In this document: positions 1 to 64,000 of the stretch, piece after piece
Position numbering within the stretch: the first letter of the stretch is position 1
How the letters are laid out: every line of letters begins with the position of its first letter
Virus record (IMG/VR): IMGVR_UViG_3300036770_003135
Location: 38,793 to 102,792 of that record
Length of the DNA: 64,000 nt
From: a virus
Reading direction: 5' to 3' (one strand)
Position numbers and translations under genes: made by a program
The notes under the pieces: generated by a model
The model's database searches: none
What the model was told of the DNA's origin: nothing
The model's input: the letters and a program-made list of their open reading frames with translations, nothing else

Positions 1-776
1 ACAAATTCTAAATATTGTTTCATTAGATTTGAGTTCATTCCGATTAGAGAAACTGGTAAAGATTCTGTGATAAATTCCTTTTCAATTTCCAAAGCTGACA
101 ATAGAATTTCTTTAATTCTTTTTTCACTTGGTTTATTTTCAACGTGATTATTCAATAAATGAATTGCGAAATCACAATGTAAGTTTTCATCTTTAAAAAT
201 CAATGAATTAGCATTACAAAGTCCTTGCATCACACCTCTTGATTTCAACCAAAAAATTGAACAAAATGAACCTGAGAAAAATATACCTTCAACAGCAGCA
301 AAAGCAACCAATCTTTCTTGAAAAGATGCTTTCTCAATCCAATCCAACGCCCATTTGGCTTTCTTTTGAACTGCGGGTAATCTATCAATAGCATTGAAAC
401 ACTCGTCTTTTTCTTTTGGATTTGATATGTAAGTATCAATTAATAAAGAATACATTAAAGAATGGATATTTTCCATCATTAATTGAAATCCGTAAAAGAA
501 TTTTGCTTCAGGGTATTGAACTTCCCTATAAAAGTTCTCAGCCAAGTTCTCATTGACAATTCCATCAGATGCTGCAAAGAATGACAATATGTTCTTAATG
601 AAATATTGTTCGTTCTCTGACAAGTTCTGCCACTCTCTGATATCACCAGTCAAGTCAACCTCTTCTGCAGTCCAAAATGCCGCTTGGTGTTGTTTATAGA
701 ATTCCCAAATATCATTGTATTGAATGGGGAATATCACAAAACGATTTGGGTTAATTGTTAAAATTCTTTCTTTCAT
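1..776 (-). CDS. nrdB: Ribonucleotide reductase class I, small (R2) subunit, 3' end outside the window
   Basis: This gene makes the radical-generating subunit of aerobic ribonucleotide reductase, which supplies dNTPs for phage replication. The translated N-terminal 258 residues contain the family start FWTAEEVDL (34-42). The di-iron ligands are all visible: D71, E102, H105, E163, E197 and H200, with the radical tyrosine at Y109 (ENIHSLMYS). The sequence resembles the eukaryotic/Bacteroidota-type R2 more than the E. coli NrdB type. The ATG at 776 is the natural start. The C-terminus, which carries the tail that docks on NrdA, lies before position 1; nrdA is not in the window. A TATTTAT motif lies 16 nt upstream, inside the end of the neighbouring endonuclease gene. 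Confidence 0.95.
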
Positions 777-790
777 TTTTTAAATTAATT

Positions 791-1513
791 TTATAAATAT
801 TTCCATTTAAATCCACCACAATAGTTTCTAATACCCCTACAAACCATTGTAATATTTCCTTTATTTTTAATATTATTTTCTTTTGATGCAATCTCAAGAG
901 ATTCGTAAATTTCAATTACATTATCAGTTATAATATCAATTTTTGCTACACGCCTAACATTTTTGGCAATTTTATTTTTATACGGACTATTTTGACTTAT
1001 TTTCATTTTATGTTCATCTGAAAGTTTTTTACCTTTAAGTGATTCACTAATATTTTTTTTAGTATTTTCACTCCTTTTTTTTCCAAGACCTGAAATACCA
1101 ATTTTCTTTTTATGTTCATCACTAAGTTTCTTACCTTTCCAAAAATTATGTTTACCTAAGTTACTTTCAGAAATTTTTTTTCTAGTTTCTAAAGAAGGTA
1201 CATAATTTAAATTGGATTCACCACCATCTGACAAATTTAGTAATTTTTCATTTTTTCTATAAAATCTTATCCAAAAAATTTCTTTTTCTACCCATTCTTT
1301 ATCATCAGTTTCTTCAATCAAAACTACTTTAGGTTTTTTACCATCATCTAATAATTTTTTTATCCATAAATACAAAGGCCGTTTAACTTTTCTTTTACTC
1401 AAATAAATGTGTTGATTTAATCTTTCTTGAATTTTTTTCTTTGTTTTACCAACATACCTAATTAATTGGGGTTCTTCAGAATCGTAAATACCATAAATAA
1501 AAATTTTTTCCAT
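791..1513 (-). CDS. GIY-YIG homing endonuclease with NUMOD3 repeats
   Basis: A free-standing homing endonuclease of 240 residues. The N-terminal GIY-YIG nuclease fold is seen as IYGIY (6-10) and RYVGKT (19-24). A middle region with three or four NUMOD3 DNA-binding repeats follows (motifs of the type GKKLSDEHKKKI, about residues 105-180). The C-terminal 55 residues resemble an intron-encoded nuclease repeat (IENR1/NUMOD1-like). Such genes spread by cutting phage genomes that lack them. It lies between nrdB and dnaB, both common homing targets, and breaks up the replication operon. No intron signature or split host gene is evident. A hairpin lies immediately before its start codon. Confidence 0.9.
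   Translation of the reverse strand: MEKIFIYGIYDSEEPQLIRYVGKTKKKIQERLNQHIYLSKRKVKRPLYLWIKKLLDDGKKPKVVLIEETDDKEWVEKEIFWIRFYRKNEKLLNLSDGGESNLNYVPSLETRKKISESNLGKHNFWKGKKLSDEHKKKIGISGLGKKRSENTKKNISESLKGKKLSDEHKMKISQNSPYKNKIAKNVRRVAKIDIITDNVIEIYESLEIASKENNIKNKGNITMVCRGIRNYCGGFKWKYL
793..799 (-). promoter_or_regulatory. TATTTAT late-promoter-like motif before nrdB
   Basis: TATTTAT on the coding strand, 16 nt before the nrdB ATG and inside the last codons of the endonuclease gene. Confidence 0.4.
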
Positions 1514-1516
1514 ATG

Positions 1517-1541
1517 ACTCTATTTTTTAAATAAATAGAGT
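1517..1541 (-). promoter_or_regulatory. Leader hairpin before the homing endonuclease start
   Basis: A 9-bp perfect stem (ACTCTATTT / AAATAGAGT, 7-nt loop) ends 3 nt before the ATG at 1513. In T4, stem-loops of this kind hide the initiation region of homing endonucleases on early read-through transcripts. The regulatory role here is inferred. Confidence 0.5.
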
Positions 1542-1581
1542 GTTTTGTATTTTTAATATTACTAATTTACTTACATTTCCT

Positions 1582-2961
1582 TTAGTTATTTTGTTCTCTT
1601 TGTTTTCTTTTTTCTAATAAATCTTTAATTCTTTGTCTATTGTTTTCTTCTTTTTGTTCTTCGTGACCTAAGAATGTTACTGAAGATTCTGTATCAATTT
1701 CCAACATACTATTATCAAATTTACAATTTTCAAAGATAATACCATCATCCCCAATCCTTGATTTGGTAATAGCCATTGTGGCCAACTTCATTTCTTTTTG
1801 TTGAAGTGTTTTTGCTATAGATATAATTACGTGACCAACCTGAGCTTTTTTAATTGAACCACCCATTTGGTCTGTTGTTACAACCTCAGATGATATTGAA
1901 CTTCTATTACCCTGTGTTGCAGTCCAACCAACCAAATTAAGTTCGTGACACATTGCTTCAAATCCTCTCATTACCGAACCCTCTGATTTCCATTCATCAC
2001 CCAAGTTTTTCTCAGGGACAACACAATCGATATAATCTAATAAAACCATATCCACTTTTATACCATCGGCTATCTTCTTTCTAATAAGATTCTTGATTTG
2101 TGACATTGTCATTGTATCAGATGGAAGTTTCTCCAAGATAAGTTGATTTGTCATTTTATTTTCAATCTCCTTAACTTTAGATAAAACTTCTTCCTTTTTA
2201 TTAGACAAATCATCAGGATGGATTTTAGTCCACAATGTAAAATGTTTTCTTTGAATAACCTTGCGATTATCCTCAAAAAATATTTGAAGTACATTATAAC
2301 CCAAATTAAAAGCGTGGTTGGCAATCTTGGTTAGGATAGTTGATTTACCTACACCAGTTGGGGCTAATATAACCCCAATTTCACCTTTTGCCAAACCACC
2401 TTTTAAAAGTCTATCAATTCCTGGTATTCCCATTGGAATTGGATGTCTATAATCTTCATTTAAAACATCATCCAAATTGGAAAATACATTCAACATTCCG
2501 CTTTCAACAATTCCGACCTGAAGAGCTTCACGTATCATTTCTTCAAGAGTATCGTAATTCTCAAACTCACCACCATCAATTACTTTTTGTGCTTTAGTAA
2601 TCGCTTTTTGTAGTTCTTGTTGTTTGCAAAACTTTAATGCTTTTTCTTGAACAAACTCTCCACCAGATATTGGTGCTTCTTTGATTTTTCTAATTGTGTC
2701 AATAACAACTTTGGCAACATTTTCTTGTTGGAACTCCGATTTTGTTATTTGTTCTAAAGTTTCAAAAGAAGGTACACCATCCCATTTTTGACTATACTCT
2801 TTAATCATCTGAATGATGATTTTGAAGTACTTGTTATCAAAATAATTTGGTTCTATTACATCTACAATAGACCTAGAAAATTCTTTATCTAGTACAATTT
2901 GATTAAGAAGTTGTATCTGAAATGAGCTCCCTAAATAATCGAAATTTTTGTTAGATGACAT
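1582..2961 (-). CDS. dnaB: Replicative DNA helicase, DnaB/gp41 type
   Basis: The hexameric 5'-3' helicase that unwinds DNA at the phage replication fork. At 459 residues it is close to T4 gp41 (475). The N-terminal 150 residues form the DnaB-like helical domain. The RecA-like motor follows, with Walker A APTGVGKS (200-207), Walker B LLDYID (307-312), and a later GGS(I)KKAQV stretch typical of DnaB motif 4. No primase domain is fused and no separate primase gene is seen in the window. The ATG at 2961 is preceded by a TATTTAT motif. It is followed on the same strand by the homing endonuclease. Confidence 0.93.
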   Translation of the reverse strand: MSSNKNFDYLGSSFQIQLLNQIVLDKEFSRSIVDVIEPNYFDNKYFKIIIQMIKEYSQKWDGVPSFETLEQITKSEFQQENVAKVVIDTIRKIKEAPISGGEFVQEKALKFCKQQELQKAITKAQKVIDGGEFENYDTLEEMIREALQVGIVESGMLNVFSNLDDVLNEDYRHPIPMGIPGIDRLLKGGLAKGEIGVILAPTGVGKSTILTKIANHAFNLGYNVLQIFFEDNRKVIQRKHFTLWTKIHPDDLSNKKEEVLSKVKEIENKMTNQLILEKLPSDTMTMSQIKNLIRKKIADGIKVDMVLLDYIDCVVPEKNLGDEWKSEGSVMRGFEAMCHELNLVGWTATQGNRSSISSEVVTTDQMGGSIKKAQVGHVIISIAKTLQQKEMKLATMAITKSRIGDDGIIFENCKFDNSMLEIDTESSVTFLGHEEQKEENNRQRIKDLLEKRKQREQNN

Positions 2962-2981
2962 ATGTTTGAATTGTTGTATGA

Positions 2982-2988
2982 ATAAATA
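2982..2988 (-). promoter_or_regulatory. TATTTAT late-promoter-like motif before dnaB
   Basis: TATTTAT on the coding strand, 20 nt before the dnaB ATG; the extended match is AATATTTATT. Confidence 0.4.
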
Positions 2989-3444
2989 TTAGACTAGTGT
3001 GGTATATCCCAAATAATTAAATGTTAAATCTTTTTCGGACAAAATATCCGTTAAATCATATAAAACACCTTTGATTTGTTGACGAATATCCACAGTATAT
3101 CTGATTTTTGGGGGATATATCTTAGCATCAATTTTTCTATGACAGATTATTCTATCATTTTGTTTTATAAAAATGTTAAAATACTCAGGTCCTTCTACAA
3201 AGGAAGTATTAAGAATTGTTGGGTTGTTTGTGATGTCATATTGGTTTTCCAATAGATAACTCACTGATTTCATTTTTAACGAATAATTAAGATTTTCAAC
3301 CAACCCATTCATATATTCTAAAAATTCAATTGAATTCTTGGCTTTTGGATTGTAATCTCTTACATTGAAAAATCTTTGTACGATAATATTATCGTTTACC
3401 ATCATCAAGAATTCCAGTTTGGTTACATCATTTTGTTCTCTCAT
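2989..3444 (-). CDS. Unknown protein in the replication operon
   Basis: I do not recognise this 151-residue protein. It has no signal peptide, membrane segment or obvious catalytic motif, and is mixed alpha/beta with an aromatic-rich C-terminus (FNYLGYTTLV). It lies 6 nt downstream of the RNase H gene and 27 nt upstream of dnaB on the same strand, so a role in replication (for example a helicase loader such as T4 gp59, or a scaffold) is possible. No sequence similarity to such proteins is visible by eye. Confidence 0.75.
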   Translation of the reverse strand: MREQNDVTKLEFLMMVNDNIIVQRFFNVRDYNPKAKNSIEFLEYMNGLVENLNYSLKMKSVSYLLENQYDITNNPTILNTSFVEGPEYFNIFIKQNDRIICHRKIDAKIYPPKIRYTVDIRQQIKGVLYDLTDILSEKDLTFNYLGYTTLV

Positions 3445-3450
3445 TGTTAA

Positions 3451-4458
3451 TCATTTTTTTGTTTTAAAATTGTGTTTTTCTTTTCTTGTAAGTTTCAAAA
3501 ATGGTTTTAAAAAATTTACCCAAGCATCATCACCTTTTGGAAGAAATTTAAAGAACCCATCTTCCATCATCATCTTTATTAGATTTCTATGTCCTCTACC
3601 ATCAGGGTCTAATGTCTCCTTATAATAAAGTTCAACCATCTCTTTTCCTTCATCGTCAATTAATGGTTGGGACAAATCTACAATCTTTTTATTGATTTGA
3701 AAGAATTCATCACCATATATTCCTGTCTTTGTTTTTCCTGTTAAAAGGTTTTTAATGGTATTGTTTTCTTTGTCTTCTTTCAAAAGGTTTTCAGCCTTGG
3801 TTAAAATATCGTCAATTGTTACGTCTTGTTCAAGTAGTTCAGGAAAAAATTTAAATAAAGTTTTATCACCCAAATAATATATCCCATCAATATTATCTGA
3901 TTTATCACCACATAATACCTTGTATGTCAAAATATTATTATGTGGAATTGAATGTTCTTTTAATTTAATCTTATCCCCATTTTTATATAATTGTTTTGCA
4001 GATGGTGAATAAATTGATACATTTGGGGATATAAGTTGTGTTAAATCCTTATCAGATGAGAATATTGTAATTGATTCATCTGTTGCAATCTGACAATAAT
4101 AAGCAATTAAATCATCAGCTTCATTATTCTCAATATTAACTTGTCTAATAAACATTTCTTCCAAATATTGTTTAACCCTTTCCTTTTGATATGAGAAAGA
4201 TTCTTCTTTAAACACATTGGAATCAACTACCCTATTTTCTTTATATTGGGGATATATAATCTTTCTTTTACTTGAATTACCTTCACCATCCCAAAAAGCA
4301 ATTACTTTATCAAAATTGTATTCTTCAATAAACCTTTTGGTTGTATTTAAAAAGTGCCAAATACCCCCAATATGATTACCATTGTGGTAATATTCTTTAA
4401 CCCCATGAAATCCAATCTTCATTAGGTTATTACCATCAATTAATAATGTTTTTGTCAT
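3451..4458 (-). CDS. rnh: 5'-3' exonuclease / RNase H (FEN-type, T4 Rnh-like)
   Basis: A structure-specific nuclease of 335 residues that removes RNA primers from lagging-strand fragments. The N-terminal PIN-like fold starts with LLIDGNNL (metal-binding Asp at residue 8). Further acidic clusters are AFWDGEGN, NNEADDLIAYY (the family's E-A-D-D motif) and FSSDKDLTQLI. The helix-3-turn-helix is announced by VLCGDKSDNIDGI. T4 Rnh is 305 residues. It is packed closely between the methyltransferase and the unknown 151-residue gene on the same strand, which fits a replication operon. Confidence 0.9.
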   Translation of the reverse strand: MTKTLLIDGNNLMKIGFHGVKEYYHNGNHIGGIWHFLNTTKRFIEEYNFDKVIAFWDGEGNSSKRKIIYPQYKENRVVDSNVFKEESFSYQKERVKQYLEEMFIRQVNIENNEADDLIAYYCQIATDESITIFSSDKDLTQLISPNVSIYSPSAKQLYKNGDKIKLKEHSIPHNNILTYKVLCGDKSDNIDGIYYLGDKTLFKFFPELLEQDVTIDDILTKAENLLKEDKENNTIKNLLTGKTKTGIYGDEFFQINKKIVDLSQPLIDDEGKEMVELYYKETLDPDGRGHRNLIKMMMEDGFFKFLPKGDDAWVNFLKPFLKLTRKEKHNFKTKK

Positions 4459-4467
4459 TAATTTTTT

Positions 4468-5475
4468 TTAAGGGTTAACAAAATTGTTTTCTTCTTTTTT
4501 GAATTCGGATGTGATGTATTCACCCAAAAATTCTGTAAATATTGCTTCCATCACAGGCACACATATTGAATTACCAGCCAAGGCAACGTGATTGTTTGTT
4601 GTTAGACTTGTTGATAATAATTTATCAATGTCTTCTTCTCTAACACCCATAAATCGATAACCTTCTCTACCAGTAATTGTTCTAATTCTACCATCCTCTG
4701 TCATAATTTGTGGTGAACCAGTTGTCGTTAAACAAGGTGAACAACCATCAATGGAATAGATACGTCTTGCTTGGTCATATTTAACATCGTTTCTACGTCC
4801 CACAAGTCTACACACACTATTTTTTTTAGGTTCGTTAGGTGTAACTTCACATTCAATAAATAAGTCCTCCACAATGTCATTTTCAATGAATGGTTTCATT
4901 GGTACTCTTTCTTTCCTATGTTTCTCAACTCCGTTCATTATTGATTCAACATCTTCATTTGTCATTCCAAAAACTGACATCATAAAGACTCTCTCCCTAT
5001 TTTGGGGACAACCATAGTCAGCACCATTTAAAACCCTCCAAGAACATCCATATCCCAACTCATTTAAGAATGATATATGAGCTTTAAAGTTATCTATATG
5101 GTTGTGAGATACCAAGTTTTTAACATTCTCCATCAAAAGATACTTTGGTTGATTCTTTGTTAAAATTCTCTCAACTTCATATAATAAACCACTTCTTGTG
5201 CCTTTTTGAATTCCTTTTTGAACTCCTGATATTGATATATCTTGACAAGGGAATGAGTAAGTCATTAGGTCACATTGGGGGTAATTGTCCTCGTTTACCG
5301 TAGAAATGTCCCCCAAGTTACCCAATGTTGTTGTATGTAATGAATCGTAAGCAATATTCGCGGTTTTGAGGATGTCACAATTTGCAACATTCTCAAAATC
5401 AACACCAATATATTTTAGTGCCAATTCTTGTGTCCCATAACCCGAAAATAGTGATATTACTTTTAACTTATTCAT
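4468..5475 (-). CDS. dcm: DNA (cytosine-5) methyltransferase
   Basis: This enzyme methylates C5 of cytosine in a specific DNA sequence using S-adenosylmethionine. The 335 residues show the canonical C5-MTase order: motif I LFSGYGTQE (9-17), motif IV SFPCQDIS with catalytic C77, motif VI ENV (116-118), motif VIII QNRERV (158-163), a target-recognition region around 170-280, and motifs IX/X ending GNSICVPVMEAIF. No restriction enzyme gene is adjacent, so this looks like an orphan phage methyltransferase that may protect phage DNA from host restriction. It sits inside the replication operon between uvsX and rnh, 6-9 nt from each. Confidence 0.93.
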   Translation of the reverse strand: MNKLKVISLFSGYGTQELALKYIGVDFENVANCDILKTANIAYDSLHTTTLGNLGDISTVNEDNYPQCDLMTYSFPCQDISISGVQKGIQKGTRSGLLYEVERILTKNQPKYLLMENVKNLVSHNHIDNFKAHISFLNELGYGCSWRVLNGADYGCPQNRERVFMMSVFGMTNEDVESIMNGVEKHRKERVPMKPFIENDIVEDLFIECEVTPNEPKKNSVCRLVGRRNDVKYDQARRIYSIDGCSPCLTTTGSPQIMTEDGRIRTITGREGYRFMGVREEDIDKLLSTSLTTNNHVALAGNSICVPVMEAIFTEFLGEYITSEFKKEENNFVNP

Positions 5476-5481
5476 ATTTTT

Positions 5482-6483
5482 TTAATCTTCGTAAGAAATA
5501 TCATTTATTTCAGAAATACTTTCATCTAATGTAATTTCACCAGTACCACTTAGAATTGCATTCCAATATTGTGAATATTCTTTTTTATATTTCTCCAAAG
5601 CTTCTTTAGTATCCGAGATATATCCTTGAGGGACTGCAATTATTTTACCATCATTATAACCAAGTCCATTTACGTGATTCTTTATGATTGATATTTTTGT
5701 TCTAATTGCGTATCGAATAGTTCTACCATTTTTCGTTGCTGTAATGTGATTAATACCAGCCTTTTTTTGATTACCAAATAAGAAAACTAAAGATGATGCT
5801 AACCATAACGCCTCACCACCTTTTGCTTTAATTTCTGGTTGTCCAAAAGGATTATCAGGTAAATCAACCCAAGGTTGGTTAACTACTACCATAGTATTGT
5901 AATAAGGATAATCTTCTTTTTTTGATTTGGCAATCCTTGAGTGGATACCCATACCAATTTTATCGGCTAAAACTGATGCGTTGTGCATTTTACCACCTTT
6001 ACCTTCAAAAGTCATTTTACAAGGAATTGAGCCCACAGAGTCCCATAGGAATAATAAATTATATGGTAATTCTCCTTTTTCTTGAGCATCTATTAAATCA
6101 TTAACGTAATCAGTAGCTTGCTCAATATAATCAAAACTATCATTAAAAATAAAATCACCATCCCATTCACCTTCATCGTTTTGTACTGCGTTTAATCCTA
6201 ATTCAACTGCGTGACTCCAACTCCATTTCTTTTCAGTGATTATAAAAACGGGTAAATGTCCTTTTTTTTGTGCATCAACTCCACTAAGAATCATTGCAGT
6301 GGTTTTACTACTATTTGAGTGCCCCAAAAACATATTAATCCCTCCCATAATAGGACCTGGTAATCCACAAGCATCCATAAAAGCATCACCACAATTATAA
6401 TAACTTTCTGGTTTGTATTTTGTTTTAGTTGAAAACTTGGACTTTATTGAGTCCAAGCTTATCTCTTTTTTCTTAATTGCCAT
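5482..6483 (-). CDS. uvsX: RecA-like recombinase, UvsX type
   Basis: The strand-exchange protein of 333 residues for recombination-dependent replication and repair. Walker A is seen as GHSNSSKT (54-61), an unusual form comparable to T4 UvsX GPSKSFKS. A Walker B-like segment is LLFLWDSVGSI, and a DNA-binding loop region with VVVNQPWVDLP follows. I place the start at the ATG at 6483. An upstream in-frame TTG at 6489 would add two residues and seems unlikely. The gene overlaps the end of the small upstream gene by 11 nt, implying coupled translation. Confidence 0.9.
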   Translation of the reverse strand: MAIKKKEISLDSIKSKFSTKTKYKPESYYNCGDAFMDACGLPGPIMGGINMFLGHSNSSKTTAMILSGVDAQKKGHLPVFIITEKKWSWSHAVELGLNAVQNDEGEWDGDFIFNDSFDYIEQATDYVNDLIDAQEKGELPYNLLFLWDSVGSIPCKMTFEGKGGKMHNASVLADKIGMGIHSRIAKSKKEDYPYYNTMVVVNQPWVDLPDNPFGQPEIKAKGGEALWLASSLVFLFGNQKKAGINHITATKNGRTIRYAIRTKISIIKNHVNGLGYNDGKIIAVPQGYISDTKEALEKYKKEYSQYWNAILSGTGEITLDESISEINDISYED

Positions 6484-6700
6484 ATTCAATATTATTATAT
6501 TTAATAAATTCTTTTAATTTTTCAACTTTTAGAATAGTATTAGAAAATGTATTTAAATAAACATCAATTTCATTTAAATAATCTTCTTGTATTTCATCTG
6601 TTTGTTTTCTGAAAAACATCAATAATGTTTTTTCAGTTTCTAAAAGTTCAAGCTCATATTTTTCCATAAGAGCTGAATACAATTTTTCCGAATTATTCAT
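6473..6700 (-). CDS. Small acidic helical protein of unknown function
   Basis: A 75-residue protein, probably all-helical, rich in Leu, Glu and Lys (SEKLYSALMEKYELELLETEK), that could form a coiled coil. I chose the ATG at 6700. The longer frame starting at 6721 would have to run through the terminator hairpin at 6713-6732. It overlaps uvsX by 11 nt. By position (next to uvsX and ssb) it could be a small recombination mediator such as UvsY, but this rests only on context. Confidence 0.6.
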   Translation of the reverse strand: MNNSEKLYSALMEKYELELLETEKTLLMFFRKQTDEIQEDYLNEIDVYLNTFSNTILKVEKLKEFIKYNNIEYGN

Positions 6701-6712
6701 AAAAGTGTTAAA

Positions 6713-6732
6713 AAACCCCATTGATTAATGGG
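6713..6732 (-). terminator. Rho-independent terminator after ssb
   Basis: An 8-bp stem AAACCCCATT / AATGGGGTTT extended to 10 bp, with a 4-nt loop, followed on the minus strand by a run of T. It lies 19 nt past the ssb stop codon. It would separate the abundant ssb message from the downstream uvsX operon. Confidence 0.85.
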
Positions 6733-6751
6733 GTTTGATTAATAAATAATT

Positions 6752-7600
6752 TTAAAATGGTAAATCACCATCAACATCAAAGTCAGCTTGTGGGTCTTCA
6801 TAAGAAGAAGATTTACCACCAAATGATACTTCACCCACCTCAGAGTTTCCATACACATAACCACCCTTTTCACTATCCCATTTTGGTGTTTCACCTTTTG
6901 CAATAGCTTCCAAGTATTCAACTGGTTTTTTAGAATAAACATCAGCCCAAGTTAATTCATCATTTACCCAAGAGTCAGCCTTAGACTTATCAGAATGAAT
7001 TGGTGCTGGGTCATCATACATAATTGTTTGTATAACTGTGTATGTAGCACCTTTTGGTGTTTTGGCTTTGGTCATTTCAAGGATAATGTCTCTACCTTTT
7101 TCAGGGTCAGTTACATCACCTTTAGCACGGAAGATAGGAATTAGTTTGTCTAATATACCTTCGTTTTTGTAGTTATGTTTAAATCTCCAAAATTTTACAC
7201 CATCTTGTTCGTTGTCACGATCAATTAATTTAACGATGTAAAATTTACGAGGTTTATATTGTTTGGCAAGTTCTTTGTCAGCATCTTTACCAGTTGCCAT
7301 AAGTTCTTCATATACCTCAGAGAGTGGTGAACGTTCATTGTCGTTCTTTCCTGGGTCATAGAACTTTTGCCATTTACCATCAACTTGGATTTCGTGAAAC
7401 CACACTTCTTTAAAAGGAGAAGTACCATCGTTTGTTGGTAAAATTCTTAGTCTTTTTTGTCCTTGTTTTTCATTGTCTTTAAGAAGAGCTGCGAAGTATT
7501 TCTTCATTCTCTCATCTTGAGACATTTTGTTAGTGTTTGTACTTGATTTTTGTGATTGCTCGTACTGAGCCAAAATCGCATCTAAAGGATTTGTCGCCAT
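6752..7600 (-). CDS. ssb: Single-stranded DNA-binding protein, gp32-like
   Basis: This protein coats ssDNA at replication forks and recombination intermediates. At 282 residues it is close to T4 gp32 (301). A short N-terminal cooperative arm (MATNPLDAILAQYEQ) leads into an OB-fold core with RLRILPTNDG, WFHEIQVDGKWQKFYDP and FYIVKLIDRDNEQDG. The C-terminus is strongly acidic and ends DVDGDLPF, the typical SSB tail that recruits partner proteins. No clear zinc-binding Cys/His set like that of T4 gp32 is visible. It has its own near-consensus host promoter upstream and a strong terminator downstream. Confidence 0.85.
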   Translation of the reverse strand: MATNPLDAILAQYEQSQKSSTNTNKMSQDERMKKYFAALLKDNEKQGQKRLRILPTNDGTSPFKEVWFHEIQVDGKWQKFYDPGKNDNERSPLSEVYEELMATGKDADKELAKQYKPRKFYIVKLIDRDNEQDGVKFWRFKHNYKNEGILDKLIPIFRAKGDVTDPEKGRDIILEMTKAKTPKGATYTVIQTIMYDDPAPIHSDKSKADSWVNDELTWADVYSKKPVEYLEAIAKGETPKWDSEKGGYVYGNSEVGEVSFGGKSSSYEDPQADFDVDGDLPF

Positions 7601-7635
7601 GTTTTTTAAATTTTTAAATTAGAAAATATTATACA

Positions 7636-7667
7636 CAATAATAAGTGTCAGTCGTGAGTTTGTCAAA
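7636..7667 (-). promoter_or_regulatory. Possible host-type (Bacteroidota) promoter before ssb
   Basis: On the minus strand TTTG (7667-7664) is followed after 20 nt by TATTATTG (7643-7636). This is one mismatch from the Bacteroidota -7 element TAnnTTTG with near-ideal spacing, about 35 nt before the ssb ATG. It would suit early expression. Confidence 0.4.
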
Positions 7668-7677
7668 TAAAGTTCTA

Positions 7678-8388
7678 TTATATTTTTTTGAATCCTAATA
7701 CATCATTTTCTGGAGTCATTTCATCATCACCAAAATCTCTAAAACTTCTTTTAATTTCGTTTGGTGAATAACTTTCAATTTCGTCAGATGTTAATACATA
7801 TTCATTTTTTCCTGATTTTTCCATTTCATCTTCTTTTTCATCAAAAAATTGTGATAACTTTTGATTGAAAGGTCCAGAATCTAAAGTCCTTAATTCTAAT
7901 TTTTCTTCAGGTGTTTTAACTCTATATTTTTCTATTTTTGTTTCAATTGAATTTAGTCTATCCATAATGTTATCCATTGCTGATAGTTTGTTTTCCAAAT
8001 CTGTTAAATGATTAAATAACGAATCAAAATATTGTTCTTGTTTCTCCTCAACAGATTTTTGACTTTTAACTAAATCAGTTACCTCAATTTCTTTTTTGTT
8101 TTCATCATCAATCTTTTGAACTTCTGGATCACTTTCAATATCAATTGGTTTAGCTTCTGTTGTTGACGCACCCTCAGTACCACTAGGAGGTGGTGGTGGA
8201 ACAGCCCCTATGTCAGTACCACTAGGAGGTGGTGGTGGAGCAGCCCCTATGTCAGTACCAGGAGGAGGAGGTGGTGTAGCCCCCATATCACCGCCTGGAG
8301 GAGGTGGTGGAACATCTTGTTCAAATAAATAATTATTAATTTCTTTGTATCTAAAAATTTCTTTTAAAATTTTTTTATCTATGTTCAT
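7678..8388 (-). CDS. Proline-rich repeat and coiled-coil protein, unknown
   Basis: A 236-residue protein with a basic N-terminal peptide (residues 1-24, ending L-F-E-Q) followed by four copies of a PPPPP-GTDIGA-type repeat (about 26-75). An acidic linker and a coiled-coil region (SVEEKQEQYFDSLFNHLTD and following, about 105-160) come next, and the C-terminus is charged. The repeat copies are nearly identical in DNA and are prone to gain or loss of units. The N-terminal L-x-E resembles a T4 prohead-protease processing site. It lies between the replication and tail blocks; a virion or scaffold role is a guess. Confidence 0.7.
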   Translation of the reverse strand: MNIDKKILKEIFRYKEINNYLFEQDVPPPPPGGDMGATPPPPPGTDIGAAPPPPPSGTDIGAVPPPPPSGTEGASTTEAKPIDIESDPEVQKIDDENKKEIEVTDLVKSQKSVEEKQEQYFDSLFNHLTDLENKLSAMDNIMDRLNSIETKIEKYRVKTPEEKLELRTLDSGPFNQKLSQFFDEKEDEMEKSGKNEYVLTSDEIESYSPNEIKRSFRDFGDDEMTPENDVLGFKKI

Positions 8389-8392
8389 TTTG

Positions 8393-8617
8393 TTATCCGT
8401 TTAAAAGTTGTTTTATTCCATTGGTTGTTTCAACCTGAATTTTTTTATTAGTTTTAATTGTATTATCTACCCTTTCAATTAAACCATCTTTCATTCTTAC
8501 AGTATAACATTCACCAGTTTGTAAGTCACAAACTTGTTTTGTTCCATCACCCATATCCTTTTCAGTCGTTTGAGTTTTTCTACCTAAGTAGTTTTCTAGT
8601 ATATTTTTAACTTCCAT
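8393..8617 (-). CDS. Small unknown protein
   Basis: A 74-residue protein I do not recognise. It has a short N-terminal helix (MEVKNILENYLGRK), then a beta-rich body with a Cys pair (KQVCDLQTGECYTVRM). It ends 4 nt before the Pro-rich gene and has a TATTTAT motif 12 nt before its start. Confidence 0.65.
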   Translation of the reverse strand: MEVKNILENYLGRKTQTTEKDMGDGTKQVCDLQTGECYTVRMKDGLIERVDNTIKTNKKIQVETTNGIKQLLNG

Positions 8618-8629
8618 ATTTTTTTTATT

Positions 8630-8636
8630 ATAAATA
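8630..8636 (-). promoter_or_regulatory. TATTTAT late-promoter-like motif before the 74-residue gene
   Basis: TATTTAT on the coding strand, 12 nt before the ATG at 8617; the extended match is AATATTTATAA. Confidence 0.45.
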
Positions 8637-8658
8637 TTACAATTCTGTTAATTGTTCA

Positions 8659-11600
8659 TCAAATATTTCGATATTTATTCAAAGCTATTTTTATTTCTTT
8701 TTTTAACTTATCATAATCATCTTTATTTGAAGTTTTAAAACTTTCAAAAAATGCCCCATTGTCATTAATAATTTTAGATGGGTCTCTGTTATAAATTATA
8801 AATTTAGCAATACTCTCAATTACAATATTTTCATCTGAATTTGTTATATCAACAATTTGTAATCTTTGATTATTACCCCACCACTCAACAAAAAATCGTG
8901 TGTGTAATGCTAAACTCCCAAATACCGCCATTGGTTTAACTTGATTAACATTTGGTGTTGGTTGATTATTTCTATTTGGGGTATTATTACCTTCCGGTTT
9001 TGTATTACCTTCCGGTATTGTATTACCTTCCGGTATTGCATTTGTATTACCTTCCGGTATTGTATTACCTTCCGGTATTGCATTACCAGATACGTTTTTA
9101 CAAAAATATTCTAATTTAGTTTCAAAATATTGTGATTTTGGTCCCCAATATTGTAATAAATCAATTCCACCAAAGTTATTATAATTTGCTGCAAATCCTG
9201 TTGATGTACCATTTTGAAAATATAAATAACTAAATATTACTATTGCTAGTTTTTCATTAGGTGACTTACTAGCATTAGTAATACTTGATAATATTGCTGA
9301 TTTCATTTGTTCAAATTTAACAACATTTTCACTTGTTGGTGATAGGGTTTCGGTAAATTGACTGTACTGACTTACATTTGGTTTACAATTCGGTGTTTGT
9401 GTTGTTGCTGTTGAATTTTTATCTTGGCTACCTAACCTAGTTTTTTCATTGATTATATTTGTTGGTGATATCGGTTGCGCATTTTTTACAATTGTTTCTT
9501 CAATTTTTTTAACTAAATTAGTTCTTAATCCTTGTAAAAAATTTTCCAAAATAGGTAAAGAAGTAATTGGTTGTCTAACACCAACAATTTCAGTGTTAAA
9601 ATCACCTGGTGATATTGAGTGGTTAACTTCAGTAATCATATAAGGACCACTAAACATTGGTACATACCTCAAATTAAAATACATTGTCGGTTGTATTAAA
9701 GCGTTACCCATCATAGATAAGTTACAAGTATAACTTCTATTTTTATAAACAGAATAAAGTGACATATTTTGTGTTGCAATATTTCTATGTCCACCTTGAT
9801 TCGCCATTTGGTTTAATATTTCCAAAGCTTCAGATGTTGCAAGTCCAGAATTTTGACCAACTGAAAAACTTTTAAATATTTGTTGGTTTTGTACTCCAAT
9901 GTCAACATTAAAACCAACCACTTTATTTGATTTATCATAGTCTTTTTTATTTAAAAGTGATTCGTTCATAGGATTTTCAGATTCTTTTAATATATCAAAA
10001 GCATCATCTCTGAATTTGTAATCCACATTATCTTTTAAATCAACATATTGACTTGGTCTATCAATAAATTGACAAACTAACTTAGATGAAGAATCTCTAT
10101 AATCCACATTTAAAAATGTACCAAATAAATTATTAGCAAATTCCAAAGTCCCTTCTGGTTTTGGTCTCGCATCAGCTGAAACATTTTGTAACCCATAAAA
10201 ATTAATATATGATGGTAATGTCATAACAACAAAACCATTTGTTTCAATGATTGTTTGTATAAAAGATAAAACATCAACATTTAACATTATTTTAGTTGGG
10301 TCAATCATATCTTTTAAACCAAAAATATCAACTAAAACTTTATCCCCAATATTCCTACTAGCTCGGTCAACTAACATAACATCTTCAAATAATGTTTTGT
10401 TTTTATAATCATTACCCGCAATCCATTTATCATTCATAGCCTTAAACGTTTCCCATAGTTCCAATTTAGTCTGTGGGTCACCATCTAATTGATTTGGATT
10501 AACTTTTTTTTCTGTTTTTTCAATTTTCCCAATACTACTAATTAATCTAGGCCAAAAATCATTTATAATTTGTTCAATTATACTTTGATTATTTAATAAA
10601 TAAAAATCCATTTTGTTTTTAAAAAACTCAAACCCACCAGGATTTGTTAATGGGATTACGGTAGTGATTGTTAAATTACCTGGTAATGTTTGTAATATAT
10701 CATTTTTTATAAAATCTAAATCTTTATCATTAGAATATATTTTTTCTAATACTAAAATATTTGATTCTTTTACTCTAGCAATTTTATTTGATATATTTTG
10801 AATAATATCAAATGTTTTTCCATCACTTAAATTTGCGCTATAAATTAATAAATCTTCATTTAGTGGTTGACTTGTATTAATTATATTAGATTGATTTTGA
10901 TTTAATTTCTGAGTTGCATATAATTTTATTATTGGTGCAAAATTTTTTATATTTTGTTCAGTAAAAGCAACATTGAAATCAATAAAAAAATCAAATATGT
11001 ATGAATTTGTAGTGTAACCTAATTCATTTATTGTAGAAAATCCTACATAAGTTTTTAAAACATCTAATTCATTTTTATATTGAATTGTACTAGTAGGTGT
11101 TAGAGGAAATACATCAGGAGTTGTTGTTGTGTATTTTTGCCATTGAAACTTATCAGTCAAAGGTAAATTAGAAAATGAGTAGAATAATCTTTGATTATAA
11201 TTACTAGGATTACCATAAAGAAAATATATGTCCTCTTCTAAAAAATTATTAATTACACTATTAATTTGTTTAATTTGTTTTTTAGCTAGGTCGAATAATT
11301 TGTTTACACTATTTTCCGGTATTACATTACCTTCCGGTATTACATTACCTTCTGGTATTGCATTACCTTCCGGTATTGCATTACCACTACCTATTGTCAT
11401 TAAACTCCTCATTAACAATTGGAAATTGTAATACTTAATTGTTACTGATTTAGTGTCAGTAAGTTTAGTTGTAAAATTTGTTATTGGTTTTGAAAAATTC
11501 AAAAATTCATCCCTAAATGAGTTTAATATTTCTGTATCAAAAATAGAAAATAATTCTTCAATTTTAGAATAATTTATAACATTATTATTGATTGAAAAAT

Positions 11601-14600
11601 TTTGTTGTTTTTCTGTTTTCGGTAAGATTTCTTTAAGATAACTATCATAACTAGGTTTAATAACATTTCCATTATCAAAATAACCAAAGTTCGGTGCTGA
11701 CCAAAAATTTCTAACAGAACCATTATATACTGAAGTATTACCTGTTATTTCTATTTTTAATCTTGCTGATGTTGATATTTCTGAATTTGTAAAACATTCA
11801 CTCTTACTTTGATTATTACCACCCATAGATGGTAATAATATAAATGTATTCGTATCGGCTGAAATATATAATGACCAACTAGTAACATTTATAGTCCTAT
11901 TTGGTTGGTTATTATCAACTCCTTTTCCATACTTTATATCCGCAAGATTTGTAAGTAAAAAATTTAATTCTTTTTTATCTATCACTTGTTGGATGTCATT
12001 ATTTGTATAAGTATTTGCAATAATATTCTGTCTATCCAAATAGAAATAACCAAAATCATTAATTACTTTAGGATAAAACCCTAAGTTCATTATTGTTCCA
12101 CTTGCTTCATTTTTCTCTAAAACAATCGTATAATCTATTCTTCCTGTAGTAGTTGATGCTGAAAATTTGTATTCTTTTTCTTTATTTGTGGTTAGTGGAT
12201 CGTAATTTTTAACAGAATCAAAATTCTTCCAAACATCATCTAAAATATCAATACCTTCATCAATGAATTTTTGATATCTATACCATATAGAACCTATTTT
12301 TAAAATCCAAGCATATGGTAATTTATGTAAAGCTCCATATTTTTTTAGTGATGCAAATATATAATCAAACTCAGTTTGAGTTGTATTATTATAAGAATTC
12401 AATTTTTCTTTACCAGTAATTAATGGTAGACTATTCAAAAATAAATATGCTGCTTGAGTATATGGATAAGTATTTTTTGTTTTTTGTAATTCAACTCCAT
12501 TTTGGATAGCATTAACAAAATATGGGGTATTAAATATAGATGTTGTTTGTTTAAATGATACTTCACCATTATATGATGGTGAGTAATATATATTACCCTC
12601 AGTTACTAATTGTTTATTAAATTCATCAACTCTGTCGTTATAATAATTTTTAAGGTCTCCATTTGTAGGGATAGTAGTAGGTAAAGTATTTTTAAAAATA
12701 AAATGGGTGATAGGTCTATTAATATTTTGACTATTAATAGATTTAAAATTAGTTAATGTCTTGTATTCAGGACTAAAAGATATTGTATTTCTAGTTCTAT
12801 ACGCTCTATCAAATGATGTCGCATTTCCATTCGCCAAATTTTCTTTAATCCATTTTTCGTTAGTGAAAGGATAGGTATCGGTAAAATCAGGCATATTATT
12901 TTTTGTTGTACCTGTTAACCAATTAATTAAATCATTTCTTGTTTTTTCTGTTAGTGAAACTTTTGGTGTAGTTTCTAAATCACTCATTTCAGCTAATGAT
13001 TTAATTGTGAATGAATTTTTAGCTTGATTATTAATATAACTAGTATTAAAAACACCTCTTATCCAACCTTGCCAACTTGTACTTAAACCATTATTTGATA
13101 TTTCTTTTAAAACACTTTCATAATTTGTAGAATTAATTTGTAATAGTTGTAAATTTTCCAATAAATTTATTGGATTACTATCACTAAAACTTTGATTTAT
13201 ATTTGTAATTTCAACTTCTGAAACGGCATTAACAACGAATTGAGGATTACCCTTATTAATTTTACTATAATAAATAACATATTTTAATCTTTCAAAGATT
13301 TCATAAATAAATTTTACAATCTCTTGATTAAAATACACTGAATTTTTAATTGGGAATTCAATGGCATTGAACGAAACTCTCTTAACATCTTTAGTTTCAT
13401 TATCAACTATTTTAGCTGATGTATCCCTAGAAACTCTTTCAGTTAACGCTTGAATGTATTCTTCAACAAATTGCACTTCAGGCCAAACTGTATAATCTTC
13501 AGCCCCAACATAATCTTTTAATTTTTGGTCACCAGGATATCTTAACTCATAAGTTGTTTTATCTTCCGTTTGATTACTAACTATAAATTGTGGCCAAGGA
13601 TAAATAATTTCTTCATCATTTTTATCCGCGGTTGGTTCTTTGCTACCAAGAATTGCATTAATTCTTTTTGGGTTTTTATTTTGTTTCCAAGCTTTTGTAT
13701 GAACATCATCCATAAGTCTAAGAAAAGCTTCAGTATTAGCAAAAAATACTGCCAAAATATTTCTGATATTTGGTGTAAATCCTATTGGTTGTTGATTTTG
13801 TAATAATAGTGATAGTGATTCTGTAAGGTCATCTTCTATTTCTTGTTTAAATCCATCAACTTGTTTTTTCATTTTAGAAATTAATGATAAAAACCTTATA
13901 TCACCATCAAATATAAAAAAAGTAATTTTTTTTTCAGTCCCATCTTGTTTTCCTGTGATTGGATTTATGGGATAAAAACCTTTATCTTTTATATCGTTTC
14001 TAAACTGATTTATTATAAAATCTTGTAATTCTTGAGCTACTGATTCACTACCACCTCTTCTTTGTTTATAGGTTTGTTCTGTATCAATATCATCCTCAGT
14101 TACATCAAACAGATATAAAAAAGTATTTAAATCTATTTTATTCGTAACTTTTGTTTCAATTATTTGTGTTTTACCTAAAGGAACTTTACTTATTCTTTTA
14201 TATGAACCACTATTTTGTCCAACTGTTTTGTTATCATTTAATCTTCTATTAAATTCAGTAACTAAAGCATTTAATTGACTAGTTACTGAAATTGGATTAT
14301 ATCCTTTTTTTATAGTATATATTTTAGCACCATTATTTAATATATAAAAATTTGTTTTATCAATATATAATTCAAACCAAGACCCAATTTTTTTTGTTGG
14401 GTCTATTGCATTCCAATAAACTTCTTTAGCATATAAATCTAAATCTTTCTGATATATATCAATATCAGTTAGTGGTTCTAAATTAGTTTCAATAAAATTA
14501 TTTAAATCATTTTTAATAAATCTAGATAAAGTTTCATGTAAATCTTTTATTGTAAGTGGTGGAAAATTAGCTGGAATTAAATTTTTACTAATATATTCTT

Positions 14601-15444
14601 GATAAACTTCAACTACTTTTTGTCTTCCTAATTCACTTTTTATTGTTTGAGTTTTAGTTAATGTTGTACCTTTTGTATTATCTCTAGTATAGGTTGTAGG
14701 GTACATATAAGGTACAGATAACGCGTGTCCCATAGGGGTTTCAACCAAAACAGAATATTTGTAAGTATAAAAATCTAATTGTAATTTAAAATTACCTGAA
14801 ATACTATCATATCTAGCATTAAATTTAGATAACATTAAAGTTAATTTTACAGCTTTTCCATAATAACCTTTTAATGTAAGATAAAATGGTGGGTAAGGTA
14901 AATGAAAAAAAGAACCATAAGGTGAATTAGCTCCAGATTCAAATAGAGCCCTACCTCTAATATCTTCTAATTGTATTGTAATAATTGGTGTAAAATCTAA
15001 TCCTTGTCTAATCTGAATACTAGTTATACCCAACAATCCGTTATCTGTTTGGTTTAAACTTGTTTGTCTTATGTAAGATGAGTTTTCTTTTGTTTCTGGA
15101 ATTTTTTCTAAACTTATTTGATTTTGAGCATTACCCTTAAGTGAATTTTGACCTGTTATTTCATTTGTATATTCATTATCCAAAAAACGTTTTTTTCCTG
15201 GATTTAAAAAATTAATTTCAGCTATAGAAATTGTTTGTATTGAGTCTAAATTTTGGGGTGTTCCAACAGCTAATTTTGTTCGTGGTAGTACACTACATTC
15301 CAAATTGGCATACATAACCAAATCTTCTTGTTTGACATATCTCTCTTTAACTTTACCATTACCATCAATTACCTTATTAGGGTCTACTATTGTAATGTTG
15401 TTATAATCAAATGCCACAAATATATTTTCTAAACTATCTACCAT
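8659..15444 (-). CDS. Giant baseplate hub protein with C-terminal muramidase-like domain
   Basis: A 2261-residue structural protein. Residues about 140-260 and 1750-1960 look like a split hub/tube-like fold. The segment around 1925 (NLRYVPMFSGPYMITEVNHSI) matches the end of gpD/gp27-type hub proteins that close a beta-barrel in the tail tube. The C-terminal region (about 2016-2261) looks like a glucosaminidase/lysozyme-like domain (KLAIVIFSYLYFQNG and ANYNNFGGI), so this may act like T4 gp27 plus gp5 in one chain and puncture the cell wall. Two blocks of a 6-residue repeat (NAIPEG) interrupt it at about 1351-1377 and 2119-2153. The start overlaps the end of the gp53-like gene by 11 nt. Confidence 0.65.
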   Translation of the reverse strand: MVDSLENIFVAFDYNNITIVDPNKVIDGNGKVKERYVKQEDLVMYANLECSVLPRTKLAVGTPQNLDSIQTISIAEINFLNPGKKRFLDNEYTNEITGQNSLKGNAQNQISLEKIPETKENSSYIRQTSLNQTDNGLLGITSIQIRQGLDFTPIITIQLEDIRGRALFESGANSPYGSFFHLPYPPFYLTLKGYYGKAVKLTLMLSKFNARYDSISGNFKLQLDFYTYKYSVLVETPMGHALSVPYMYPTTYTRDNTKGTTLTKTQTIKSELGRQKVVEVYQEYISKNLIPANFPPLTIKDLHETLSRFIKNDLNNFIETNLEPLTDIDIYQKDLDLYAKEVYWNAIDPTKKIGSWFELYIDKTNFYILNNGAKIYTIKKGYNPISVTSQLNALVTEFNRRLNDNKTVGQNSGSYKRISKVPLGKTQIIETKVTNKIDLNTFLYLFDVTEDDIDTEQTYKQRRGGSESVAQELQDFIINQFRNDIKDKGFYPINPITGKQDGTEKKITFFIFDGDIRFLSLISKMKKQVDGFKQEIEDDLTESLSLLLQNQQPIGFTPNIRNILAVFFANTEAFLRLMDDVHTKAWKQNKNPKRINAILGSKEPTADKNDEEIIYPWPQFIVSNQTEDKTTYELRYPGDQKLKDYVGAEDYTVWPEVQFVEEYIQALTERVSRDTSAKIVDNETKDVKRVSFNAIEFPIKNSVYFNQEIVKFIYEIFERLKYVIYYSKINKGNPQFVVNAVSEVEITNINQSFSDSNPINLLENLQLLQINSTNYESVLKEISNNGLSTSWQGWIRGVFNTSYINNQAKNSFTIKSLAEMSDLETTPKVSLTEKTRNDLINWLTGTTKNNMPDFTDTYPFTNEKWIKENLANGNATSFDRAYRTRNTISFSPEYKTLTNFKSINSQNINRPITHFIFKNTLPTTIPTNGDLKNYYNDRVDEFNKQLVTEGNIYYSPSYNGEVSFKQTTSIFNTPYFVNAIQNGVELQKTKNTYPYTQAAYLFLNSLPLITGKEKLNSYNNTTQTEFDYIFASLKKYGALHKLPYAWILKIGSIWYRYQKFIDEGIDILDDVWKNFDSVKNYDPLTTNKEKEYKFSASTTTGRIDYTIVLEKNEASGTIMNLGFYPKVINDFGYFYLDRQNIIANTYTNNDIQQVIDKKELNFLLTNLADIKYGKGVDNNQPNRTINVTSWSLYISADTNTFILLPSMGGNNQSKSECFTNSEISTSARLKIEITGNTSVYNGSVRNFWSAPNFGYFDNGNVIKPSYDSYLKEILPKTEKQQNFSINNNVINYSKIEELFSIFDTEILNSFRDEFLNFSKPITNFTTKLTDTKSVTIKYYNFQLLMRSLMTIGSGNAIPEGNAIPEGNVIPEGNVIPENSVNKLFDLAKKQIKQINSVINNFLEEDIYFLYGNPSNYNQRLFYSFSNLPLTDKFQWQKYTTTTPDVFPLTPTSTIQYKNELDVLKTYVGFSTINELGYTTNSYIFDFFIDFNVAFTEQNIKNFAPIIKLYATQKLNQNQSNIINTSQPLNEDLLIYSANLSDGKTFDIIQNISNKIARVKESNILVLEKIYSNDKDLDFIKNDILQTLPGNLTITTVIPLTNPGGFEFFKNKMDFYLLNNQSIIEQIINDFWPRLISSIGKIEKTEKKVNPNQLDGDPQTKLELWETFKAMNDKWIAGNDYKNKTLFEDVMLVDRASRNIGDKVLVDIFGLKDMIDPTKIMLNVDVLSFIQTIIETNGFVVMTLPSYINFYGLQNVSADARPKPEGTLEFANNLFGTFLNVDYRDSSSKLVCQFIDRPSQYVDLKDNVDYKFRDDAFDILKESENPMNESLLNKKDYDKSNKVVGFNVDIGVQNQQIFKSFSVGQNSGLATSEALEILNQMANQGGHRNIATQNMSLYSVYKNRSYTCNLSMMGNALIQPTMYFNLRYVPMFSGPYMITEVNHSISPGDFNTEIVGVRQPITSLPILENFLQGLRTNLVKKIEETIVKNAQPISPTNIINEKTRLGSQDKNSTATTQTPNCKPNVSQYSQFTETLSPTSENVVKFEQMKSAILSSITNASKSPNEKLAIVIFSYLYFQNGTSTGFAANYNNFGGIDLLQYWGPKSQYFETKLEYFCKNVSGNAIPEGNTIPEGNTNAIPEGNTIPEGNTKPEGNNTPNRNNQPTPNVNQVKPMAVFGSLALHTRFFVEWWGNNQRLQIVDITNSDENIVIESIAKFIIYNRDPSKIINDNGAFFESFKTSNKDDYDKLKKEIKIALNKYRNI
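8984..9087. repeat. 18-bp tandem repeat block (NxIPEG), copy block 2
   Basis: Five copies of an 18-bp unit with core TTACCTTCCGGTATTG, one spaced by an extra 6 bp, all in frame inside the hub gene. Each core can fold as a small hairpin (TACC-TTCC-GGTA). Confidence 0.9.
11312..11392. repeat. 18-bp tandem repeat block (NxIPEG), copy block 1
   Basis: Four copies of the same 18-bp unit as at 8984-9087, one with a CCGG to CTGG change, in frame in the same gene 2.3 kb away. Confidence 0.9.
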
Positions 15445-15757
15445 AAAAAAAGAACAGATTTTCTAATTGATTTTTATAATCTTGTAAAGAAGCTATTAAA
15501 GGAAATGGAATTGTCAATACTGAACCATCAGGTATATTCCATTCTTCACCACCAAAACTTGGGTTAGCTAATAATATTAGCCATCCAAAAGTTGGACTAC
15601 CATAATATTCTTGTGAAATTTTATCCAATCTTGATGAATTAATCTTATATATATAAGATTTATCAGTTACCTTTTGTGGTAAATTAACATAAGGGACAAC
15701 TGTTTGTTGTCCTTCAATTAAAAATTGATCGTATCGTCCGTAGAATCTTATCGCCAT
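15434..15757 (-). CDS. Baseplate wedge protein with LysM-like fold, gp53-like
   Basis: A 107-residue protein whose centre (SRLDKISQEYYGSPTFGWLI, then ANPSF and IPDGSVLTIPFP) matches the LysM-like pattern of phage baseplate gp53 proteins: a short helix, Tyr-Gly, a Trp, Asn-Pro, then a Gly-x-x-L-x-I-P strand. T4 gp53 (196 residues) joins wedges to the hub. It overlaps the hub gene by 11 nt and touches the upstream 1378-residue gene at its start, so these three are probably translated as a coupled set. Confidence 0.65.
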   Translation of the reverse strand: MAIRFYGRYDQFLIEGQQTVVPYVNLPQKVTDKSYIYKINSSRLDKISQEYYGSPTFGWLILLANPSFGGEEWNIPDGSVLTIPFPLIASLQDYKNQLENLFFFYGR

Positions 15758-18700
15758 TAGTTGAATGTTATTTTACCATTATATGTTGATTTATCATCAT
15801 TTGCATTTTCTGTTGCGTATAGTGATTGAATTTGTTCTTTTTGTTCCGCAGTTCCTAAAGTTGGTGAAGTAATATATTGACACACTCTCTCTACTCCTGG
15901 TTTATACATAATAGTACTTAATCCTCTTGTTAACTTTCTATAATTTTGTTTTCGTTTTAATTTATTAAAAATTTGATTTTCACGTATTAATTCTCTAGAA
16001 TATTGAAAGTCCAATTGAAGTATACGAATATTAAATCTTTTTAATAAAAGTGTATATGTTCGTCTATTAGTGATTCTAAGTAACTCATCCTCTCTTAAAA
16101 CGTATTTTAAGAATTCTTGTCGTTTTGTTTTATTATTTAATATTCTTGCCATTATAACAAAAAAATCTTTTTCAGTATCGTCTTCAAAGATATTATCAGC
16201 AACTAAATCAAAAGGTTTTTCAGGATTTTCTGGTTCGTAAAAAGCTATCTTGGTGTTATCTTCACTAAGTAGTTCTACATATTGATTCATAGCATCTTCC
16301 AATTTTCCGAAATCAGTTTTCAAAGTTTCTAAAGTATCACCAGATATATTATATATTTGAGCAGAACCTCTACTATTTATCTTCCCATCAATTTCAGTTG
16401 TAACTACATTTATTTTTCTAATTGTTTGAACATATTTTTCTTGTAAGGTAACAATTTCTTGTGCATTAGTACCAAGTGAAGTAATTAATTGTTCGGAATA
16501 ATCAGAGATATATTGTTTCATATTTGCCCTAATATACCTCATAACACTCGTTAAGTTATTATATTCGTCAGTTGTATAAGATTCTTTAATTTTTGATAAA
16601 ATTGGGTCGGTATCATTATCAATGGAATCATATACTCTTTCTAAAGTACTATTTAAAAGTTCTTCCCAATTTTCAGATTTACCAAAAATTTTAATTGTTT
16701 TATCATTACCCACATTCCCCTCACTGTAATTTCTTTTAGCATTAAGTATCTGTACAAATCCTATATTATTTTCTCTTTGAACACTTTCTAATATATTAAC
16801 AAGACCTGAAAAATAGTTAGACGTTGATGATAATAGTTTATCCATAATTGATTTATAGTTAATATCACCAATTTCACCACCTTCGCCACCTTGTTCATCA
16901 GGTAATGTTAATACTATAGTTCCAATTGTGTCACCACCATCATTAATTCTAAATCTTTGATTACCTGAAGTGTTTACTGACAATTTCAATTTATCAAAGA
17001 AATCTTTAGACACTTTAGACAAGTCTTCAGTTGGGGTTGCTCTTTCGTCATAAATTTCAGTGTTAGCATAAAAATTAAATGATAATGCGTTTTGTAACTC
17101 TTCCACTGGTTTTGCGATACCCATACCACCTATAATTTTGAAATTCATACTTACATTAACAATCATTGGTTGTACACCAATTCCTTCGGGGTTTTGGTCT
17201 AATAAAGGTTCATAAGTAAAACTAACACCATCTGGTACAATCTTAGTATGAAAAAAATCACCAATTCTTAAAACTAAAATAGGAGGAGCTCCAAATGACG
17301 TATTTAAAGCATTAGTTTGTGTTAATTGATTATCAATTCCAACAGTAGGTATAGTTTCACCAGGTCTTACGCATTGATTTAAAAAAACAAGTCTAGAATT
17401 TAAACCTTCAGGTGTTGTCGAATGAAAAGTAGGACTAAAATATTTTAGTTTTTCTCTTATTGAATCATATATCATTGGAGTGTCTTCCTTTATCATATCA
17501 AAATAATCACATTCAGTTAAAAAATTTCTTAATATTTTTTTTGTGAAACTTTGTTTTAATCTGTCCAAGATATCACGATTGTCTGTTGGTTTATTTCCAG
17601 TTTCTTGTATTTGTTCATCAACTCCAATATTACTTGGTAATGTACCATAATCTGGGTTACCACTTGGGTCTTTATAAATTTCATTAAATAACTTAGTCGC
17701 GTCATCTGGATTTGATGTGTTATTTAAAGCTCTAGTAATTTGTTTAATTGTTGATGGTTCTAAATTTGGGAATCTTCTAGCTAATTCATATATATCGTAT
17801 TTTACACATCCAGCAAAAAAAGATTCAATTATTGAATCAACTTTTTCTTTTCTCGCACCCTTTAATTGTTTTCTAACAATAACATTTAATATTGATGGGT
17901 GGTCAACAACTATTTTCCAACTTAATGTTCCACTTCTTGATGTCTCTTTATAAGTATACATAGGTTCTGGTCTACCTAAAAAACTTGTTCCTTGGAAGGA
18001 TGCTGTACTAGAATCTGAAAATTTTAAATCATATGGTGGAAACCACATAATTCTACCCCCATTAGGTCCTTTTTCACAATTAGGTAAGTCATCTACAGTG
18101 AAACCAGGTCTACTTGAAGTTCTCCAAGCTAGATTCTCTATTGAGAACATATATTTTTTAGCATAAAAATTACCTTGATTATTTCTTTGAATATTGGTTG
18201 AATCACTCCCTCTTAAAGGAACAATATTTAAATTAAATGTTTTGTCTAAAATAGAACTTGGGAATCTTCTATTTTCTGTTGTTATACCAGCTTTCTTTTG
18301 TAAATCATTATAAGTGTAATAAGGAGTATCTTTAGTAAAAACTCTACCATACTCAATACCTTCTTCAGTACCTCTAGCATTATCAACATAACTCAATACT
18401 TTTGAACCTTTAGTTATTTCTTTATACCCATCATTAAAAACTTTACTAACTTGATTAATTGCATTACCAACGTGTTTTAATTTACTTTTACCTGTAACTT
18501 TATCGGCAGAATCAATTAATCTTTGAGTTTCATCTAAAATAGACCCAGGCTTTAATTTTACATTAGTTGAAATACTTTTTTGATATTGTGAAGCAATTTG
18601 GTAGGCATCTTTATCTGTTTTTCCTAATCCACCACCAATTGTTGCTTTTTTACCAGCACTATTTCTAGTCTTAGGGGAAATCCAAGTAAATCCACCATTT

Positions 18701-19893
18701 AAACTACCACCTTCAATAACTGGAAATCCTACCAAACCAAAGTTTAAAGCACTCTCATTACCTTCATACAAAATACTTAAATCCGTAGGTCCATAAACTG
18801 GAGACTTAACTTGTTTTCCAAATTCATTAACGGGTATTTGATTACTTGGTGAATTTATATCTCCAGGTTCTTTTTTAGAAGACCCAACATAATATCCATT
18901 TTCAGTTGCTCCTGAATTATTTGATAATCCTTTAATACCTTTGGTATAATTTGAATAATTCGGTTGAAATCTATTTAAGTTAATATTTTTAAATAATTCA
19001 AACCTTTGTCCATTACCAGTATTTCCTAAAAATAATAATGATGGGTTTCCTCTTAGACTTAAGATAGGTCCTAAAGAACCACTTCCTAAATTATTTAATG
19101 AACCTAAAGCAATGGCAGTCTGATTTGTTTGACTATTATTAAGAACATCATTGAAATAATCTCCAGGAATAGTTGACGCAGGGAAAAATGAATTAGATAT
19201 TCTAGAAATGAAATTATTTGTAACAGTTGTTGGGGCTTCAGGTGTTGTTATAGTATAATTGTTATTAACAACATATCTAAGATTTCTAATAGTTTCTACA
19301 TTAATCCTATCTTCAAATAATGTTTTCAATTTTCTAGCAGACATCATTGCTAATGTTGAGTCCTGAGATAAAAATCCAGCATCACCACTTGGGTTACTAG
19401 ATAATAATACTTGTTGTGGTGAATAACTAGATGGTATAAATGTAGGCGGTTCCCAATATGGTAAGTGTATTTTATCGGTTATTCCTTCATTAGAAACAAA
19501 ATACATAGAAGTAAATCCACCTTCGGGTCCATATCTATTTTCATTATAACTAACATCAATCCAACTTTCATTTAATAAATCCATATTAGTATCAGTTGGA
19601 CTATATTCACCACTATTAGAATTACGTTGACGATAATTTAATGTTACTCTATTATTAAACCCACCAAAAGGACCAAATTGATTTAAAGGATATAATTCAG
19701 TTAAATAAGGTGGTCTATTAATTAATTGATTTGGTGAGTCTATAACTGAAAAGTCAGATAAAGTTATAGATTGGTTATAAGATGAAGTATTTGGAGTAAA
19801 TTCACCTTGTATTAAATATGGGGGGAGGTTTTTTGCTAACAAAACCCCTCTCCATTGTTCTGTTATATCTAATGTTAAGTTACTTAATGACAT
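15757..19893 (-). CDS. Large tail/baseplate structural protein (tube-initiator-like)
   Basis: A 1378-residue protein. The first 470 residues are low in charge and rich in Asn, Ser and Gly, as in extended virion proteins. A middle part (about 600-760) contains GRIMWFPPYDLKF and WKIVVDHPSILN. Another segment (about 880-960: PPILVLRIGDFFHTKIVPDG, then VSFTYEP, GIGVQPMIVNVSMNFKIIGG) has the strand pattern of tube-like proteins of contractile injection systems. The last 300 residues are charged and helical. By order (hub, gp53-like, this, tape measure) it could be a tube initiator or a wedge component. I am sure it is a real virion gene but not of its exact role. Confidence 0.6.
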   Translation of the reverse strand: MSLSNLTLDITEQWRGVLLAKNLPPYLIQGEFTPNTSSYNQSITLSDFSVIDSPNQLINRPPYLTELYPLNQFGPFGGFNNRVTLNYRQRNSNSGEYSPTDTNMDLLNESWIDVSYNENRYGPEGGFTSMYFVSNEGITDKIHLPYWEPPTFIPSSYSPQQVLLSSNPSGDAGFLSQDSTLAMMSARKLKTLFEDRINVETIRNLRYVVNNNYTITTPEAPTTVTNNFISRISNSFFPASTIPGDYFNDVLNNSQTNQTAIALGSLNNLGSGSLGPILSLRGNPSLLFLGNTGNGQRFELFKNINLNRFQPNYSNYTKGIKGLSNNSGATENGYYVGSSKKEPGDINSPSNQIPVNEFGKQVKSPVYGPTDLSILYEGNESALNFGLVGFPVIEGGSLNGGFTWISPKTRNSAGKKATIGGGLGKTDKDAYQIASQYQKSISTNVKLKPGSILDETQRLIDSADKVTGKSKLKHVGNAINQVSKVFNDGYKEITKGSKVLSYVDNARGTEEGIEYGRVFTKDTPYYTYNDLQKKAGITTENRRFPSSILDKTFNLNIVPLRGSDSTNIQRNNQGNFYAKKYMFSIENLAWRTSSRPGFTVDDLPNCEKGPNGGRIMWFPPYDLKFSDSSTASFQGTSFLGRPEPMYTYKETSRSGTLSWKIVVDHPSILNVIVRKQLKGARKEKVDSIIESFFAGCVKYDIYELARRFPNLEPSTIKQITRALNNTSNPDDATKLFNEIYKDPSGNPDYGTLPSNIGVDEQIQETGNKPTDNRDILDRLKQSFTKKILRNFLTECDYFDMIKEDTPMIYDSIREKLKYFSPTFHSTTPEGLNSRLVFLNQCVRPGETIPTVGIDNQLTQTNALNTSFGAPPILVLRIGDFFHTKIVPDGVSFTYEPLLDQNPEGIGVQPMIVNVSMNFKIIGGMGIAKPVEELQNALSFNFYANTEIYDERATPTEDLSKVSKDFFDKLKLSVNTSGNQRFRINDGGDTIGTIVLTLPDEQGGEGGEIGDINYKSIMDKLLSSTSNYFSGLVNILESVQRENNIGFVQILNAKRNYSEGNVGNDKTIKIFGKSENWEELLNSTLERVYDSIDNDTDPILSKIKESYTTDEYNNLTSVMRYIRANMKQYISDYSEQLITSLGTNAQEIVTLQEKYVQTIRKINVVTTEIDGKINSRGSAQIYNISGDTLETLKTDFGKLEDAMNQYVELLSEDNTKIAFYEPENPEKPFDLVADNIFEDDTEKDFFVIMARILNNKTKRQEFLKYVLREDELLRITNRRTYTLLLKRFNIRILQLDFQYSRELIRENQIFNKLKRKQNYRKLTRGLSTIMYKPGVERVCQYITSPTLGTAEQKEQIQSLYATENANDDKSTYNGKITFN

Positions 19894-19907
19894 TATCTAT
19901 TTTATTT

Positions 19908-19914
19908 ATAAATA
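19908..19914 (-). promoter_or_regulatory. TATTTAT late-promoter-like motif before the 1378-residue gene
   Basis: TATTTAT on the coding strand, 14 nt before the ATG at 19893. The site is embedded in a longer A/T palindrome (TATTTATAAATA), so the orientation is ambiguous here. Confidence 0.35.
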
Positions 19915-19919
19915 GATTA

Positions 19920-21875
19920 TTACCCAAATTTTTCTCTATTCTTTTTATATCTTATTTCAGTTGGTGAGATTGTACCATTAGGTGCATTTAATTTATGTAT
20001 TTCATTTTTAATTGTATTGATTAATCCAACATCTCGTAAAACATTTTCCATTTCTGACTTGTTAATGGTATTACCCATTACATTTATATTTAATGTTAAA
20101 TTAACATTTGTACTTGTATTTGTATTTAAATTTGTACTAAAAGAATCTTGTTTTTCTCCACTACTTAACATTTTATTAGGATCACCAGCAATAATCATAT
20201 CTCGTTGGTCTAATGAAAATGCACCAAATTCTCCAGTTAATACTCTACCATTAGTACCTGGAAATGATACTAAGTCCTTAGCAGGATTTGGAGCTTCTGT
20301 TCTTATAATTGTTCCACCACTCAACACAGTCTTAAGATTCGTAATTACAGGTCCTAATGTGTCTTCAGCTAAATTTTTAACTTGTTCTCCAAGTCTAGAA
20401 AAAACTTGAATCATTTTATTTTCACTATTAATAAACTGATTCCAATTTGCTGCGGCTTCATCTGTAAATTTGGTTGATATTTTATTGAAAAAATTATACA
20501 TATTTTCACCCGCTTGTTTAAATCCATCCAATGTTTTACCATCTAAAATACTATCAAACATTTGTTGTATTCCACTATCCATACTTTCTCTAATTTCTTT
20601 AGTATTGAAGGTATTAGTAAATGTTTCACTTATTGATTTATACATTTGAACTTCGGCTTGCATAATATCTTCACCAGATTTTGTCCCAGCAAAAGCATAA
20701 CCAGTAGCGTTTTTCATTGCCATTAAACTTGCATCAATACTCCCCAATACAGATAGTTGGTCTACTGCCAATTCTTCCATTTTCTTAGGTGGTAATTTTA
20801 ATTTCTCAATATCATCAGGACTTAATTGAGATATTAGTTTTTCTTTTGTTTGACCTTTTTCATCCGTGACTTTAATCCTATATTCACCATCCTTTCCTTT
20901 TTCTGCCATATTGGCAATTAGTTGTCTCGTTTCCTTTGATGCAAATTGGTCAACATCAGGAAATTTAATTTTTTTCATTTTATCTTCTAACTCAGCACTA
21001 CCTAAGGCCATCTTAGTTAATTCAGAATAACTCATACTCATAGCCTTACTTATTTCCATCAATCTACCCTTAGCTCCAGGCATAATTTCAAAGTTACCCT
21101 CTTTACCCATTGTTACAAAACTTTTTGTCATTTGTACAATTTGGTTTTGTAATTCAGCAGGGTCATTACGTGATAGATTCATTAATCTAAGTGGGTCTAA
21201 CAATTGTGATTGAGTTACACCTAATCTTTGTAATGCCGCAGCAGTTTCTATTGCACCTTCAGGATTGAAAACTTTATCTGCAAATTGTAAAGTTTCCTTC
21301 ATATTAATTCTTAAAGAAGATGCTTGTGCTGCCATTTTTGCTAAACCTTCAACACCACCTTGGAAGGTATATTTGTTAAGGGCATCCATATTCTGTATAA
21401 CATTCTCACTAACGGATTCAACATTTAAACCTAAAGTTCTTGCTGTGTCAACAACCTTTTGCATTTGTTCAGTTGTCTGATATACAGAATATCCAGCATT
21501 TTTAAAATTTTCAACAATACTACCAATTGATTCATTGGTTACTTTTGTCATAGCAAATAATTTATCATATGATTCAGAACTTAGAACCACATTTCGATTA
21601 AGTTTTGATGCTATTTCAGTTTGAATTGTATTAATATCATCAAAAGTACCTCCCATCTTAGCAACACTTTGATAAGCGTCAGTCATACTTTGTTTGATAA
21701 TACCAATTTGTTCTCTACCTTGTCCAAATGACTTGGCTATTGATGTCGCCTTTTCATCAACATCAAAAAAAACATCTCTCATTGCTTTTTGGTCAAATAA
21801 AGAACCAATACTTTCACCAATAGGACCACTAAGTGAACGTACATATCTACCTAAACCATCTAAACCACCTGCCAT
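19920..21875 (-). CDS. Tail tape measure protein
   Basis: A 651-residue, mostly helical protein lying downstream of the gp26-like gene, the usual place for a tape measure. It is rich in Met, Gln and Ala helices (for example LGVTQSQLLDPLRLMNLS). It ends with a beta segment typical of tape measures (NVNLTLNINVMGNTINKSE) and a basic tail. T4 gp29 is 590 residues; at about 0.15 nm per residue this would specify a tail near 100 nm. It carries no lytic domain. Confidence 0.65.
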   Translation of the reverse strand: MAGGLDGLGRYVRSLSGPIGESIGSLFDQKAMRDVFFDVDEKATSIAKSFGQGREQIGIIKQSMTDAYQSVAKMGGTFDDINTIQTEIASKLNRNVVLSSESYDKLFAMTKVTNESIGSIVENFKNAGYSVYQTTEQMQKVVDTARTLGLNVESVSENVIQNMDALNKYTFQGGVEGLAKMAAQASSLRINMKETLQFADKVFNPEGAIETAAALQRLGVTQSQLLDPLRLMNLSRNDPAELQNQIVQMTKSFVTMGKEGNFEIMPGAKGRLMEISKAMSMSYSELTKMALGSAELEDKMKKIKFPDVDQFASKETRQLIANMAEKGKDGEYRIKVTDEKGQTKEKLISQLSPDDIEKLKLPPKKMEELAVDQLSVLGSIDASLMAMKNATGYAFAGTKSGEDIMQAEVQMYKSISETFTNTFNTKEIRESMDSGIQQMFDSILDGKTLDGFKQAGENMYNFFNKISTKFTDEAAANWNQFINSENKMIQVFSRLGEQVKNLAEDTLGPVITNLKTVLSGGTIIRTEAPNPAKDLVSFPGTNGRVLTGEFGAFSLDQRDMIIAGDPNKMLSSGEKQDSFSTNLNTNTSTNVNLTLNINVMGNTINKSEMENVLRDVGLINTIKNEIHKLNAPNGTISPTEIRYKKNREKFG

Positions 21876-21890
21876 AAATTATTATTTACT

Positions 21891-21897
21891 ATAAATA
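21891..21897 (-). promoter_or_regulatory. TATTTAT late-promoter-like motif before the tape measure gene
   Basis: TATTTAT on the coding strand, 15 nt before the ATG at 21875. Confidence 0.4.
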
Positions 21898-21905
21898 TGA
21901 AATTT

Positions 21906-22094
21906 TTAATTTTCTTTAGGTGTATTAGTTTCTACTATTTTATTTATTAGGTATTTTCTAACATAAGTTGGGATGTTCAAGAATTCCGAATAAGATGTTC
22001 TCAGAAATCTTGCCATTAAATAATATTCATCCAACAAATATTTTGAATAACTAGAAGAAAGGACGAAAAAATTCAACCCCAAAGGTGATTTCAT
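21906..22094 (-). CDS. Small tail-assembly protein or frameshift extension of the gp26-like gene
   Basis: A 62-codon frame that overlaps the end of the gp26-like gene by 44 nt in the +1 (equivalently -2) frame. Its conserved-looking part starts in the overlap or at the internal ATG at 22016: YYLMARFLRTSYSEFLNIPT, then YVRKYLINKI. Such helices with an aromatic-Leu-Met and a Pro followed by basic residues are common in short tail-assembly chaperone partners upstream of tape measures. It may be made by frameshifting on the T6 run in the overlap, from its own ATG at 22094, or from 22016. Which one cannot be decided from sequence alone. Confidence 0.6.
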   Translation of the reverse strand: MKSPLGLNFFVLSSSYSKYLLDEYYLMARFLRTSYSEFLNIPTYVRKYLINKIVETNTPKEN

Positions 22095-22809
22095 ATTTCA
22101 CCGTTTCTCCTGATGGGGCTGTTGTTGTTTTTTTTAAATCTAATGATGGTATATTATCCTTTAAAAATTTTCTAATATATTTTGAGTCCCCAATTGGTAA
22201 AGTGTCTATAAATTTAGATATGTAACTTCTATCGTTATTTTCATTTACCTCCAAGATTTGTTTATTTAATCTCCAAGTTATTCTTGGTGGTACTAAATTA
22301 GCTGGATAATTATCAGCCATTTTATCAAGTTCTAATTGGTCTGAATAAGTCAAAGGTTTTAATTTAACTACAGCACCAGTCATAGGTAAAGTTACCAAAT
22401 AAGTACCATCATCATTTGGCATAACTTCAACTTTTTTAATATTTAATTCGTCTAAAACTATTGTCTCATCAAAATTTTTACCAGTTTTTGGATCGTTAAG
22501 TGTGATTGTATATTCAGAACCAAATGATGTATTTCTTAAAAATATTAAAATTGCCTCAACATCACTATCAACAAGTTCTTCAGGTTTTATATCTGGTTCA
22601 TAAATTTTTGACCTTAATAGTTGTAAAACTATATTATTATTTGCATTAGACGCTGCATTTATTAAAAAATTTTCATCGTTAGCTGTCAAATATCCAACTT
22701 TAATTGATTTTTTTTTGTTTTTGTAAAAAATACCCTTTGTTGGTAGTTGTACTACATCGTGAGCTAAAGGTAAATTTGTGTGAGCTGATTGTATTAAATC
22801 TTTGTCCAT
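22051..22809 (-). CDS. Baseplate hub assembly protein, gp26-like (tail assembly chaperone)
   Basis: A 252-residue protein with the family signature of T4 gp26-like hub-assembly proteins: VQLPTKGIFYKNKK near the start, then KVGYLTANDENFL, VDSDVEAILIFLRN and FGSEYTITLNDPKTG. I place the start at ATG 22809 (MDKDLIQS). A longer frame to 22863 would run through the terminator hairpin. The zinc-type Cys pairs seen in some relatives are absent. The next gene overlaps in another frame and is followed by the tape measure, the usual layout for tail chaperones. Confidence 0.7.
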   Translation of the reverse strand: MDKDLIQSAHTNLPLAHDVVQLPTKGIFYKNKKKSIKVGYLTANDENFLINAASNANNNIVLQLLRSKIYEPDIKPEELVDSDVEAILIFLRNTSFGSEYTITLNDPKTGKNFDETIVLDELNIKKVEVMPNDDGTYLVTLPMTGAVVKLKPLTYSDQLELDKMADNYPANLVPPRITWRLNKQILEVNENNDRSYISKFIDTLPIGDSKYIRKFLKDNIPSLDLKKTTTAPSGETVKYEITFGVEFFRPFF

Positions 22810-22832
22810 TTTTTTTATTTTAAAAATAAAGT

Positions 22833-22843
22833 ATAAATAAATA
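22833..22843 (-). promoter_or_regulatory. Two overlapping TATTTAT motifs before the gp26-like gene
   Basis: Two overlapping TATTTAT copies on the coding strand, 24-34 nt before the ATG at 22809, just after the terminator of the tube gene. The next gene is thus separately transcribed. Confidence 0.45.
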
Positions 22844-22853
22844 TTATAAATAA

Positions 22854-22880
22854 AAAAACCCACATATATTGTGGGTTTTT
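22854..22880 (-). terminator. Rho-independent terminator after the tail tube gene
   Basis: An 11-bp stem (AAAAACCCACA / TGTGGGTTTTT) with a 5-nt loop, starting 16 nt past the tube stop codon; the T-run lies on the minus strand. Confidence 0.85.
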
Positions 22881-22895
22881 ATGAATTTTATTTTT

Positions 22896-23384
22896 TTAGT
22901 AAACTAAAATACATCTATCCATTTGAAGAGTTGCTGAAATTGATGCTAGTGTATCAGACGCATAACCTAATGAATCAAAGTTAACACTAGTTAAGAAACA
23001 ATCTTGAATAATCCATTTTTCAACAACAACCCCAGTTGGGTCTAACATTTCTAAATCAACATCCTTTTTATAACCTGCAGCGTAACCCATACGACCTGTA
23101 ACTGATTCTGCACTCAAACGAACCCATTCCATTAATGCTTGAGATGCAGAAGGACCGATTGGGTCTCTAAATTTAACATTTATAGGATTCCATTTAAAAC
23201 GACCAGCAACATAAGTCGATGTGTTTAAGAAAGGAATTTCTTGAGATCCAATTGTAATACTTGGTCTAGATGCGGTTTCAACAAACCATTCGTTTATTCC
23301 TAAATCACTAGGGAATCGCATAATAAACCTATTCTGTCTTTTCGGTTCATAGGGAACCGGCATTTTCATTAATAAATCAGCCAT
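22896..23384 (-). CDS. Tail tube protein (gp19-like)
   Basis: The subunit of the inner tail tube through which DNA passes. It has 162 residues, almost the size of T4 gp19 (163). The family pattern is visible: an N-terminal PVPYEPKRQNRFIMRFPSDL, the strand FVETASRPSI, a loop with WNPINVKFRDPIGPSASQAL, then QDCFLTSVNFDSLGYASD and a final SATLQMDRCIL. A strong terminator follows it, as expected for a highly expressed gene. Confidence 0.88.
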   Translation of the reverse strand: MADLLMKMPVPYEPKRQNRFIMRFPSDLGINEWFVETASRPSITIGSQEIPFLNTSTYVAGRFKWNPINVKFRDPIGPSASQALMEWVRLSAESVTGRMGYAAGYKKDVDLEMLDPTGVVVEKWIIQDCFLTSVNFDSLGYASDTLASISATLQMDRCILVY

Positions 23385-23419
23385 TTTATATCGTTTTAAT
23401 TTTATTCATTTATTTTATA

Positions 23420-23426
23420 ATAAATA
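23420..23426 (-). promoter_or_regulatory. TATTTAT late-promoter-like motif before the tube gene
   Basis: TATTTAT on the coding strand, 35 nt before the tube ATG at 23384 (extended AATATTTATTA). The rest of the 130-nt gap to the HAD gene is A/T-rich without other features. Confidence 0.4.
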
Positions 23427-23516
23427 TTGTGTTATTGAAAATTTTTCTATTTACTTTTACTTGAAAAAAATTATTCATTAATAAATCACATTATATATTA
23501 GTTATTATATATAATT

Positions 23517-24431
23517 TTAATTATATATGATTATTTTTTTAATTATATTTCTTAATTTATTTTCGAATTGTATTTCTAAATCATCTTCGAATTCAGGTTT
23601 TATTCCTTTTTCTCCTTTTTTAACTAATTTTTTTTCATCACCATGTGTTGAATATATATCAATACCTGTTGTGTTTGTAATAGCATACGCAATATTTTTT
23701 AAATCATCGTCTGAAAAACCAAAATATGCTTTAAATTTAAAATCATAGATACCATCAGCAGCTAATTTTGAATTCATAGCTTCAACCAATTCATTTCCAC
23801 TTGTTTGAAAGAAATTCATAGCCTTAGCTTTGATTTCTTCTGGTTTTGATGAACCAGTCGGATAATAATACCCTACAGTATAAAATAAACAACTATCTAA
23901 ATAATCATCAACCTCTTCTTCCATTGATAAAGGTTCTTGGCCTACTAATTCTTTACGATCAACTAAACTACGAAATAATGATTCTTTTGAAATACCATTT
24001 TCGTTGTTATCAATTAAATCTCTTAAAGATTCTTTTATTACTTGTGGTTTATGTCCTCTAGCGGTTATTATAGCCAAATAAGAACCTGAATTAATTGCCT
24101 CAACTAAATCAGGCCAAGATGGTGCTTGTTTAGATTTTTTAACATCTTTATAAAATTCTTCTTTACCTCCTCTAAATTTTCTAAACGGATTTTCACCCAT
24201 ACCTTTAACAGTTTTCCCTTTATAAACAAAAGGTTCACCACTAGTTAATTTAGACCTTAAATGAGCGAAATCTTCAGTGCCCATACCAATTTCTTTATTT
24301 TTGTCAGTAGTAACGTAAATCTGTGTTGGCATATACAATAGATTATCGTCCCAATCAAACATATAAAATTTTATTGGAATTTCTTTTACTTTTGATTGTT
24401 CTCTTAAAATTCTTCGTATTAAATTTCTCAT
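23517..24431 (-). CDS. HAD-superfamily phosphatase with capsid-targeting-like N-terminus
   Basis: A 304-residue protein. HAD motif I is clear: FDWDDN (25-30) with nucleophile D26 and acid/base D28. Motif II is AIITARG. Acidic residues for motif IV are in FGFSDDDL. The substrate is unknown; HAD enzymes in phages often remove phosphate from DNA or RNA ends or from nucleotides. The first 12 residues (MRNLIRRILREQ) form a basic amphipathic helix ending in L-R-E, resembling T4 capsid-targeting peptides. The gene interrupts the sheath-tube pair, normally neighbours in T4-type phages, so it looks like a later insertion. Confidence 0.7.
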   Translation of the reverse strand: MRNLIRRILREQSKVKEIPIKFYMFDWDDNLLYMPTQIYVTTDKNKEIGMGTEDFAHLRSKLTSGEPFVYKGKTVKGMGENPFRKFRGGKEEFYKDVKKSKQAPSWPDLVEAINSGSYLAIITARGHKPQVIKESLRDLIDNNENGISKESLFRSLVDRKELVGQEPLSMEEEVDDYLDSCLFYTVGYYYPTGSSKPEEIKAKAMNFFQTSGNELVEAMNSKLAADGIYDFKFKAYFGFSDDDLKNIAYAITNTTGIDIYSTHGDEKKLVKKGEKGIKPEFEDDLEIQFENKLRNIIKKIIIYN

Positions 24432-24435
24432 ATTA

Positions 24436-24442
24436 ATAAATA
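24436..24442 (-). promoter_or_regulatory. TATTTAT late-promoter-like motif before the HAD gene
   Basis: TATTTAT on the coding strand, only 4 nt before the ATG at 24431. If this is a -10 element, the message would be almost leaderless. Confidence 0.4.
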
Positions 24443-24458
24443 TTGTGATTATAAAAAA

Positions 24459-24484
24459 ATGGGGGAGAATTAATTCTCCCCCAT
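24459..24484 (-). terminator. Rho-independent terminator after the tail sheath gene
   Basis: A perfect 26-bp palindrome (half-site ATGGGGGAGAATT) starting 16 nt past the sheath stop codon and followed on the minus strand by a T7 run. Confidence 0.88.
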
Positions 24485-24500
24485 AAATATCAGATAACTT

Positions 24501-27500
24501 TTAAATGTTTTCAAACGAAGCACCTGTTGGAGTTATATAGAATGTAATATCTATAAATTCAAGGGCTTTTGTTGGTTTAACATAAATCTTACCAGTAAGT
24601 TGATTTCTATCCAAATCAGCTGGTTCAGAAGAAACTGTTACACGGAAATCGTATAAACCTCTATCTCTTCTAATTGCATCAAGAATAGGATTAACAGCGT
24701 CTAGGAAGTCCTGTCTAACTTTTTCATCATTTTGTTCAAATAACAATCTTACTGAAACTGCTGAAATTAATTTACGAGCTTGTAGTAACAATCTTCTTAC
24801 ATTAATTCTATCTAAAGCAGATTCTCTTATTTGCATTGTTTTGTTACCCCAAATTACAGTTCCAATATCAGAGAAAGTTGCAATTGGATTAATTCTACCT
24901 TTGTAAAGTACATCTCTATCCTCTTGTGTTAATTTCTTTCTAGCTTTAACAGCATTAACAATACCTCTTGTATAACCAGCCGCAGCAAACCAAGGGAAAG
25001 CAATGTTGTCTGTAAGGGCAAGATTTTTACAAACCTCAGCTGTTGGTGGTAAGTATATTTGAGTGTTATTAACACTATCTCTCGTTAATACCCAAGGATA
25101 ATATGTTGCGGTGTAGTTAGAGTCTAAAACCAAATCTTCTAATCTATCTACAGCTTCTTGTGGTAATACCAAATCTTGTGAATCACCTAATGTTGGTGTA
25201 AACATATTATAGTCAGGTGTTGTTACAATATATATTGAGTCGGCTCTACTAAATTCAATCATTTCAATTGCAGATTCAACCAAGTTACTATTGTTATAAT
25301 AATCAACACCTGGTGTAACAAATACATTGATATTCACAGCTTCTGGATTAGCGAATGTTTGTTGTCCTAATAGATAAGCATAATAATCAGTATTAGCATA
25401 ATCTTGAGTATTATCACCAACTGTTATTTGTTTAAACGCTCCCCATCCTGAAGCTGAAGGATATTTAGTTGAACAACTATTACTTGCCCCTTTCAAATAT
25501 CCCGCCTTACCTATTACAAATCTATCTCCATTAGTTCTATATTCTCTGTATATATCCCAACCATCAAAACCACCAGCACATAGTAATGTAAATTTACGAG
25601 CAAATAATCTATAGTATTGATTAGTTTCGTCAGATGGATCAGAAGTGAAAGGCGATGCACCAACAAAGAACTCAGGTGTTCCACTTGTTGTATACGCACC
25701 TTGAATAGTTATGCCACTTGCATTGATATCCATATGATAACCTCTTGTTTTATATGCCCAATTATCGGCAGTAGTATCACAAGCAATATTTAATGGTAAT
25801 TGTTTACCTTTATATTTGAACATATCTACATCAATACCAACAGTATCAGAAATACCTAAATAAGTTCTTCTAAAATTATCACCATTACTAAGTACAGCAT
25901 CATCAACACCCAAACCAGAGCCAAATGGTGGATTGTAGACAACTTCACCTGGATAATCATATTTCTCTTTATATATTGGGAATGGGGGTGTTGCGCCACC
26001 ATACTCTCTGATAGTGTAACCCTCAAAACCACAAGGTAAAGCATCTTCTGGTGCATCCAAATTCATCTCAACCATTATGTATTTTGAATTTAATTGATAT
26101 TCTCCATCAACAGTACCAATTCTAGTTGCTATATAATTATTTTCATTTGGATTCATAGCAAGATTAGTAAATGATTCTAAAACAACTGGATTAGCATCAG
26201 TATCAAAGAAATTTCTAACAATTACATCAAATGTTCCATTGTTAAATGAAATATTCCTGATTGAAATCTTAACTTCAGTATTTGCGGCATCCCCATCTGA
26301 AATTGTAACAAATTTGAAAAGTCTGAATACTTTATTACCTCTTAATTCTGAAACAACCCAAGGAGATGATGGTGATTGATATCTGTCTAAATACCAACCA
26401 ATAGTTGTAGTGTCAATACCTTGTCTTGCATTTGGTAGTGCGGTTAAGTTACAATTTAAACCTCTAATATAACCTTTTCTATAAGCATAATTTAACAATG
26501 TATAATATTCTTCCTCAACAAAAAGTGGAACTAAATTTCTTGGTTTACCAAAGTTTGTTTTACCAAAAACTTTACTAATATAATTTGTATCGGAATTCGT
26601 GAAAGATGTCTCAAAAAAGAAACTTTCATTATCTTTGTTAGTTACATTTATACCAAATGTTGAAAAAGGGTTTTTAGTTACAGCTGAATATGTCCCAGAA
26701 CAATTCATAGTTACATTACTTAAATCATCTACATCATAAACAGCACCATTATCTGAACCATAAGTAGCTAAACCTCTTGAACGTAATGTTGCTAAAACCA
26801 AATTATCATATTCAATGAAAGATGTACCAGTATAAACATAAGTCAAACCAGTAACAGTTCCACTATAACAAGTTGTTATTGTTGGTGTTGGGAAAGTTCC
26901 AGTATTTCCTGTTGTACAAGTACCACAAGTACCAGGTAATACTATATTTACAGTCCAAGCGGATATTGCTGTTCCATCTTCAGATGTTAAAGTATAAGAT
27001 TTAGTTAGAGCACTAAAATCAACATTATTTTCTACTGAAGCCTGAATAACACTCTCACTTGTAACACCAGTCGTACAAGCACTAAACGTAACAGTCATTG
27101 CTGTAATATCCGCAGTAGTTGCAGTTAATGGTAAACAAAGATTAATTGTGTTAGTGTTATAGTTTATACCACCAACTACAGTACTAATTGTACTTGAACT
27201 AACTTGGTAAGAATAGAATGATGCACAATTAGATTTTGATGATGTTTCTACAATAGTGTCAACTACATTGTAGAATGAATAACCCGTGTAATCATTATTA
27301 CCAATGTTATCAAATGTTGCATAATACCAAGTATCGTTTACTGGGGCTGAGTAATTAGATAAATCTGAACTTACGTTATCAACTCCAAAAACATTTGTAC
27401 TTGCAGTATAACCAGTTAAAGTATCATAAGTACCACCAGAAATTACACCAAAATAATTTATTGAATAAGCAGAACTTGATGGTGTGTTAATTACACCTAA

Positions 27501-28085
27501 TATTTGATTCTTTAAATCGGTTGCTATGGTTGATGTAGAACCATTAAATTTCTCATAAACATTATTCAAATCGTTTGATAATATATTATAAGAACCACCT
27601 ACAAATGAAATTGAATTTATACCACTAGTACAACCTGTAAAATCAATTGAATAAGGTATTACGTTGAATTCAATACATTGAGTTACACAACTTAATGTAG
27701 TTGAACTTAAACATTCAAAACCAACAGTAGACTGGTCAACATTTGCTATTGTCAAAATTGACCAAGAAGGTCCCGCATCATAACCTGAAAGACCCAATAC
27801 TCTTGTTACAAACAATTGGTTAGATTGTTGTAAGTATGCTTTTGCGATATATGCTGCCTCATACTTAGGGATTTGTGTGTTAACGAATTTCTCTGCTGAT
27901 GTCCCTCCAAAATAAGTTGAAAATTCATCAAAGTTGGTAATAAAGATTGGTTCGAAGGCAGGACCTTTAATAGTCTCACCAACAATACCTAACGTTGTAA
28001 CACCAACACTTTGAGAAACAAAACTTAAATCAACCTCGGAAGTGTAAACACCAGGAGAAACAAAAACTTTATTGCTTGTTGCCAT
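24501..28085 (-). CDS. Tail sheath protein with large inserted domains
   Basis: The contractile sheath subunit. The start is diagnostic (VFVSPGVYTSEVDLS), as is the end (GKIYVKPTKALEFIDITFYI), the conserved C-terminal domain that locks subunits together. The upstream part of that domain includes RIDPIATFSD-like and NKTMQIRESALDRINVRR segments. At 1194 residues it is nearly twice T4 gp18 (659). The excess lies between about residues 90 and 470 in Ser/Thr-rich, Cys-containing beta domains that probably form outward-facing knobs. A terminator follows directly and a TATTTAT motif precedes it. Confidence 0.92.
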   Translation of the reverse strand: MATSNKVFVSPGVYTSEVDLSFVSQSVGVTTLGIVGETIKGPAFEPIFITNFDEFSTYFGGTSAEKFVNTQIPKYEAAYIAKAYLQQSNQLFVTRVLGLSGYDAGPSWSILTIANVDQSTVGFECLSSTTLSCVTQCIEFNVIPYSIDFTGCTSGINSISFVGGSYNILSNDLNNVYEKFNGSTSTIATDLKNQILGVINTPSSSAYSINYFGVISGGTYDTLTGYTASTNVFGVDNVSSDLSNYSAPVNDTWYYATFDNIGNNDYTGYSFYNVVDTIVETSSKSNCASFYSYQVSSSTISTVVGGINYNTNTINLCLPLTATTADITAMTVTFSACTTGVTSESVIQASVENNVDFSALTKSYTLTSEDGTAISAWTVNIVLPGTCGTCTTGNTGTFPTPTITTCYSGTVTGLTYVYTGTSFIEYDNLVLATLRSRGLATYGSDNGAVYDVDDLSNVTMNCSGTYSAVTKNPFSTFGINVTNKDNESFFFETSFTNSDTNYISKVFGKTNFGKPRNLVPLFVEEEYYTLLNYAYRKGYIRGLNCNLTALPNARQGIDTTTIGWYLDRYQSPSSPWVVSELRGNKVFRLFKFVTISDGDAANTEVKISIRNISFNNGTFDVIVRNFFDTDANPVVLESFTNLAMNPNENNYIATRIGTVDGEYQLNSKYIMVEMNLDAPEDALPCGFEGYTIREYGGATPPFPIYKEKYDYPGEVVYNPPFGSGLGVDDAVLSNGDNFRRTYLGISDTVGIDVDMFKYKGKQLPLNIACDTTADNWAYKTRGYHMDINASGITIQGAYTTSGTPEFFVGASPFTSDPSDETNQYYRLFARKFTLLCAGGFDGWDIYREYRTNGDRFVIGKAGYLKGASNSCSTKYPSASGWGAFKQITVGDNTQDYANTDYYAYLLGQQTFANPEAVNINVFVTPGVDYYNNSNLVESAIEMIEFSRADSIYIVTTPDYNMFTPTLGDSQDLVLPQEAVDRLEDLVLDSNYTATYYPWVLTRDSVNNTQIYLPPTAEVCKNLALTDNIAFPWFAAAGYTRGIVNAVKARKKLTQEDRDVLYKGRINPIATFSDIGTVIWGNKTMQIRESALDRINVRRLLLQARKLISAVSVRLLFEQNDEKVRQDFLDAVNPILDAIRRDRGLYDFRVTVSSEPADLDRNQLTGKIYVKPTKALEFIDITFYITPTGASFENI

Positions 28086-28114
28086 TTTTTTTAGTTTAAA
28101 TAATTTATTTTTAG

Positions 28115-28121
28115 ATAAATA
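28115..28121 (-). promoter_or_regulatory. TATTTAT late-promoter-like motif before the sheath gene
   Basis: TATTTAT on the coding strand, 29 nt before the sheath ATG at 28085 (extended TTAATATTTATC). No TTTG element lies at the host -33 spacing. Confidence 0.45.
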
Positions 28122-28172
28122 TTAAGCAAAACAACAAAATTCTTTACTTTGGTATATGTATATATAAATTGA

Positions 28173-28188
28173 GTAGAATAAATTCTAC
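28173..28188 (+). promoter_or_regulatory. Palindromic operator candidate before the RHH-like gene
   Basis: A perfect 16-bp inverted repeat GTAGAATAAATTCTAC ends 12 nt before the ATG at 28201. A third half-site TTCTAC lies at 28194-28199. Ribbon-helix-helix repressors commonly bind such short repeats in their own promoters. Confidence 0.55.
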
Positions 28189-28200
28189 CTTTTTTCTACT

Positions 28201-28365
28201 ATGGATAAAGAGGTTAAAAAAATAAAAAATTTAAAGATATCAATTGAGGTTCATAACCTTTTAAAAAACTATTGTGATAAAAATGGTATTAAAATGTATC
28301 GTTTTTTGGAAAGACTGATAGTTGAGAAGTGTAAGGAAAAAAAAGATATATATGGTGATGTTTAA
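28201..28365 (+). CDS. Small ribbon-helix-helix-like DNA-binding protein
   Basis: A 54-residue plus-strand gene. The sequence has a basic start (MDKEVKKIKN) and a strand LKISIEV, followed by two helices (HNLLKNYCDKNG and MYRFLERLIVEKCKEK). This is the strand-helix-helix order and size of Arc/MetJ/CopG-type repressors. A palindrome and an extra half-site sit just upstream, so autoregulation and control of the divergent sheath gene are plausible. Its TAA overlaps the stop codon of the convergent 345-residue gene. The fold is assigned by eye and not proven. Confidence 0.6.
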   Translation: MDKEVKKIKNLKISIEVHNLLKNYCDKNGIKMYRFLERLIVEKCKEKKDIYGDV

Positions 28366-29399
28366 ATTAAAACACTATTTAAAACAATCTTTGATTCTAA
28401 AGATGGATTATCTTTCTCAACAATAAATTTTAAAGTATCATTTGTGTTTATTTGAATAGATGTTAAATCAGTACCATAAAAATCGTTATTGATATACACA
28501 TCATATGTTATAATATTTTCTGTATCTTCAACAACAATATCTGCGGTATACTCTATTTTTTGCATAACCATAGTAGAACCTGTTTTAACAATTAAATCCA
28601 AATTATATTTAGATGGGACGTAATCAACTTTCTTTTGTCTCTTAACTTTCTTTTCATCCACTTCCAATATTTGTAGAACTCTATTTACTGCTGGAGAAAC
28701 TTCAAATTCATTTTCATCTATTAAAAATCCCATCATAACAAAATCATAACTTTGAATGTAATATTTTCTTTTTTCCATATCCATTACTGATTCATCAGTT
28801 ATATTTGTCATTTTAATTGGTATGTAATGTCCTTTAATAATTTGATATGATTGTAGTGATGAAAACTTTTCAATAACAACTTTATTGAATTGGTTTAGTT
28901 CTCTCATTCTATTACATACAATTTTTACTTGGAATGTAATATCCACTGGAACTGGTTGTGGTATTTTATACACATCAACTCCAACTCTATTACCATCCCA
29001 AGTTGGAACTTGAGCATAAAAATATTGTCTTCTATTTGGTATTGTATATAAAGTAGCTGGGTTTGTACCATATTTTACTTCAGGAATTCTAACAATTGAA
29101 ATAAATGGCGGTTCAACATTTTTATCCAAATTTTGTAAATTCCAAGTTTCAGTAAATTGTGCCCAATTTTGTGTTGTTATTAATATATCAATTGTTGGTA
29201 TAACTTTACCATCAACAATAGTCTTTAATTCATTCTTAACAAAATCCAAAAAACCGCCATCCAAATCTGCGTGTAATAAAGACTTGGGTAAATATGTACC
29301 ATCTTTGTTAATCTTATCAACCAATTCTTTTCTCCTTTCTAAAAGAATCTTTGACTCAGTTAATGGTATATCTTTTTTTATTTTCTTTGGTAGTGGCAT
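28362..29399 (-). CDS. Neck or tail-terminator protein (possibly gp15-like)
   Basis: A 345-residue structural protein directly upstream of the sheath. Segments such as PPFISIVRIPEVKYG, YKIPQPVPVDITFQVKIVCN and FSSLQSYQIIKGHYIPIKMT, followed by DESVMDMEKRKYYIQSYDF, recall the organisation of T4 gp15, the tail terminator that caps the tube and sheath. The last 90 residues form an extra beta domain (IVVEDTENIITYDVYINNDF). It starts 2 nt after the stop of the 172-residue gene. The gp15 assignment rests on position and weak pattern similarity. Confidence 0.55.
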   Translation of the reverse strand: MPLPKKIKKDIPLTESKILLERRKELVDKINKDGTYLPKSLLHADLDGGFLDFVKNELKTIVDGKVIPTIDILITTQNWAQFTETWNLQNLDKNVEPPFISIVRIPEVKYGTNPATLYTIPNRRQYFYAQVPTWDGNRVGVDVYKIPQPVPVDITFQVKIVCNRMRELNQFNKVVIEKFSSLQSYQIIKGHYIPIKMTNITDESVMDMEKRKYYIQSYDFVMMGFLIDENEFEVSPAVNRVLQILEVDEKKVKRQKKVDYVPSKYNLDLIVKTGSTMVMQKIEYTADIVVEDTENIITYDVYINNDFYGTDLTSIQINTNDTLKFIVEKDNPSLESKIVLNSVLI

Positions 29400-29401
29400 A
29401 A

Positions 29402-29920
29402 TTACAATCCTCTAAATTCATTATCAACAACTGCCGAAGCTGTTATTGTTCTATAATATGGTTTATACCCCGCATAGTTATGTTTATTGTCAGATACAAC
29501 CCTTCCATCATTATTAACAACATAATATCTAATTCTATCCTCAGTTTCATTATAACCCAAATAATCCCCATAATTAATGTCAATTCCCAATTCATCCAAT
29601 TGTTTTTGATAAATTGAAAATCTCATATTACCAGGTTCGGTTTGGTTAATACCAGGTTTATTACCCGCAATCATTTTATTCTCAGGTGCTGATATTTGAA
29701 CATATCCTTTTAATTCAATTGGAGGTAGAAATTTAATTCCATCCTTTAATGCTTCACCATATACATCGTCAGTCTTTGTTTTCATTCTGTCTATACGATA
29801 TAATACTATGGTGAAGTTCATATCCCCATATAACCATTCCTCACCCATTGATATATCCAATTGATAATCACTCGCGTCAAAGAATTTACCAATTCTTGTT
29901 ATAGGTATTTTATTTGTCAT
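29402..29920 (-). CDS. Head-tail connector or neck protein (possibly gp14-like)
   Basis: A 172-residue protein translated just before the putative tail terminator. It is beta-rich and contains FSIYQKQLDELGIDINYGDY and RYYVVNNDGRV, a pattern seen in small head-completion proteins of contractile phages. T4 gp14 is longer (256). Its operon position and the presence of a gp13-like gene nearby support a neck role. The identity is tentative. Confidence 0.5.
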   Translation of the reverse strand: MTNKIPITRIGKFFDASDYQLDISMGEEWLYGDMNFTIVLYRIDRMKTKTDDVYGEALKDGIKFLPPIELKGYVQISAPENKMIAGNKPGINQTEPGNMRFSIYQKQLDELGIDINYGDYLGYNETEDRIRYYVVNNDGRVVSDNKHNYAGYKPYYRTITASAVVDNEFRGL

Positions 29921-29924
29921 ATTG

Positions 29925-29931
29925 ATAAATA
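29925..29931 (-). promoter_or_regulatory. TATTTAT late-promoter-like motif before the neck genes
   Basis: TATTTAT on the coding strand, 4 nt before the ATG at 29920 (extended TTAATATTTATC, identical to the sheath site). Confidence 0.45.
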
Positions 29932-29967
29932 TTAAGATATCAACTATTTTTATGTTAAAAATTTACT

Positions 29968-31734
29968 TTGAGTTTAACAGGTAAAACATCTAATCTTATT
30001 GAATCTAAAGCACTTGATATTTTGGACACATATTCAGGTGGAAATAACTTTATTTTAAAACTAAAACATCATAAAGAAACCAATAAGAAATTCTATCCAA
30101 CACGTTCACAAGCTGAATATATAATTAACTATCATTCAGTTGAACCAAAGGTTGCCAAGAAGTGGGTTAACATTGAACCCTATTTTGCAAATAAAATTGC
30201 AGATGAAAAAAATATGTTAACAATCCCAACTGATATTTGGGTTGAAAAGTTATTGGTGGATAAAGATAAATCATATCATATTTGGGGCAGATTTAACTCA
30301 GGTGACACTTTAACTGATATTTGGTTACCCAAGGCCGCATTATTAAAAACTCACAACACAGAGGAAGTTAAGATTGATTATTCAAAGTATGGTCATAGAC
30401 CCCCACTTGAACACCAAAAGATTGCAATAGAAAAATTGGTTGGTAGTAAAAGATTTATTTTAGCTGACGATATGGGATTGGGGAAGACCACGAGCACAAT
30501 CATCGCGGCACTTGAAACTGATATCAAAAAAATATTAATTATCTGTCCAGCGTCACTTAAAATAAATTGGGAAAGAGAAATTAGGAATTATACAGATAGA
30601 AGTGTTTATATATCGGAGGGAAAGAATTTCTCTACTGACCACGACTTTGTTATTGTGAATTATGATATTCTTAAAAACTTTTATGATTTAAAGAATAAAG
30701 AGAATTCACCAATAGTAAAAGCTAATTTTGATTTGGTTATAATTGATGAGGCTCATTATATTTCTAATCCCCAAGCAGCAAGAACAAAACTAATAAATGA
30801 CTTTGTAAAAAAATCAAAATATCTTTGGTTGTTAACAGGTACACCAATGACAAATAGACCAATCAATTATTACAATTTATTGAATCTAATTGAAAGTCCT
30901 GTTGCTCAAAATTGGATGGCTTATGTTATACGTTATTGTCAAGGTTATCAATTTAAAGCTGGGAATAGAAAAGTGTGGAATGTTAATGGTGCATCCAACT
31001 TGGAAGAGTTAAGAGATAGAACATCAAGACAAGTATTGAGGAGATTAAAAACTGATGTATTAGATTTACCTGAAAAAATTATTACCCCAATCTATTTGAG
31101 ATTAAAATCAAAAATGTATGAAGAATTGATGGGGGAATATTATGAGTGGTATAATAAACATCCAGAAGAATCAAAGTCATTGACCGTTCAATTCAACAAA
31201 CTTATGAAAGTAAGACAAGTTATTGCAGATGAGAAAGTTCAAGAGACAATTGGTTTAATTGAGAATATATTGGAACAAGGTAAAAAAGTAATTGTATTTA
31301 CTAACTTTACAGATAGTTTACAAAAAATACATTCCCATTTTGGGAAACAATCAGTTTATTTGGATGGGACTTGTAGTAAAGCTCAAAGACAATATTCTGT
31401 TGACCAATTTCAAGAAAATGATAAAATAAAAGTATTTGTTGGGAATGTTCAAGCAGCAGGTGTGGGTATCACATTAACTGCGGGTGAGGTTGTATTGTTT
31501 AATGACTTATCTTTTGTTCCCGCACATCACCAACAAGCGGAAGATAGAGCTTATAGATATGGTCAAAAAAATTGTGTTTCAGTTTATTATCCAATATTTG
31601 AAAACACAATTGAAGGAGTTATCTATGATATGTTGATTAACAAAAAGAATATAATTGATACTGTTATGGGTGACAATTTGGATAAGGCTGAATTCATTGA
31701 ACAAATTATGAATAAGATTAATAATGTTGATTAA
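29968..31734 (+). CDS. SNF2-family DNA helicase/translocase (UvsW or SMARCAL1-like)
   Basis: A superfamily 2 ATPase of 588 residues with all Snf2 motifs: I DDMGLGKT, II DEAH in VIIDEAHYIS, III LLTGTPMTN, V-like AAGVGITLTAG and VI QAEDRAYRYGQK. Single-polypeptide Snf2 proteins of the SMARCAL1 type anneal DNA and remodel forks; T4 UvsW does comparable work. The first codon is uncertain. The frame opens only after a TAA at 29956, so it would have to begin at TTG 29968. An ATG at 29952 is one nucleotide out of frame. Removing one A from the A5 run would give MLKFTLSLTGKT, a natural start. This is a single plus-strand gene between minus-strand tail genes. Confidence 0.9.
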   Translation: MSLTGKTSNLIESKALDILDTYSGGNNFILKLKHHKETNKKFYPTRSQAEYIINYHSVEPKVAKKWVNIEPYFANKIADEKNMLTIPTDIWVEKLLVDKDKSYHIWGRFNSGDTLTDIWLPKAALLKTHNTEEVKIDYSKYGHRPPLEHQKIAIEKLVGSKRFILADDMGLGKTTSTIIAALETDIKKILIICPASLKINWEREIRNYTDRSVYISEGKNFSTDHDFVIVNYDILKNFYDLKNKENSPIVKANFDLVIIDEAHYISNPQAARTKLINDFVKKSKYLWLLTGTPMTNRPINYYNLLNLIESPVAQNWMAYVIRYCQGYQFKAGNRKVWNVNGASNLEELRDRTSRQVLRRLKTDVLDLPEKIITPIYLRLKSKMYEELMGEYYEWYNKHPEESKSLTVQFNKLMKVRQVIADEKVQETIGLIENILEQGKKVIVFTNFTDSLQKIHSHFGKQSVYLDGTCSKAQRQYSVDQFQENDKIKVFVGNVQAAGVGITLTAGEVVLFNDLSFVPAHHQQAEDRAYRYGQKNCVSVYYPIFENTIEGVIYDMLINKKNIIDTVMGDNLDKAEFIEQIMNKINNVD

Positions 31735-32552
31735 TTTTTTTTATTTAAAATAAAAGAAGTCATTTTATTTTCAATATTTGAAATATTATTGGATATAAAA
31801 TTATTTAATTTCTCACAAATTTTTTCATCTATATCATTATTTTTATTTTTACACTCAAAAGTATTAAATCTTTTATTAATTGAAACCTGAAATGGTGCAT
31901 TTATATTTTTATTACTATGAAAAACATACAAATACCCATTTAGAATATATTCAAAAAATTTTGATGGGTTAGCTACAGTACATAACTTAATTTTACCTCC
32001 TTTTTTTCTATCGTCACAAACACCTAATATGTTCTTATATACTTTATACAATTCACTCGTACCAATATTTAATTCCCCTATTGTATCAAAATCAGGGACA
32101 ATAAAAACTTGGAAGTCATCAAAAATTCCATAATATAAAATTCCATATTCTTCTAATTTATTAATATCATCATTTTTAATAACATAATTAATATTTTCTT
32201 CTATTTTTTCAGAATTATCATATACTATATTAATCATATTTTTAACGTCATCACAACTTTTAATTTGTCCAATATCTTTTATAGGAAAATTTTTTTTGTG
32301 TTTATCAAAAAAATTTAGATAATCTACAAAATCTAAAATTTCGTCTTGACTAATACAATTTTGTTCAATTTTTTTTATTATCCAAATAAAATGATTCCAT
32401 TTTGGAAATAAATCCTTAATCACACCGAATTCTTCATCAGTTAAAATTTGTTTTTCAGTAACATATATATGTCTGATTACTTCAGGGTCTTGGATTTCAT
32501 TTATCACACCCATCATTGACTTCATTCTATCTATTTGTTCGTTAAGATTCAT
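31731..32552 (-). CDS. Unknown protein with capsid-targeting-like N-terminus
   Basis: A 273-residue protein of unknown function, rich in Lys, Asn and Ile. The first 19 residues (MNLNEQIDRMKSMMGVINE) are amphipathic and end in I-N-E, resembling T4 prohead-protease processing sites. The body has an alpha/beta look (ILYYGIFDDFQVFIVPDFDT, then GKIKLCTVANPSKFFEYILN) but no catalytic motif I can name. It converges with the SNF2 gene, their stop codons overlapping by 4 nt. It shares a 64-nt divergent promoter region with the SOD fusion gene. Confidence 0.65.
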   Translation of the reverse strand: MNLNEQIDRMKSMMGVINEIQDPEVIRHIYVTEKQILTDEEFGVIKDLFPKWNHFIWIIKKIEQNCISQDEILDFVDYLNFFDKHKKNFPIKDIGQIKSCDDVKNMINIVYDNSEKIEENINYVIKNDDINKLEEYGILYYGIFDDFQVFIVPDFDTIGELNIGTSELYKVYKNILGVCDDRKKGGKIKLCTVANPSKFFEYILNGYLYVFHSNKNINAPFQVSINKRFNTFECKNKNNDIDEKICEKLNNFISNNISNIENKMTSFILNKKN

Positions 32553-32569
32553 TTTAACTAAATTTATTT

Positions 32570-32576
32570 ATAAATA
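32570..32576 (-). promoter_or_regulatory. TATTTAT motif, minus side of a divergent promoter pair
   Basis: TATTTAT on the minus strand, 17 nt before the ATG at 32552, back to back with the plus-strand copy at 32605. Confidence 0.45.
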
Positions 32577-32604
32577 TAAATGATTAAAGTAATCTTTTAG
32601 AAGA

Positions 32605-32611
32605 TATTTAT
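32605..32611 (+). promoter_or_regulatory. TATTTAT motif, plus side of a divergent promoter pair
   Basis: TATTTAT on the plus strand (GATATTTATATTTT), 5 nt before the ATG at 32617. It shows that the motif follows the coding strand and not one fixed strand. Confidence 0.45.
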
Positions 32612-32616
32612 ATTTT

Positions 32617-35337
32617 ATGGAAAAGAAATTAGAACTATTAAAAGAAACTATATTATTAGGTGAAAGTTTAATAACTGAAGCTAAAAAAATTGGTATTGAT
32701 AAATTACCATATGGTTATGACTCATTAACCAGATTCATTGATGTAAAAACAATGAATGTTCATTACAACAACCACTATAAAGGATATGTTAAGAAACTTA
32801 ACGATGCCTTATCAAAAAAGAATTATGGTAATGTTGAATTGGAAGATATAATCAAATCAATAACAAGATATCCAAAAGTAATTAGAAATAATGGTGGTGG
32901 TGCTTACAACCATTCATTATTTTGGAAAATGTTATCCCCTAAGAAACAAACAATCAAAGGAGAAATATTAACCAAAATTAATAAAGAATTTGGGTCTTAC
33001 AAAGAATTTAAGAAGAAATTTGAAGAAGAATCTATTGGAAGATTTGGGTCAGGTTGGGCTTGGTTAGTTTTAACCAAAAACAACAGATTGAAAATTATGA
33101 CAACTCCAAATCAAGACAATCCACAAATGAATGACATTGATGGTGGTTATCCTTTATTGGGATTGGATTTATGGGAACACGCGTATTATTTGAAATATCA
33201 AAGTAAAAGAGATGAATACATTAAAAGGTTTTGGGATGTTGTGAATTGGGAATTTGTTAATGATGTTTATTTATCAAAATTAAAAACAAAATTAAAGGAA
33301 TCTATAAAATCTAATAAAGTTATTAATGAAGAAGGTTCATACAAAAATTTCAAATATAATCCAAAAAAAGATTTTGGTAAGGTTACTGAATTTATAAAGG
33401 AAAATGGTAGAATTAATCCAAAGGTATTTGATGTGATGTTACCTAAAGTATATCCAAAATGTTCACCTGAAATTATTAATGACTATAATAAAGACACACA
33501 TATAACAGAACCTTGTTTTGGAAAAATTAAAACCAATGATTGTGAAACAAACTATGGTGTAATAGGTGGTAAATATGCTGTAAGTCAAAGAGGTGGAATT
33601 GGTGAATGGTCAGTTATAAATTGGTTTGATGCGAACACCAAAGTTAGTGATAAAATATTAGAATATTTTGAAAAATACAATAAGGAGGGATTAGATTTTA
33701 TTAGTTGGTTTTTCAAATTGAAAAAAACCTTACTAAGTGATGATGGTATGTTTACTGGTGAATTGGCTGATTTTATAATGAATCCCCAAACTAAAAAGGG
33801 TACTTTAGATTATGGTTCATCTCGTGAAAGTTTGGCTATTGAAATCTTGAATAAAGAATATGGTAACTCAAATATTACTAGATTTTGTGATGGTGATGTA
33901 AGAGACAAATATAAAGGTCAAGATATGAAATTAACCATAGAGGATATTTCAGAATATATTCAAGTTAAACCAACAAGAGATTTATATGAAACTAATATTA
34001 ATGGTCAAGTAAAATATGTATTCAAAAGTAAAAACAAATATACACCTAATAATATTAACATATTTGCATTCATTGATAATATTAAAAACTATGTATTTTT
34101 TGATTCTAAAAATGTTGAGGTAAAGGATGATGGTACTGAATCAAAGGAAAGATATTCTTATATTTTTAAATCTGAAAACATTAAGTTTAAATCGGATAGA
34201 CTATACCTATCAAAAATTAATTTAACTGAATCTATAACAAAAAAAGAATTATTAAATGAAGTTAAATCTGATTTTCCGAATTTTAGAACTATGCGTAGTA
34301 TAATTCAAAGTGTTTATAATAAATGTGATAGTAATAATCCAATTGATGGTTGGGTTAATGGTTGTAAAGGTGATTTAAATATACCAGAATGTGGTGAAAC
34401 TAATATTGGTATTATTGGAGGTAAATATACTGAAGAAAGATATGGTGGAAAAGGTAATTGGTCATTAGTAAATAGATGGGATGCTAATAGTAATGTCCAT
34501 AGTGAAATTGAAAGAATATATAAAGAAGAAGCTGAAAAATTTAAAATTGAAAATAAAGTAAAAAAATACTCCATATCATTGAATCAATGGATTGATGAAA
34601 ATAGAGTTGAATTATTTTCAAATGATGGAAAATGGATTGATAGATTGGCAAAAATCTCAATTCAAAATTTTAAAGAAGGTTTAAAAAATGAAGAATATGG
34701 TAGAGATATAATTAATTTAGCTTTTGGGTTAGATAAATATAAACAAGACATTCAATATAAAATTAATTTTAATTGTGGGGGTTCAAAAGCGGACACCATA
34801 AAAGGACAAGACATTGTTTTAAAATTTGAAAATGAAGAACCAATACATTTCCAAATAAAATCTATAAAAGAAGGGTATGTTAAACTTTTCAATTCTGATA
34901 GGGGTAAGTATTATAGGGTGGCATCTTGGCATGAACACACAAAATATAAAGAAGAAAATGTCGATTTAATAGTTTACGTTAATCAAGAAAATAAAGAATA
35001 TATCATTTTTGACAATGATTATTCAAAAATAATAACAATACCAAATCCTAATTATAAAAGAAGTAATCTTGAAGGCGATGTAACTATACCTAAGTACATT
35101 TATTATTATGAAGAACCTTTTAAAACAAATATGACTAATATTGAGTTAATAGAACCACAATTAAAAGCTAAGACAAACCCAAGATTAGAAAAAGATAAAG
35201 ACCAATTAATTAAACTCTATCAAGAAAGAATGTCTTATTATAAGAACAAATTAAAAGAATTGGGAATAAATGATGAAAATATCTCTGAAGCTATTAGGTT
35301 TTATAAAAATAAAATAAATAAACTACTTTATAGTTAA
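32617..35337 (+). CDS. Fe/Mn superoxide dismutase fused to two nuclease-like repeats (packaged polyprotein candidate)
   Basis: A 906-residue protein in three parts. Residues about 29-222 are a complete Fe/Mn superoxide dismutase: LPYGYDSL at the start, metal ligands H49, H99, D184 and H188, and RFGSGWAWLVL, TTPNQDNP, LGLDLWEHAYY and FWDVVNWE. Two homologous domains follow (about 260-530 and 560-870). Each has a Cys/Gly module (GVIGGKY... then GGxGxWSxxNxxDAN) and a GQD...(V/I)xxQ/IxK-like core (D436...Q449-V-K451; D732...Q746-I-K748), resembling PD-(D/E)xK nucleases with Gln in place of Glu. A peptide of the form L-x-E-(S/T)-I...(I/L)-(N/T)-E lies before each part: at 8-21, at 226-238 and at 536-548. 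It has its own TATTTAT promoter. Confidence 0.85.
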   Translation: MEKKLELLKETILLGESLITEAKKIGIDKLPYGYDSLTRFIDVKTMNVHYNNHYKGYVKKLNDALSKKNYGNVELEDIIKSITRYPKVIRNNGGGAYNHSLFWKMLSPKKQTIKGEILTKINKEFGSYKEFKKKFEEESIGRFGSGWAWLVLTKNNRLKIMTTPNQDNPQMNDIDGGYPLLGLDLWEHAYYLKYQSKRDEYIKRFWDVVNWEFVNDVYLSKLKTKLKESIKSNKVINEEGSYKNFKYNPKKDFGKVTEFIKENGRINPKVFDVMLPKVYPKCSPEIINDYNKDTHITEPCFGKIKTNDCETNYGVIGGKYAVSQRGGIGEWSVINWFDANTKVSDKILEYFEKYNKEGLDFISWFFKLKKTLLSDDGMFTGELADFIMNPQTKKGTLDYGSSRESLAIEILNKEYGNSNITRFCDGDVRDKYKGQDMKLTIEDISEYIQVKPTRDLYETNINGQVKYVFKSKNKYTPNNINIFAFIDNIKNYVFFDSKNVEVKDDGTESKERYSYIFKSENIKFKSDRLYLSKINLTESITKKELLNEVKSDFPNFRTMRSIIQSVYNKCDSNNPIDGWVNGCKGDLNIPECGETNIGIIGGKYTEERYGGKGNWSLVNRWDANSNVHSEIERIYKEEAEKFKIENKVKKYSISLNQWIDENRVELFSNDGKWIDRLAKISIQNFKEGLKNEEYGRDIINLAFGLDKYKQDIQYKINFNCGGSKADTIKGQDIVLKFENEEPIHFQIKSIKEGYVKLFNSDRGKYYRVASWHEHTKYKEENVDLIVYVNQENKEYIIFDNDYSKIITIPNPNYKRSNLEGDVTIPKYIYYYEEPFKTNMTNIELIEPQLKAKTNPRLEKDKDQLIKLYQERMSYYKNKLKELGINDENISEAIRFYKNKINKLLYS

Positions 35338-35342
35338 TTTGA

Positions 35343-35349
35343 TATTTAT
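35343..35349 (+). promoter_or_regulatory. TATTTAT late-promoter-like motif before the gp13-like gene
   Basis: TATTTAT on the plus strand, 15 nt before the ATG at 35365. Confidence 0.45.
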
Positions 35350-35364
35350 AGATAAAAACTAACT

Positions 35365-36486
35365 ATGTCAATAATTCCAGAACCAGAAAGAAGTCAATTA
35401 TACACAAGATTAAGACACCTACTAGGTGCTCCTCTCAGAAGTATTGAATTGGAAGATGAACAATTAGATTCATTATTAGCTTTATCTATTGAAGATTATT
35501 CCCAATATATACAGGATTGGTTAATTGAGTCTCAATGGTCATCACTATATGGTTTAAATTTAGATACCGAATCATTAACAAAAGCATTCATCACCAAAAG
35601 TTTTGATTTTGAAGAACGTTATTCTTACGCATATTCAAAAATAGTTGGATTACAAGCAGGTGGTGATAGTGTAATGAAAAAAGATTATATACAACTTGTA
35701 CCAAATCAACAAGTATATGAAATACCCGCAGGTAGAGAAATAAACGAACTTTTATGGTTTACACCTAATGCTTTTAATAACATATTTTTTGATAACTTTG
35801 CGTTTGGATCTTTTGGTGGAACAGGTATTGGTGGACCTGGTGGTTTTGCACAATTGGGTTATGGGGGTTCATATTTTATGATGCCAGCCTTTGATATTTT
35901 ATTGAGACTACAACAAGTTAATATTCAGAGAAGAATTATTGCTGGTGATTTAACTTATCGTATTACAGCTCTCCCTGATGGTAAAAAAGCTGTTCATTTA
36001 ATGCAAACACCTGGTGGTAAATTTGACTTTGGGAATAGGTCGTTAATGGGTGGTAAAGTTTGGTATTGGTATTATGAAGTTGATGGTCCTGATAGAGATG
36101 ATTGTTTGAAAAAAAATCCTGATATAATTAAATTACCATCCGATGTTCCACTTAGTAAAATTGGTTGGACTGATTTAAATAATCCAGCCCAAATATGGGT
36201 ACGTAGATGGTTCTTTGCCACAGCTAAAGAAACTTTATCTAAAGTAAGAGGTAAGTTTAGTGGAAACATCAAAACACCAGATAGTGAACTTACAATGGAT
36301 TATCAAACATTGGCAACCGAAGGTAAAGATGAAAAATTAAAATTAATTGAAGAATTAACTGGTGCTGAAGGTAAATTAACAAGATTAAGACCTGAAAAAG
36401 TTATGGAAAGGGAGGCGTTAATTGCTGAAAATTTAAACAAGGTAAAGAAATTCCAAGCTATGCCAAGACAAATATATGTAATATAA
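35365..36486 (+). CDS. Neck protein, gp13-like
   Basis: A 373-residue head-tail joining protein (T4 gp13 is 309). The N-terminus (RLRHLLGAPLRSIELEDEQL) is the helical segment usual in connector proteins. The C-terminal part matches gp13 well: WVRRWFFATAKETLSKVRGK, then FSGNIKTPDSELTMDYQTL, followed by a helical tail. A Gly/Phe-rich insert (about 145-175) is unusual. It lies on the plus strand, away from the other neck genes, which are on the minus strand. Confidence 0.75.
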   Translation: MSIIPEPERSQLYTRLRHLLGAPLRSIELEDEQLDSLLALSIEDYSQYIQDWLIESQWSSLYGLNLDTESLTKAFITKSFDFEERYSYAYSKIVGLQAGGDSVMKKDYIQLVPNQQVYEIPAGREINELLWFTPNAFNNIFFDNFAFGSFGGTGIGGPGGFAQLGYGGSYFMMPAFDILLRLQQVNIQRRIIAGDLTYRITALPDGKKAVHLMQTPGGKFDFGNRSLMGGKVWYWYYEVDGPDRDDCLKKNPDIIKLPSDVPLSKIGWTDLNNPAQIWVRRWFFATAKETLSKVRGKFSGNIKTPDSELTMDYQTLATEGKDEKLKLIEELTGAEGKLTRLRPEKVMEREALIAENLNKVKKFQAMPRQIYVI

Positions 36487-36532
36487 TTCTATTGATATTA
36501 ATATATAATTGTTTTATTTTTAATAAAAAAAT

Positions 36533-36871
36533 ATGGAAAAGAAAAAAATAGGTGAAGTAACCAAAACATTAAGATATGGTCAATCACCATCCACCAAAAT
36601 TAAAAAGATTGTCAATACACCAACTTATGAAACAAATGGTGAATATCTTTTAATTGTTAAAGATGTTGATAAATGTACAATCAATTTGGATGGTTATACT
36701 ACAGAATCTGTTAAAATTAAAGTCTTAACCAAAACAAGTATTATTCCAAAATATTCTTTGATTGATGAACAATATGATGAAATTGAAATTGATAATGGTG
36801 CTTGTGTTGAACTTGAATATGTTGAAGGTGGTTGGTATATAATCTCCTCAGATGGAATGAAATTAGAATAA
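36533..36871 (+). CDS. Small beta-rich virion-like protein
   Basis: A 112-residue protein of unknown function. The C-terminal half (IDEQYDEIEIDNGACVELEY, then GGWYIISSDGMKLE) has the strand pattern of distal fibre or head-decoration domains, in which an acidic strand and a WYII strand close a small beta roll. It follows the gp13-like gene by 46 nt on the same strand and is closed by a strong terminator. Confidence 0.65.
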   Translation: MEKKKIGEVTKTLRYGQSPSTKIKKIVNTPTYETNGEYLLIVKDVDKCTINLDGYTTESVKIKVLTKTSIIPKYSLIDEQYDEIEIDNGACVELEYVEGGWYIISSDGMKLE

Positions 36872-36877
36872 AAATTT

Positions 36878-36905
36878 AACCCCACCTTTTGAGTGGGGTT
36901 TTTTA
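36878..36905 (+). terminator. Bidirectional rho-independent terminator
   Basis: An 8-bp stem AACCCCAC / GTGGGGTT with a 7-nt loop, followed by T6 on the plus strand and preceded by A-rich sequence. It separates the plus-strand 112-residue gene from the convergent DNA polymerase gene. Confidence 0.85.
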
Positions 36906-36907
36906 TT

Positions 36908-39628
36908 TTAATCAATATATTTTTCCCATCCTTCTTCTGCTAAGTCGTAGATATAGTTGGGGTCAATTCCCCTCTTTTCCCAATACTCCAATTCCTTTGG
37001 TTCTAAATCTAATAAGTCTTCTTGGATTCTATCTTGGTCTTTTTCTTCAAATGGAACACCATTAATCAATTCACATTGTTGACTTGTGAAGAAAGTTCTT
37101 TTCTCAGGATTATCAACAATTAAGTTATCTCTAACATCTTGTTTGAATACAATTAACAGAGGTTCAATACGATTATTGAATGTTGTTATTGCTCTTGGTA
37201 CATTGTAATCCCCAGTCATATTAGGATTATTTTCAATGTCATTTGAATTTAACATATAACAATTCAATAATATTTCATCCTTTTTCTTTTGTACATCTCC
37301 GTGACTTGCTTTAGTTCCATTATTAACATAATAAATTACTTCACCAAGATTAACTTTTAGATTGTGTTTAATTGCCAATTCCATATGAGCCATTCTAGAC
37401 ATAGCACCACCTGATTTAGTTGTTTGTTTTGACCTCTCAATATAATCTTTGATACTCAACTTAACTTTAGCTCTTTGTGCAATTTTAAGAAGTGGGATTT
37501 CTTTATTATAAATCTTTGTTAGATATTCATAATACCACTCAACAAATTGTTGACATTCACCCTCTAATAAAAGTTTGATTGCCTTATCCAAGAAGTCCTC
37601 AATGTACAATGGAAGTTTTTTGGATTTGATTGAGTTACCTGTAAGTTTAACTTTACCATTATGCTCCATTGTGGCATAATTCTTCCTTGCCAAGTTAATA
37701 CAAGATTTCCAAGTACCATCGCAATCAAGAGCCATTGCTCCCCTCATAAATATATCATTATACTCCGCAACATCTGCATCATAACCTCGATATTCTTTAT
37801 CTTTCTTAACTTTCCAATTAAGACCTTTACCTATATAAACTCTGTCATCAACACCACCTTCAGGTAAGGAGAAGTTCTGACCATCCGTATCACACACAAG
37901 TGGGGTATAACCCTTCTTAATAAAGAACTTTGACATCTGACGAAGATATTGTCTTCCAGTACAAGTAATTTGTTCACCCATAAACATGTCACCCCAAGGG
38001 AATACTTGTGGAGCTGATAACGCACCAAATAGCGAGTTTATAAAAATCTTTATAGGGAGTTGCTTTCTATCATAAGAGAGAGATTTTTTCTTATCTTTTT
38101 CATACCACTCTGCCGCCAAGTTCTTATAGTTAATACGGGCATTTCTAAAATAACCTAACTTGCCTTTCATTGCCCCCATTATATCACAAGTTGGGAATAC
38201 ATCATGAACCAATTGTATTGATGGATATAGAGAAGAAAAGTCAAGCTTTAACACATTCTTTGAATAACCAACTTTAAACAATCTTGATAAACCCCCAACA
38301 AAATCTTTCTTTTGTTCTTTTTGTGGAATTGCCAATTTGTATTTATAAGACCAAGCCAACATCAACATTTTCCAAATCGTTGCCGTTCCCATAGTTGAAA
38401 CCCTCTCATAAGTGGTTGGAATCATTGAGGCCAACATAAATGTTCCCTGGTTAAATTCTTCATCCACTTTAAGGGTTTCTTCCAAGTCATCATCCAAATA
38501 TCTCTCAACAAGATTGTCACCAGTTGTTTTGATATAAACATTTGAATGTTTTTCACAAACGGCATCAATCTTGGGGTCAACTCCCACTTTTCTATATTTA
38601 CCATTCTCAATATTCAACCAATACTCTTCTTTTTTTGAATAGAATGGTGCAATGTCCAAGTGGTCAATATAAACTCGGTCTTTAGCCTCAGCATTGATAT
38701 ATTGGGTAATATATTTAAGACCTGCTGATTTGATACTTGAATTGATTGCTTGAGCTCGTCTAACTGAGTGTAGGACATCTATAATATTGTATCCCCACAT
38801 ACTAACTTGATTAAAGGATTCAACTTCATTGGCCAACTTTAACATCCCATTAGATTGTTTAAATTTATATTCAGGATGTAGAGTCTTACAAATCTTTTTA
38901 ATATCTAAATGTAGAGCTTTACATCTTTCCATAATCCAATACCAGTCAAAGTTGAATGAATTGTATCCGCCAATAATACTTGGTTTAATTTCATCAATTA
39001 GTCTAAAGAATTCAACAATACCTGCTCTTTCTTGGTCTTCATTAGAACATTCGATTACTTTTTGTAATCCTTTATTTGTTTTGATTCCAATCATAAAGAT
39101 TCTACCATCTTTAGGTTCTAAAGAGGTAGTTTCTAAGTCGAATCCAAATCTTGTTACATCATTGTATTCTTCATAACCTTTAAACAATCTTTTTTCTTTT
39201 TGAATAAGGTATTGTTCAACTGGGGGTAGAACTAATATTAAATCCTTGGTTTTTTCACCCCAAGGGTCAACTCCACCTTCTTTAAAGAATTGGATTAGGT
39301 TTCTATAACCTTTAAGGGACTTAACCATAAATTTAAGTCCATTCTCCAATCTTTCATTGTCACCAGTTTGTAATTTTTCTATTATAATTCCGTGTTTTGT
39401 CATCGCTTCTTTTTGGAGACCTTTGGATGACTTATAGAAATTAAGACCATGTAAATCACCAACCCAAGCAAAGGCTGTGAATGTGTCTTTTCTTATTTCT
39501 TTTCCTTTACCAGGAATTTCTTTAATTTTAAAAACGGAATCTGTTGCGTAATCGTATTCTACAGCTACGATAAATTGTTCGGGGTCGTTCCCATTAAGGA
39601 ACATTTCAATTTGTTCTTGTGATATCAT
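36908..39628 (-). CDS. DNA polymerase, family B (gp43-like)
   Basis: The replicative polymerase of 906 residues (T4 gp43 is 898). The 3'-5' exonuclease is visible as FDLETTSL (D164, E166) and YNSFNFDWYW (D228). The polymerase motifs are A DFSSLYPSI, B LPIKIFINSLFG and C VCDTDGQNF. All catalytic Asp residues are present. It is translated toward the terminator at 36878-36905. The upstream leader contains an inverted repeat that may be a translational operator. It is separated from the other replication genes by about 30 kb of tail genes. Confidence 0.95.
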   Translation of the reverse strand: MISQEQIEMFLNGNDPEQFIVAVEYDYATDSVFKIKEIPGKGKEIRKDTFTAFAWVGDLHGLNFYKSSKGLQKEAMTKHGIIIEKLQTGDNERLENGLKFMVKSLKGYRNLIQFFKEGGVDPWGEKTKDLILVLPPVEQYLIQKEKRLFKGYEEYNDVTRFGFDLETTSLEPKDGRIFMIGIKTNKGLQKVIECSNEDQERAGIVEFFRLIDEIKPSIIGGYNSFNFDWYWIMERCKALHLDIKKICKTLHPEYKFKQSNGMLKLANEVESFNQVSMWGYNIIDVLHSVRRAQAINSSIKSAGLKYITQYINAEAKDRVYIDHLDIAPFYSKKEEYWLNIENGKYRKVGVDPKIDAVCEKHSNVYIKTTGDNLVERYLDDDLEETLKVDEEFNQGTFMLASMIPTTYERVSTMGTATIWKMLMLAWSYKYKLAIPQKEQKKDFVGGLSRLFKVGYSKNVLKLDFSSLYPSIQLVHDVFPTCDIMGAMKGKLGYFRNARINYKNLAAEWYEKDKKKSLSYDRKQLPIKIFINSLFGALSAPQVFPWGDMFMGEQITCTGRQYLRQMSKFFIKKGYTPLVCDTDGQNFSLPEGGVDDRVYIGKGLNWKVKKDKEYRGYDADVAEYNDIFMRGAMALDCDGTWKSCINLARKNYATMEHNGKVKLTGNSIKSKKLPLYIEDFLDKAIKLLLEGECQQFVEWYYEYLTKIYNKEIPLLKIAQRAKVKLSIKDYIERSKQTTKSGGAMSRMAHMELAIKHNLKVNLGEVIYYVNNGTKASHGDVQKKKDEILLNCYMLNSNDIENNPNMTGDYNVPRAITTFNNRIEPLLIVFKQDVRDNLIVDNPEKRTFFTSQQCELINGVPFEEKDQDRIQEDLLDLEPKELEYWEKRGIDPNYIYDLAEEGWEKYID

Positions 39629-39656
39629 TATACTTAATTTTAGATGGTGTATTAGC

Positions 39657-39677
39657 TGTCATACTAAAGTGATGACA
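39657..39677 (-). promoter_or_regulatory. Hairpin in the DNA polymerase leader
   Basis: A 6-bp inverted repeat TGTCAT / ATGACA with a 9-nt loop, 28-48 nt before the polymerase ATG. The same core recurs nearby as GACATCAT. T4 gp43 represses its own mRNA through a leader hairpin; a similar role here is only an analogy. Confidence 0.3.
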
Positions 39678-39732
39678 TTTACCTTGTCCTTATAAGTATA
39701 ATGATGTCGTTAGAACTAGTCAATTTTTATAA

Positions 39733-40176
39733 TTAAAAAGTTGTACCTGTGTAAGGTCCGTTAACACAACAAGGGAAATCTGACACATAACAAGAATTAT
39801 ATTCCAAATCATCAGCAATAAATGATTCTTGGACATTTATATATAATTTTTCTCTAATGGGTAATATCAAAACACCATCATTACTTCTTAACATAAATTG
39901 TCCTTCGTATCTACCAACTCTATTTGTATCTCTATTTTGGAATTGATAATATAGATAATATTCCTTTTCAGCATTTGGGTCAACATTTGTCTTCTCAACA
40001 AATCCTGCAGGTCTTGAAACAATCTTCTCAACACCAGTTTCTGTATCAACCATAGAAAAAAATAAAGCAGATTGTTCTATCAAACTCATAAAGTTGTTGT
40101 AGTCCAATCTACCATTCTTAACCACTTGTAATTTAAGAAGAGGTAACGTTGCGTTCTTCTTTATAAAAAATTCCAT
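39733..40176 (-). CDS. Conserved-looking virion surface protein, unknown
   Basis: A 147-residue beta-rich protein starting MEFFIKKNATLPLLKLQVVK and containing FFSMVDTETG, YYLYYQF, VGRYEGQFML and LILPIREKLYINVQESF. This is the layout of N-terminal attachment domains of baseplate or fibre proteins, which begin with a strand from a polymer-like 'KKNATLP' segment. It ends with a Cys-rich tail (CYVSDFPCCVNG). I cannot name the family. A TATTTAT motif precedes it. Confidence 0.65.
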   Translation of the reverse strand: MEFFIKKNATLPLLKLQVVKNGRLDYNNFMSLIEQSALFFSMVDTETGVEKIVSRPAGFVEKTNVDPNAEKEYYLYYQFQNRDTNRVGRYEGQFMLRSNDGVLILPIREKLYINVQESFIADDLEYNSCYVSDFPCCVNGPYTGTTF

Positions 40177-40189
40177 CCAGTTTTTATAT

Positions 40190-40196
40190 ATAAATA
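40190..40196 (-). promoter_or_regulatory. TATTTAT late-promoter-like motif before the 147-residue gene
   Basis: TATTTAT on the coding strand, 13 nt before the ATG at 40176. Confidence 0.4.
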
Positions 40197-40250
40197 CTAT
40201 GAAAAATAAAATAAAAAAAGGATGAAGATTTTATTAACAAGTCAATAAAA

Positions 40251-40769
40251 TTACAAATAGAAAATTTTGAAATTATAATTTTTAATATTTTCTATAATAA
40301 ATCTATCCGCACTTTTTTGTCCACCAAATTTTTTTAACCACAAACCATCATTTGAGAAAGCTGATGTTATTATTTTAATTTTGTAAATTTTATCATTTGG
40401 GTCGAACCTAGGTTTTATTTTTTTAAAATCAATTAAATATTCAATATAATCGCTACCTCTATCAAAACTATCAACTAAAATTATTGGTTCAGTATCATCT
40501 TCATTCTCTAATATATCTAAAATTTCGTAGAATTTATTTCTAATTGAATTTAGAATTATATTAGTATCTACACCAGATTTATATTGATTATTTATCAAAA
40601 GTTTTTCAATAACATCATCAAATTTTTTTTCACCACCCCTCTCAAATCTTTGGTGATATGTATCAAACACCAAAAAGATATTATTATCGTTTTTGATTGT
40701 TTCAAGTTTGTAATTTACAAAATCGTCTGATTCGCAAATTATTTGTTTTAATGTATCTAATAATTTCAT
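40251..40769 (-). CDS. Unknown protein with capsid-targeting-like N-terminus
   Basis: A 172-residue alpha/beta protein of unknown function. It starts MKLLDTLKQIICES, an amphipathic helix ending I-C-E-S that resembles T4 internal-protein leaders. The body has strands (IFLVFDTYHQRF, EPIILVDSF, KIKIITSAF) and acidic clusters but no motif I recognise. Its promoter motif lies in the loop of the terminator of the noncoding RNA upstream. Confidence 0.65.
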   Translation of the reverse strand: MKLLDTLKQIICESDDFVNYKLETIKNDNNIFLVFDTYHQRFERGGEKKFDDVIEKLLINNQYKSGVDTNIILNSIRNKFYEILDILENEDDTEPIILVDSFDRGSDYIEYLIDFKKIKPRFDPNDKIYKIKIITSAFSNDGLWLKKFGGQKSADRFIIENIKNYNFKIFYL

Positions 40770-40772
40770 ATA

Positions 40773-40806
40773 TAAAAAAATGTCCTCAATATAAATATGA
40801 GGACAT
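40773..40806 (-). terminator. Rho-independent terminator of the noncoding RNA
   Basis: A 9-bp perfect stem (ATGTCCTCA / TGAGGACAT) with a 9-nt loop, followed on the minus strand by T7. No minus-strand gene ends upstream of it, so it must end a noncoding transcript. Confidence 0.8.
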
Positions 40807-40962
40807 TAATTATAAGTTTTTTGAACCCCTCACAAGGCGGGTGGTTATCTTACAACCAATCTGGTATATACTCAACCAGCACCTGTTGACACTTATGGTA
40901 GTCCATCCTAATGATGTTTATACACCCCTAACTTTTATTGGTAAGTCATCAACCATTTATTG
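40775..40962 (-). ncRNA. Candidate phage noncoding RNA, about 185 nt
   Basis: The minus strand carries a consensus Bacteroidota promoter (40968-40998), then about 150 nt without a convincing gene, then a strong terminator (40773-40806). The block is clearly less A/T-rich than the flanks and rich in short self-complementary segments: ATGG-ACTA-CCAT, CTGGT-N9-ACCAG, TGGTT-GTAAGAT-AACCA and CCC...GGGG followed by GTTCAA. The last two loops look partly tRNA-like, but acceptor and T-stems do not form. An 18-codon frame MDYHKCQQVLVEYIPDWL (ATG at about 40905) is also present and could be a small peptide. The function is unknown. Confidence 0.6.
40791..40797 (-). promoter_or_regulatory. TATTTAT motif inside a terminator loop
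   Basis: TATTTAT on the minus strand, 21 nt before the ATG at 40769, located in the loop of the hairpin at 40780-40806. Confidence 0.4.
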
Positions 40963-40967
40963 TCCTA

Positions 40968-40998
40968 CAAAGATAGTAGTTCTTTATAAATATTCAAA
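40968..40998 (-). promoter_or_regulatory. Consensus Bacteroidota promoter for the noncoding RNA
   Basis: On the minus strand TTTG (40998-40995), exactly 19 nt, then TATCTTTG (40975-40968). This matches the published Bacteroidota consensus TTTG-N19-TAnnTTTG at every defined base. It predicts a transcript start near 40962. Confidence 0.7.
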
Positions 40999-41066
40999 GA
41001 GTTTGGGATTTTTTTTTAAAAAAATAATCACAATCATTTTTATTGGTAAATTTTGTTAATATTCTT

Positions 41067-41082
41067 TGTGATATCAATCACA
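41067..41082 (+). promoter_or_regulatory. CRP/FNR-type binding site before the T9SS cargo gene
   Basis: TGTGATATCAATCACA is a perfect TGTGA-N6-TCACA palindrome. It overlaps a second inverted repeat, ATCAAT-CAC-ATTGAT (41073-41087). The centre is about 44 nt before the predicted transcript start at 41119, a typical activator position. Confidence 0.5.
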
Positions 41083-41113
41083 TTGATTATTATTACTTAT
41101 AGACTTATATTTT
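41083..41113 (+). promoter_or_regulatory. Possible host-type promoter for the T9SS cargo gene
   Basis: TTG at 41083-41085, then 20 nt, then TATATTTT at 41106-41113, one base from TAnnTTTG. It is weak on its own, as expected if an activator binds at 41067-41082. The remaining leader to the ATG is A/T-rich. Confidence 0.35.
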
Positions 41114-41150
41114 ATATTTATATTAAATAAATTTTTAAATTAAACCCCCT

Positions 41151-42674
41151 ATGAAAAACATTTTACTAATTCTTATTTTTCTTCCTTCTTTCATTTGGTC
41201 TCAGACTTATCTTCATGGTACAACGGGGATTCAAGGTGAACGTGTAACTCATTGTTTGGTTTCTACTTGTGGTGGAACTTACCTTGACAATGGTGGTTCA
41301 GCAGGTAATTATTCCAATAATATTACTGGTGGACTTTATCGTGTATTTTGTCCATCTACTGTTGGAAGTTGTGTTAGAGCAAGATTTACATCATTTAGAA
41401 CTGAATCTGGTTTTGACTATTTGACCATTGGTAATGGTGCAACACAAAACTCACCCGTATTTACCACAGTCCCAGCTACAGTACCTAATGGTAGAATATC
41501 AGGTGCTCCTGTAGTTCCATTCACTTTCACAGCAAACAACCCAAGTGGTTGTTTAACCTTTAGATTCACCTCGGATGGAAGTATCAATGACATTGGTTGG
41601 AGTGCAACATTATCTTGTGTACCTTGTGCAACGGCTGGTAATGGACCTAATTTAACTGATAATAACGATTGTTCAAGAGCGACCAACATTTGCTCTGACA
41701 TTACATTCAATGCAAATGCAAGAGGTCCTGGTCTTGTAGCTGAAGGATGTACTGGAGCTTCTTGTCCAGCTGGTGGAGAAAATCATTCTAATTGGTATAG
41801 GTTTACTGTACTAACTAGTGGAACACTTACATTTACAATCGACCCACAAACAAACACCGATGACTATGACTTTTCAATATGGGGTCCTAACACAACTTGT
41901 GGAACACTTGGCACTCCAATTAGATGTACTGATTCAGGAAATACTGGAAATACTGGACTTAACACAACTGCGGTCGATAATATTGAAAGTGTTACTGGTG
42001 ATGGTTTCCTATCTCAAATGAATGTCTTAGCTGGTGAAACCTATATTATGGTAGTTGATGAATGGTTATCTAACACTGGTAATGGTTATCAATTATTGTT
42101 TGGTGGAACAGCTAGATTGGATTGTGGATTACTACCAATAGAATTATTATATTTTGGTGCTGAATATCAAAATGAATCAAAGGAAGCTTTAATAACTTGG
42201 GGTGCTAACTCGGATTATGAATCAGAGTTCTTCGTAGTTGAAAAGTCTTTAGATGGTGTAGAATTTGATTCAATTGGAATAACTAGTGCTGGTGGTACTG
42301 GAAGATTTGATTATTCATTTGTTGACCCCAATCCAGAATATAACGGATTCACTTATTATAGATTAAGATGGGAACAACAAGATGTTCAAACTTACTCGGA
42401 TGTAACCGCAATTGCAGTAGATGACCCAACAAATAAAATTATTGTTCAACCAAACCCTTTTAATGATTTTATAAATGTGAAAAGTTTTGGTGATTACTAC
42501 GGAAATTGTCAAGTATCAATTTATGATATGACAGGACAAAAGAAATTGGAACAAACATTACAATTTGGAATCTCCAATAAATTAGAAATAGATACGAAGA
42601 GTTTAACAACTGGATTTTATACCGTGATAATACAAACTGAACAATATACAAAATCGTTTAAGGTAACAAAATAA
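41151..42674 (+). CDS. Secreted CUB-domain protein with T9SS type A sorting domain
   Basis: A 507-residue secreted protein. Residues 1-17 form a signal peptide (MKNILLILIFLPSFIWS, cut before Gln18). Residues about 35-160 form a CUB-like domain with paired Cys (RTESGFDYLTIGNG, FRFTSDGSINDIGWSATLSC). About 165-325 is a second beta domain like bacterial pre-peptidase C-terminal folds (NWYRFTVLTSGTLTFTIDP, then DDYDFSIWGP). About 330-420 is a fibronectin-like linker (ALITWGANSDYESEFFVVEK). Residues about 425-507 are a type A T9SS sorting tail (IIVQPNPFNDFINVKS, VSIYDMTGQ, LTTGFYTVIIQT, SFKVTK). It should be exported by the host T9SS and fixed to or released from the cell surface. It looks of host origin. 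Confidence 0.9.
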   Translation: MKNILLILIFLPSFIWSQTYLHGTTGIQGERVTHCLVSTCGGTYLDNGGSAGNYSNNITGGLYRVFCPSTVGSCVRARFTSFRTESGFDYLTIGNGATQNSPVFTTVPATVPNGRISGAPVVPFTFTANNPSGCLTFRFTSDGSINDIGWSATLSCVPCATAGNGPNLTDNNDCSRATNICSDITFNANARGPGLVAEGCTGASCPAGGENHSNWYRFTVLTSGTLTFTIDPQTNTDDYDFSIWGPNTTCGTLGTPIRCTDSGNTGNTGLNTTAVDNIESVTGDGFLSQMNVLAGETYIMVVDEWLSNTGNGYQLLFGGTARLDCGLLPIELLYFGAEYQNESKEALITWGANSDYESEFFVVEKSLDGVEFDSIGITSAGGTGRFDYSFVDPNPEYNGFTYYRLRWEQQDVQTYSDVTAIAVDDPTNKIIVQPNPFNDFINVKSFGDYYGNCQVSIYDMTGQKKLEQTLQFGISNKLEIDTKSLTTGFYTVIIQTEQYTKSFKVTK

Positions 42675-42698
42675 AAGGATGAGAAATCACCCTTTTTT
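42673..42698. terminator. Bidirectional terminator between cargo and glycosylation genes
   Basis: A stem AAAAGG-a-TGA / TCA-c-CCTTTT with one mismatch and a GAAA loop, followed by T6 on the plus strand and by A-run complement on the other. It lies between convergent stop codons. Confidence 0.7.
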
Positions 42699-45081
42699 AA
42701 TTTTCTTTTCTAAGTTTGCCATCGTAATGGTCAAATCTATTATGTTCTGTTGGTGTAAGTAATAATAATCCTGGTTTAATATTATCTTTAATTGTTTCTT
42801 GATAACAATAACTCATCAAAGTTTGTTCAAAAGGATGTGTCCATCTTGTTTCCAAATAACATTTATAATTCCCCTCCTTATTCATTATTATCGGCCAATT
42901 ACACAAATATATTTCCCCACTTATATATGGAATACCCTTATGAATTTTAATGTGCTTGAACTCCGTTTTTGGTGAGTTGGGGTCTAATCCCATCTGTGGA
43001 AGTTTTGGATTATTAGGCCAATGTTTCTGTCTGAAATCTTGTGGGACATTATACCAAGCCCATTGTGTATTATTATCACCATAAAATTCTGTGAAGTTCA
43101 ATTTGAGGAAATCAAAGTTTTCTTTTTGAATAATCTCCAAACTTTTCCTATATAAATTTTTAACATATCTATTGAATCCATTTTTACAAGTTTCATTCTT
43201 TGGATAGAAGAACATATCATCTTCTAGAAAAAAATACAAGTCTAAGTTGGTATCATTAAAGTGTTCAGCTATAAAAATTCGACCACCCATTATACCAAGG
43301 TTATCTTTTTTAATATGTTCAAATCCATATTGTTCACATAACTCTTTATACCTTGGTGTTGTGGCTAAATCTGTTGAATTATCTAAAAGAAATTTCTTTG
43401 GTTTAGTTATAAAGTCTGAATCATACTCCAACATTGATTGGATTAATGTCTCAAATTGTTTTGGTGAATTAAATGTAATTACATATAATCCCACCTTATC
43501 TATTGATGTATTGTTTTGAACTTGTAAGAATTTTTTTTCTTTCTTGGGTTGTAATCTATTTTCCTTAATATCCTCAAAAAATTTACCCATCAATCCATTT
43601 GGTTCAATATCAAAATAAGTTATTAGATTTGGATAAAGATAAACCATCAAACTGAATATACTTTCTTCAGTTCCCATATATCCCCTATTCAATGTATCTG
43701 ATAACAATTGATAATATATTGAGTTTATTTCAGTTATCACTTCTTTTTTACCACCAAAGAATCCACCTCTTGCAACTTTATTAACTTTTGAATTGGTTAT
43801 TCTATTCATCTCAGAAATAGTGAATCCGTGTATTTCTGTGGTTGTTTCATAAGGGAAACAAACAAAATTAAAATCACCAATATGTTTTGGTAATTTATCC
43901 AATACTTTATCGTGGGTGAAATAACCTGGATGGATTGTATTTGTTAAACCAGCATCAATCCAAAACATATACTCTGAATTGAATTTATCCAAAAGTTTTG
44001 CATCGTGTAGTAAAAACACTTTTGACATAACCAATGGATTATACATTTCAAGTTTTGCTTGGGTTGAATCTTTTAACCAACCAACTTGATTATACCATTC
44101 AGGTTTTTGTCTGATTTCTTGTATCTTTGGATAAAATTCATTATTGGTGAACCAATCCAAGTTTCTTAGAATGAATTGGGTATTGTTATTATTTCTTCTA
44201 TCATTAACGAATTGTTGTAATTCACTATCACCAAAAATAATTAAATTACAATCAACTTCTAATAATTGGGAGAATTTATCCAAGTAGTGTTGATAAGACC
44301 TTGACCAACCCTCTTGAAGTTTATCTCTTCCTATATTCCATAATCCTGTTACTAATGTTATTTTACTATCAAGTGTCTTGTTGTTTGTTTTATTGGGTAT
44401 TTCTTGTTTTGATAAAATATCATAAAACTCTTTTGGAATCGCAACAATATCTTGAGAATTTATTTCATATATGTAATTGTTTTTATTGAATATTTCTTTG
44501 ATGTTGTTTTTTTCATCATCTAATAAATTAATCCACTCAAGTCTAATAACTTTTGGTTTATATTTAGATAAATCAATTTGTTTGAAAATGATATAATCAT
44601 GTCCTTCAGCATCTACCTTAACAATATCAAAATTAGTTAAATTATGCTTTTCAACAAGTGAATCAAAAGTTATACAATTTACATTTACTTTCTCCCCATA
44701 TTTCTCAACTGTTGGTCGGTCAAATTCACTTCCTAAACCATTTTTTGGTGGGTAAACAGCACTCATACCATAAAAACAGTTATGTACCAAACCATTATCA
44801 ATTACTTCCTTGTTAATAGTTATCATTTCTATTTGACCATTGTAATCTGATATTGCAGAATTTTCAAACATAGATTTGTTTGATGTAATATTTTTTTTAA
44901 GTTTGTCAAATAAGTAAGGAATAGGTTCAACATATAAAACTTTATATCCATACATATTAGTATAACCAATCATTTCATCAAATAAAACCCCATCCATTGC
45001 ACCTATGTTCAATGCAACCACCTCGGTTTGATTCTTACCCAAGTAATGTAATGATTTATCAAAAAAATTGTCTATAATCAT
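42697..45081 (-). CDS. Three-domain fusion: FkbM methyltransferase, YibB-like and GT2-like glycosyltransferases
   Basis: A 794-residue modular enzyme. Residues about 1-215 are an FkbM-type SAM methyltransferase, which O-methylates sugars (NIGAMDGVLFDEMI, YVEPIPYLFDKLKKN, VKVDAEGHDYIIF). Residues about 240-500 resemble HtrL/YibB-type glycosyltransferases (ITLVTGLWNIGRDKLQEGWS, FWIDAGLTN, GGFFGGKKEVI). Residues about 520-794 are a GT2/GT-A-like domain (VGLYVITFNSPKQFETLIQS, then FFLEDDMFFYP with a DxD-like metal motif). It is last in a coupled operon: its ATG overlaps the previous stop by 4 nt. A bidirectional terminator follows. Confidence 0.8.
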   Translation of the reverse strand: MIIDNFFDKSLHYLGKNQTEVVALNIGAMDGVLFDEMIGYTNMYGYKVLYVEPIPYLFDKLKKNITSNKSMFENSAISDYNGQIEMITINKEVIDNGLVHNCFYGMSAVYPPKNGLGSEFDRPTVEKYGEKVNVNCITFDSLVEKHNLTNFDIVKVDAEGHDYIIFKQIDLSKYKPKVIRLEWINLLDDEKNNIKEIFNKNNYIYEINSQDIVAIPKEFYDILSKQEIPNKTNNKTLDSKITLVTGLWNIGRDKLQEGWSRSYQHYLDKFSQLLEVDCNLIIFGDSELQQFVNDRRNNNNTQFILRNLDWFTNNEFYPKIQEIRQKPEWYNQVGWLKDSTQAKLEMYNPLVMSKVFLLHDAKLLDKFNSEYMFWIDAGLTNTIHPGYFTHDKVLDKLPKHIGDFNFVCFPYETTTEIHGFTISEMNRITNSKVNKVARGGFFGGKKEVITEINSIYYQLLSDTLNRGYMGTEESIFSLMVYLYPNLITYFDIEPNGLMGKFFEDIKENRLQPKKEKKFLQVQNNTSIDKVGLYVITFNSPKQFETLIQSMLEYDSDFITKPKKFLLDNSTDLATTPRYKELCEQYGFEHIKKDNLGIMGGRIFIAEHFNDTNLDLYFFLEDDMFFYPKNETCKNGFNRYVKNLYRKSLEIIQKENFDFLKLNFTEFYGDNNTQWAWYNVPQDFRQKHWPNNPKLPQMGLDPNSPKTEFKHIKIHKGIPYISGEIYLCNWPIIMNKEGNYKCYLETRWTHPFEQTLMSYCYQETIKDNIKPGLLLLTPTEHNRFDHYDGKLRKEN

Positions 45082-45929
45082 ATTAAAAATAAATTGTAAA
45101 AATATTTGATTTTATCTTCTTTTTTGTGGTGTTCCCTCTCATACCAATCGTCAAATTCTAATAAAGTAATCTTATCTTTGTTTTCGACATACAAGTTGGA
45201 TAATATTAATTCTTCCATAAATAACTGATTTTCATTGTTCAATAACTCCACTAATCTCCCTTCAAAATTTTGTTTAAACTCATTGAATATATTTGGTTTT
45301 CCACCAAAGAAACCACCAATTACATGTGTGGAATTGTCATAGTTTGTATAGTAGTTGGATGGTAATGTTTGTGACCAAAAAAACTGACCTGTATTATTCT
45401 TCCCAACCAACAAAAATTTTTCATTAGTAAGATTATTGATATAGTCTAAAAAATTAGGGACAAATAAATTTATACCAAAAAAACCTTCATACGATGAATC
45501 TATTCTATAATCTTCAGGAAACAAACCACCGTGAGATAAACCAGCATCGAACCAATAGACTCGGTCATAACTTTCTTTATTAGGTAATAAATCATACCAA
45601 AAGAATTTGTTATATTGAATCTCAAAACACCTGTCAATAGTTTTCATCACTTCGATATTTTTCAAATTTCTAATTTGCTCAAAGTATTTTGTTTGAGTTA
45701 ATTCGAAAACAATAAATTCTAATTTGTCTTTTGAAATATTATTTTTAACATAAAAAAAGTTTGTTAAGTCATCTAACTCGTTTTGAGGTACAAAACAAAT
45801 ATATTTATTGGCATTGAGTTCCAATATTTTTTTCAGTGAAAGTCTGTAATGTCTTTCTCTTGATGGTCTACCACCAAATTCAGTCCCCCACAAATATGAA
45901 TATATTGAGGTGTAAATTAAAGTTTTCAT
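45078..45929 (-). CDS. YibB-like glycosyltransferase
   Basis: A 283-residue protein homologous to the middle domain of the downstream fusion. Shared features are RVYWFDAGLSHGG against MFWIDAGLTN, and VIGGFFGGKPNIF against ARGGFFGGKKEVI. The Asp in the FDAG segment is the likely sugar-nucleotide/metal site. It overlaps genes on both sides by 4 nt, so the three enzymes are probably made together. The acceptor is unknown. Confidence 0.75.
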   Translation of the reverse strand: MKTLIYTSIYSYLWGTEFGGRPSRERHYRLSLKKILELNANKYICFVPQNELDDLTNFFYVKNNISKDKLEFIVFELTQTKYFEQIRNLKNIEVMKTIDRCFEIQYNKFFWYDLLPNKESYDRVYWFDAGLSHGGLFPEDYRIDSSYEGFFGINLFVPNFLDYINNLTNEKFLLVGKNNTGQFFWSQTLPSNYYTNYDNSTHVIGGFFGGKPNIFNEFKQNFEGRLVELLNNENQLFMEELILSNLYVENKDKITLLEFDDWYEREHHKKEDKIKYFYNLFLI

Positions 45930-47176
45930 AAATTTCCAGTTATTCTATCACACCATCCTTTTGATTTTGAGTGTGGCCACACAACCCAATAAGATGGTTT
46001 TGTTATGGTATTAAATTCCCTCCATATTTTGCAATAACCATCAGGGTCTTGCATAACTCTATTTATTTCATTGATGTCAGCATCTTGTCTAAACATCGTT
46101 TCATCTTTATTATCGTGAAATGCGACAACCCAAAAATCATAATCCTTTTCAGGTACTTGACCAAAATGAACATCAATACAATGTTTGAATACACTAGCAA
46201 AACTATTTAAGTATTCTTCCTCAGTTTCAAAGTTATATGGATTGGGAGGATAGTTTTTATCAGTTGTGTATTTCTGTACTCCTCTCCTATTAAACTTAAT
46301 CCCAGCATATTTCTCATAATCCTCTAATGTCCTTTCAGTTCCAAATCCGTACTTACCAAATTCATTAGGATTAAATACTTCACCATCCATTGAGAATAAT
46401 CTTCTATTCCTTGAATGTGATTTGTCATTTTTCTTAAACCATTCTTTGTCAACATCCCATTGTTTTGTTCTTCCCTTCCTTGTGTACTCATGCCAAATAA
46501 TAACTCGGTGTGGATGAAATAAATCATATCCGTGGGTGAATGCTCTAACACCAACAGATATCTCTTCTCCGTGGAAATAATACTCAGGGTCGTGTTGAAC
46601 TTCATTACTAAATTCACCTAATGTAAAACAGAAATGTGCTGAGTAAAATCTTGCGGGAATTGGTCCGCTTAATTCCCTCCAATTTGGAATAACTTCAGGT
46701 AAAAAGAATACAGCACCTTCAGGAATAAATCTATCAAAGACCATCCTCCAAGGTTCTGTAACTCTACCTTGTGGGTCATTGTCAGGGTCAAATGATGAAA
46801 CATATCCAGTTAACAAAGGTTTTGGGTATCCTTTTGATTGGAGGTCTTTTAACATATTAATTAAAGTTTCATCCCAATCTTGTTCAAATCTCATATGGGA
46901 ATCAATTTGTAATGTATATGTTTCTCCTGAATATAATTGTTGAACTTGGTTTCTTGCCCAACAAACACCTGGTGAATCAATATCTTTTACATCAATAATT
47001 CTAAATCTTTTATCCTTTCTATAATGGTCAAGATTAAATTCATCATTTTCATTATATTGATTACAAATACCAATTCTAAGTTTTTTAGGGTATTTTGCTT
47101 TGGATATTAAATCTTCTAATGTTGGATTAAGTTGGGGGTCTCTAAATGATGCTATTTGTACAAATATTGTTGACAT
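45926..47176 (-). CDS. GlcNAc-transferase of the Skp1 (GT60) type
   Basis: A 416-residue glycosyltransferase with the marks of the Skp1 polypeptide GlcNAc-transferase family: IFVQIASFRDPQLNPTLEDL, LRIGICNQ, then LQIDSHMRFEQDWD with the DxH/DxD-type motif at D92-S-H94, and later HGEEISVGVRAFTHGYDLFHP. Known members in eukaryotes add GlcNAc to hydroxyproline of proteins in the cytosol; bacterial and phage relatives are uncharacterised. It is the first gene of the three-gene operon and follows a Thr-Pro-rich fibre gene by 59 nt on the same strand. Confidence 0.8.
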   Translation of the reverse strand: MSTIFVQIASFRDPQLNPTLEDLISKAKYPKKLRIGICNQYNENDEFNLDHYRKDKRFRIIDVKDIDSPGVCWARNQVQQLYSGETYTLQIDSHMRFEQDWDETLINMLKDLQSKGYPKPLLTGYVSSFDPDNDPQGRVTEPWRMVFDRFIPEGAVFFLPEVIPNWRELSGPIPARFYSAHFCFTLGEFSNEVQHDPEYYFHGEEISVGVRAFTHGYDLFHPHRVIIWHEYTRKGRTKQWDVDKEWFKKNDKSHSRNRRLFSMDGEVFNPNEFGKYGFGTERTLEDYEKYAGIKFNRRGVQKYTTDKNYPPNPYNFETEEEYLNSFASVFKHCIDVHFGQVPEKDYDFWVVAFHDNKDETMFRQDADINEINRVMQDPDGYCKIWREFNTITKPSYWVVWPHSKSKGWCDRITGNL

Positions 47177-47235
47177 TCTTATTTTTAATTAAAAAATAAA
47201 AAAATCAAAATAAAAGGATATATTAAATATAAATT

Positions 47236-47769
47236 TTATGGACTACTTGGTGAAGGAGTAATTGTTGGTGTTACTGATGGTGTTGGTGTAATACTTACAC
47301 AACTATTACTAACACAATTATCTCCAATATAAATGTCACATTCAGTTAATGCAATTGGATTAGTTCCACAATAATATAATGTTGTTCCAGAATTGATTGG
47401 CAATACACTTGTTATAGTTCCATCACATTGGGTATAATAAAACGTTCCAATTGTTGTTCCCGTATTTGTAACTTGAATACATCTACAAGTTCCAGTTGGA
47501 GTAGGTGTTGGAGTTGGTGTATAACTTGGAGTTGGTGTGGGTGTTGGAGGACAAGAATATGGATAAAATATTTCACATCCATTACTATCCATAACTTTAA
47601 CTATAACACTATCAGCAACATCTAATGGTGGTGGCACATCAAAAGTAAAAGTTGGTGGAATAGTAGTTGAACCCATTATTAAATAACAATAAACTAATGT
47701 GGTATCACAAACTGTGATTGAATATGGGGGTGTTCCTGTTACACCTGTTATACTTATTTGATGTGGCAT
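47236..47769 (-). CDS. Cys-rich virion protein with Thr-Pro mucin-like segments
   Basis: A 177-residue protein with a beta-rich N-terminal domain, a (Thr-Pro)n segment (PTPTPTPSYTPTPTPTPT, about 78-95), a Cys-rich middle (CRCIQVTNTG, YYTQCDG, ECDIYIGDNCVSNSC) and a second Thr-Pro tail ending PSPSSP. Such segments are extended and are typical O-glycosylation targets. It is the last fibre gene before the glycosyltransferase operon. It shares its Thr-Pro style with the genes at 62184 and 63156. Confidence 0.75.
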   Translation of the reverse strand: MPHQISITGVTGTPPYSITVCDTTLVYCYLIMGSTTIPPTFTFDVPPPLDVADSVIVKVMDSNGCEIFYPYSCPPTPTPTPSYTPTPTPTPTGTCRCIQVTNTGTTIGTFYYTQCDGTITSVLPINSGTTLYYCGTNPIALTECDIYIGDNCVSNSCVSITPTPSVTPTITPSPSSP

Positions 47770-47774
47770 TTATT

Positions 47775-48080
47775 TTATATTGATAAATGAAGATTAATTG
47801 ATGTTAAGTATTTATCTTTTCTTGATTGTGTGAAAATACGATTATCAGTTTGTATTTGTTCTAATAATGATTTAACTGATTTAATATCCCCAAGTTTTGC
47901 TAATTTTTCAATATTAGCAAATTGATTTAATAAATTTAAACTTTCTTGTTCTGTTACAGGTGGAACAATTAATCTATTATCAATCAAAAAATCCTCAACC
48001 AATTCATTACCGAATTGTATATCACTATATAATTTTTCTTTAGGTGTTAACCCATTTGTTGGTGTAAATATAATACTCAT
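47775..48080 (-). CDS. Small unknown protein, possibly fibre-associated
   Basis: A 101-residue protein, probably helical in its second half (QESLNLLNQFANIEKLAKLG). I chose the ATG at 48080 (MSIIFTPTNG). A longer frame to 48101 would overlap the upstream fibre gene by 17 nt. It follows a fibre gene and could be a fibre-assembly chaperone or a tip, but no family is recognised. Confidence 0.6.
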   Translation of the reverse strand: MSIIFTPTNGLTPKEKLYSDIQFGNELVEDFLIDNRLIVPPVTEQESLNLLNQFANIEKLAKLGDIKSVKSLLEQIQTDNRIFTQSRKDKYLTSINLHLSI

Positions 48081-48084
48081 AAGA

Positions 48085-49356
48085 TTAAATTTGAATTTCA
48101 AATATTGCTAAAGGCATATTACTATTATAGTTTGATTGTGTCCCATATGGATTTGGTGTATTATTAGAAGCTTTAGACTTACCAGAAATAAAAACATTAG
48201 CTCCAATATTTGAATCAACACCAAGACCATTATTTGATACAGTAAAACTTCTCCACCCAAGAATAATATCTTGAGTTAAAGCATAAGCGTAAATACCTGG
48301 TTGTAATGTTAAGTTAGTTGTAAATGTATATAATCCTGTACCTGAAACTTGGAATACTTGATGAAACAATCTATTTGATACTGTTCCTGTTATAACATCA
48401 TAAATACCAAATTCACAATTGGTTGGGTTTGTAGAGATACCAGTACATTCTATTTTACTATTTAAAATTGTTACTGATTTATTTACATAAAATGGTACTG
48501 CAATTCCTGACCCAGAACCAAAGTTAGTTGACGATACACTCCTTGTTGAAGTTTGAAATGATGTCCACACTGATTGTTGATAAATTGGTGTTTGACTAAT
48601 TCCACTCACACTAAATGTACCTCCAGTATTATTTGTAAATGTAATCGTTTCACTACTAAAAGTTCCACCAGTTATAAATACATCATTTGGTAAATTTTGA
48701 TATGTCGTTGCTGATATTGTATTAGCAGTTAATCCATTTGTGAAATTTGTTTCCCCACTTACAGTTCCACCAGTAAATGAAGGTATTTGTTGCCAAGTAC
48801 TATTACCACTAACATCTGAAGTTAAAACATATCCATTTGTTGCTCCTGATGTTATTTGAATACTTGTTGTTTTTGTTTTTCCAACAACATCTAATTTTTC
48901 AGATGGAGATGTTGTACCAATACCAAGATTACCTAAATGGTCTAATCTCATTCTTTCTGAGAGAAAAGTAGCATTAGGTGTATTTAAAGTAAAAAATCTT
49001 AAATCACCAATTTCTTGTGCAACAGAACCTGAACCACCAGCAACAATTGCACCTCGTGCAATATAAACACCACCATTATTTGTTATAGAAAATATTAATC
49101 CATTTTGATTAACTGGGTCAAAAATATATCTATGTAAATTTGCACCAGTGGCTTCACTACCAAATGTTGCCCTTGGACTTATATTAGTACCACCTAATGA
49201 CGTTCTATATGTTGGATTTGTAACTGATGTTCCACTTAGTGCAACAATATTACCATTAAATGTTCCCGCAGATATTGTTGATGCTGAGAGTGTACCAATA
49301 ATACGAGAACTATCATTTGATACAAAACCATTTCTAATTATTAATTCATTTGCCAT
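48085..49356 (-). CDS. Tail-fibre-like protein with TGGTF repeats
   Basis: A 423-residue fibre. It has a head segment (MANELIIRNGFVSN), a middle with FSITNNGGVYIARGAI and SEKLDVVGKTKTTSIQIT (a common fibre trimer element), a repeat unit SATTYQNLPNDVFITGGTFS followed by ITFTNNTGGTFSVSG, and a distal beta domain. The repeat unit is nearly identical to those at 51766, 60048 and 58449, which should allow recombination among fibres. Confidence 0.8.
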   Translation of the reverse strand: MANELIIRNGFVSNDSSRIIGTLSASTISAGTFNGNIVALSGTSVTNPTYRTSLGGTNISPRATFGSEATGANLHRYIFDPVNQNGLIFSITNNGGVYIARGAIVAGGSGSVAQEIGDLRFFTLNTPNATFLSERMRLDHLGNLGIGTTSPSEKLDVVGKTKTTSIQITSGATNGYVLTSDVSGNSTWQQIPSFTGGTVSGETNFTNGLTANTISATTYQNLPNDVFITGGTFSSETITFTNNTGGTFSVSGISQTPIYQQSVWTSFQTSTRSVSSTNFGSGSGIAVPFYVNKSVTILNSKIECTGISTNPTNCEFGIYDVITGTVSNRLFHQVFQVSGTGLYTFTTNLTLQPGIYAYALTQDIILGWRSFTVSNNGLGVDSNIGANVFISGKSKASNNTPNPYGTQSNYNSNMPLAIFEIQI

Positions 49357-49374
49357 TGTAAGATATTATATAAA

Positions 49375-49381
49375 ATAAATA
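49375..49381 (-). promoter_or_regulatory. TATTTAT late-promoter-like motif before a fibre gene
   Basis: TATTTAT on the coding strand, 18 nt before the ATG at 49356. Confidence 0.35.
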
Positions 49382-49390
49382 CATCTAATT

Positions 49391-49663
49391 TTAAAAATTC
49401 AAGCCCATAGGATTTTGAGGTGTCCATTCAGGTGTTTCTAAAATTGTCAACATTTCATTATAAGTATAAGGTCCTTCGGCTGTTGTTAATAATTGAACAC
49501 TTGATGGTATGTCTCCTTCCCATTTAACAAATGTTTTTGTTTCATCTGTTGATAATCTAAGAGTATTTGGTGAAGTTTCTAAAACTTGAGAAAAATCAAT
49601 AACATTTATTTCAGAAACATTGAATATCATAAATTCTCTATTTTCGTAAATTTGTAGTCCCAT
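49391..49663 (-). CDS. Small unknown virion-like protein
   Basis: A 90-residue acidic protein (MGLQIYENREFMIFNVSEIN). No family is recognised. It sits 3 nt downstream of a LamG-type gene in the same transcript. The text TFVKWEGDIPSSVQLLTTAE, then PYTYNEMLTIL resembles small accessory proteins found between fibre genes of Bacteroidota phages, but I cannot assign a role. Confidence 0.6.
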   Translation of the reverse strand: MGLQIYENREFMIFNVSEINVIDFSQVLETSPNTLRLSTDETKTFVKWEGDIPSSVQLLTTAEGPYTYNEMLTILETPEWTPQNPMGLNF

Positions 49664-49666
49664 ATT

Positions 49667-50311
49667 TTATATATATCTGTTTTTATTTGTATTATAATTT
49701 TGTAAGATTTCTGTTTGTGTTAATGCTCTACTATAAAATCTAAATAGTGATAAATTTATAGGGGCATAAAAAATATTATTAAAATTAGCTAAAGTTAAAA
49801 AACCTCCAGGTAATGTAGTACCTACCAATGGCGTAGAATTTTTAAGTTCACCATTTACATATATTAGTCTATCAGTTGATGTAAACTGACACACTATATG
49901 ATAGTATGTATTTAGTGTTGGAATAACACCTGAACTCATAATATTACCATTCATACTAAAAACAATTGTTTGGTCACTCCAAATTCCACTCCAATAATCA
50001 CCACTTTGAATTTTACCAACAACAACAAATGTAGATGAAATATTCCTATAACTCACCCAATACTCAAACGTCATAGTAGTTGAGTCAGTTTCTAAAGTAG
50101 TTAATACAAAATCATTAATACCATCAAATACAATATTTCCACTATTTAATGTACTAAATGTTGGTCCATTTGTTAAAGTTCCAATATATCCACTTTTACT
50201 TAAATCAGTCCAAGTAGTCCCAGTTGTAGGATATGACTTTATATTAGCAGCATCTAAATAAAGTACTAAATTATCTGTTATTACATTACCACCACCTTCT
50301 GTTGTACTCAT
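49667..50311 (-). CDS. LamG/concanavalin-like surface protein, copy 1
   Basis: A 214-residue jelly-roll lectin-like protein. The pattern LVLYLDAANIKSYPTTGTTW, then NIVFDGINDFV, FEYWVSYRN, YYHIVCQFTSTDRLIYVNGE and ALTQTEILQNYN is that of LamG-type domains with the final helix found in phage-surface copies. Its start overlaps the upstream LamG gene by 4 nt. It probably binds surface sugars or caps fibres. Confidence 0.8.
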   Translation of the reverse strand: MSTTEGGGNVITDNLVLYLDAANIKSYPTTGTTWTDLSKSGYIGTLTNGPTFSTLNSGNIVFDGINDFVLTTLETDSTTMTFEYWVSYRNISSTFVVVGKIQSGDYWSGIWSDQTIVFSMNGNIMSSGVIPTLNTYYHIVCQFTSTDRLIYVNGELKNSTPLVGTTLPGGFLTLANFNNIFYAPINLSLFRFYSRALTQTEILQNYNTNKNRYI

Positions 50312-51033
50312 AATCCGTATCTTGATTTTGTTGCATTATAGTTTTGAAGAATTTCTTGGTCTGAAAGTAATCTAAAATACATTTGAGTCATACTTATTCT
50401 TCCATTAAAAACTAAATTTGGTGTTACATTATCCGCTTCTTGATAACTCCCAATTCTAAAATTGTTTGTTGATAAAAAATCTAAACCATTCCATTGAGAG
50501 ATTGTTGCGGTGGTTGTTAAAGTTTGGTCTACTCCATTTACGTATATTTTTATTGCTGATGCCCTATCAACTAAAAAAGTAATCATATACCATACCCCAT
50601 TTGTTAATGATAAAGTGGTATATGGATTTACATCAGCACCACCATTACCTTGGATAAAAAAACCAACTCTACTTAAAGTATCTACTAAAATTGCATATCT
50701 ATAATTTTGTACATCAAATATTGTTTTTGAAAGAGTGGAAGATAAAGAAGCTGAAGAATTAATATAAATCCATTGATTTATAGTACAACTACTAGTTCTT
50801 AAATTAAGAATATTACCAAAACTTGAAGAGTCATTCGTACCATCAAATACAATACTACCCCCATCATTAGAATTAAATATTGGTCCATTAATTAAAGTCC
50901 CACTATAACGATTATAACTAAGATCTCTCCATATTGTTCCTGTACCTGAATAAGAATCTTTTTTTGCGGCATCAACAAATAAAGCTAATCCATTAGTTAC
51001 AATATTTCCATAATAAGTAATTCTAGCACTCAT
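50308..51033 (-). CDS. LamG/concanavalin-like surface protein, copy 2
   Basis: A 241-residue paralogue: LALFVDAAKKDSYSGTGTIW, SIVFDGTNDSS, WYMITFLVDRASAIKIYVNG, LLSDQEILQNYNATKSRYG. It overlaps both neighbours by 4 nt, so three LamG proteins are translated as one chain of coupled genes. Differences between copies concentrate in the loops between the shared strands. Confidence 0.8.
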   Translation of the reverse strand: MSARITYYGNIVTNGLALFVDAAKKDSYSGTGTIWRDLSYNRYSGTLINGPIFNSNDGGSIVFDGTNDSSSFGNILNLRTSSCTINQWIYINSSASLSSTLSKTIFDVQNYRYAILVDTLSRVGFFIQGNGGADVNPYTTLSLTNGVWYMITFLVDRASAIKIYVNGVDQTLTTTATISQWNGLDFLSTNNFRIGSYQEADNVTPNLVFNGRISMTQMYFRLLSDQEILQNYNATKSRYGL

Positions 51034-51764
51034 AATAAACTTAATCTCGATTTAATTGCATTATAGTTCTGAAGAACTTCTGTGGCTGTTAACGCTCTAT
51101 TATAAAACATAACATTAAACATATTACCTTTAAACCATCCATTATATCCCGTATTAATTCTAGCCCCAACTGTAAAATCAGATGTTAAAGGATTAGAGTT
51201 TAAAGTAATACCGGCCTTTTCATCTACCATAACTCCATTAACATAAAGTCTAGCATTTGTAGAATTTACTGTTGCTGTAAAAACATTAAAAGTATTTAAT
51301 ATTGTTCTTGAATTTATTACCGATGTTGTTCCACCAAGACCATTAAAAAACTCACAATACACACTTTCAATAACACCATTTCTCCCAAGATAAAATGCTA
51401 ATTTTCTATACCCATTTCCCAACTGGTATCTATCTATTGCAACTAATGGTGCCCATGAAAAACCACCACTTGGATTACTAAAACCAGTACAAAAACAAGC
51501 AAAACTCATCGTTACTGTTGTTGCAGTTCTAAATAATTGTTCCCCAGCTGTTCCGTAATTTACATAATCATCAATACCATCAAATACAATTGAACCCAAT
51601 CTTGAACTATTAAATGTCGGTCCGTTTGTTAAAGCCCCATTGTATTGATTAATTGTTAAATCATTCCAACTTAATCCTGTTGTTGGATATGAACGAGTAT
51701 TTCCAGCATCTAAATACAATACTAAACCATTGGTAACCACACGAGGACTAAAATTAAATGCCAT
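51030..51764 (-). CDS. LamG/concanavalin-like surface protein, copy 3
   Basis: A 244-residue paralogue: LVLYLDAGNTRSYPTTGLSW, SIVFDGIDDYVNYG, NARLYVNGVMVDEK, ALTATEVLQNYNAIKSR. It is the first of three coupled LamG genes and follows the 443-residue fibre gene by 1 nt. Confidence 0.8.
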   Translation of the reverse strand: MAFNFSPRVVTNGLVLYLDAGNTRSYPTTGLSWNDLTINQYNGALTNGPTFNSSRLGSIVFDGIDDYVNYGTAGEQLFRTATTVTMSFACFCTGFSNPSGGFSWAPLVAIDRYQLGNGYRKLAFYLGRNGVIESVYCEFFNGLGGTTSVINSRTILNTFNVFTATVNSTNARLYVNGVMVDEKAGITLNSNPLTSDFTVGARINTGYNGWFKGNMFNVMFYNRALTATEVLQNYNAIKSRLSLL

Positions 51765-51765
51765 A

Positions 51766-53097
51766 TTAAATACTTCTAATTATTGTTTTAACTATCCATC
51801 CCGTAGTTGTTGCGGAACTTCTCAAAATTGCATTACCACCTGAAAGTGTCACATTGAATGATACACCTGTTGTTGTGCCAACATCAAGTGTACTTGTATC
51901 AGTGTATTGAACATTACTACCGACCCAAATACTTGTAAAAGTACCAGCTCTCGCATTTACATTATCCGTAGTTGCTAAAGTATAATCAACAAACACTCCA
52001 GTATATGCACTAGTTGGAATTGAATAAATTTGATTTTGACCTATGGTTAATGATGTTCTTTTAGTCGTAAATAAAGCAGGAGATAAATAACTACCAAGTA
52101 CAATTGTGTTATCTGAAAAAACTTCTAATATCGGTAAACCTGAAATATCATTAACACTAAATAATGAACCAATTAAACTATCAGTTACTGAAAACAATTC
52201 TCCACTTGAACCTTGAACTGTAAATAATGGAGAGGTTGAACCTGAACCAATTATAGTAAGTATATTTTGTGCTGAACCTGAAATCAAACCCGACGTACCT
52301 GTAAAACCTCTTAAAGTTGTATTACCAGTAACAGATAAATTACCATTGATAGTTAATCCAGTTACAGTATTAAATAAAGTTGAAAATGTTCCTCCAGTAT
52401 TATTTGTAAATGTAAATGTATTATTATTATAACTTGCCCCAGTTACAAAAACATCTGTTGACGATGATGTACCACCTGTAGTAAATCCTGTAACACTAAA
52501 TGTTCCACCAGTATTATTAGTGAATGTTGCAGTACCATTTGAGTTATTATAAGTTCCACCTGTTACAAATACATCAAATCCAGAAGTTCCACCTGTGGTA
52601 AAACCACTCACGTTAAATGTTCCACCAGTATTATTAGTGAATGTCGCTGTACCATTAGAATATGTACCACCTGTTACAAATATATCAGTTGGTAAATTTT
52701 GATATGTTGTTGCAGAAATAGTATTAGCCGTTAAACCATTAGTGAAATTTGTCTCCCCACTTACAGTTCCACCTGTAAAAGTTCCACCACCACTTGTAAA
52801 TCCTGATATATTAAAAGACCCTCCACTTGTATTTGAGAATGTAACTATACCAGTATTACTATCATAAGTTCCACCAGTAACAAAATAATCACTAAATCCT
52901 GATACACTAATACTACCATTAATAGCATTACTCAATGTGAGTGTTTCAGCATTTTTATCAAACGTTCCACCAGTTAATGGGAGTATATCAGTGAATTGAG
53001 GATAAACTTTCCAATAAGTTCCAGTATAAATCCAATTTAATCCATTGTAACTATATATTTGATTGACTGTTGCACCAGTTGGAAAATTAATTGTCAT
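51766..53097 (-). CDS. Tail-fibre-like protein with TGGTF repeats
   Basis: A 443-residue fibre. The N-terminus (MTINFPTGATVNQIYSYNGL, then NWIYTGTYWKV) is a short attachment domain common in Bacteroidota phage fibres. Six or so repeats of the type VFVTGGTYNNSNGTATFTNN-TGGTF follow. The C-terminal domain (about 330-443) has TTKRTSLTIGQNQIYSIPTS and ends SATTTGWIVKTIIRSI. The repeats are beta-strands and turns that probably stack into a trimeric beta-helix. Confidence 0.8.
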   Translation of the reverse strand: MTINFPTGATVNQIYSYNGLNWIYTGTYWKVYPQFTDILPLTGGTFDKNAETLTLSNAINGSISVSGFSDYFVTGGTYDSNTGIVTFSNTSGGSFNISGFTSGGGTFTGGTVSGETNFTNGLTANTISATTYQNLPTDIFVTGGTYSNGTATFTNNTGGTFNVSGFTTGGTSGFDVFVTGGTYNNSNGTATFTNNTGGTFSVTGFTTGGTSSSTDVFVTGASYNNNTFTFTNNTGGTFSTLFNTVTGLTINGNLSVTGNTTLRGFTGTSGLISGSAQNILTIIGSGSTSPLFTVQGSSGELFSVTDSLIGSLFSVNDISGLPILEVFSDNTIVLGSYLSPALFTTKRTSLTIGQNQIYSIPTSAYTGVFVDYTLATTDNVNARAGTFTSIWVGSNVQYTDTSTLDVGTTTGVSFNVTLSGGNAILRSSATTTGWIVKTIIRSI

Positions 53098-53114
53098 TTT
53101 AAAATTATTTAATT

Positions 53115-53121
53115 ATAAATA
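53115..53121 (-). promoter_or_regulatory. TATTTAT late-promoter-like motif before a fibre gene
   Basis: TATTTAT on the coding strand, 17 nt before the ATG at 53097. Confidence 0.4.
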
Positions 53122-53124
53122 TTA

Positions 53125-53898
53125 TTATAACCCATATTTAGATTTTGTGGCATTAAAATTTGTGGATATCTCAATTGGGGATAATCCTTTTGTATAAAAG
53201 TAACATGCCCCAATTTTACCATCTAAATATTGAATCAGTCCAAGACCAGCTAATGGTGCGGGCATATATCCTAATGTCAATGGATTAGATTCGTTATAAC
53301 TATCTATACCATGAAAATTACTTGTATATTGAGTATCATTAATATAAACTTTAGTACTACCTACGGTATTTGTTATTTGTGAAATGAATGTAAACAAATA
53401 CCAAGTATTCAATGAAATACCTGATGTTGATACTGATGTCTTTTGTACACTTGTACCATTTGTTGCAACAACAGTTTGATTATTGATATTAATACCACCA
53501 AAATAACCATCAAATGCGAAACCACTTGACAATTTACTAAATAGTATTGAACGATTAGAACCAATTGGACTACTATCAAATTTAACCCATATTTGAATTG
53601 TTTTTTGAATGGTTGTACTTAAACTCAAGTTAATATTATGAGGAATACTTATAGTGTCATTAATACCATCAAAATCAAAAATGCCACCATCTGTTGGTGA
53701 CCAAGTTGCTCCAAGTATTGTTCCATTATTACCATTAATTGTTTCATCCAACCATTGGCCACTACCTAAATAGTTGGTAGCATCCAATTTCATAAATAAG
53801 TTATCAGTTACAATGTTTGAAGGTTGTACTGATGGGGTATCAAAATTAATTAAAATACCATTAAAATCAATTAGTGTATTATTAAAAGAAACTAACAT
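53125..53898 (-). CDS. LamG/concanavalin-like surface protein, copy 4
   Basis: A 257-residue LamG-like protein with an extra N-terminal strand segment (MLVSFNNTLIDFNGILINFD). It continues with LFMKLDATNYLGSGQWLDET, IFDFDGINDTISI, WYLFTFISQI, TKVYINDTQYTSN and a closing helix SPIEISTNFNATKSKYG. It is separated from the other three LamG copies by the 443-residue fibre gene. Confidence 0.8.
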   Translation of the reverse strand: MLVSFNNTLIDFNGILINFDTPSVQPSNIVTDNLFMKLDATNYLGSGQWLDETINGNNGTILGATWSPTDGGIFDFDGINDTISIPHNINLSLSTTIQKTIQIWVKFDSSPIGSNRSILFSKLSSGFAFDGYFGGININNQTVVATNGTSVQKTSVSTSGISLNTWYLFTFISQITNTVGSTKVYINDTQYTSNFHGIDSYNESNPLTLGYMPAPLAGLGLIQYLDGKIGACYFYTKGLSPIEISTNFNATKSKYGL

Positions 53899-53903
53899 AT
53901 ATA

Positions 53904-53910
53904 ATAAATA
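53904..53910 (-). promoter_or_regulatory. TATTTAT late-promoter-like motif before a LamG gene
   Basis: TATTTAT on the coding strand, 5 nt before the ATG at 53898. Confidence 0.4.
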
Positions 53911-53943
53911 CTATACATATTATATATGGAATAATTTAAAGAA

Positions 53944-54618
53944 CTAATTTATTTTTCTTTTAAATCCATAAGCAATGATATTGAACGCATCTAAACCTAC
54001 TGATAGATTGTCATCAATTTCAAAAACTAATTTATTGTTAGTTCCGTTTTTGAGTCTTAAGCCATAACTAAATCCAAAAATTGTGTTAAAATTTAACACA
54101 GGTATAATTGCGTCGGCATTTGTACCTACAGCATCTGGTAAAAAGAATGGGTTAAACGTAGCACCCCCAGCGGTAAATCTCGAACCAAACGATGGATTAC
54201 CAACACATAAACGAATTAAATCAAAATTTGTTTTTAGTGTTGTGCCAATATTTATTTCACCATTTTCATCTTCATAATATAATCTACATCCATTTGTTAA
54301 TGCTGCTAAATCACCAAAGGTATTAAGTGAATTATCGGTATTAGTGTCGGCTAAAAGTATTGATAAATTGGTTACATATATATCAAAATTTTTTTCACCT
54401 TGTATATAAAATAATTGAGGTGTTACCACACCATTAACTCTCATATCACTTGTTACTCCATCACCATTGAGAGTTAAAAATTCTCTATAAATAATTTGTA
54501 AATCTCTATCATCATTTGATGGGAATGATGATGATTGAACACGTAAGTATCCACCATCCTCTATTTTGGCAAATACTCCTTTTCCAGTTCCATCTATTAT
54601 TTTATTTGTTACTGACAT
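53944..54618 (-). CDS. DGTG-family virion protein, divergent member
   Basis: A 224-residue protein that shares the N-terminal signature of the four genes upstream (IIDGTGKGVFAKIEDGGYLR) but has a different, longer beta-rich body (REFLTLNGDGVTSDMRVNGV, IFGFSYGLRLKNGTNNKLVF). It shares 1 nt with the previous gene. It looks like a swap of the distal domain on a common base. Confidence 0.7.
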   Translation of the reverse strand: MSVTNKIIDGTGKGVFAKIEDGGYLRVQSSSFPSNDDRDLQIIYREFLTLNGDGVTSDMRVNGVVTPQLFYIQGEKNFDIYVTNLSILLADTNTDNSLNTFGDLAALTNGCRLYYEDENGEINIGTTLKTNFDLIRLCVGNPSFGSRFTAGGATFNPFFLPDAVGTNADAIIPVLNFNTIFGFSYGLRLKNGTNNKLVFEIDDNLSVGLDAFNIIAYGFKRKIN

Positions 54619-55208
54619 TAATCTTCTTCTATTACATAAACGTTTAGTCCCACGGCAACTTGTATTGAAGTGTTACCCAATGGGGTGACAAAAGAAATCC
54701 CCAAAGAAGAACCTTTAGGTATTATTACAACAGAATCAACAAATAATTGGTCTTGTAGACGTACAACAGGTGAACCAAATACTTCTGAGGTTGATGTGAA
54801 TGATGCTCCATTTTGTCCTATTTCAGTTGTTACATCTAAAGTATTAGAAGAACCAAAATTTAGATTTCTAGGTGTTACAGAATTTCCACTACCACTTGTC
54901 ATACTAATTGGATTCCTATAGAAAACAAAACGTCCATGAGTTTCTGTTGTACCACTACTGCTTTTACAATTTAAATTAAATCTAACAACTGACAAATCAT
55001 TATCACCATCATTTTTAAGAAATAATATTCCACTAGTACTACTAGATGCTGTTAATGTTATATAACCAGAATTTACTGTATAAGCATAACCAAATGATGA
55101 TGCGTTTGCATATGTATCTCTATCAATTGAATCTACATGTAATCTATTTGTAGCATCAACTTTAGCTGTAAATCCTTTACCAGTCCCATCCGTTAATTCA
55201 AATCCCAT
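54618..55208 (-). CDS. DGTG-family virion protein, member 2
   Basis: A 196-residue beta-rich protein: FELTDGTGKGFTAKVDATNR at the start, then YAYTVNSGYITLTASSSTSG, ILFLKNDGDNDLSV and GLNVYVIEED at the end. It aligns along its whole length with the members at 55235, 55835 and 56433. The family is unknown to me. A role as trimeric fibre or decoration subunits fits its place among fibre genes. Confidence 0.7.
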   Translation of the reverse strand: MGFELTDGTGKGFTAKVDATNRLHVDSIDRDTYANASSFGYAYTVNSGYITLTASSSTSGILFLKNDGDNDLSVVRFNLNCKSSSGTTETHGRFVFYRNPISMTSGSGNSVTPRNLNFGSSNTLDVTTEIGQNGASFTSTSEVFGSPVVRLQDQLFVDSVVIIPKGSSLGISFVTPLGNTSIQVAVGLNVYVIEED

Positions 55209-55234
55209 ATTTTAATTATTTTTTTATATTTTTA

Positions 55235-55822
55235 TTATTCAAAATAAGCTTCAACTTCACAAGTCAAATTAAATGTTACACCATTTGGTGCTTGACAAAC
55301 AACTGCTAAAGAGTTTCCTTTTTCCAATGCAACAGCACCATTCCACATAAACATTAACATTTGTTGATTACCAACACCCAAATAATGTCTTCCCCATACA
55401 CTACCATTAGTTATTGTTAAGTTAGTCCCATTCCCTTGATAAGCCACCCCCTCAAAATCATTAGAACTACCAAAATTTATATTTTCAATTGTTGCTGTAA
55501 TACCAGATGTGATTAATGTACCTAAAGTTGGATTTTTATACATTGTAATTCTAGTAAATTGACTCGCTGTCCCAGACCATAATTTTATATGATGTATTAA
55601 CATTTTTTTGTCTGAATTATTTTTAACATATAATACACCATCATCTTGTCCTGTAACTCCAGTAAAAGATAGATAATCAGTTGTTATAACAAAAGTATTA
55701 CCAACTTCAACTGAATTATACACTGCCCTTTCTTCAGTAATACTATCAACCAATATTCTATTAAGATTTGTTACTTTCGCCTTTAAACTTGTGCCTGTAC
55801 CATCTTGTATTTGAAATCCCAT
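55235..55822 (-). CDS. DGTG-family virion protein, member 3
   Basis: A 195-residue paralogue: FQIQDGTGTSLKAKVTNLNR, then VEVGNTFVITTDYLSFTGVT, LYVKNNSDKKMLIHHIKLWS and SLAVVCQAPNG near the end. Shared residues cluster in the N-terminal 30 positions and in the LYxKN strand. Confidence 0.7.
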   Translation of the reverse strand: MGFQIQDGTGTSLKAKVTNLNRILVDSITEERAVYNSVEVGNTFVITTDYLSFTGVTGQDDGVLYVKNNSDKKMLIHHIKLWSGTASQFTRITMYKNPTLGTLITSGITATIENINFGSSNDFEGVAYQGNGTNLTITNGSVWGRHYLGVGNQQMLMFMWNGAVALEKGNSLAVVCQAPNGVTFNLTCEVEAYFE

Positions 55823-55834
55823 TTTTTATTTTAT

Positions 55835-56428
55835 TTATAAACTATTATTATTTAAATATACTTGAAACCCCGTATAAACATCATTTGATGTTAATCCATA
55901 GTGTTGATAAGTAACAACAACAGAACTCCCTTTTTTCATTGATAGTTGTACTGTACCAAAATTTCTTTGGTCATTACCTTGTGTCTGATATAAAATTGGG
56001 GTAGTTGTAAAACCTGAAACTGTAAACCCATCTCCACCTTTTTTAACTACAGCTTGTAATTCATTTGATGAACCTATTAATCTATTTACAGGTGTAACAT
56101 CAGTACCTGAACTAATTATAGTGCCTGAACTTGGATTAGTGTAAACTCTCATTAATGATAATCTAGTTGCTGTTCCAGAATCAGCATCAGTGCCAATAAA
56201 CCAAGCGGATAAAATTAACTCAGTATCTTCATTATTCTTTAAATATAATAATGGAGTTTCCGTTGAACCTGTTATTGTTATAAATTCAGTGTTAATATTA
56301 TACGCATTGCCAATTCTCGTAGCATTATCAAATTCACTTTCAGTTATAGATTTTGAATATATTCTATTTTCAGAATCTATTTTAACTTTATATTTTGTTC
56401 CAGTTCCATCTTGAATTGTTGTTGCCAT
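55835..56428 (-). CDS. DGTG-family virion protein, member 4
   Basis: A 197-residue paralogue: TTIQDGTGTKYKVKIDSENR, then NAYNINTEFITITGS, LLYLKNNEDTELILSAWFIG and SVVVTYQHYG near the end. It is spaced 12 nt from the previous member. Confidence 0.7.
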   Translation of the reverse strand: MATTIQDGTGTKYKVKIDSENRIYSKSITESEFDNATRIGNAYNINTEFITITGSTETPLLYLKNNEDTELILSAWFIGTDADSGTATRLSLMRVYTNPSSGTIISSGTDVTPVNRLIGSSNELQAVVKKGGDGFTVSGFTTTPILYQTQGNDQRNFGTVQLSMKKGSSVVVTYQHYGLTSNDVYTGFQVYLNNNSL

Positions 56429-56432
56429 ATAT

Positions 56433-57026
56433 TTAATTATTTTCTAATTTTGATACTGTAAGACTAAAACTCACAGGCATTTGTACATTTCCTGATGGTG
56501 GAGTTACAGCTAATAAAATACCAACACCTTTGGGAAATACCAAATTGGATGTAATTTGATTATAGACATTCACAGGAAAAGCTAACTGAAAGCTAGGTGT
56601 TAATCCAGTGAAACCCCCAGCACCAGTTGGTGAACCATATTTAAAAGTTCCACTTAACTGATTTGAACTTCCAAAGTTGGTATTTAAAGGATTAAAATCA
56701 ACCCAAGTACCCGTTAAGGAAGATTCACTAATATTTGTATATACGTTCACCAAAAAATTTTGAAATGTTGCACCTGAAGCCCATCTGGCTTGAGATGAAA
56801 AAGTTTTAGTAAATAACGATACACTTTCTTCAGATTTAAAATAAAGAATACCATTAGCAGTGTCAGCTGTTTGGGTTAAATATGGAGTACCAATAACATA
56901 GGTTTCACCTTTAGTCGCCCCCTCTAATGCTGAGTCTTCTACTACGGCTCTAACCTCAAGTCGATTTGAACTATCAACTCTAGCATTAAAACCTTTACCT
57001 GTTCCATCTTCTATAATTGTTGCCAT
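56433..57026 (-). CDS. DGTG-family virion protein, member 5
   Basis: A 197-residue paralogue, first of the tandem array in transcription order: TIIEDGTGKGFNARVDSSNR, then GETYVIGTPYLTQTADTANG, ILYFKSEESVSLF and GILLAVTPPSGN near the end. Confidence 0.7.
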   Translation of the reverse strand: MATIIEDGTGKGFNARVDSSNRLEVRAVVEDSALEGATKGETYVIGTPYLTQTADTANGILYFKSEESVSLFTKTFSSQARWASGATFQNFLVNVYTNISESSLTGTWVDFNPLNTNFGSSNQLSGTFKYGSPTGAGGFTGLTPSFQLAFPVNVYNQITSNLVFPKGVGILLAVTPPSGNVQMPVSFSLTVSKLENN

Positions 57027-57035
57027 AATTTTTTT

Positions 57036-57260
57036 TTAATCTATTTCATCATTTTCAAAAATATTATCATCAATAATAAAATCATTTTCGTGTGATTTAT
57101 ACATATTATTAATTCTTAATTGATGTATCATTTTTTGTAATTGGGTTGATTGGTCGTACATTTGAATACTTTGATTTAATAAAGTATTGTTGATAGTATC
57201 CAAACTTAGATTTATTGCGTCTAATCTTATAAATTGTTTATTTATTATTTGTGTAGCCAT
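57036..57260 (-). CDS. Small helical protein, unknown
   Basis: A 74-residue protein, helical and Gln/Asn/Leu-rich (IRLDAINLSLDTINNTLLNQ), with an acidic tail (DDNIFENDEID). It could be a coiled-coil linker or fibre-trimerisation element placed between the DGTG array and the 112-residue gene. No family is recognised. Confidence 0.6.
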   Translation of the reverse strand: MATQIINKQFIRLDAINLSLDTINNTLLNQSIQMYDQSTQLQKMIHQLRINNMYKSHENDFIIDDNIFENDEID

Positions 57261-57270
57261 TATTATATAA

Positions 57271-57609
57271 TTATCGTTTAGCTAATAATTTTATTATAAT
57301 TATACCATTATTTGTGATTTTAAAATTAACTCTAATATATTTTCCACTATACACTCCTTTGTCAATGATAAAATTTCCAGTACCTATTGGTAAAAGATAA
57401 TTTTCACTTAGTTCAGTCCAATTTGTTCCATCATTACTTTGTTCTATTATAAATTCATTTTCACCTTGAATATTAGTATAATTAAATTGTATTGAAATTG
57501 TCATATACTTAGATAATTCAGAACTTGTAAAAGCTGTAATGCCATTACTTAAATCGTAACTATTTGCTATTGTTTCTTCTAAAAAATTTTTTTCTGGTAA
57601 AAAAGCCAT
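57271..57609 (-). CDS. Small discoidin-like beta protein
   Basis: A 112-residue beta protein with TISIQFNYTNIQGENEFIIE, QSNDGTNWTELSEN and GKYIRVNFKITNNG, a pattern like the strands of F5/8 C-type (discoidin) domains, which bind sugars. It is shorter than a full discoidin domain, so the match is only suggestive. Confidence 0.6.
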   Translation of the reverse strand: MAFLPEKNFLEETIANSYDLSNGITAFTSSELSKYMTISIQFNYTNIQGENEFIIEQSNDGTNWTELSENYLLPIGTGNFIIDKGVYSGKYIRVNFKITNNGIIIIKLLAKR

Positions 57610-57621
57610 TTTATTTTTTTT

Positions 57622-57628
57622 ATAAATA
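57622..57628 (-). promoter_or_regulatory. TATTTAT late-promoter-like motif before the 112-residue gene
   Basis: TATTTAT on the coding strand, 12 nt before the ATG at 57609. Confidence 0.4.
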
Positions 57629-57636
57629 TCTTTTTA

Positions 57637-58344
57637 TTACATTTGTAACCAAGTTCCTAATCCTGTATTAAATATTATTAGTGCCCCACCATCAGCTTGT
57701 AATATAACACTATTAGAATTTTCAGTAGAAATTATCGTATCACTACCTATTGATTGTATAGTTATATTCTTATTATATGAATTAAGTCCAATATCTTTAA
57801 TATCATATCTTAATCTGCCACTTGATACTGAATCTGGTAAATAAATAGTAGTCGCAGATATAGAAGAATCAACACCCAAAACATTATCAGTAGTTAACGC
57901 TGAATATGTTGCACCTGAAACATAAGTGTAATTATTTCCAAACGTATTTATATCACGATATTCAATATCTCCAGATATTTCATTTCTTCCTAAAATTTGA
58001 ATTAATGAATTATTTTGATTTGGTGTTGTTGAAATATTGATTGTTGTTGCTGTTAATTCTTCTAATAAAGTATCACCAGTAACAGATAATGCTGTTGTAC
58101 CACTTATAGTAATATCACCAAAAAAATTAAAATCCCCAGTAACAGTATCTCCAGTTCTATTAATTCTGTCCCAACCTATTTCTCTTACCTCAGTAGCCCC
58201 AGTAGTACCTGAAGTAAAAATTGTATATAATTTAGCATCAGCAGTATTTAAAGCTAATTCACCAATAGTTAAACCACTAATTGGGGGTATTTTGTCAGGT
58301 ACATTTGACCTTTTAATTAAAAAGGTATTTTGTCTATTTGCCAT
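57637..58344 (-). CDS. Tail-fibre-like protein
   Basis: A 235-residue fibre protein. The start (MANRQNTFLIKRSNVPDKIP, then GLTIGELALNTADAKLYTIF) is a frequent N-terminal element of phage fibres and is related to the start at 58449 (MAIRQTRFQIKNN...LLVGEPIVNTAS). The C-terminal part forms a small beta roll ending ALIIFNTGLGTWLQM, the type of domain used for sugar or cap interaction. Confidence 0.75.
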   Translation of the reverse strand: MANRQNTFLIKRSNVPDKIPPISGLTIGELALNTADAKLYTIFTSGTTGATEVREIGWDRINRTGDTVTGDFNFFGDITISGTTALSVTGDTLLEELTATTINISTTPNQNNSLIQILGRNEISGDIEYRDINTFGNNYTYVSGATYSALTTDNVLGVDSSISATTIYLPDSVSSGRLRYDIKDIGLNSYNKNITIQSIGSDTIISTENSNSVILQADGGALIIFNTGLGTWLQM

Positions 58345-58382
58345 ATTTATGACATTAATTTTAATGGTTATATAACCTAATA

Positions 58383-58389
58383 ATAAATA
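58383..58389 (-). promoter_or_regulatory. TATTTAT late-promoter-like motif after a terminator
   Basis: TATTTAT on the coding strand, 38 nt before the ATG at 58344 and just downstream of the terminator at 58404-58426, so it restarts transcription. Confidence 0.45.
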
Positions 58390-58403
58390 TGATATAAATT
58401 AAA

Positions 58404-58426
58404 AAAGGAAGGTAAACCCTTCCTTT
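58404..58426 (-). terminator. Rho-independent terminator after a fibre gene
   Basis: A 9-bp stem AAAGGAAGG / CCTTCCTTT with a 5-nt loop, 22 nt past the stop codon at 58449 and followed on the minus strand by T-rich sequence. Confidence 0.85.
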
Positions 58427-58448
58427 AATAATATAATTCTCTAATATG

Positions 58449-60017
58449 TTAATAAGACCCTCCATCTAATACATCAAATTCGGCTAATACTCTAACACCA
58501 TTGATATCTCCAGCTGAGCCACCATCTGTAATATCAGTACTTCTAATTACTATATCATTTAATTGTGTAATCCAACCTCTATTAGCATAACCCGTAAGTC
58601 CTGTATATTCAGTTACACTTGGAATTTCATTTGATGTTAAACCTGTTAGATTTTGCATCCTTACAATATCTAAATTAACGTCACCTGAAGATACACCATT
58701 ACCATCTTGAATAGTAAATCCTGCATTTACTGAAGTCACCGTTGTACTTCCAGTTGGATTGTAATTTAAAGTAATATTTGCATCTTCAACATAAAGATTT
58801 GACGTGAAGGCTGAAATGGATTGACCAAACACAGTAAGGTCACCTTGAATTACAACATTACCACTAGCTTCAATATTTTCAACACCTAATATATTATTTC
58901 CTTGGTCATATGTAAATCCAGCTTCGTCAGTTAACAATCCTCCAGCACCAACATATACAACTCTACCTTGTGTTAAGTTTGAAAACGATAAACCTGAAAC
59001 AGTATTAATTTGAGCTGGGAATGAACCACCATCGTTATCTGTTATAGTAAATGTATTATTACTTGGATTGTAACTAAAACCAGTTACAGCGACATCAGTA
59101 AGACCTGTTATAGTAACGTTAACATTATCATTTCTTGTTAGTACCAATGTTCCATCAGGACCAATATATGAAATTGTACCACCAGTTACAAATGTGTCAT
59201 TAACATCAATATTAGATAAATCAACACTATATGTGACACCATCATTTCGACTAAAATCAATTGAAGTTGTCCCTGAATTGTATGTTCCACCAGTAGTAAA
59301 TGTGTTTTGTGTATTTATTGTATATGTACCAGGAATTGGTGTTCCGTGGTATAATAAAGTTGAAGTTTGGGTATTTGTATTATTCGTTGCACTTGTTAAA
59401 GTTGAACCCGTTACATAAACATCGTTTACCAAACTATAACCAGTAAGTGAAGAATAATTAATAATTTCATTAACATTAGAACCAGTTGCAACAACATTAT
59501 AAAGACCAGTACCTGTTATAGTTAAATTATTAACAGTTTCAGTTCCTGTCACAAATAAATCACCATTAATTGTAAGAGCTGTAAATGAATCAATAGTTAC
59601 TGGAACATCAGGTTTTCCATTATTTAATTTAATCGTTAAAACATTTGGACTCCATGTTGCTCCTGTAGTATACGAATCAACAGATGCTGCAATATCTGTA
59701 ATATCCGCCAAAACAAATCCAGTTGATGTACCTGATAAGAATTTACCAACAAGTCCAATACCTGAAATATTTTGATATTGTGTTATTTGATTTCTTAGTC
59801 TTAAATCATAAAGATTAGAACCAACTTCAAAAAACGTAGCATTACCACCAATACCTGCGGGAGTCCAATCATTTGTACCACTAGTTACACCAGAAAACAT
59901 TAATATACCTGATGCTGTATTTACTATTGGTTCACCAACAAGTAGTGATGTACCTGAAAATGGTGCGGCACTATTTTGATTATTTTTTATCTGAAATCTT
60001 GTTTGTCTAATTGCCAT
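58449..60017 (-). CDS. Tail-fibre-like protein with beta-repeat shaft
   Basis: A 522-residue fibre: an N-terminal attachment element (MAIRQTRFQIKNNQNSAAPF, LVGEPIVNTASGILMFSG), a shaft of imperfect repeats (NDTFVTGGTISYIGPDGTL, AVTGFSYNPSNNTFTI), then LYVEDANITLNYNPTGSTTV and a short tip ending VRVLAEFDVLDGGSY. The LDGGSY end is shared with the LLGGSY end of the 707-residue fibre upstream, suggesting a common C-terminal cap or docking peptide. Confidence 0.78.
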   Translation of the reverse strand: MAIRQTRFQIKNNQNSAAPFSGTSLLVGEPIVNTASGILMFSGVTSGTNDWTPAGIGGNATFFEVGSNLYDLRLRNQITQYQNISGIGLVGKFLSGTSTGFVLADITDIAASVDSYTTGATWSPNVLTIKLNNGKPDVPVTIDSFTALTINGDLFVTGTETVNNLTITGTGLYNVVATGSNVNEIINYSSLTGYSLVNDVYVTGSTLTSATNNTNTQTSTLLYHGTPIPGTYTINTQNTFTTGGTYNSGTTSIDFSRNDGVTYSVDLSNIDVNDTFVTGGTISYIGPDGTLVLTRNDNVNVTITGLTDVAVTGFSYNPSNNTFTITDNDGGSFPAQINTVSGLSFSNLTQGRVVYVGAGGLLTDEAGFTYDQGNNILGVENIEASGNVVIQGDLTVFGQSISAFTSNLYVEDANITLNYNPTGSTTVTSVNAGFTIQDGNGVSSGDVNLDIVRMQNLTGLTSNEIPSVTEYTGLTGYANRGWITQLNDIVIRSTDITDGGSAGDINGVRVLAEFDVLDGGSY

Positions 60018-60032
60018 CTTTTGTTTTTTTAT

Positions 60033-60039
60033 ATAAATA
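60033..60039 (-). promoter_or_regulatory. TATTTAT late-promoter-like motif before a fibre gene
   Basis: TATTTAT on the coding strand, 15 nt before the ATG at 60017. Confidence 0.4.
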
Positions 60040-60047
60040 TTTTATTT

Positions 60048-62171
60048 TTAATAAGAACCACCTAAAAGTATATCATTTTGTATTATTGAATTATTGGCAT
60101 CAATTTTTCTAGAGTTACCTAACCCATCTAATCCTAAATCAACTTCTGGCGTGTATATCCTTGTTGTTGCCGACCATATTGTTGATGTTCCACTAACTGT
60201 ATTTATTTCTCTAAATCTTGTTATTGGTGTACCAAGATTTATAGAGTTATCAGTATTTGGAATTATATCATTATTTAGTGTAATACCTGTATTACATGAA
60301 AATAAATCTTCAATATACAACTCAGTTATACAACTACCACTACCACCAGTGAATGGTTCACTAAATCCACTAATACTAAATGTACCTCCTGTATTATTTG
60401 TAAATGTTGTAGTACCCGCGGAATATGTTCCCCCTGTTACAAATACATCAGTTGGTAAATTAAGATAAGTTGTTGCTGAAATTGAATTTGCAAATAATCC
60501 ATTTGTAAATGTGGTTGCACCACTTACAGTACCTCCGCTCAAAGCTAAATATGGGAATACAAATTCACCACCAGGATTTGGTTCAATCCATTGGAATCCA
60601 CCACCAGTATCAATATAAACTAATTCAACACCATCCGTTAGATTAAACCATCTGTCACCTAAATTAATAGTTGTTCCTGTTGGTTCTGTTGTCGCTACAA
60701 AATATTTTGAGAATCCTGTAACATCAAATGTTGAACCACTAGTATTTGTGAATGTTGCAGTACCTGCCGAATAAGTCCCACCAGTTACGTATATATCAGT
60801 AAATCCTGTCAAGAATCCAGTAACATTAAATGTTCCTCCACTATTATTAGTGAATGTTGCTGTACCTGTGGATGGATTATATGTACCGCCTGTTACAGTT
60901 AAATCGGATGCTAATATTGATAAACTATCAGTAAAACTAACACCATCATTTCTTGTTATTGTTAAATCATAATTTGAATTATTAAATGTTAATCCTGTAA
61001 CAAAAGTATCTCCAGTAACAAATCCACTAACATTAAATGTTCCACCAGTATTATTCGTAAATGTTGCAGTACCTGCGGAATATGTTCCACCAGTGACTCT
61101 AATATCGGTTGGGAGATTTTGATAGGTAGTTGCACTTATTGTTGACGCTGATATACCACCAGTTGTTACAATATTAAATGTTACTGATGATAGTGCTCCT
61201 GATAATGAAATTGTTGGTATATTAGTAACAATATCTGGTTGATTTTCATTTTGACTTATTGTTAATGATGTCCCACTAAAAGTAGCACCAGTTACAAAAG
61301 TATCAGTTATTCCCGTGACATTAAATGTACCACCAGTATTATTCGTAAATGTAATAGTATCTGTATTTTTATTTAATGTCCCACCAGTTACAAATACATC
61401 AATAGGTAAATTAAGATATGTTGATGCTGAAATAGTATTAGCTGTAATACCATCAACAATTGTATTTCCAGTGACATTTAAATCACCATTAATTGTTAAC
61501 CCTGTAAAGTCGTTAATTGTAACATCAAAAGTACTTCCAAAGTTGTCAAATATTGTTAATGTATTACTACTATATGTAAATGCCGTAATATATGTATTAG
61601 GGTCAATAGGTAGATTTTGATAAGTTGTTGCTGATATTGTATTAGCGGTGATACCATCTACAATTGTATTTCCAGTAACATTTAAATCACCATTTATTGT
61701 TAAACCTGTGAAATCATTTATCGTAACAAACAAATTCGGATTTCCCGAACTTCTTTCAATTGTCAATGTATTATCCAAATAGGTGAAACCTGACACATAA
61801 ATGTCAGAGGGTAAACCTAAATATGTTGTAGCTGAGAATGTATTGGCGGTTACACCATTAGTGAAAATTGTAGCCCCCGTTACAGTACCACCAGTAAAAT
61901 TACTGCCTAGTTCAAATAACTCCCAATCATTAATTGTATTATTCCAAGGAACATCTTTAAGTTTATAATAAATTGTTCCACCACTCACACCCACAAGCAT
62001 ACCAGCCCTTCTTCTAAGTGTTGGAATTAAATCTAAATCAGATAAATTATTAACATTTCTTAAACCATCAATACCATATAAGGGGTCAATAACGGGATAT
62101 TGATCCATAGTATTACTTGGAGAAATAAAACCAAAAACTTCAACACCACCTGATAAACTAAAAGAACCCAT
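60048..62171 (-). CDS. Long tail-fibre-like protein with TGGTF repeats
   Basis: A 707-residue fibre, the longest here. The head (MGSFSLSGGVEVFGFISPSN) is followed by RRRAGMLVGVSGGTIYYKLK, then at least seven repeats of the units GVTANTISATTYQNLPIDVF and VTGGTYSAGTATFTNNTGGT-F, and a segment FVATTEPTGTTINLGDRWFN, a known fibre element. It ends IQNDILLGGSY. The repeats are nearly identical in DNA to those in other fibre genes. Their count is likely to vary between related phages. Confidence 0.78.
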   Translation of the reverse strand: MGSFSLSGGVEVFGFISPSNTMDQYPVIDPLYGIDGLRNVNNLSDLDLIPTLRRRAGMLVGVSGGTIYYKLKDVPWNNTINDWELFELGSNFTGGTVTGATIFTNGVTANTFSATTYLGLPSDIYVSGFTYLDNTLTIERSSGNPNLFVTINDFTGLTINGDLNVTGNTIVDGITANTISATTYQNLPIDPNTYITAFTYSSNTLTIFDNFGSTFDVTINDFTGLTINGDLNVTGNTIVDGITANTISASTYLNLPIDVFVTGGTLNKNTDTITFTNNTGGTFNVTGITDTFVTGATFSGTSLTISQNENQPDIVTNIPTISLSGALSSVTFNIVTTGGISASTISATTYQNLPTDIRVTGGTYSAGTATFTNNTGGTFNVSGFVTGDTFVTGLTFNNSNYDLTITRNDGVSFTDSLSILASDLTVTGGTYNPSTGTATFTNNSGGTFNVTGFLTGFTDIYVTGGTYSAGTATFTNTSGSTFDVTGFSKYFVATTEPTGTTINLGDRWFNLTDGVELVYIDTGGGFQWIEPNPGGEFVFPYLALSGGTVSGATTFTNGLFANSISATTYLNLPTDVFVTGGTYSAGTTTFTNNTGGTFSISGFSEPFTGGSGSCITELYIEDLFSCNTGITLNNDIIPNTDNSINLGTPITRFREINTVSGTSTIWSATTRIYTPEVDLGLDGLGNSRKIDANNSIIQNDILLGGSY

Positions 62172-62183
62172 TATCGTTTAATT

Positions 62184-63110
62184 TTAATTACATAACCATA
62201 CATCAAAACCATCAGTGATTTGGAAGAAAGTTCTGTAAATGTTATATGTTATGCTAAACCCATTAGCGTCTACTATAATTATCGCACCTATATTATTAAA
62301 TGGTATATTATTACCAGTACATCCAACATCACTATTTCTAAATTCAGTTGGTTGTGTTAAACCAGTTGGTATTAAAATATAACCATAAGCAAAACCACTT
62401 GGAACACTCCAATAAGTATTTGTTGGATTACTTGTATAACCACTAATTAATAAACTTGTATCTCCACTTGTTATAGTTCCCCCACTAAATTTACCCCAAT
62501 AAATCTTTGGTGACTCAGGAGCTCCAGGTGATGGTGTTGGAGTTGGTGTACTTGTTTTAGTTGGAGTTGGTGTACTTGTTTTTGTTGGTGTCACCGTTGG
62601 AGTTATTGTTGGTGTTACTGTTGGTGTTACAGTATTCGTTGGTGTTATAGTCGGAGTCGGAGTTGGTGTTTTAGTAGCACCTGGTGTTTTAGATGGTGTA
62701 ACACAAGGATTTCTCGAAGGAGTAATCGTTGGTGTTACTGATATAGTTGGTGTTGGTGTCGCAGTATTAGTTGGTGTTGGCGTTGGTGTTGGAACTTTAC
62801 ATTGGTCAAAACTTGGAGTTGGTGTAACTGTTGGTGTTGGCGTAGGTGTTTGAGTTCTAGTTGGTGTTATGGTTGGTGTTGGAGTAGAGGTTGGAGCTGG
62901 GACATTAAGTATCAATGGACAATCCCCATTCTCAACTAAAATAGTATAAGTACCATAAACTTCATATGGGGGTACTAATGTACCAGGTTCAAACAAATAA
63001 GGCAATACTTGAATACCCAAATTAATTGGTATTCCACTACCTTGTGGTGTAAAAACAATACTAGCACTTTCTCCAGAATAATTAATACTTTGAATTATTA
63101 TTGTTGTCAT
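62184..63110 (-). CDS. Thr-Pro mucin-like surface protein with distal beta domain
   Basis: A 308-residue protein with an N-terminal beta domain (about 1-75), a long Thr-Pro segment (about 75-205; for example VTPTITPTVTPTKTSTPTPT) broken by Cys-containing turns (DQCKVPTP, NPCVTPS), and a C-terminal beta domain (KIYWGKFSGGTITSGDTSLL, then FFQITDGFDVWLCN). The Thr-Pro segment should be extended and heavily glycosylatable. The DNA repeat period follows codons and is not exact. Confidence 0.78.
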   Translation of the reverse strand: MTTIIIQSINYSGESASIVFTPQGSGIPINLGIQVLPYLFEPGTLVPPYEVYGTYTILVENGDCPLILNVPAPTSTPTPTITPTRTQTPTPTPTVTPTPSFDQCKVPTPTPTPTNTATPTPTISVTPTITPSRNPCVTPSKTPGATKTPTPTPTITPTNTVTPTVTPTITPTVTPTKTSTPTPTKTSTPTPTPSPGAPESPKIYWGKFSGGTITSGDTSLLISGYTSNPTNTYWSVPSGFAYGYILIPTGLTQPTEFRNSDVGCTGNNIPFNNIGAIIIVDANGFSITYNIYRTFFQITDGFDVWLCN

Positions 63111-63133
63111 ATTTATTAAAACTCACATTTCAA

Positions 63134-63140
63134 ATAAATA
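63134..63140 (-). promoter_or_regulatory. TATTTAT late-promoter-like motif before the mucin-like gene
   Basis: TATTTAT on the coding strand, 23 nt before the ATG at 63110. Confidence 0.4.
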
Positions 63141-63155
63141 CTAACAATAACAAAA

Positions 63156-64000
63156 TTAGACACAATTACTTTTACTTGGTGTTGGAGTTGGAGTTGGTGT
63201 TCTAGTCGGCATTATTGGTCTTCCAGACCTTGATGGTGTAACAGTCATTGTCGGAGTCACCGTATTCGTTGGAGTTGGTGACGGTGTTGGTTTTGGTGTT
63301 CTAGTCGGAGTATTAGTAGGTGTTGGTGTAGGTAACAATTCTGTAATTGTATACGTTAAATCATTTACCTCACAAACAATTGTTGAGCAATCAGGGCAAT
63401 CAGGATTAAACATATTAAATTTATTTTTTAATAAATTAAAATTGTGTTTAACTTCAGGAGCTGTTAATGGTTCAACATACATTCTAAATTGAGATATACC
63501 ACCCTCAAATGTACCCGCAAAATTTTGTTCAATTAATATATTTGTATTTAATCCACTTAAAGTAGTACCACTCAAAACATTATTTGGGAAACATTCTGGG
63601 TCTTGAATGTAAAGACCATTTGGTTGTGTCATTGATGAGAACGTTAAATTCTCTCTTAATCCTTGAGTACCACCACCCCAAGAAATATTAAATGGAACGC
63701 CAACTTGTTTTTCTTTATCGGTATTTAAGGCTCTGGGTATTATCTCTTCAAAATTTTCAATAGTATAAAATATTTTACCATTGATATAAATTTTTAATCT
63801 ACCCAATCTATTTTTACCATCAATTAACCATTTTTCATTTAAGTTAATTAATTCAACTTGTAATGCAGATTCTCCTTGTGTATATGGTGGTTTTATTAAA
63901 GAAACAGTATTATTCGCCAAACTTTCCAAATAAAGTTTTTTGGTAATGTCACCCAAACCACCCTTCCAAAATAAATCACATTCGTCAAAATAATTATACC
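63156..64000 (-). CDS. LamG-type surface protein with Thr-Pro tail, 5' end outside the window
   Basis: The frame stays open to the window edge; a TTG at 63956 is not a convincing start because the upstream codons read NYFDECDLFWKGGLGDITKK without a break. The visible part holds the end of a LamG-like domain (RLKIYINGKIFYTIENFEEI, SGLNTNILIEQNFAG, FRMYVEPLTAPEVKHNFNLL), a Cys cluster (NPDCPDCSTIVCEV) and a Thr-Pro tail (about the last 60 residues). The match to other LamG genes in this array is good. Confidence 0.8.
   Translation of the reverse strand, partial: YNYFDECDLFWKGGLGDITKKLYLESLANNTVSLIKPPYTQGESALQVELINLNEKWLIDGKNRLGRLKIYINGKIFYTIENFEEIIPRALNTDKEKQVGVPFNISWGGGTQGLRENLTFSSMTQPNGLYIQDPECFPNNVLSGTTLSGLNTNILIEQNFAGTFEGGISQFRMYVEPLTAPEVKHNFNLLKNKFNMFNPDCPDCSTIVCEVNDLTYTITELLPTPTPTNTPTRTPKPTPSPTPTNTVTPTMTVTPSRSGRPIMPTRTPTPTPTPSKSNCV

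Follow-up and report, generated by a model that had tools for sequence, protein, structure and literature searches.

A putative type IX secretion cargo gene with a conserved head and a divergent sorting tail, shared by diverged myoviruses

A myovirus represented by a 102,792-bp IMG/VR virus record carries an intact gene for a 507-residue protein that ends in a type A sorting domain of the type IX secretion system (T9SS). At a probability of about one half, we read its product as an accessory cargo that would be exported through the T9SS of the host, which is assumed to have one, and would alter the surface of the infected cell, most plausibly protecting it from competing phages. Positions given below are those of the window, the whole 64,000-nt stretch of the record that was analysed.

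Phage-carried, T9SS-tagged cargo is as an idea already published: in 2020, type A cargo was described in Cryophage, with superinfection exclusion as the suggested role, and was termed a unique occurrence by its authors (PMC7468147). T9SS sorting-domain proteins on gut phage contigs had been noted in 2019 (PMC6949934), and a search of one literature collection for phage-borne T9SS cargo returned no account besides these two. Cryophage has in common with the phage described here type A T9SS sorting domains in Bacteroidetes phage genes that lie in variable regions; compared by description, its 76-kb genome encodes an endoglucanase, a GH39 protein and a PA14 protein as cargo (PMC7468147), whereas the 102.8-kb myovirus record encodes a seemingly non-enzymatic, CUB-like cargo with a conserved head and a varying tail. 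The gut phages of the 2019 study likewise have sorting-domain proteins on phage contigs, but differ in their BACON domains, their gut origin and a tag function that is unsettled there (PMC6949934). To these accounts the present analysis adds a cargo that seems to be non-enzymatic and whose head is conserved; it also adds the host family of this cargo, its spread among diverged phages and the recurrence of such cargo.

Domain architecture of the cargo protein

The gene coincides exactly with the reading frame singled out in an earlier note on this DNA, and its N-terminus, MKNILLILIFLPSFIWSQ, reads as the signal peptide proposed there; the N-terminal layout is the same in phage and host homologues (Table 1). 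The type A sorting tail that the earlier note had recognised by eye is borne out by two libraries, in both of which the final 74 residues exceed curated cut-offs: Por_Secre_tail (PF18962) matches residues 434-502 with an E value of 1.2e-10 and 42 bits (cut-off 27), and TIGR04183 (T9SS type A) scores 36.7 bits (cut-off 23). The best matches of the cargo family profile are the solved C-terminal domains 8glk and 8glj.

The two beta domains named in the same note stand in part. Pfam CUB (PF00431) does not match the window protein itself, but weak matches occur in 4 of 8 alignment members (best E 0.0033) and a weak plasmid match lies in a gene that carries the annotation CUB-domain protein; "CUB-like" is a reasonable, not a proven, label for residues 18-160. 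The second beta domain is weakly matched by GBD_T9SS_assoc (PF23759) in the homologues of two related contigs, G002 and G009. In Foldseek searches its model retrieved the collagen-binding jelly rolls of ColG/ColH and the K3 cleaved adhesin domain of Kgp, a possible fold likeness with no sequence likeness shown, and the whole model retrieved FN3-type matches; since the AlphaFold2 model was built with 4-5 sequences and has a mean pLDDT of 50, these fold matches are no more than weak leads. The cargo protein matched no catalytic family, and its CUB-like and jelly-roll domains have the look of binding modules without enzymatic activity.

Table 1. Features of the cargo gene, its surroundings and related loci (window coordinates unless a locus is named)
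Feature	Coordinates	Strand	Remarks
Conserved phage module, left edge of cargo slot	39733..40176	-	Kept in relatives
Small phage gene flanking cargo, 172 aa	40251..40769	-	Close relatives carry MRNLIRKIL-type genes here instead
Noncoding element, ~190 nt, single-copy, divergent to cargo gene	40770..40959	-	Conserved, covarying in five relatives
Copies of noncoding element	L008 4400-4590, L010 8344-8540, L014 2469-2660, L018 6385-6580, L098 4330-4515	-	
Bacteroidota-type promoter TTTG-N19-TATCTTTG of noncoding element	40968..40998	-	Among 6 window sites
T9SS-type cargo gene	41151..42674	+	507 aa, ATG start, intact ORF
Sec signal peptide, residues 1-17 (MKNILLILIFLPSFIWS, then Q)	41151..41201	+	Without lipobox Cys; read from sequence
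CUB-like domain, residues 18-160	41202..41630	+	Weak PF00431 matches in alignment members
Second beta domain, residues 164-325, jelly-roll/galactose-binding-like	41640..42125	+	Weak PF23759 match in homologues; low-confidence model
Ig/FN3-like domain, residues 326-425	42126..42425	+	Beta strands in model, pLDDT mostly 62-76
Type A T9SS C-terminal sorting domain, residues 434-507 (QPNPFND...SFKVTK)	42450..42671	+	PF18962, TIGR04183
Terminator-like hairpin between convergent cargo and FkbM/YibB genes	42673..42696		10-pair stem, T tail on - strand
FkbM methyltransferase fused to YibB-like protein, right edge of cargo slot	42697..45081	-	Flanking phage gene
Small phage proteins with (L/I)xE-containing starts, examples	L099 5590-6174, L010 8528-9106, L014 2603-3238; L146-L155		Relatives and G446

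Phage linkage and spread between phages

Phage genes within the window include a B-family DNA polymerase, a head-tail adaptor, a helicase and a tail sheath, and by reading the rest of the record holds baseplate-like and RNR-like (ribonucleotide reductase) genes; judged from the genes that were read (polymerase, RNR and tail genes, with no integrase noticed among them), the phage looks virulent. A polymerase scan gathered 80 related loci. Two of these contigs, from different metagenomes (G002, locus L008; G009, locus L098), carry a cargo homologue with 66% identity at the same site, between an FkbM/YibB-type flank that is 94% and 85% identical to that of the window and a left-hand module that is 92.5% and 94.5% identical, respectively. 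The cargo gene is absent from the corresponding site in four other relatives (L010, L014, L018 and L054). Chimaerism is thereby practically excluded and the site is an accessory slot, whose gene varies among related phages both by presence or absence and by divergent alleles. The presence in related phages that the earlier note had proposed to look for thus extends to three other phage contigs, the two just named and a distant myovirus, and host DNA joined in assembly, which would have undone the claim of a phage-borne gene, is excluded in practice by independent contigs with the same gene order.

At the right edge of the slot, the YibB part alone (~557 aa) is matched in most relatives examined, and the FkbM-YibB fusion may be limited to a few phages. 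The hairpin between the convergent genes has a minimum free energy of -7 kcal/mol on the + strand, with a z score of only -1.26.

A scan of viral contigs with the cargo protein as single query found no homologue; the fourth copy was recovered by a profile/alignment query of IMG/VR. It lies in G446, a 184.5-kb myovirus record, and is 57% identical to the window protein overall and 79% in the CUB-like domain. The sheath (41%), polymerase (36%) and adaptor (40%) of the two phages are far less alike, and their core proteins are mostly 22-47% identical; by these proteins, G446 is a myovirus of the deep lineage to which the window phage also belongs. The cargo gene of G446 lies in a different, non-syntenic neighbourhood, and its product is more conserved between the two phages than most core genes, which together point to transfer between phages. 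Around this copy, a paralogue family with the start MDxxKLNEIMKKRLNEGFFG is expanded (L146, L148, L149 and L155), with leucine-rich repeats in those members that were read.

No consensus Bacteroidota promoter was found for the cargo gene, while the window holds 6 Bacteroidota-type promoter sites (1.19 expected), one of which precedes a noncoding element. This element is present with or without the cargo gene and has a terminator hairpin, and its promoter is found in the window and most relatives. In five relatives, 96.7% of cells are paired in its structure, which includes an H-type pseudoknot (slid controls, at most 51%), and 10 pairs are changed on both sides, the structure having been drawn from the same five sequences on which it was scored; the window copy is divergent from those of the relatives. 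An Rfam search with the element gave no match above a gathering score, and a search of the phage collection gave none either.

Host family, selection and the divergent tail

Chromosomal-type homologues with this layout were found in 35 of 399 genomes (E<=1e-60), the sample being drawn from the order to which a Flavobacteriales MAG belongs; the best of them are 43-51% identical to the cargo protein over its full length, and one is adjoined by ordinary chromosomal genes. This Flavobacteriales family (L104, L108, L109, L110 and others; ~515 aa, up to 51% identity) shares the domain layout of the phage proteins but is host-encoded. The four phage copies group in a single clade (100/99) next to the host sequences when the N-terminal half is analysed by maximum likelihood. 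The best explanation is that phages acquired the gene long ago from Flavobacteriales hosts, where it belongs to a family of exported binding proteins; the nearest host homologues are those of the Flavobacteriales.

Purifying selection is evident in the phage copies, with dN/dS of 0.07 between G002 and G009 and of 0.11-0.14 between the window (G000) and G002 in the two N-terminal domains. GC3 of the cargo gene is 0.181, against a phage mean of 0.163 and 0.225-0.379 in six host homologues. Given the low dN/dS and the phage-like GC3, the gene has probably persisted under selection in phages over a long period, and its high overall GC (rank 43 of 45 in the window) is probably due to amino-acid composition.

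Conservation is uneven along the protein. Phage-phage pairs share 61-84% identity in the head, with the CUB-like domain the most conserved part (79-84%), and 20-30% in the tail, excepting the near-identical pair G002/G009; phage-host pairs share 57% and 20%, respectively. Host-host pairs, in contrast, keep the tail (42.5% mean identity) along with N-terminal domains at ~60%. The tails of G002 and G009 score 17 bits, below the Pfam cut-off, and are without the PNP motif, yet are conserved between each other. Recognition of type A tails depends on their fold more than on their sequence (PMC12618676), so that these two may still function; for G002 and G009, however, they are where the export claim is weakest.

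Tail swapping was considered and rejected as an established reading. The C-terminal half of the window protein matches other host T9SS tails better (E 9e-22) than the tails of its own family (1.6e-16), a modest gap, and the tail dN/dS near 1 fits exchange or fast evolution alike, the two being inseparable by this measure because synonymous sites are judged near saturation in this AT-rich DNA.

Possible roles of the cargo

On the preferred reading, Sec would carry the cargo protein across the inner membrane, PorV/SprA of the host T9SS would then capture its type A tail, and once the tail is removed the protein would stay anchored on the cell or be released around it, both outcomes being known for type A tails (PMC12618676). 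Through its CUB-like and jelly-roll modules it would most likely alter what adheres to the infected-cell surface and, most plausibly, protect the infected cell from competing phages by masking receptors. A role in superinfection exclusion is plausible by analogy with Flavobacterium columnare, in which gld/spr mutations lead to phage resistance (PMC9233685), so that T9SS-dependent surface features matter for infection there. An exclusion protein shaped by an arms race would not be expected to pair a conserved head with a divergent tail; the conserved head would suit a constant target, and both adhesion and receptor masking are compatible with one. If the protein is exported, phages could rebuild the surface of infected Bacteroidota by the host's own secretion route, and whether T9SS cargo is used by phages against rival phages becomes testable. 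The four phage copies provide a ready set for comparison, with conserved heads and divergent tails.

The same modules could instead serve the infected cell itself, which might lyse slowly or be in a carrier state, by adhesion, aggregation or attachment, with the phage gaining through host survival or access to neighbours. Proteins secreted by hosts typically have such binding modules, conservation of the head suggests a target that does not change, and a member of the host family lies on a chromosome among ordinary genes; a phage that looks virulent would, however, leave little time for such a benefit, and this alternative is rather unlikely. A fibre-like or decoration protein of the virion, with host domains retained by chance, would be in keeping with the beta-sandwich domains common on virions and with the presence of fibre-like genes within several kb, but the signal peptide and sorting tail would remove the protein from the cytoplasm, where particles assemble, and the gene occupies a separate strand and slot and is missing in close relatives, all of which makes a virion role improbable.

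Distinctly improbable, too, is a decoy role, in which the protein would occupy the T9SS and host adhesins or receptors would be displaced, even though the export route is shared. SprB has a type B tail, served by a shuttle of its own, SprF, and for this reason the competition with motility adhesins suggested in the earlier note is less likely, and competition with SprB unlikely; RemA, however, has a type A tail. The shuttle for type A tails is PorV, which is apparently not limiting and copes even with overproduced type A cargo (PMC12618676). The phage resistance of F. columnare with mutated T9SS genes would agree with a decoy (PMC9233685), for which, however, a conserved binding half would be unnecessary. 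Neutral or recently captured host DNA without function in the phage would account for the patchy presence of the gene and is very improbable in view of purifying selection, phage-like GC3 and the monophyly of the four phage copies. An assembly chimaera of phage and host contigs, to which the high overall GC of the gene might point, has next to no probability and is rejected on the repeated gene order in independent contigs, the unoccupied sites in relatives and, again, GC3.

Recurrence of T9SS-type cargo in large phages

The relatives of the window phage are mostly without T9SS tails. One of them, the 203-kb G013, encodes a 1855-aa PKD-domain protein (L100 7925-13492) with a signal peptide and a T9SS tail of 38.7 bits; this gene sits in another slot, near genes that read as FKBP-like and thymidylate-synthase-like. 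G446 has two further tail-like matches, one of them above the cut-off, and the huge phage LR745206 has a strong match (48.7 bits). An IMG/VR scan for DNA encoding the motif YPNPTNG returned 73 contigs; in 34 of them a home-made profile places a tail-like domain at the end of an ORF, a count that rests on this one motif variant. Terminase or tail-sheath matches are present in 6 of these 34 contigs (G452, G458, G459, G462, G465 and G476; 146-306 kb), which by eye represent four unrelated cargo families.

These scans suggest that T9SS-type cargo recurs in large phages and that the Cryophage case is not unique, turning an anecdote into a pattern. Export through the host T9SS may tentatively be viewed as a general strategy of large Bacteroidota phages, with the gene described here as a phage-borne, surface-binding lineage that has moved between deeply diverged myoviruses, its binding half kept and its tail exchanged or re-tuned; we hold this wider proposal to be somewhat short of an even chance.

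Unrelated signal-peptide families with T9SS-like tails recur among the IMG/VR contigs (L178/L190/L200/L216; L187/L212/L230; L183/L218/L229; L166/L179/L182/L224), and several of the contigs concerned are 200-300-kb phages.

Other features of the phages

A 906-aa phage protein (32617-35337, + strand) opens with a complete Fe/Mn superoxide dismutase domain at residues 27-216 (Sod_Fe_N, 70 bits; Sod_Fe_C, 137 bits), and homologues of this protein are present in all 80 relatives from the polymerase scan. Many small phage proteins start with MRxLIRKILxEE or with sequences like MKIIITESQYxxLLE, which contain (L/I)xE (Table 1); such starts recall the capsid-targeting leaders of T4 internal proteins that are cut by the prohead protease.
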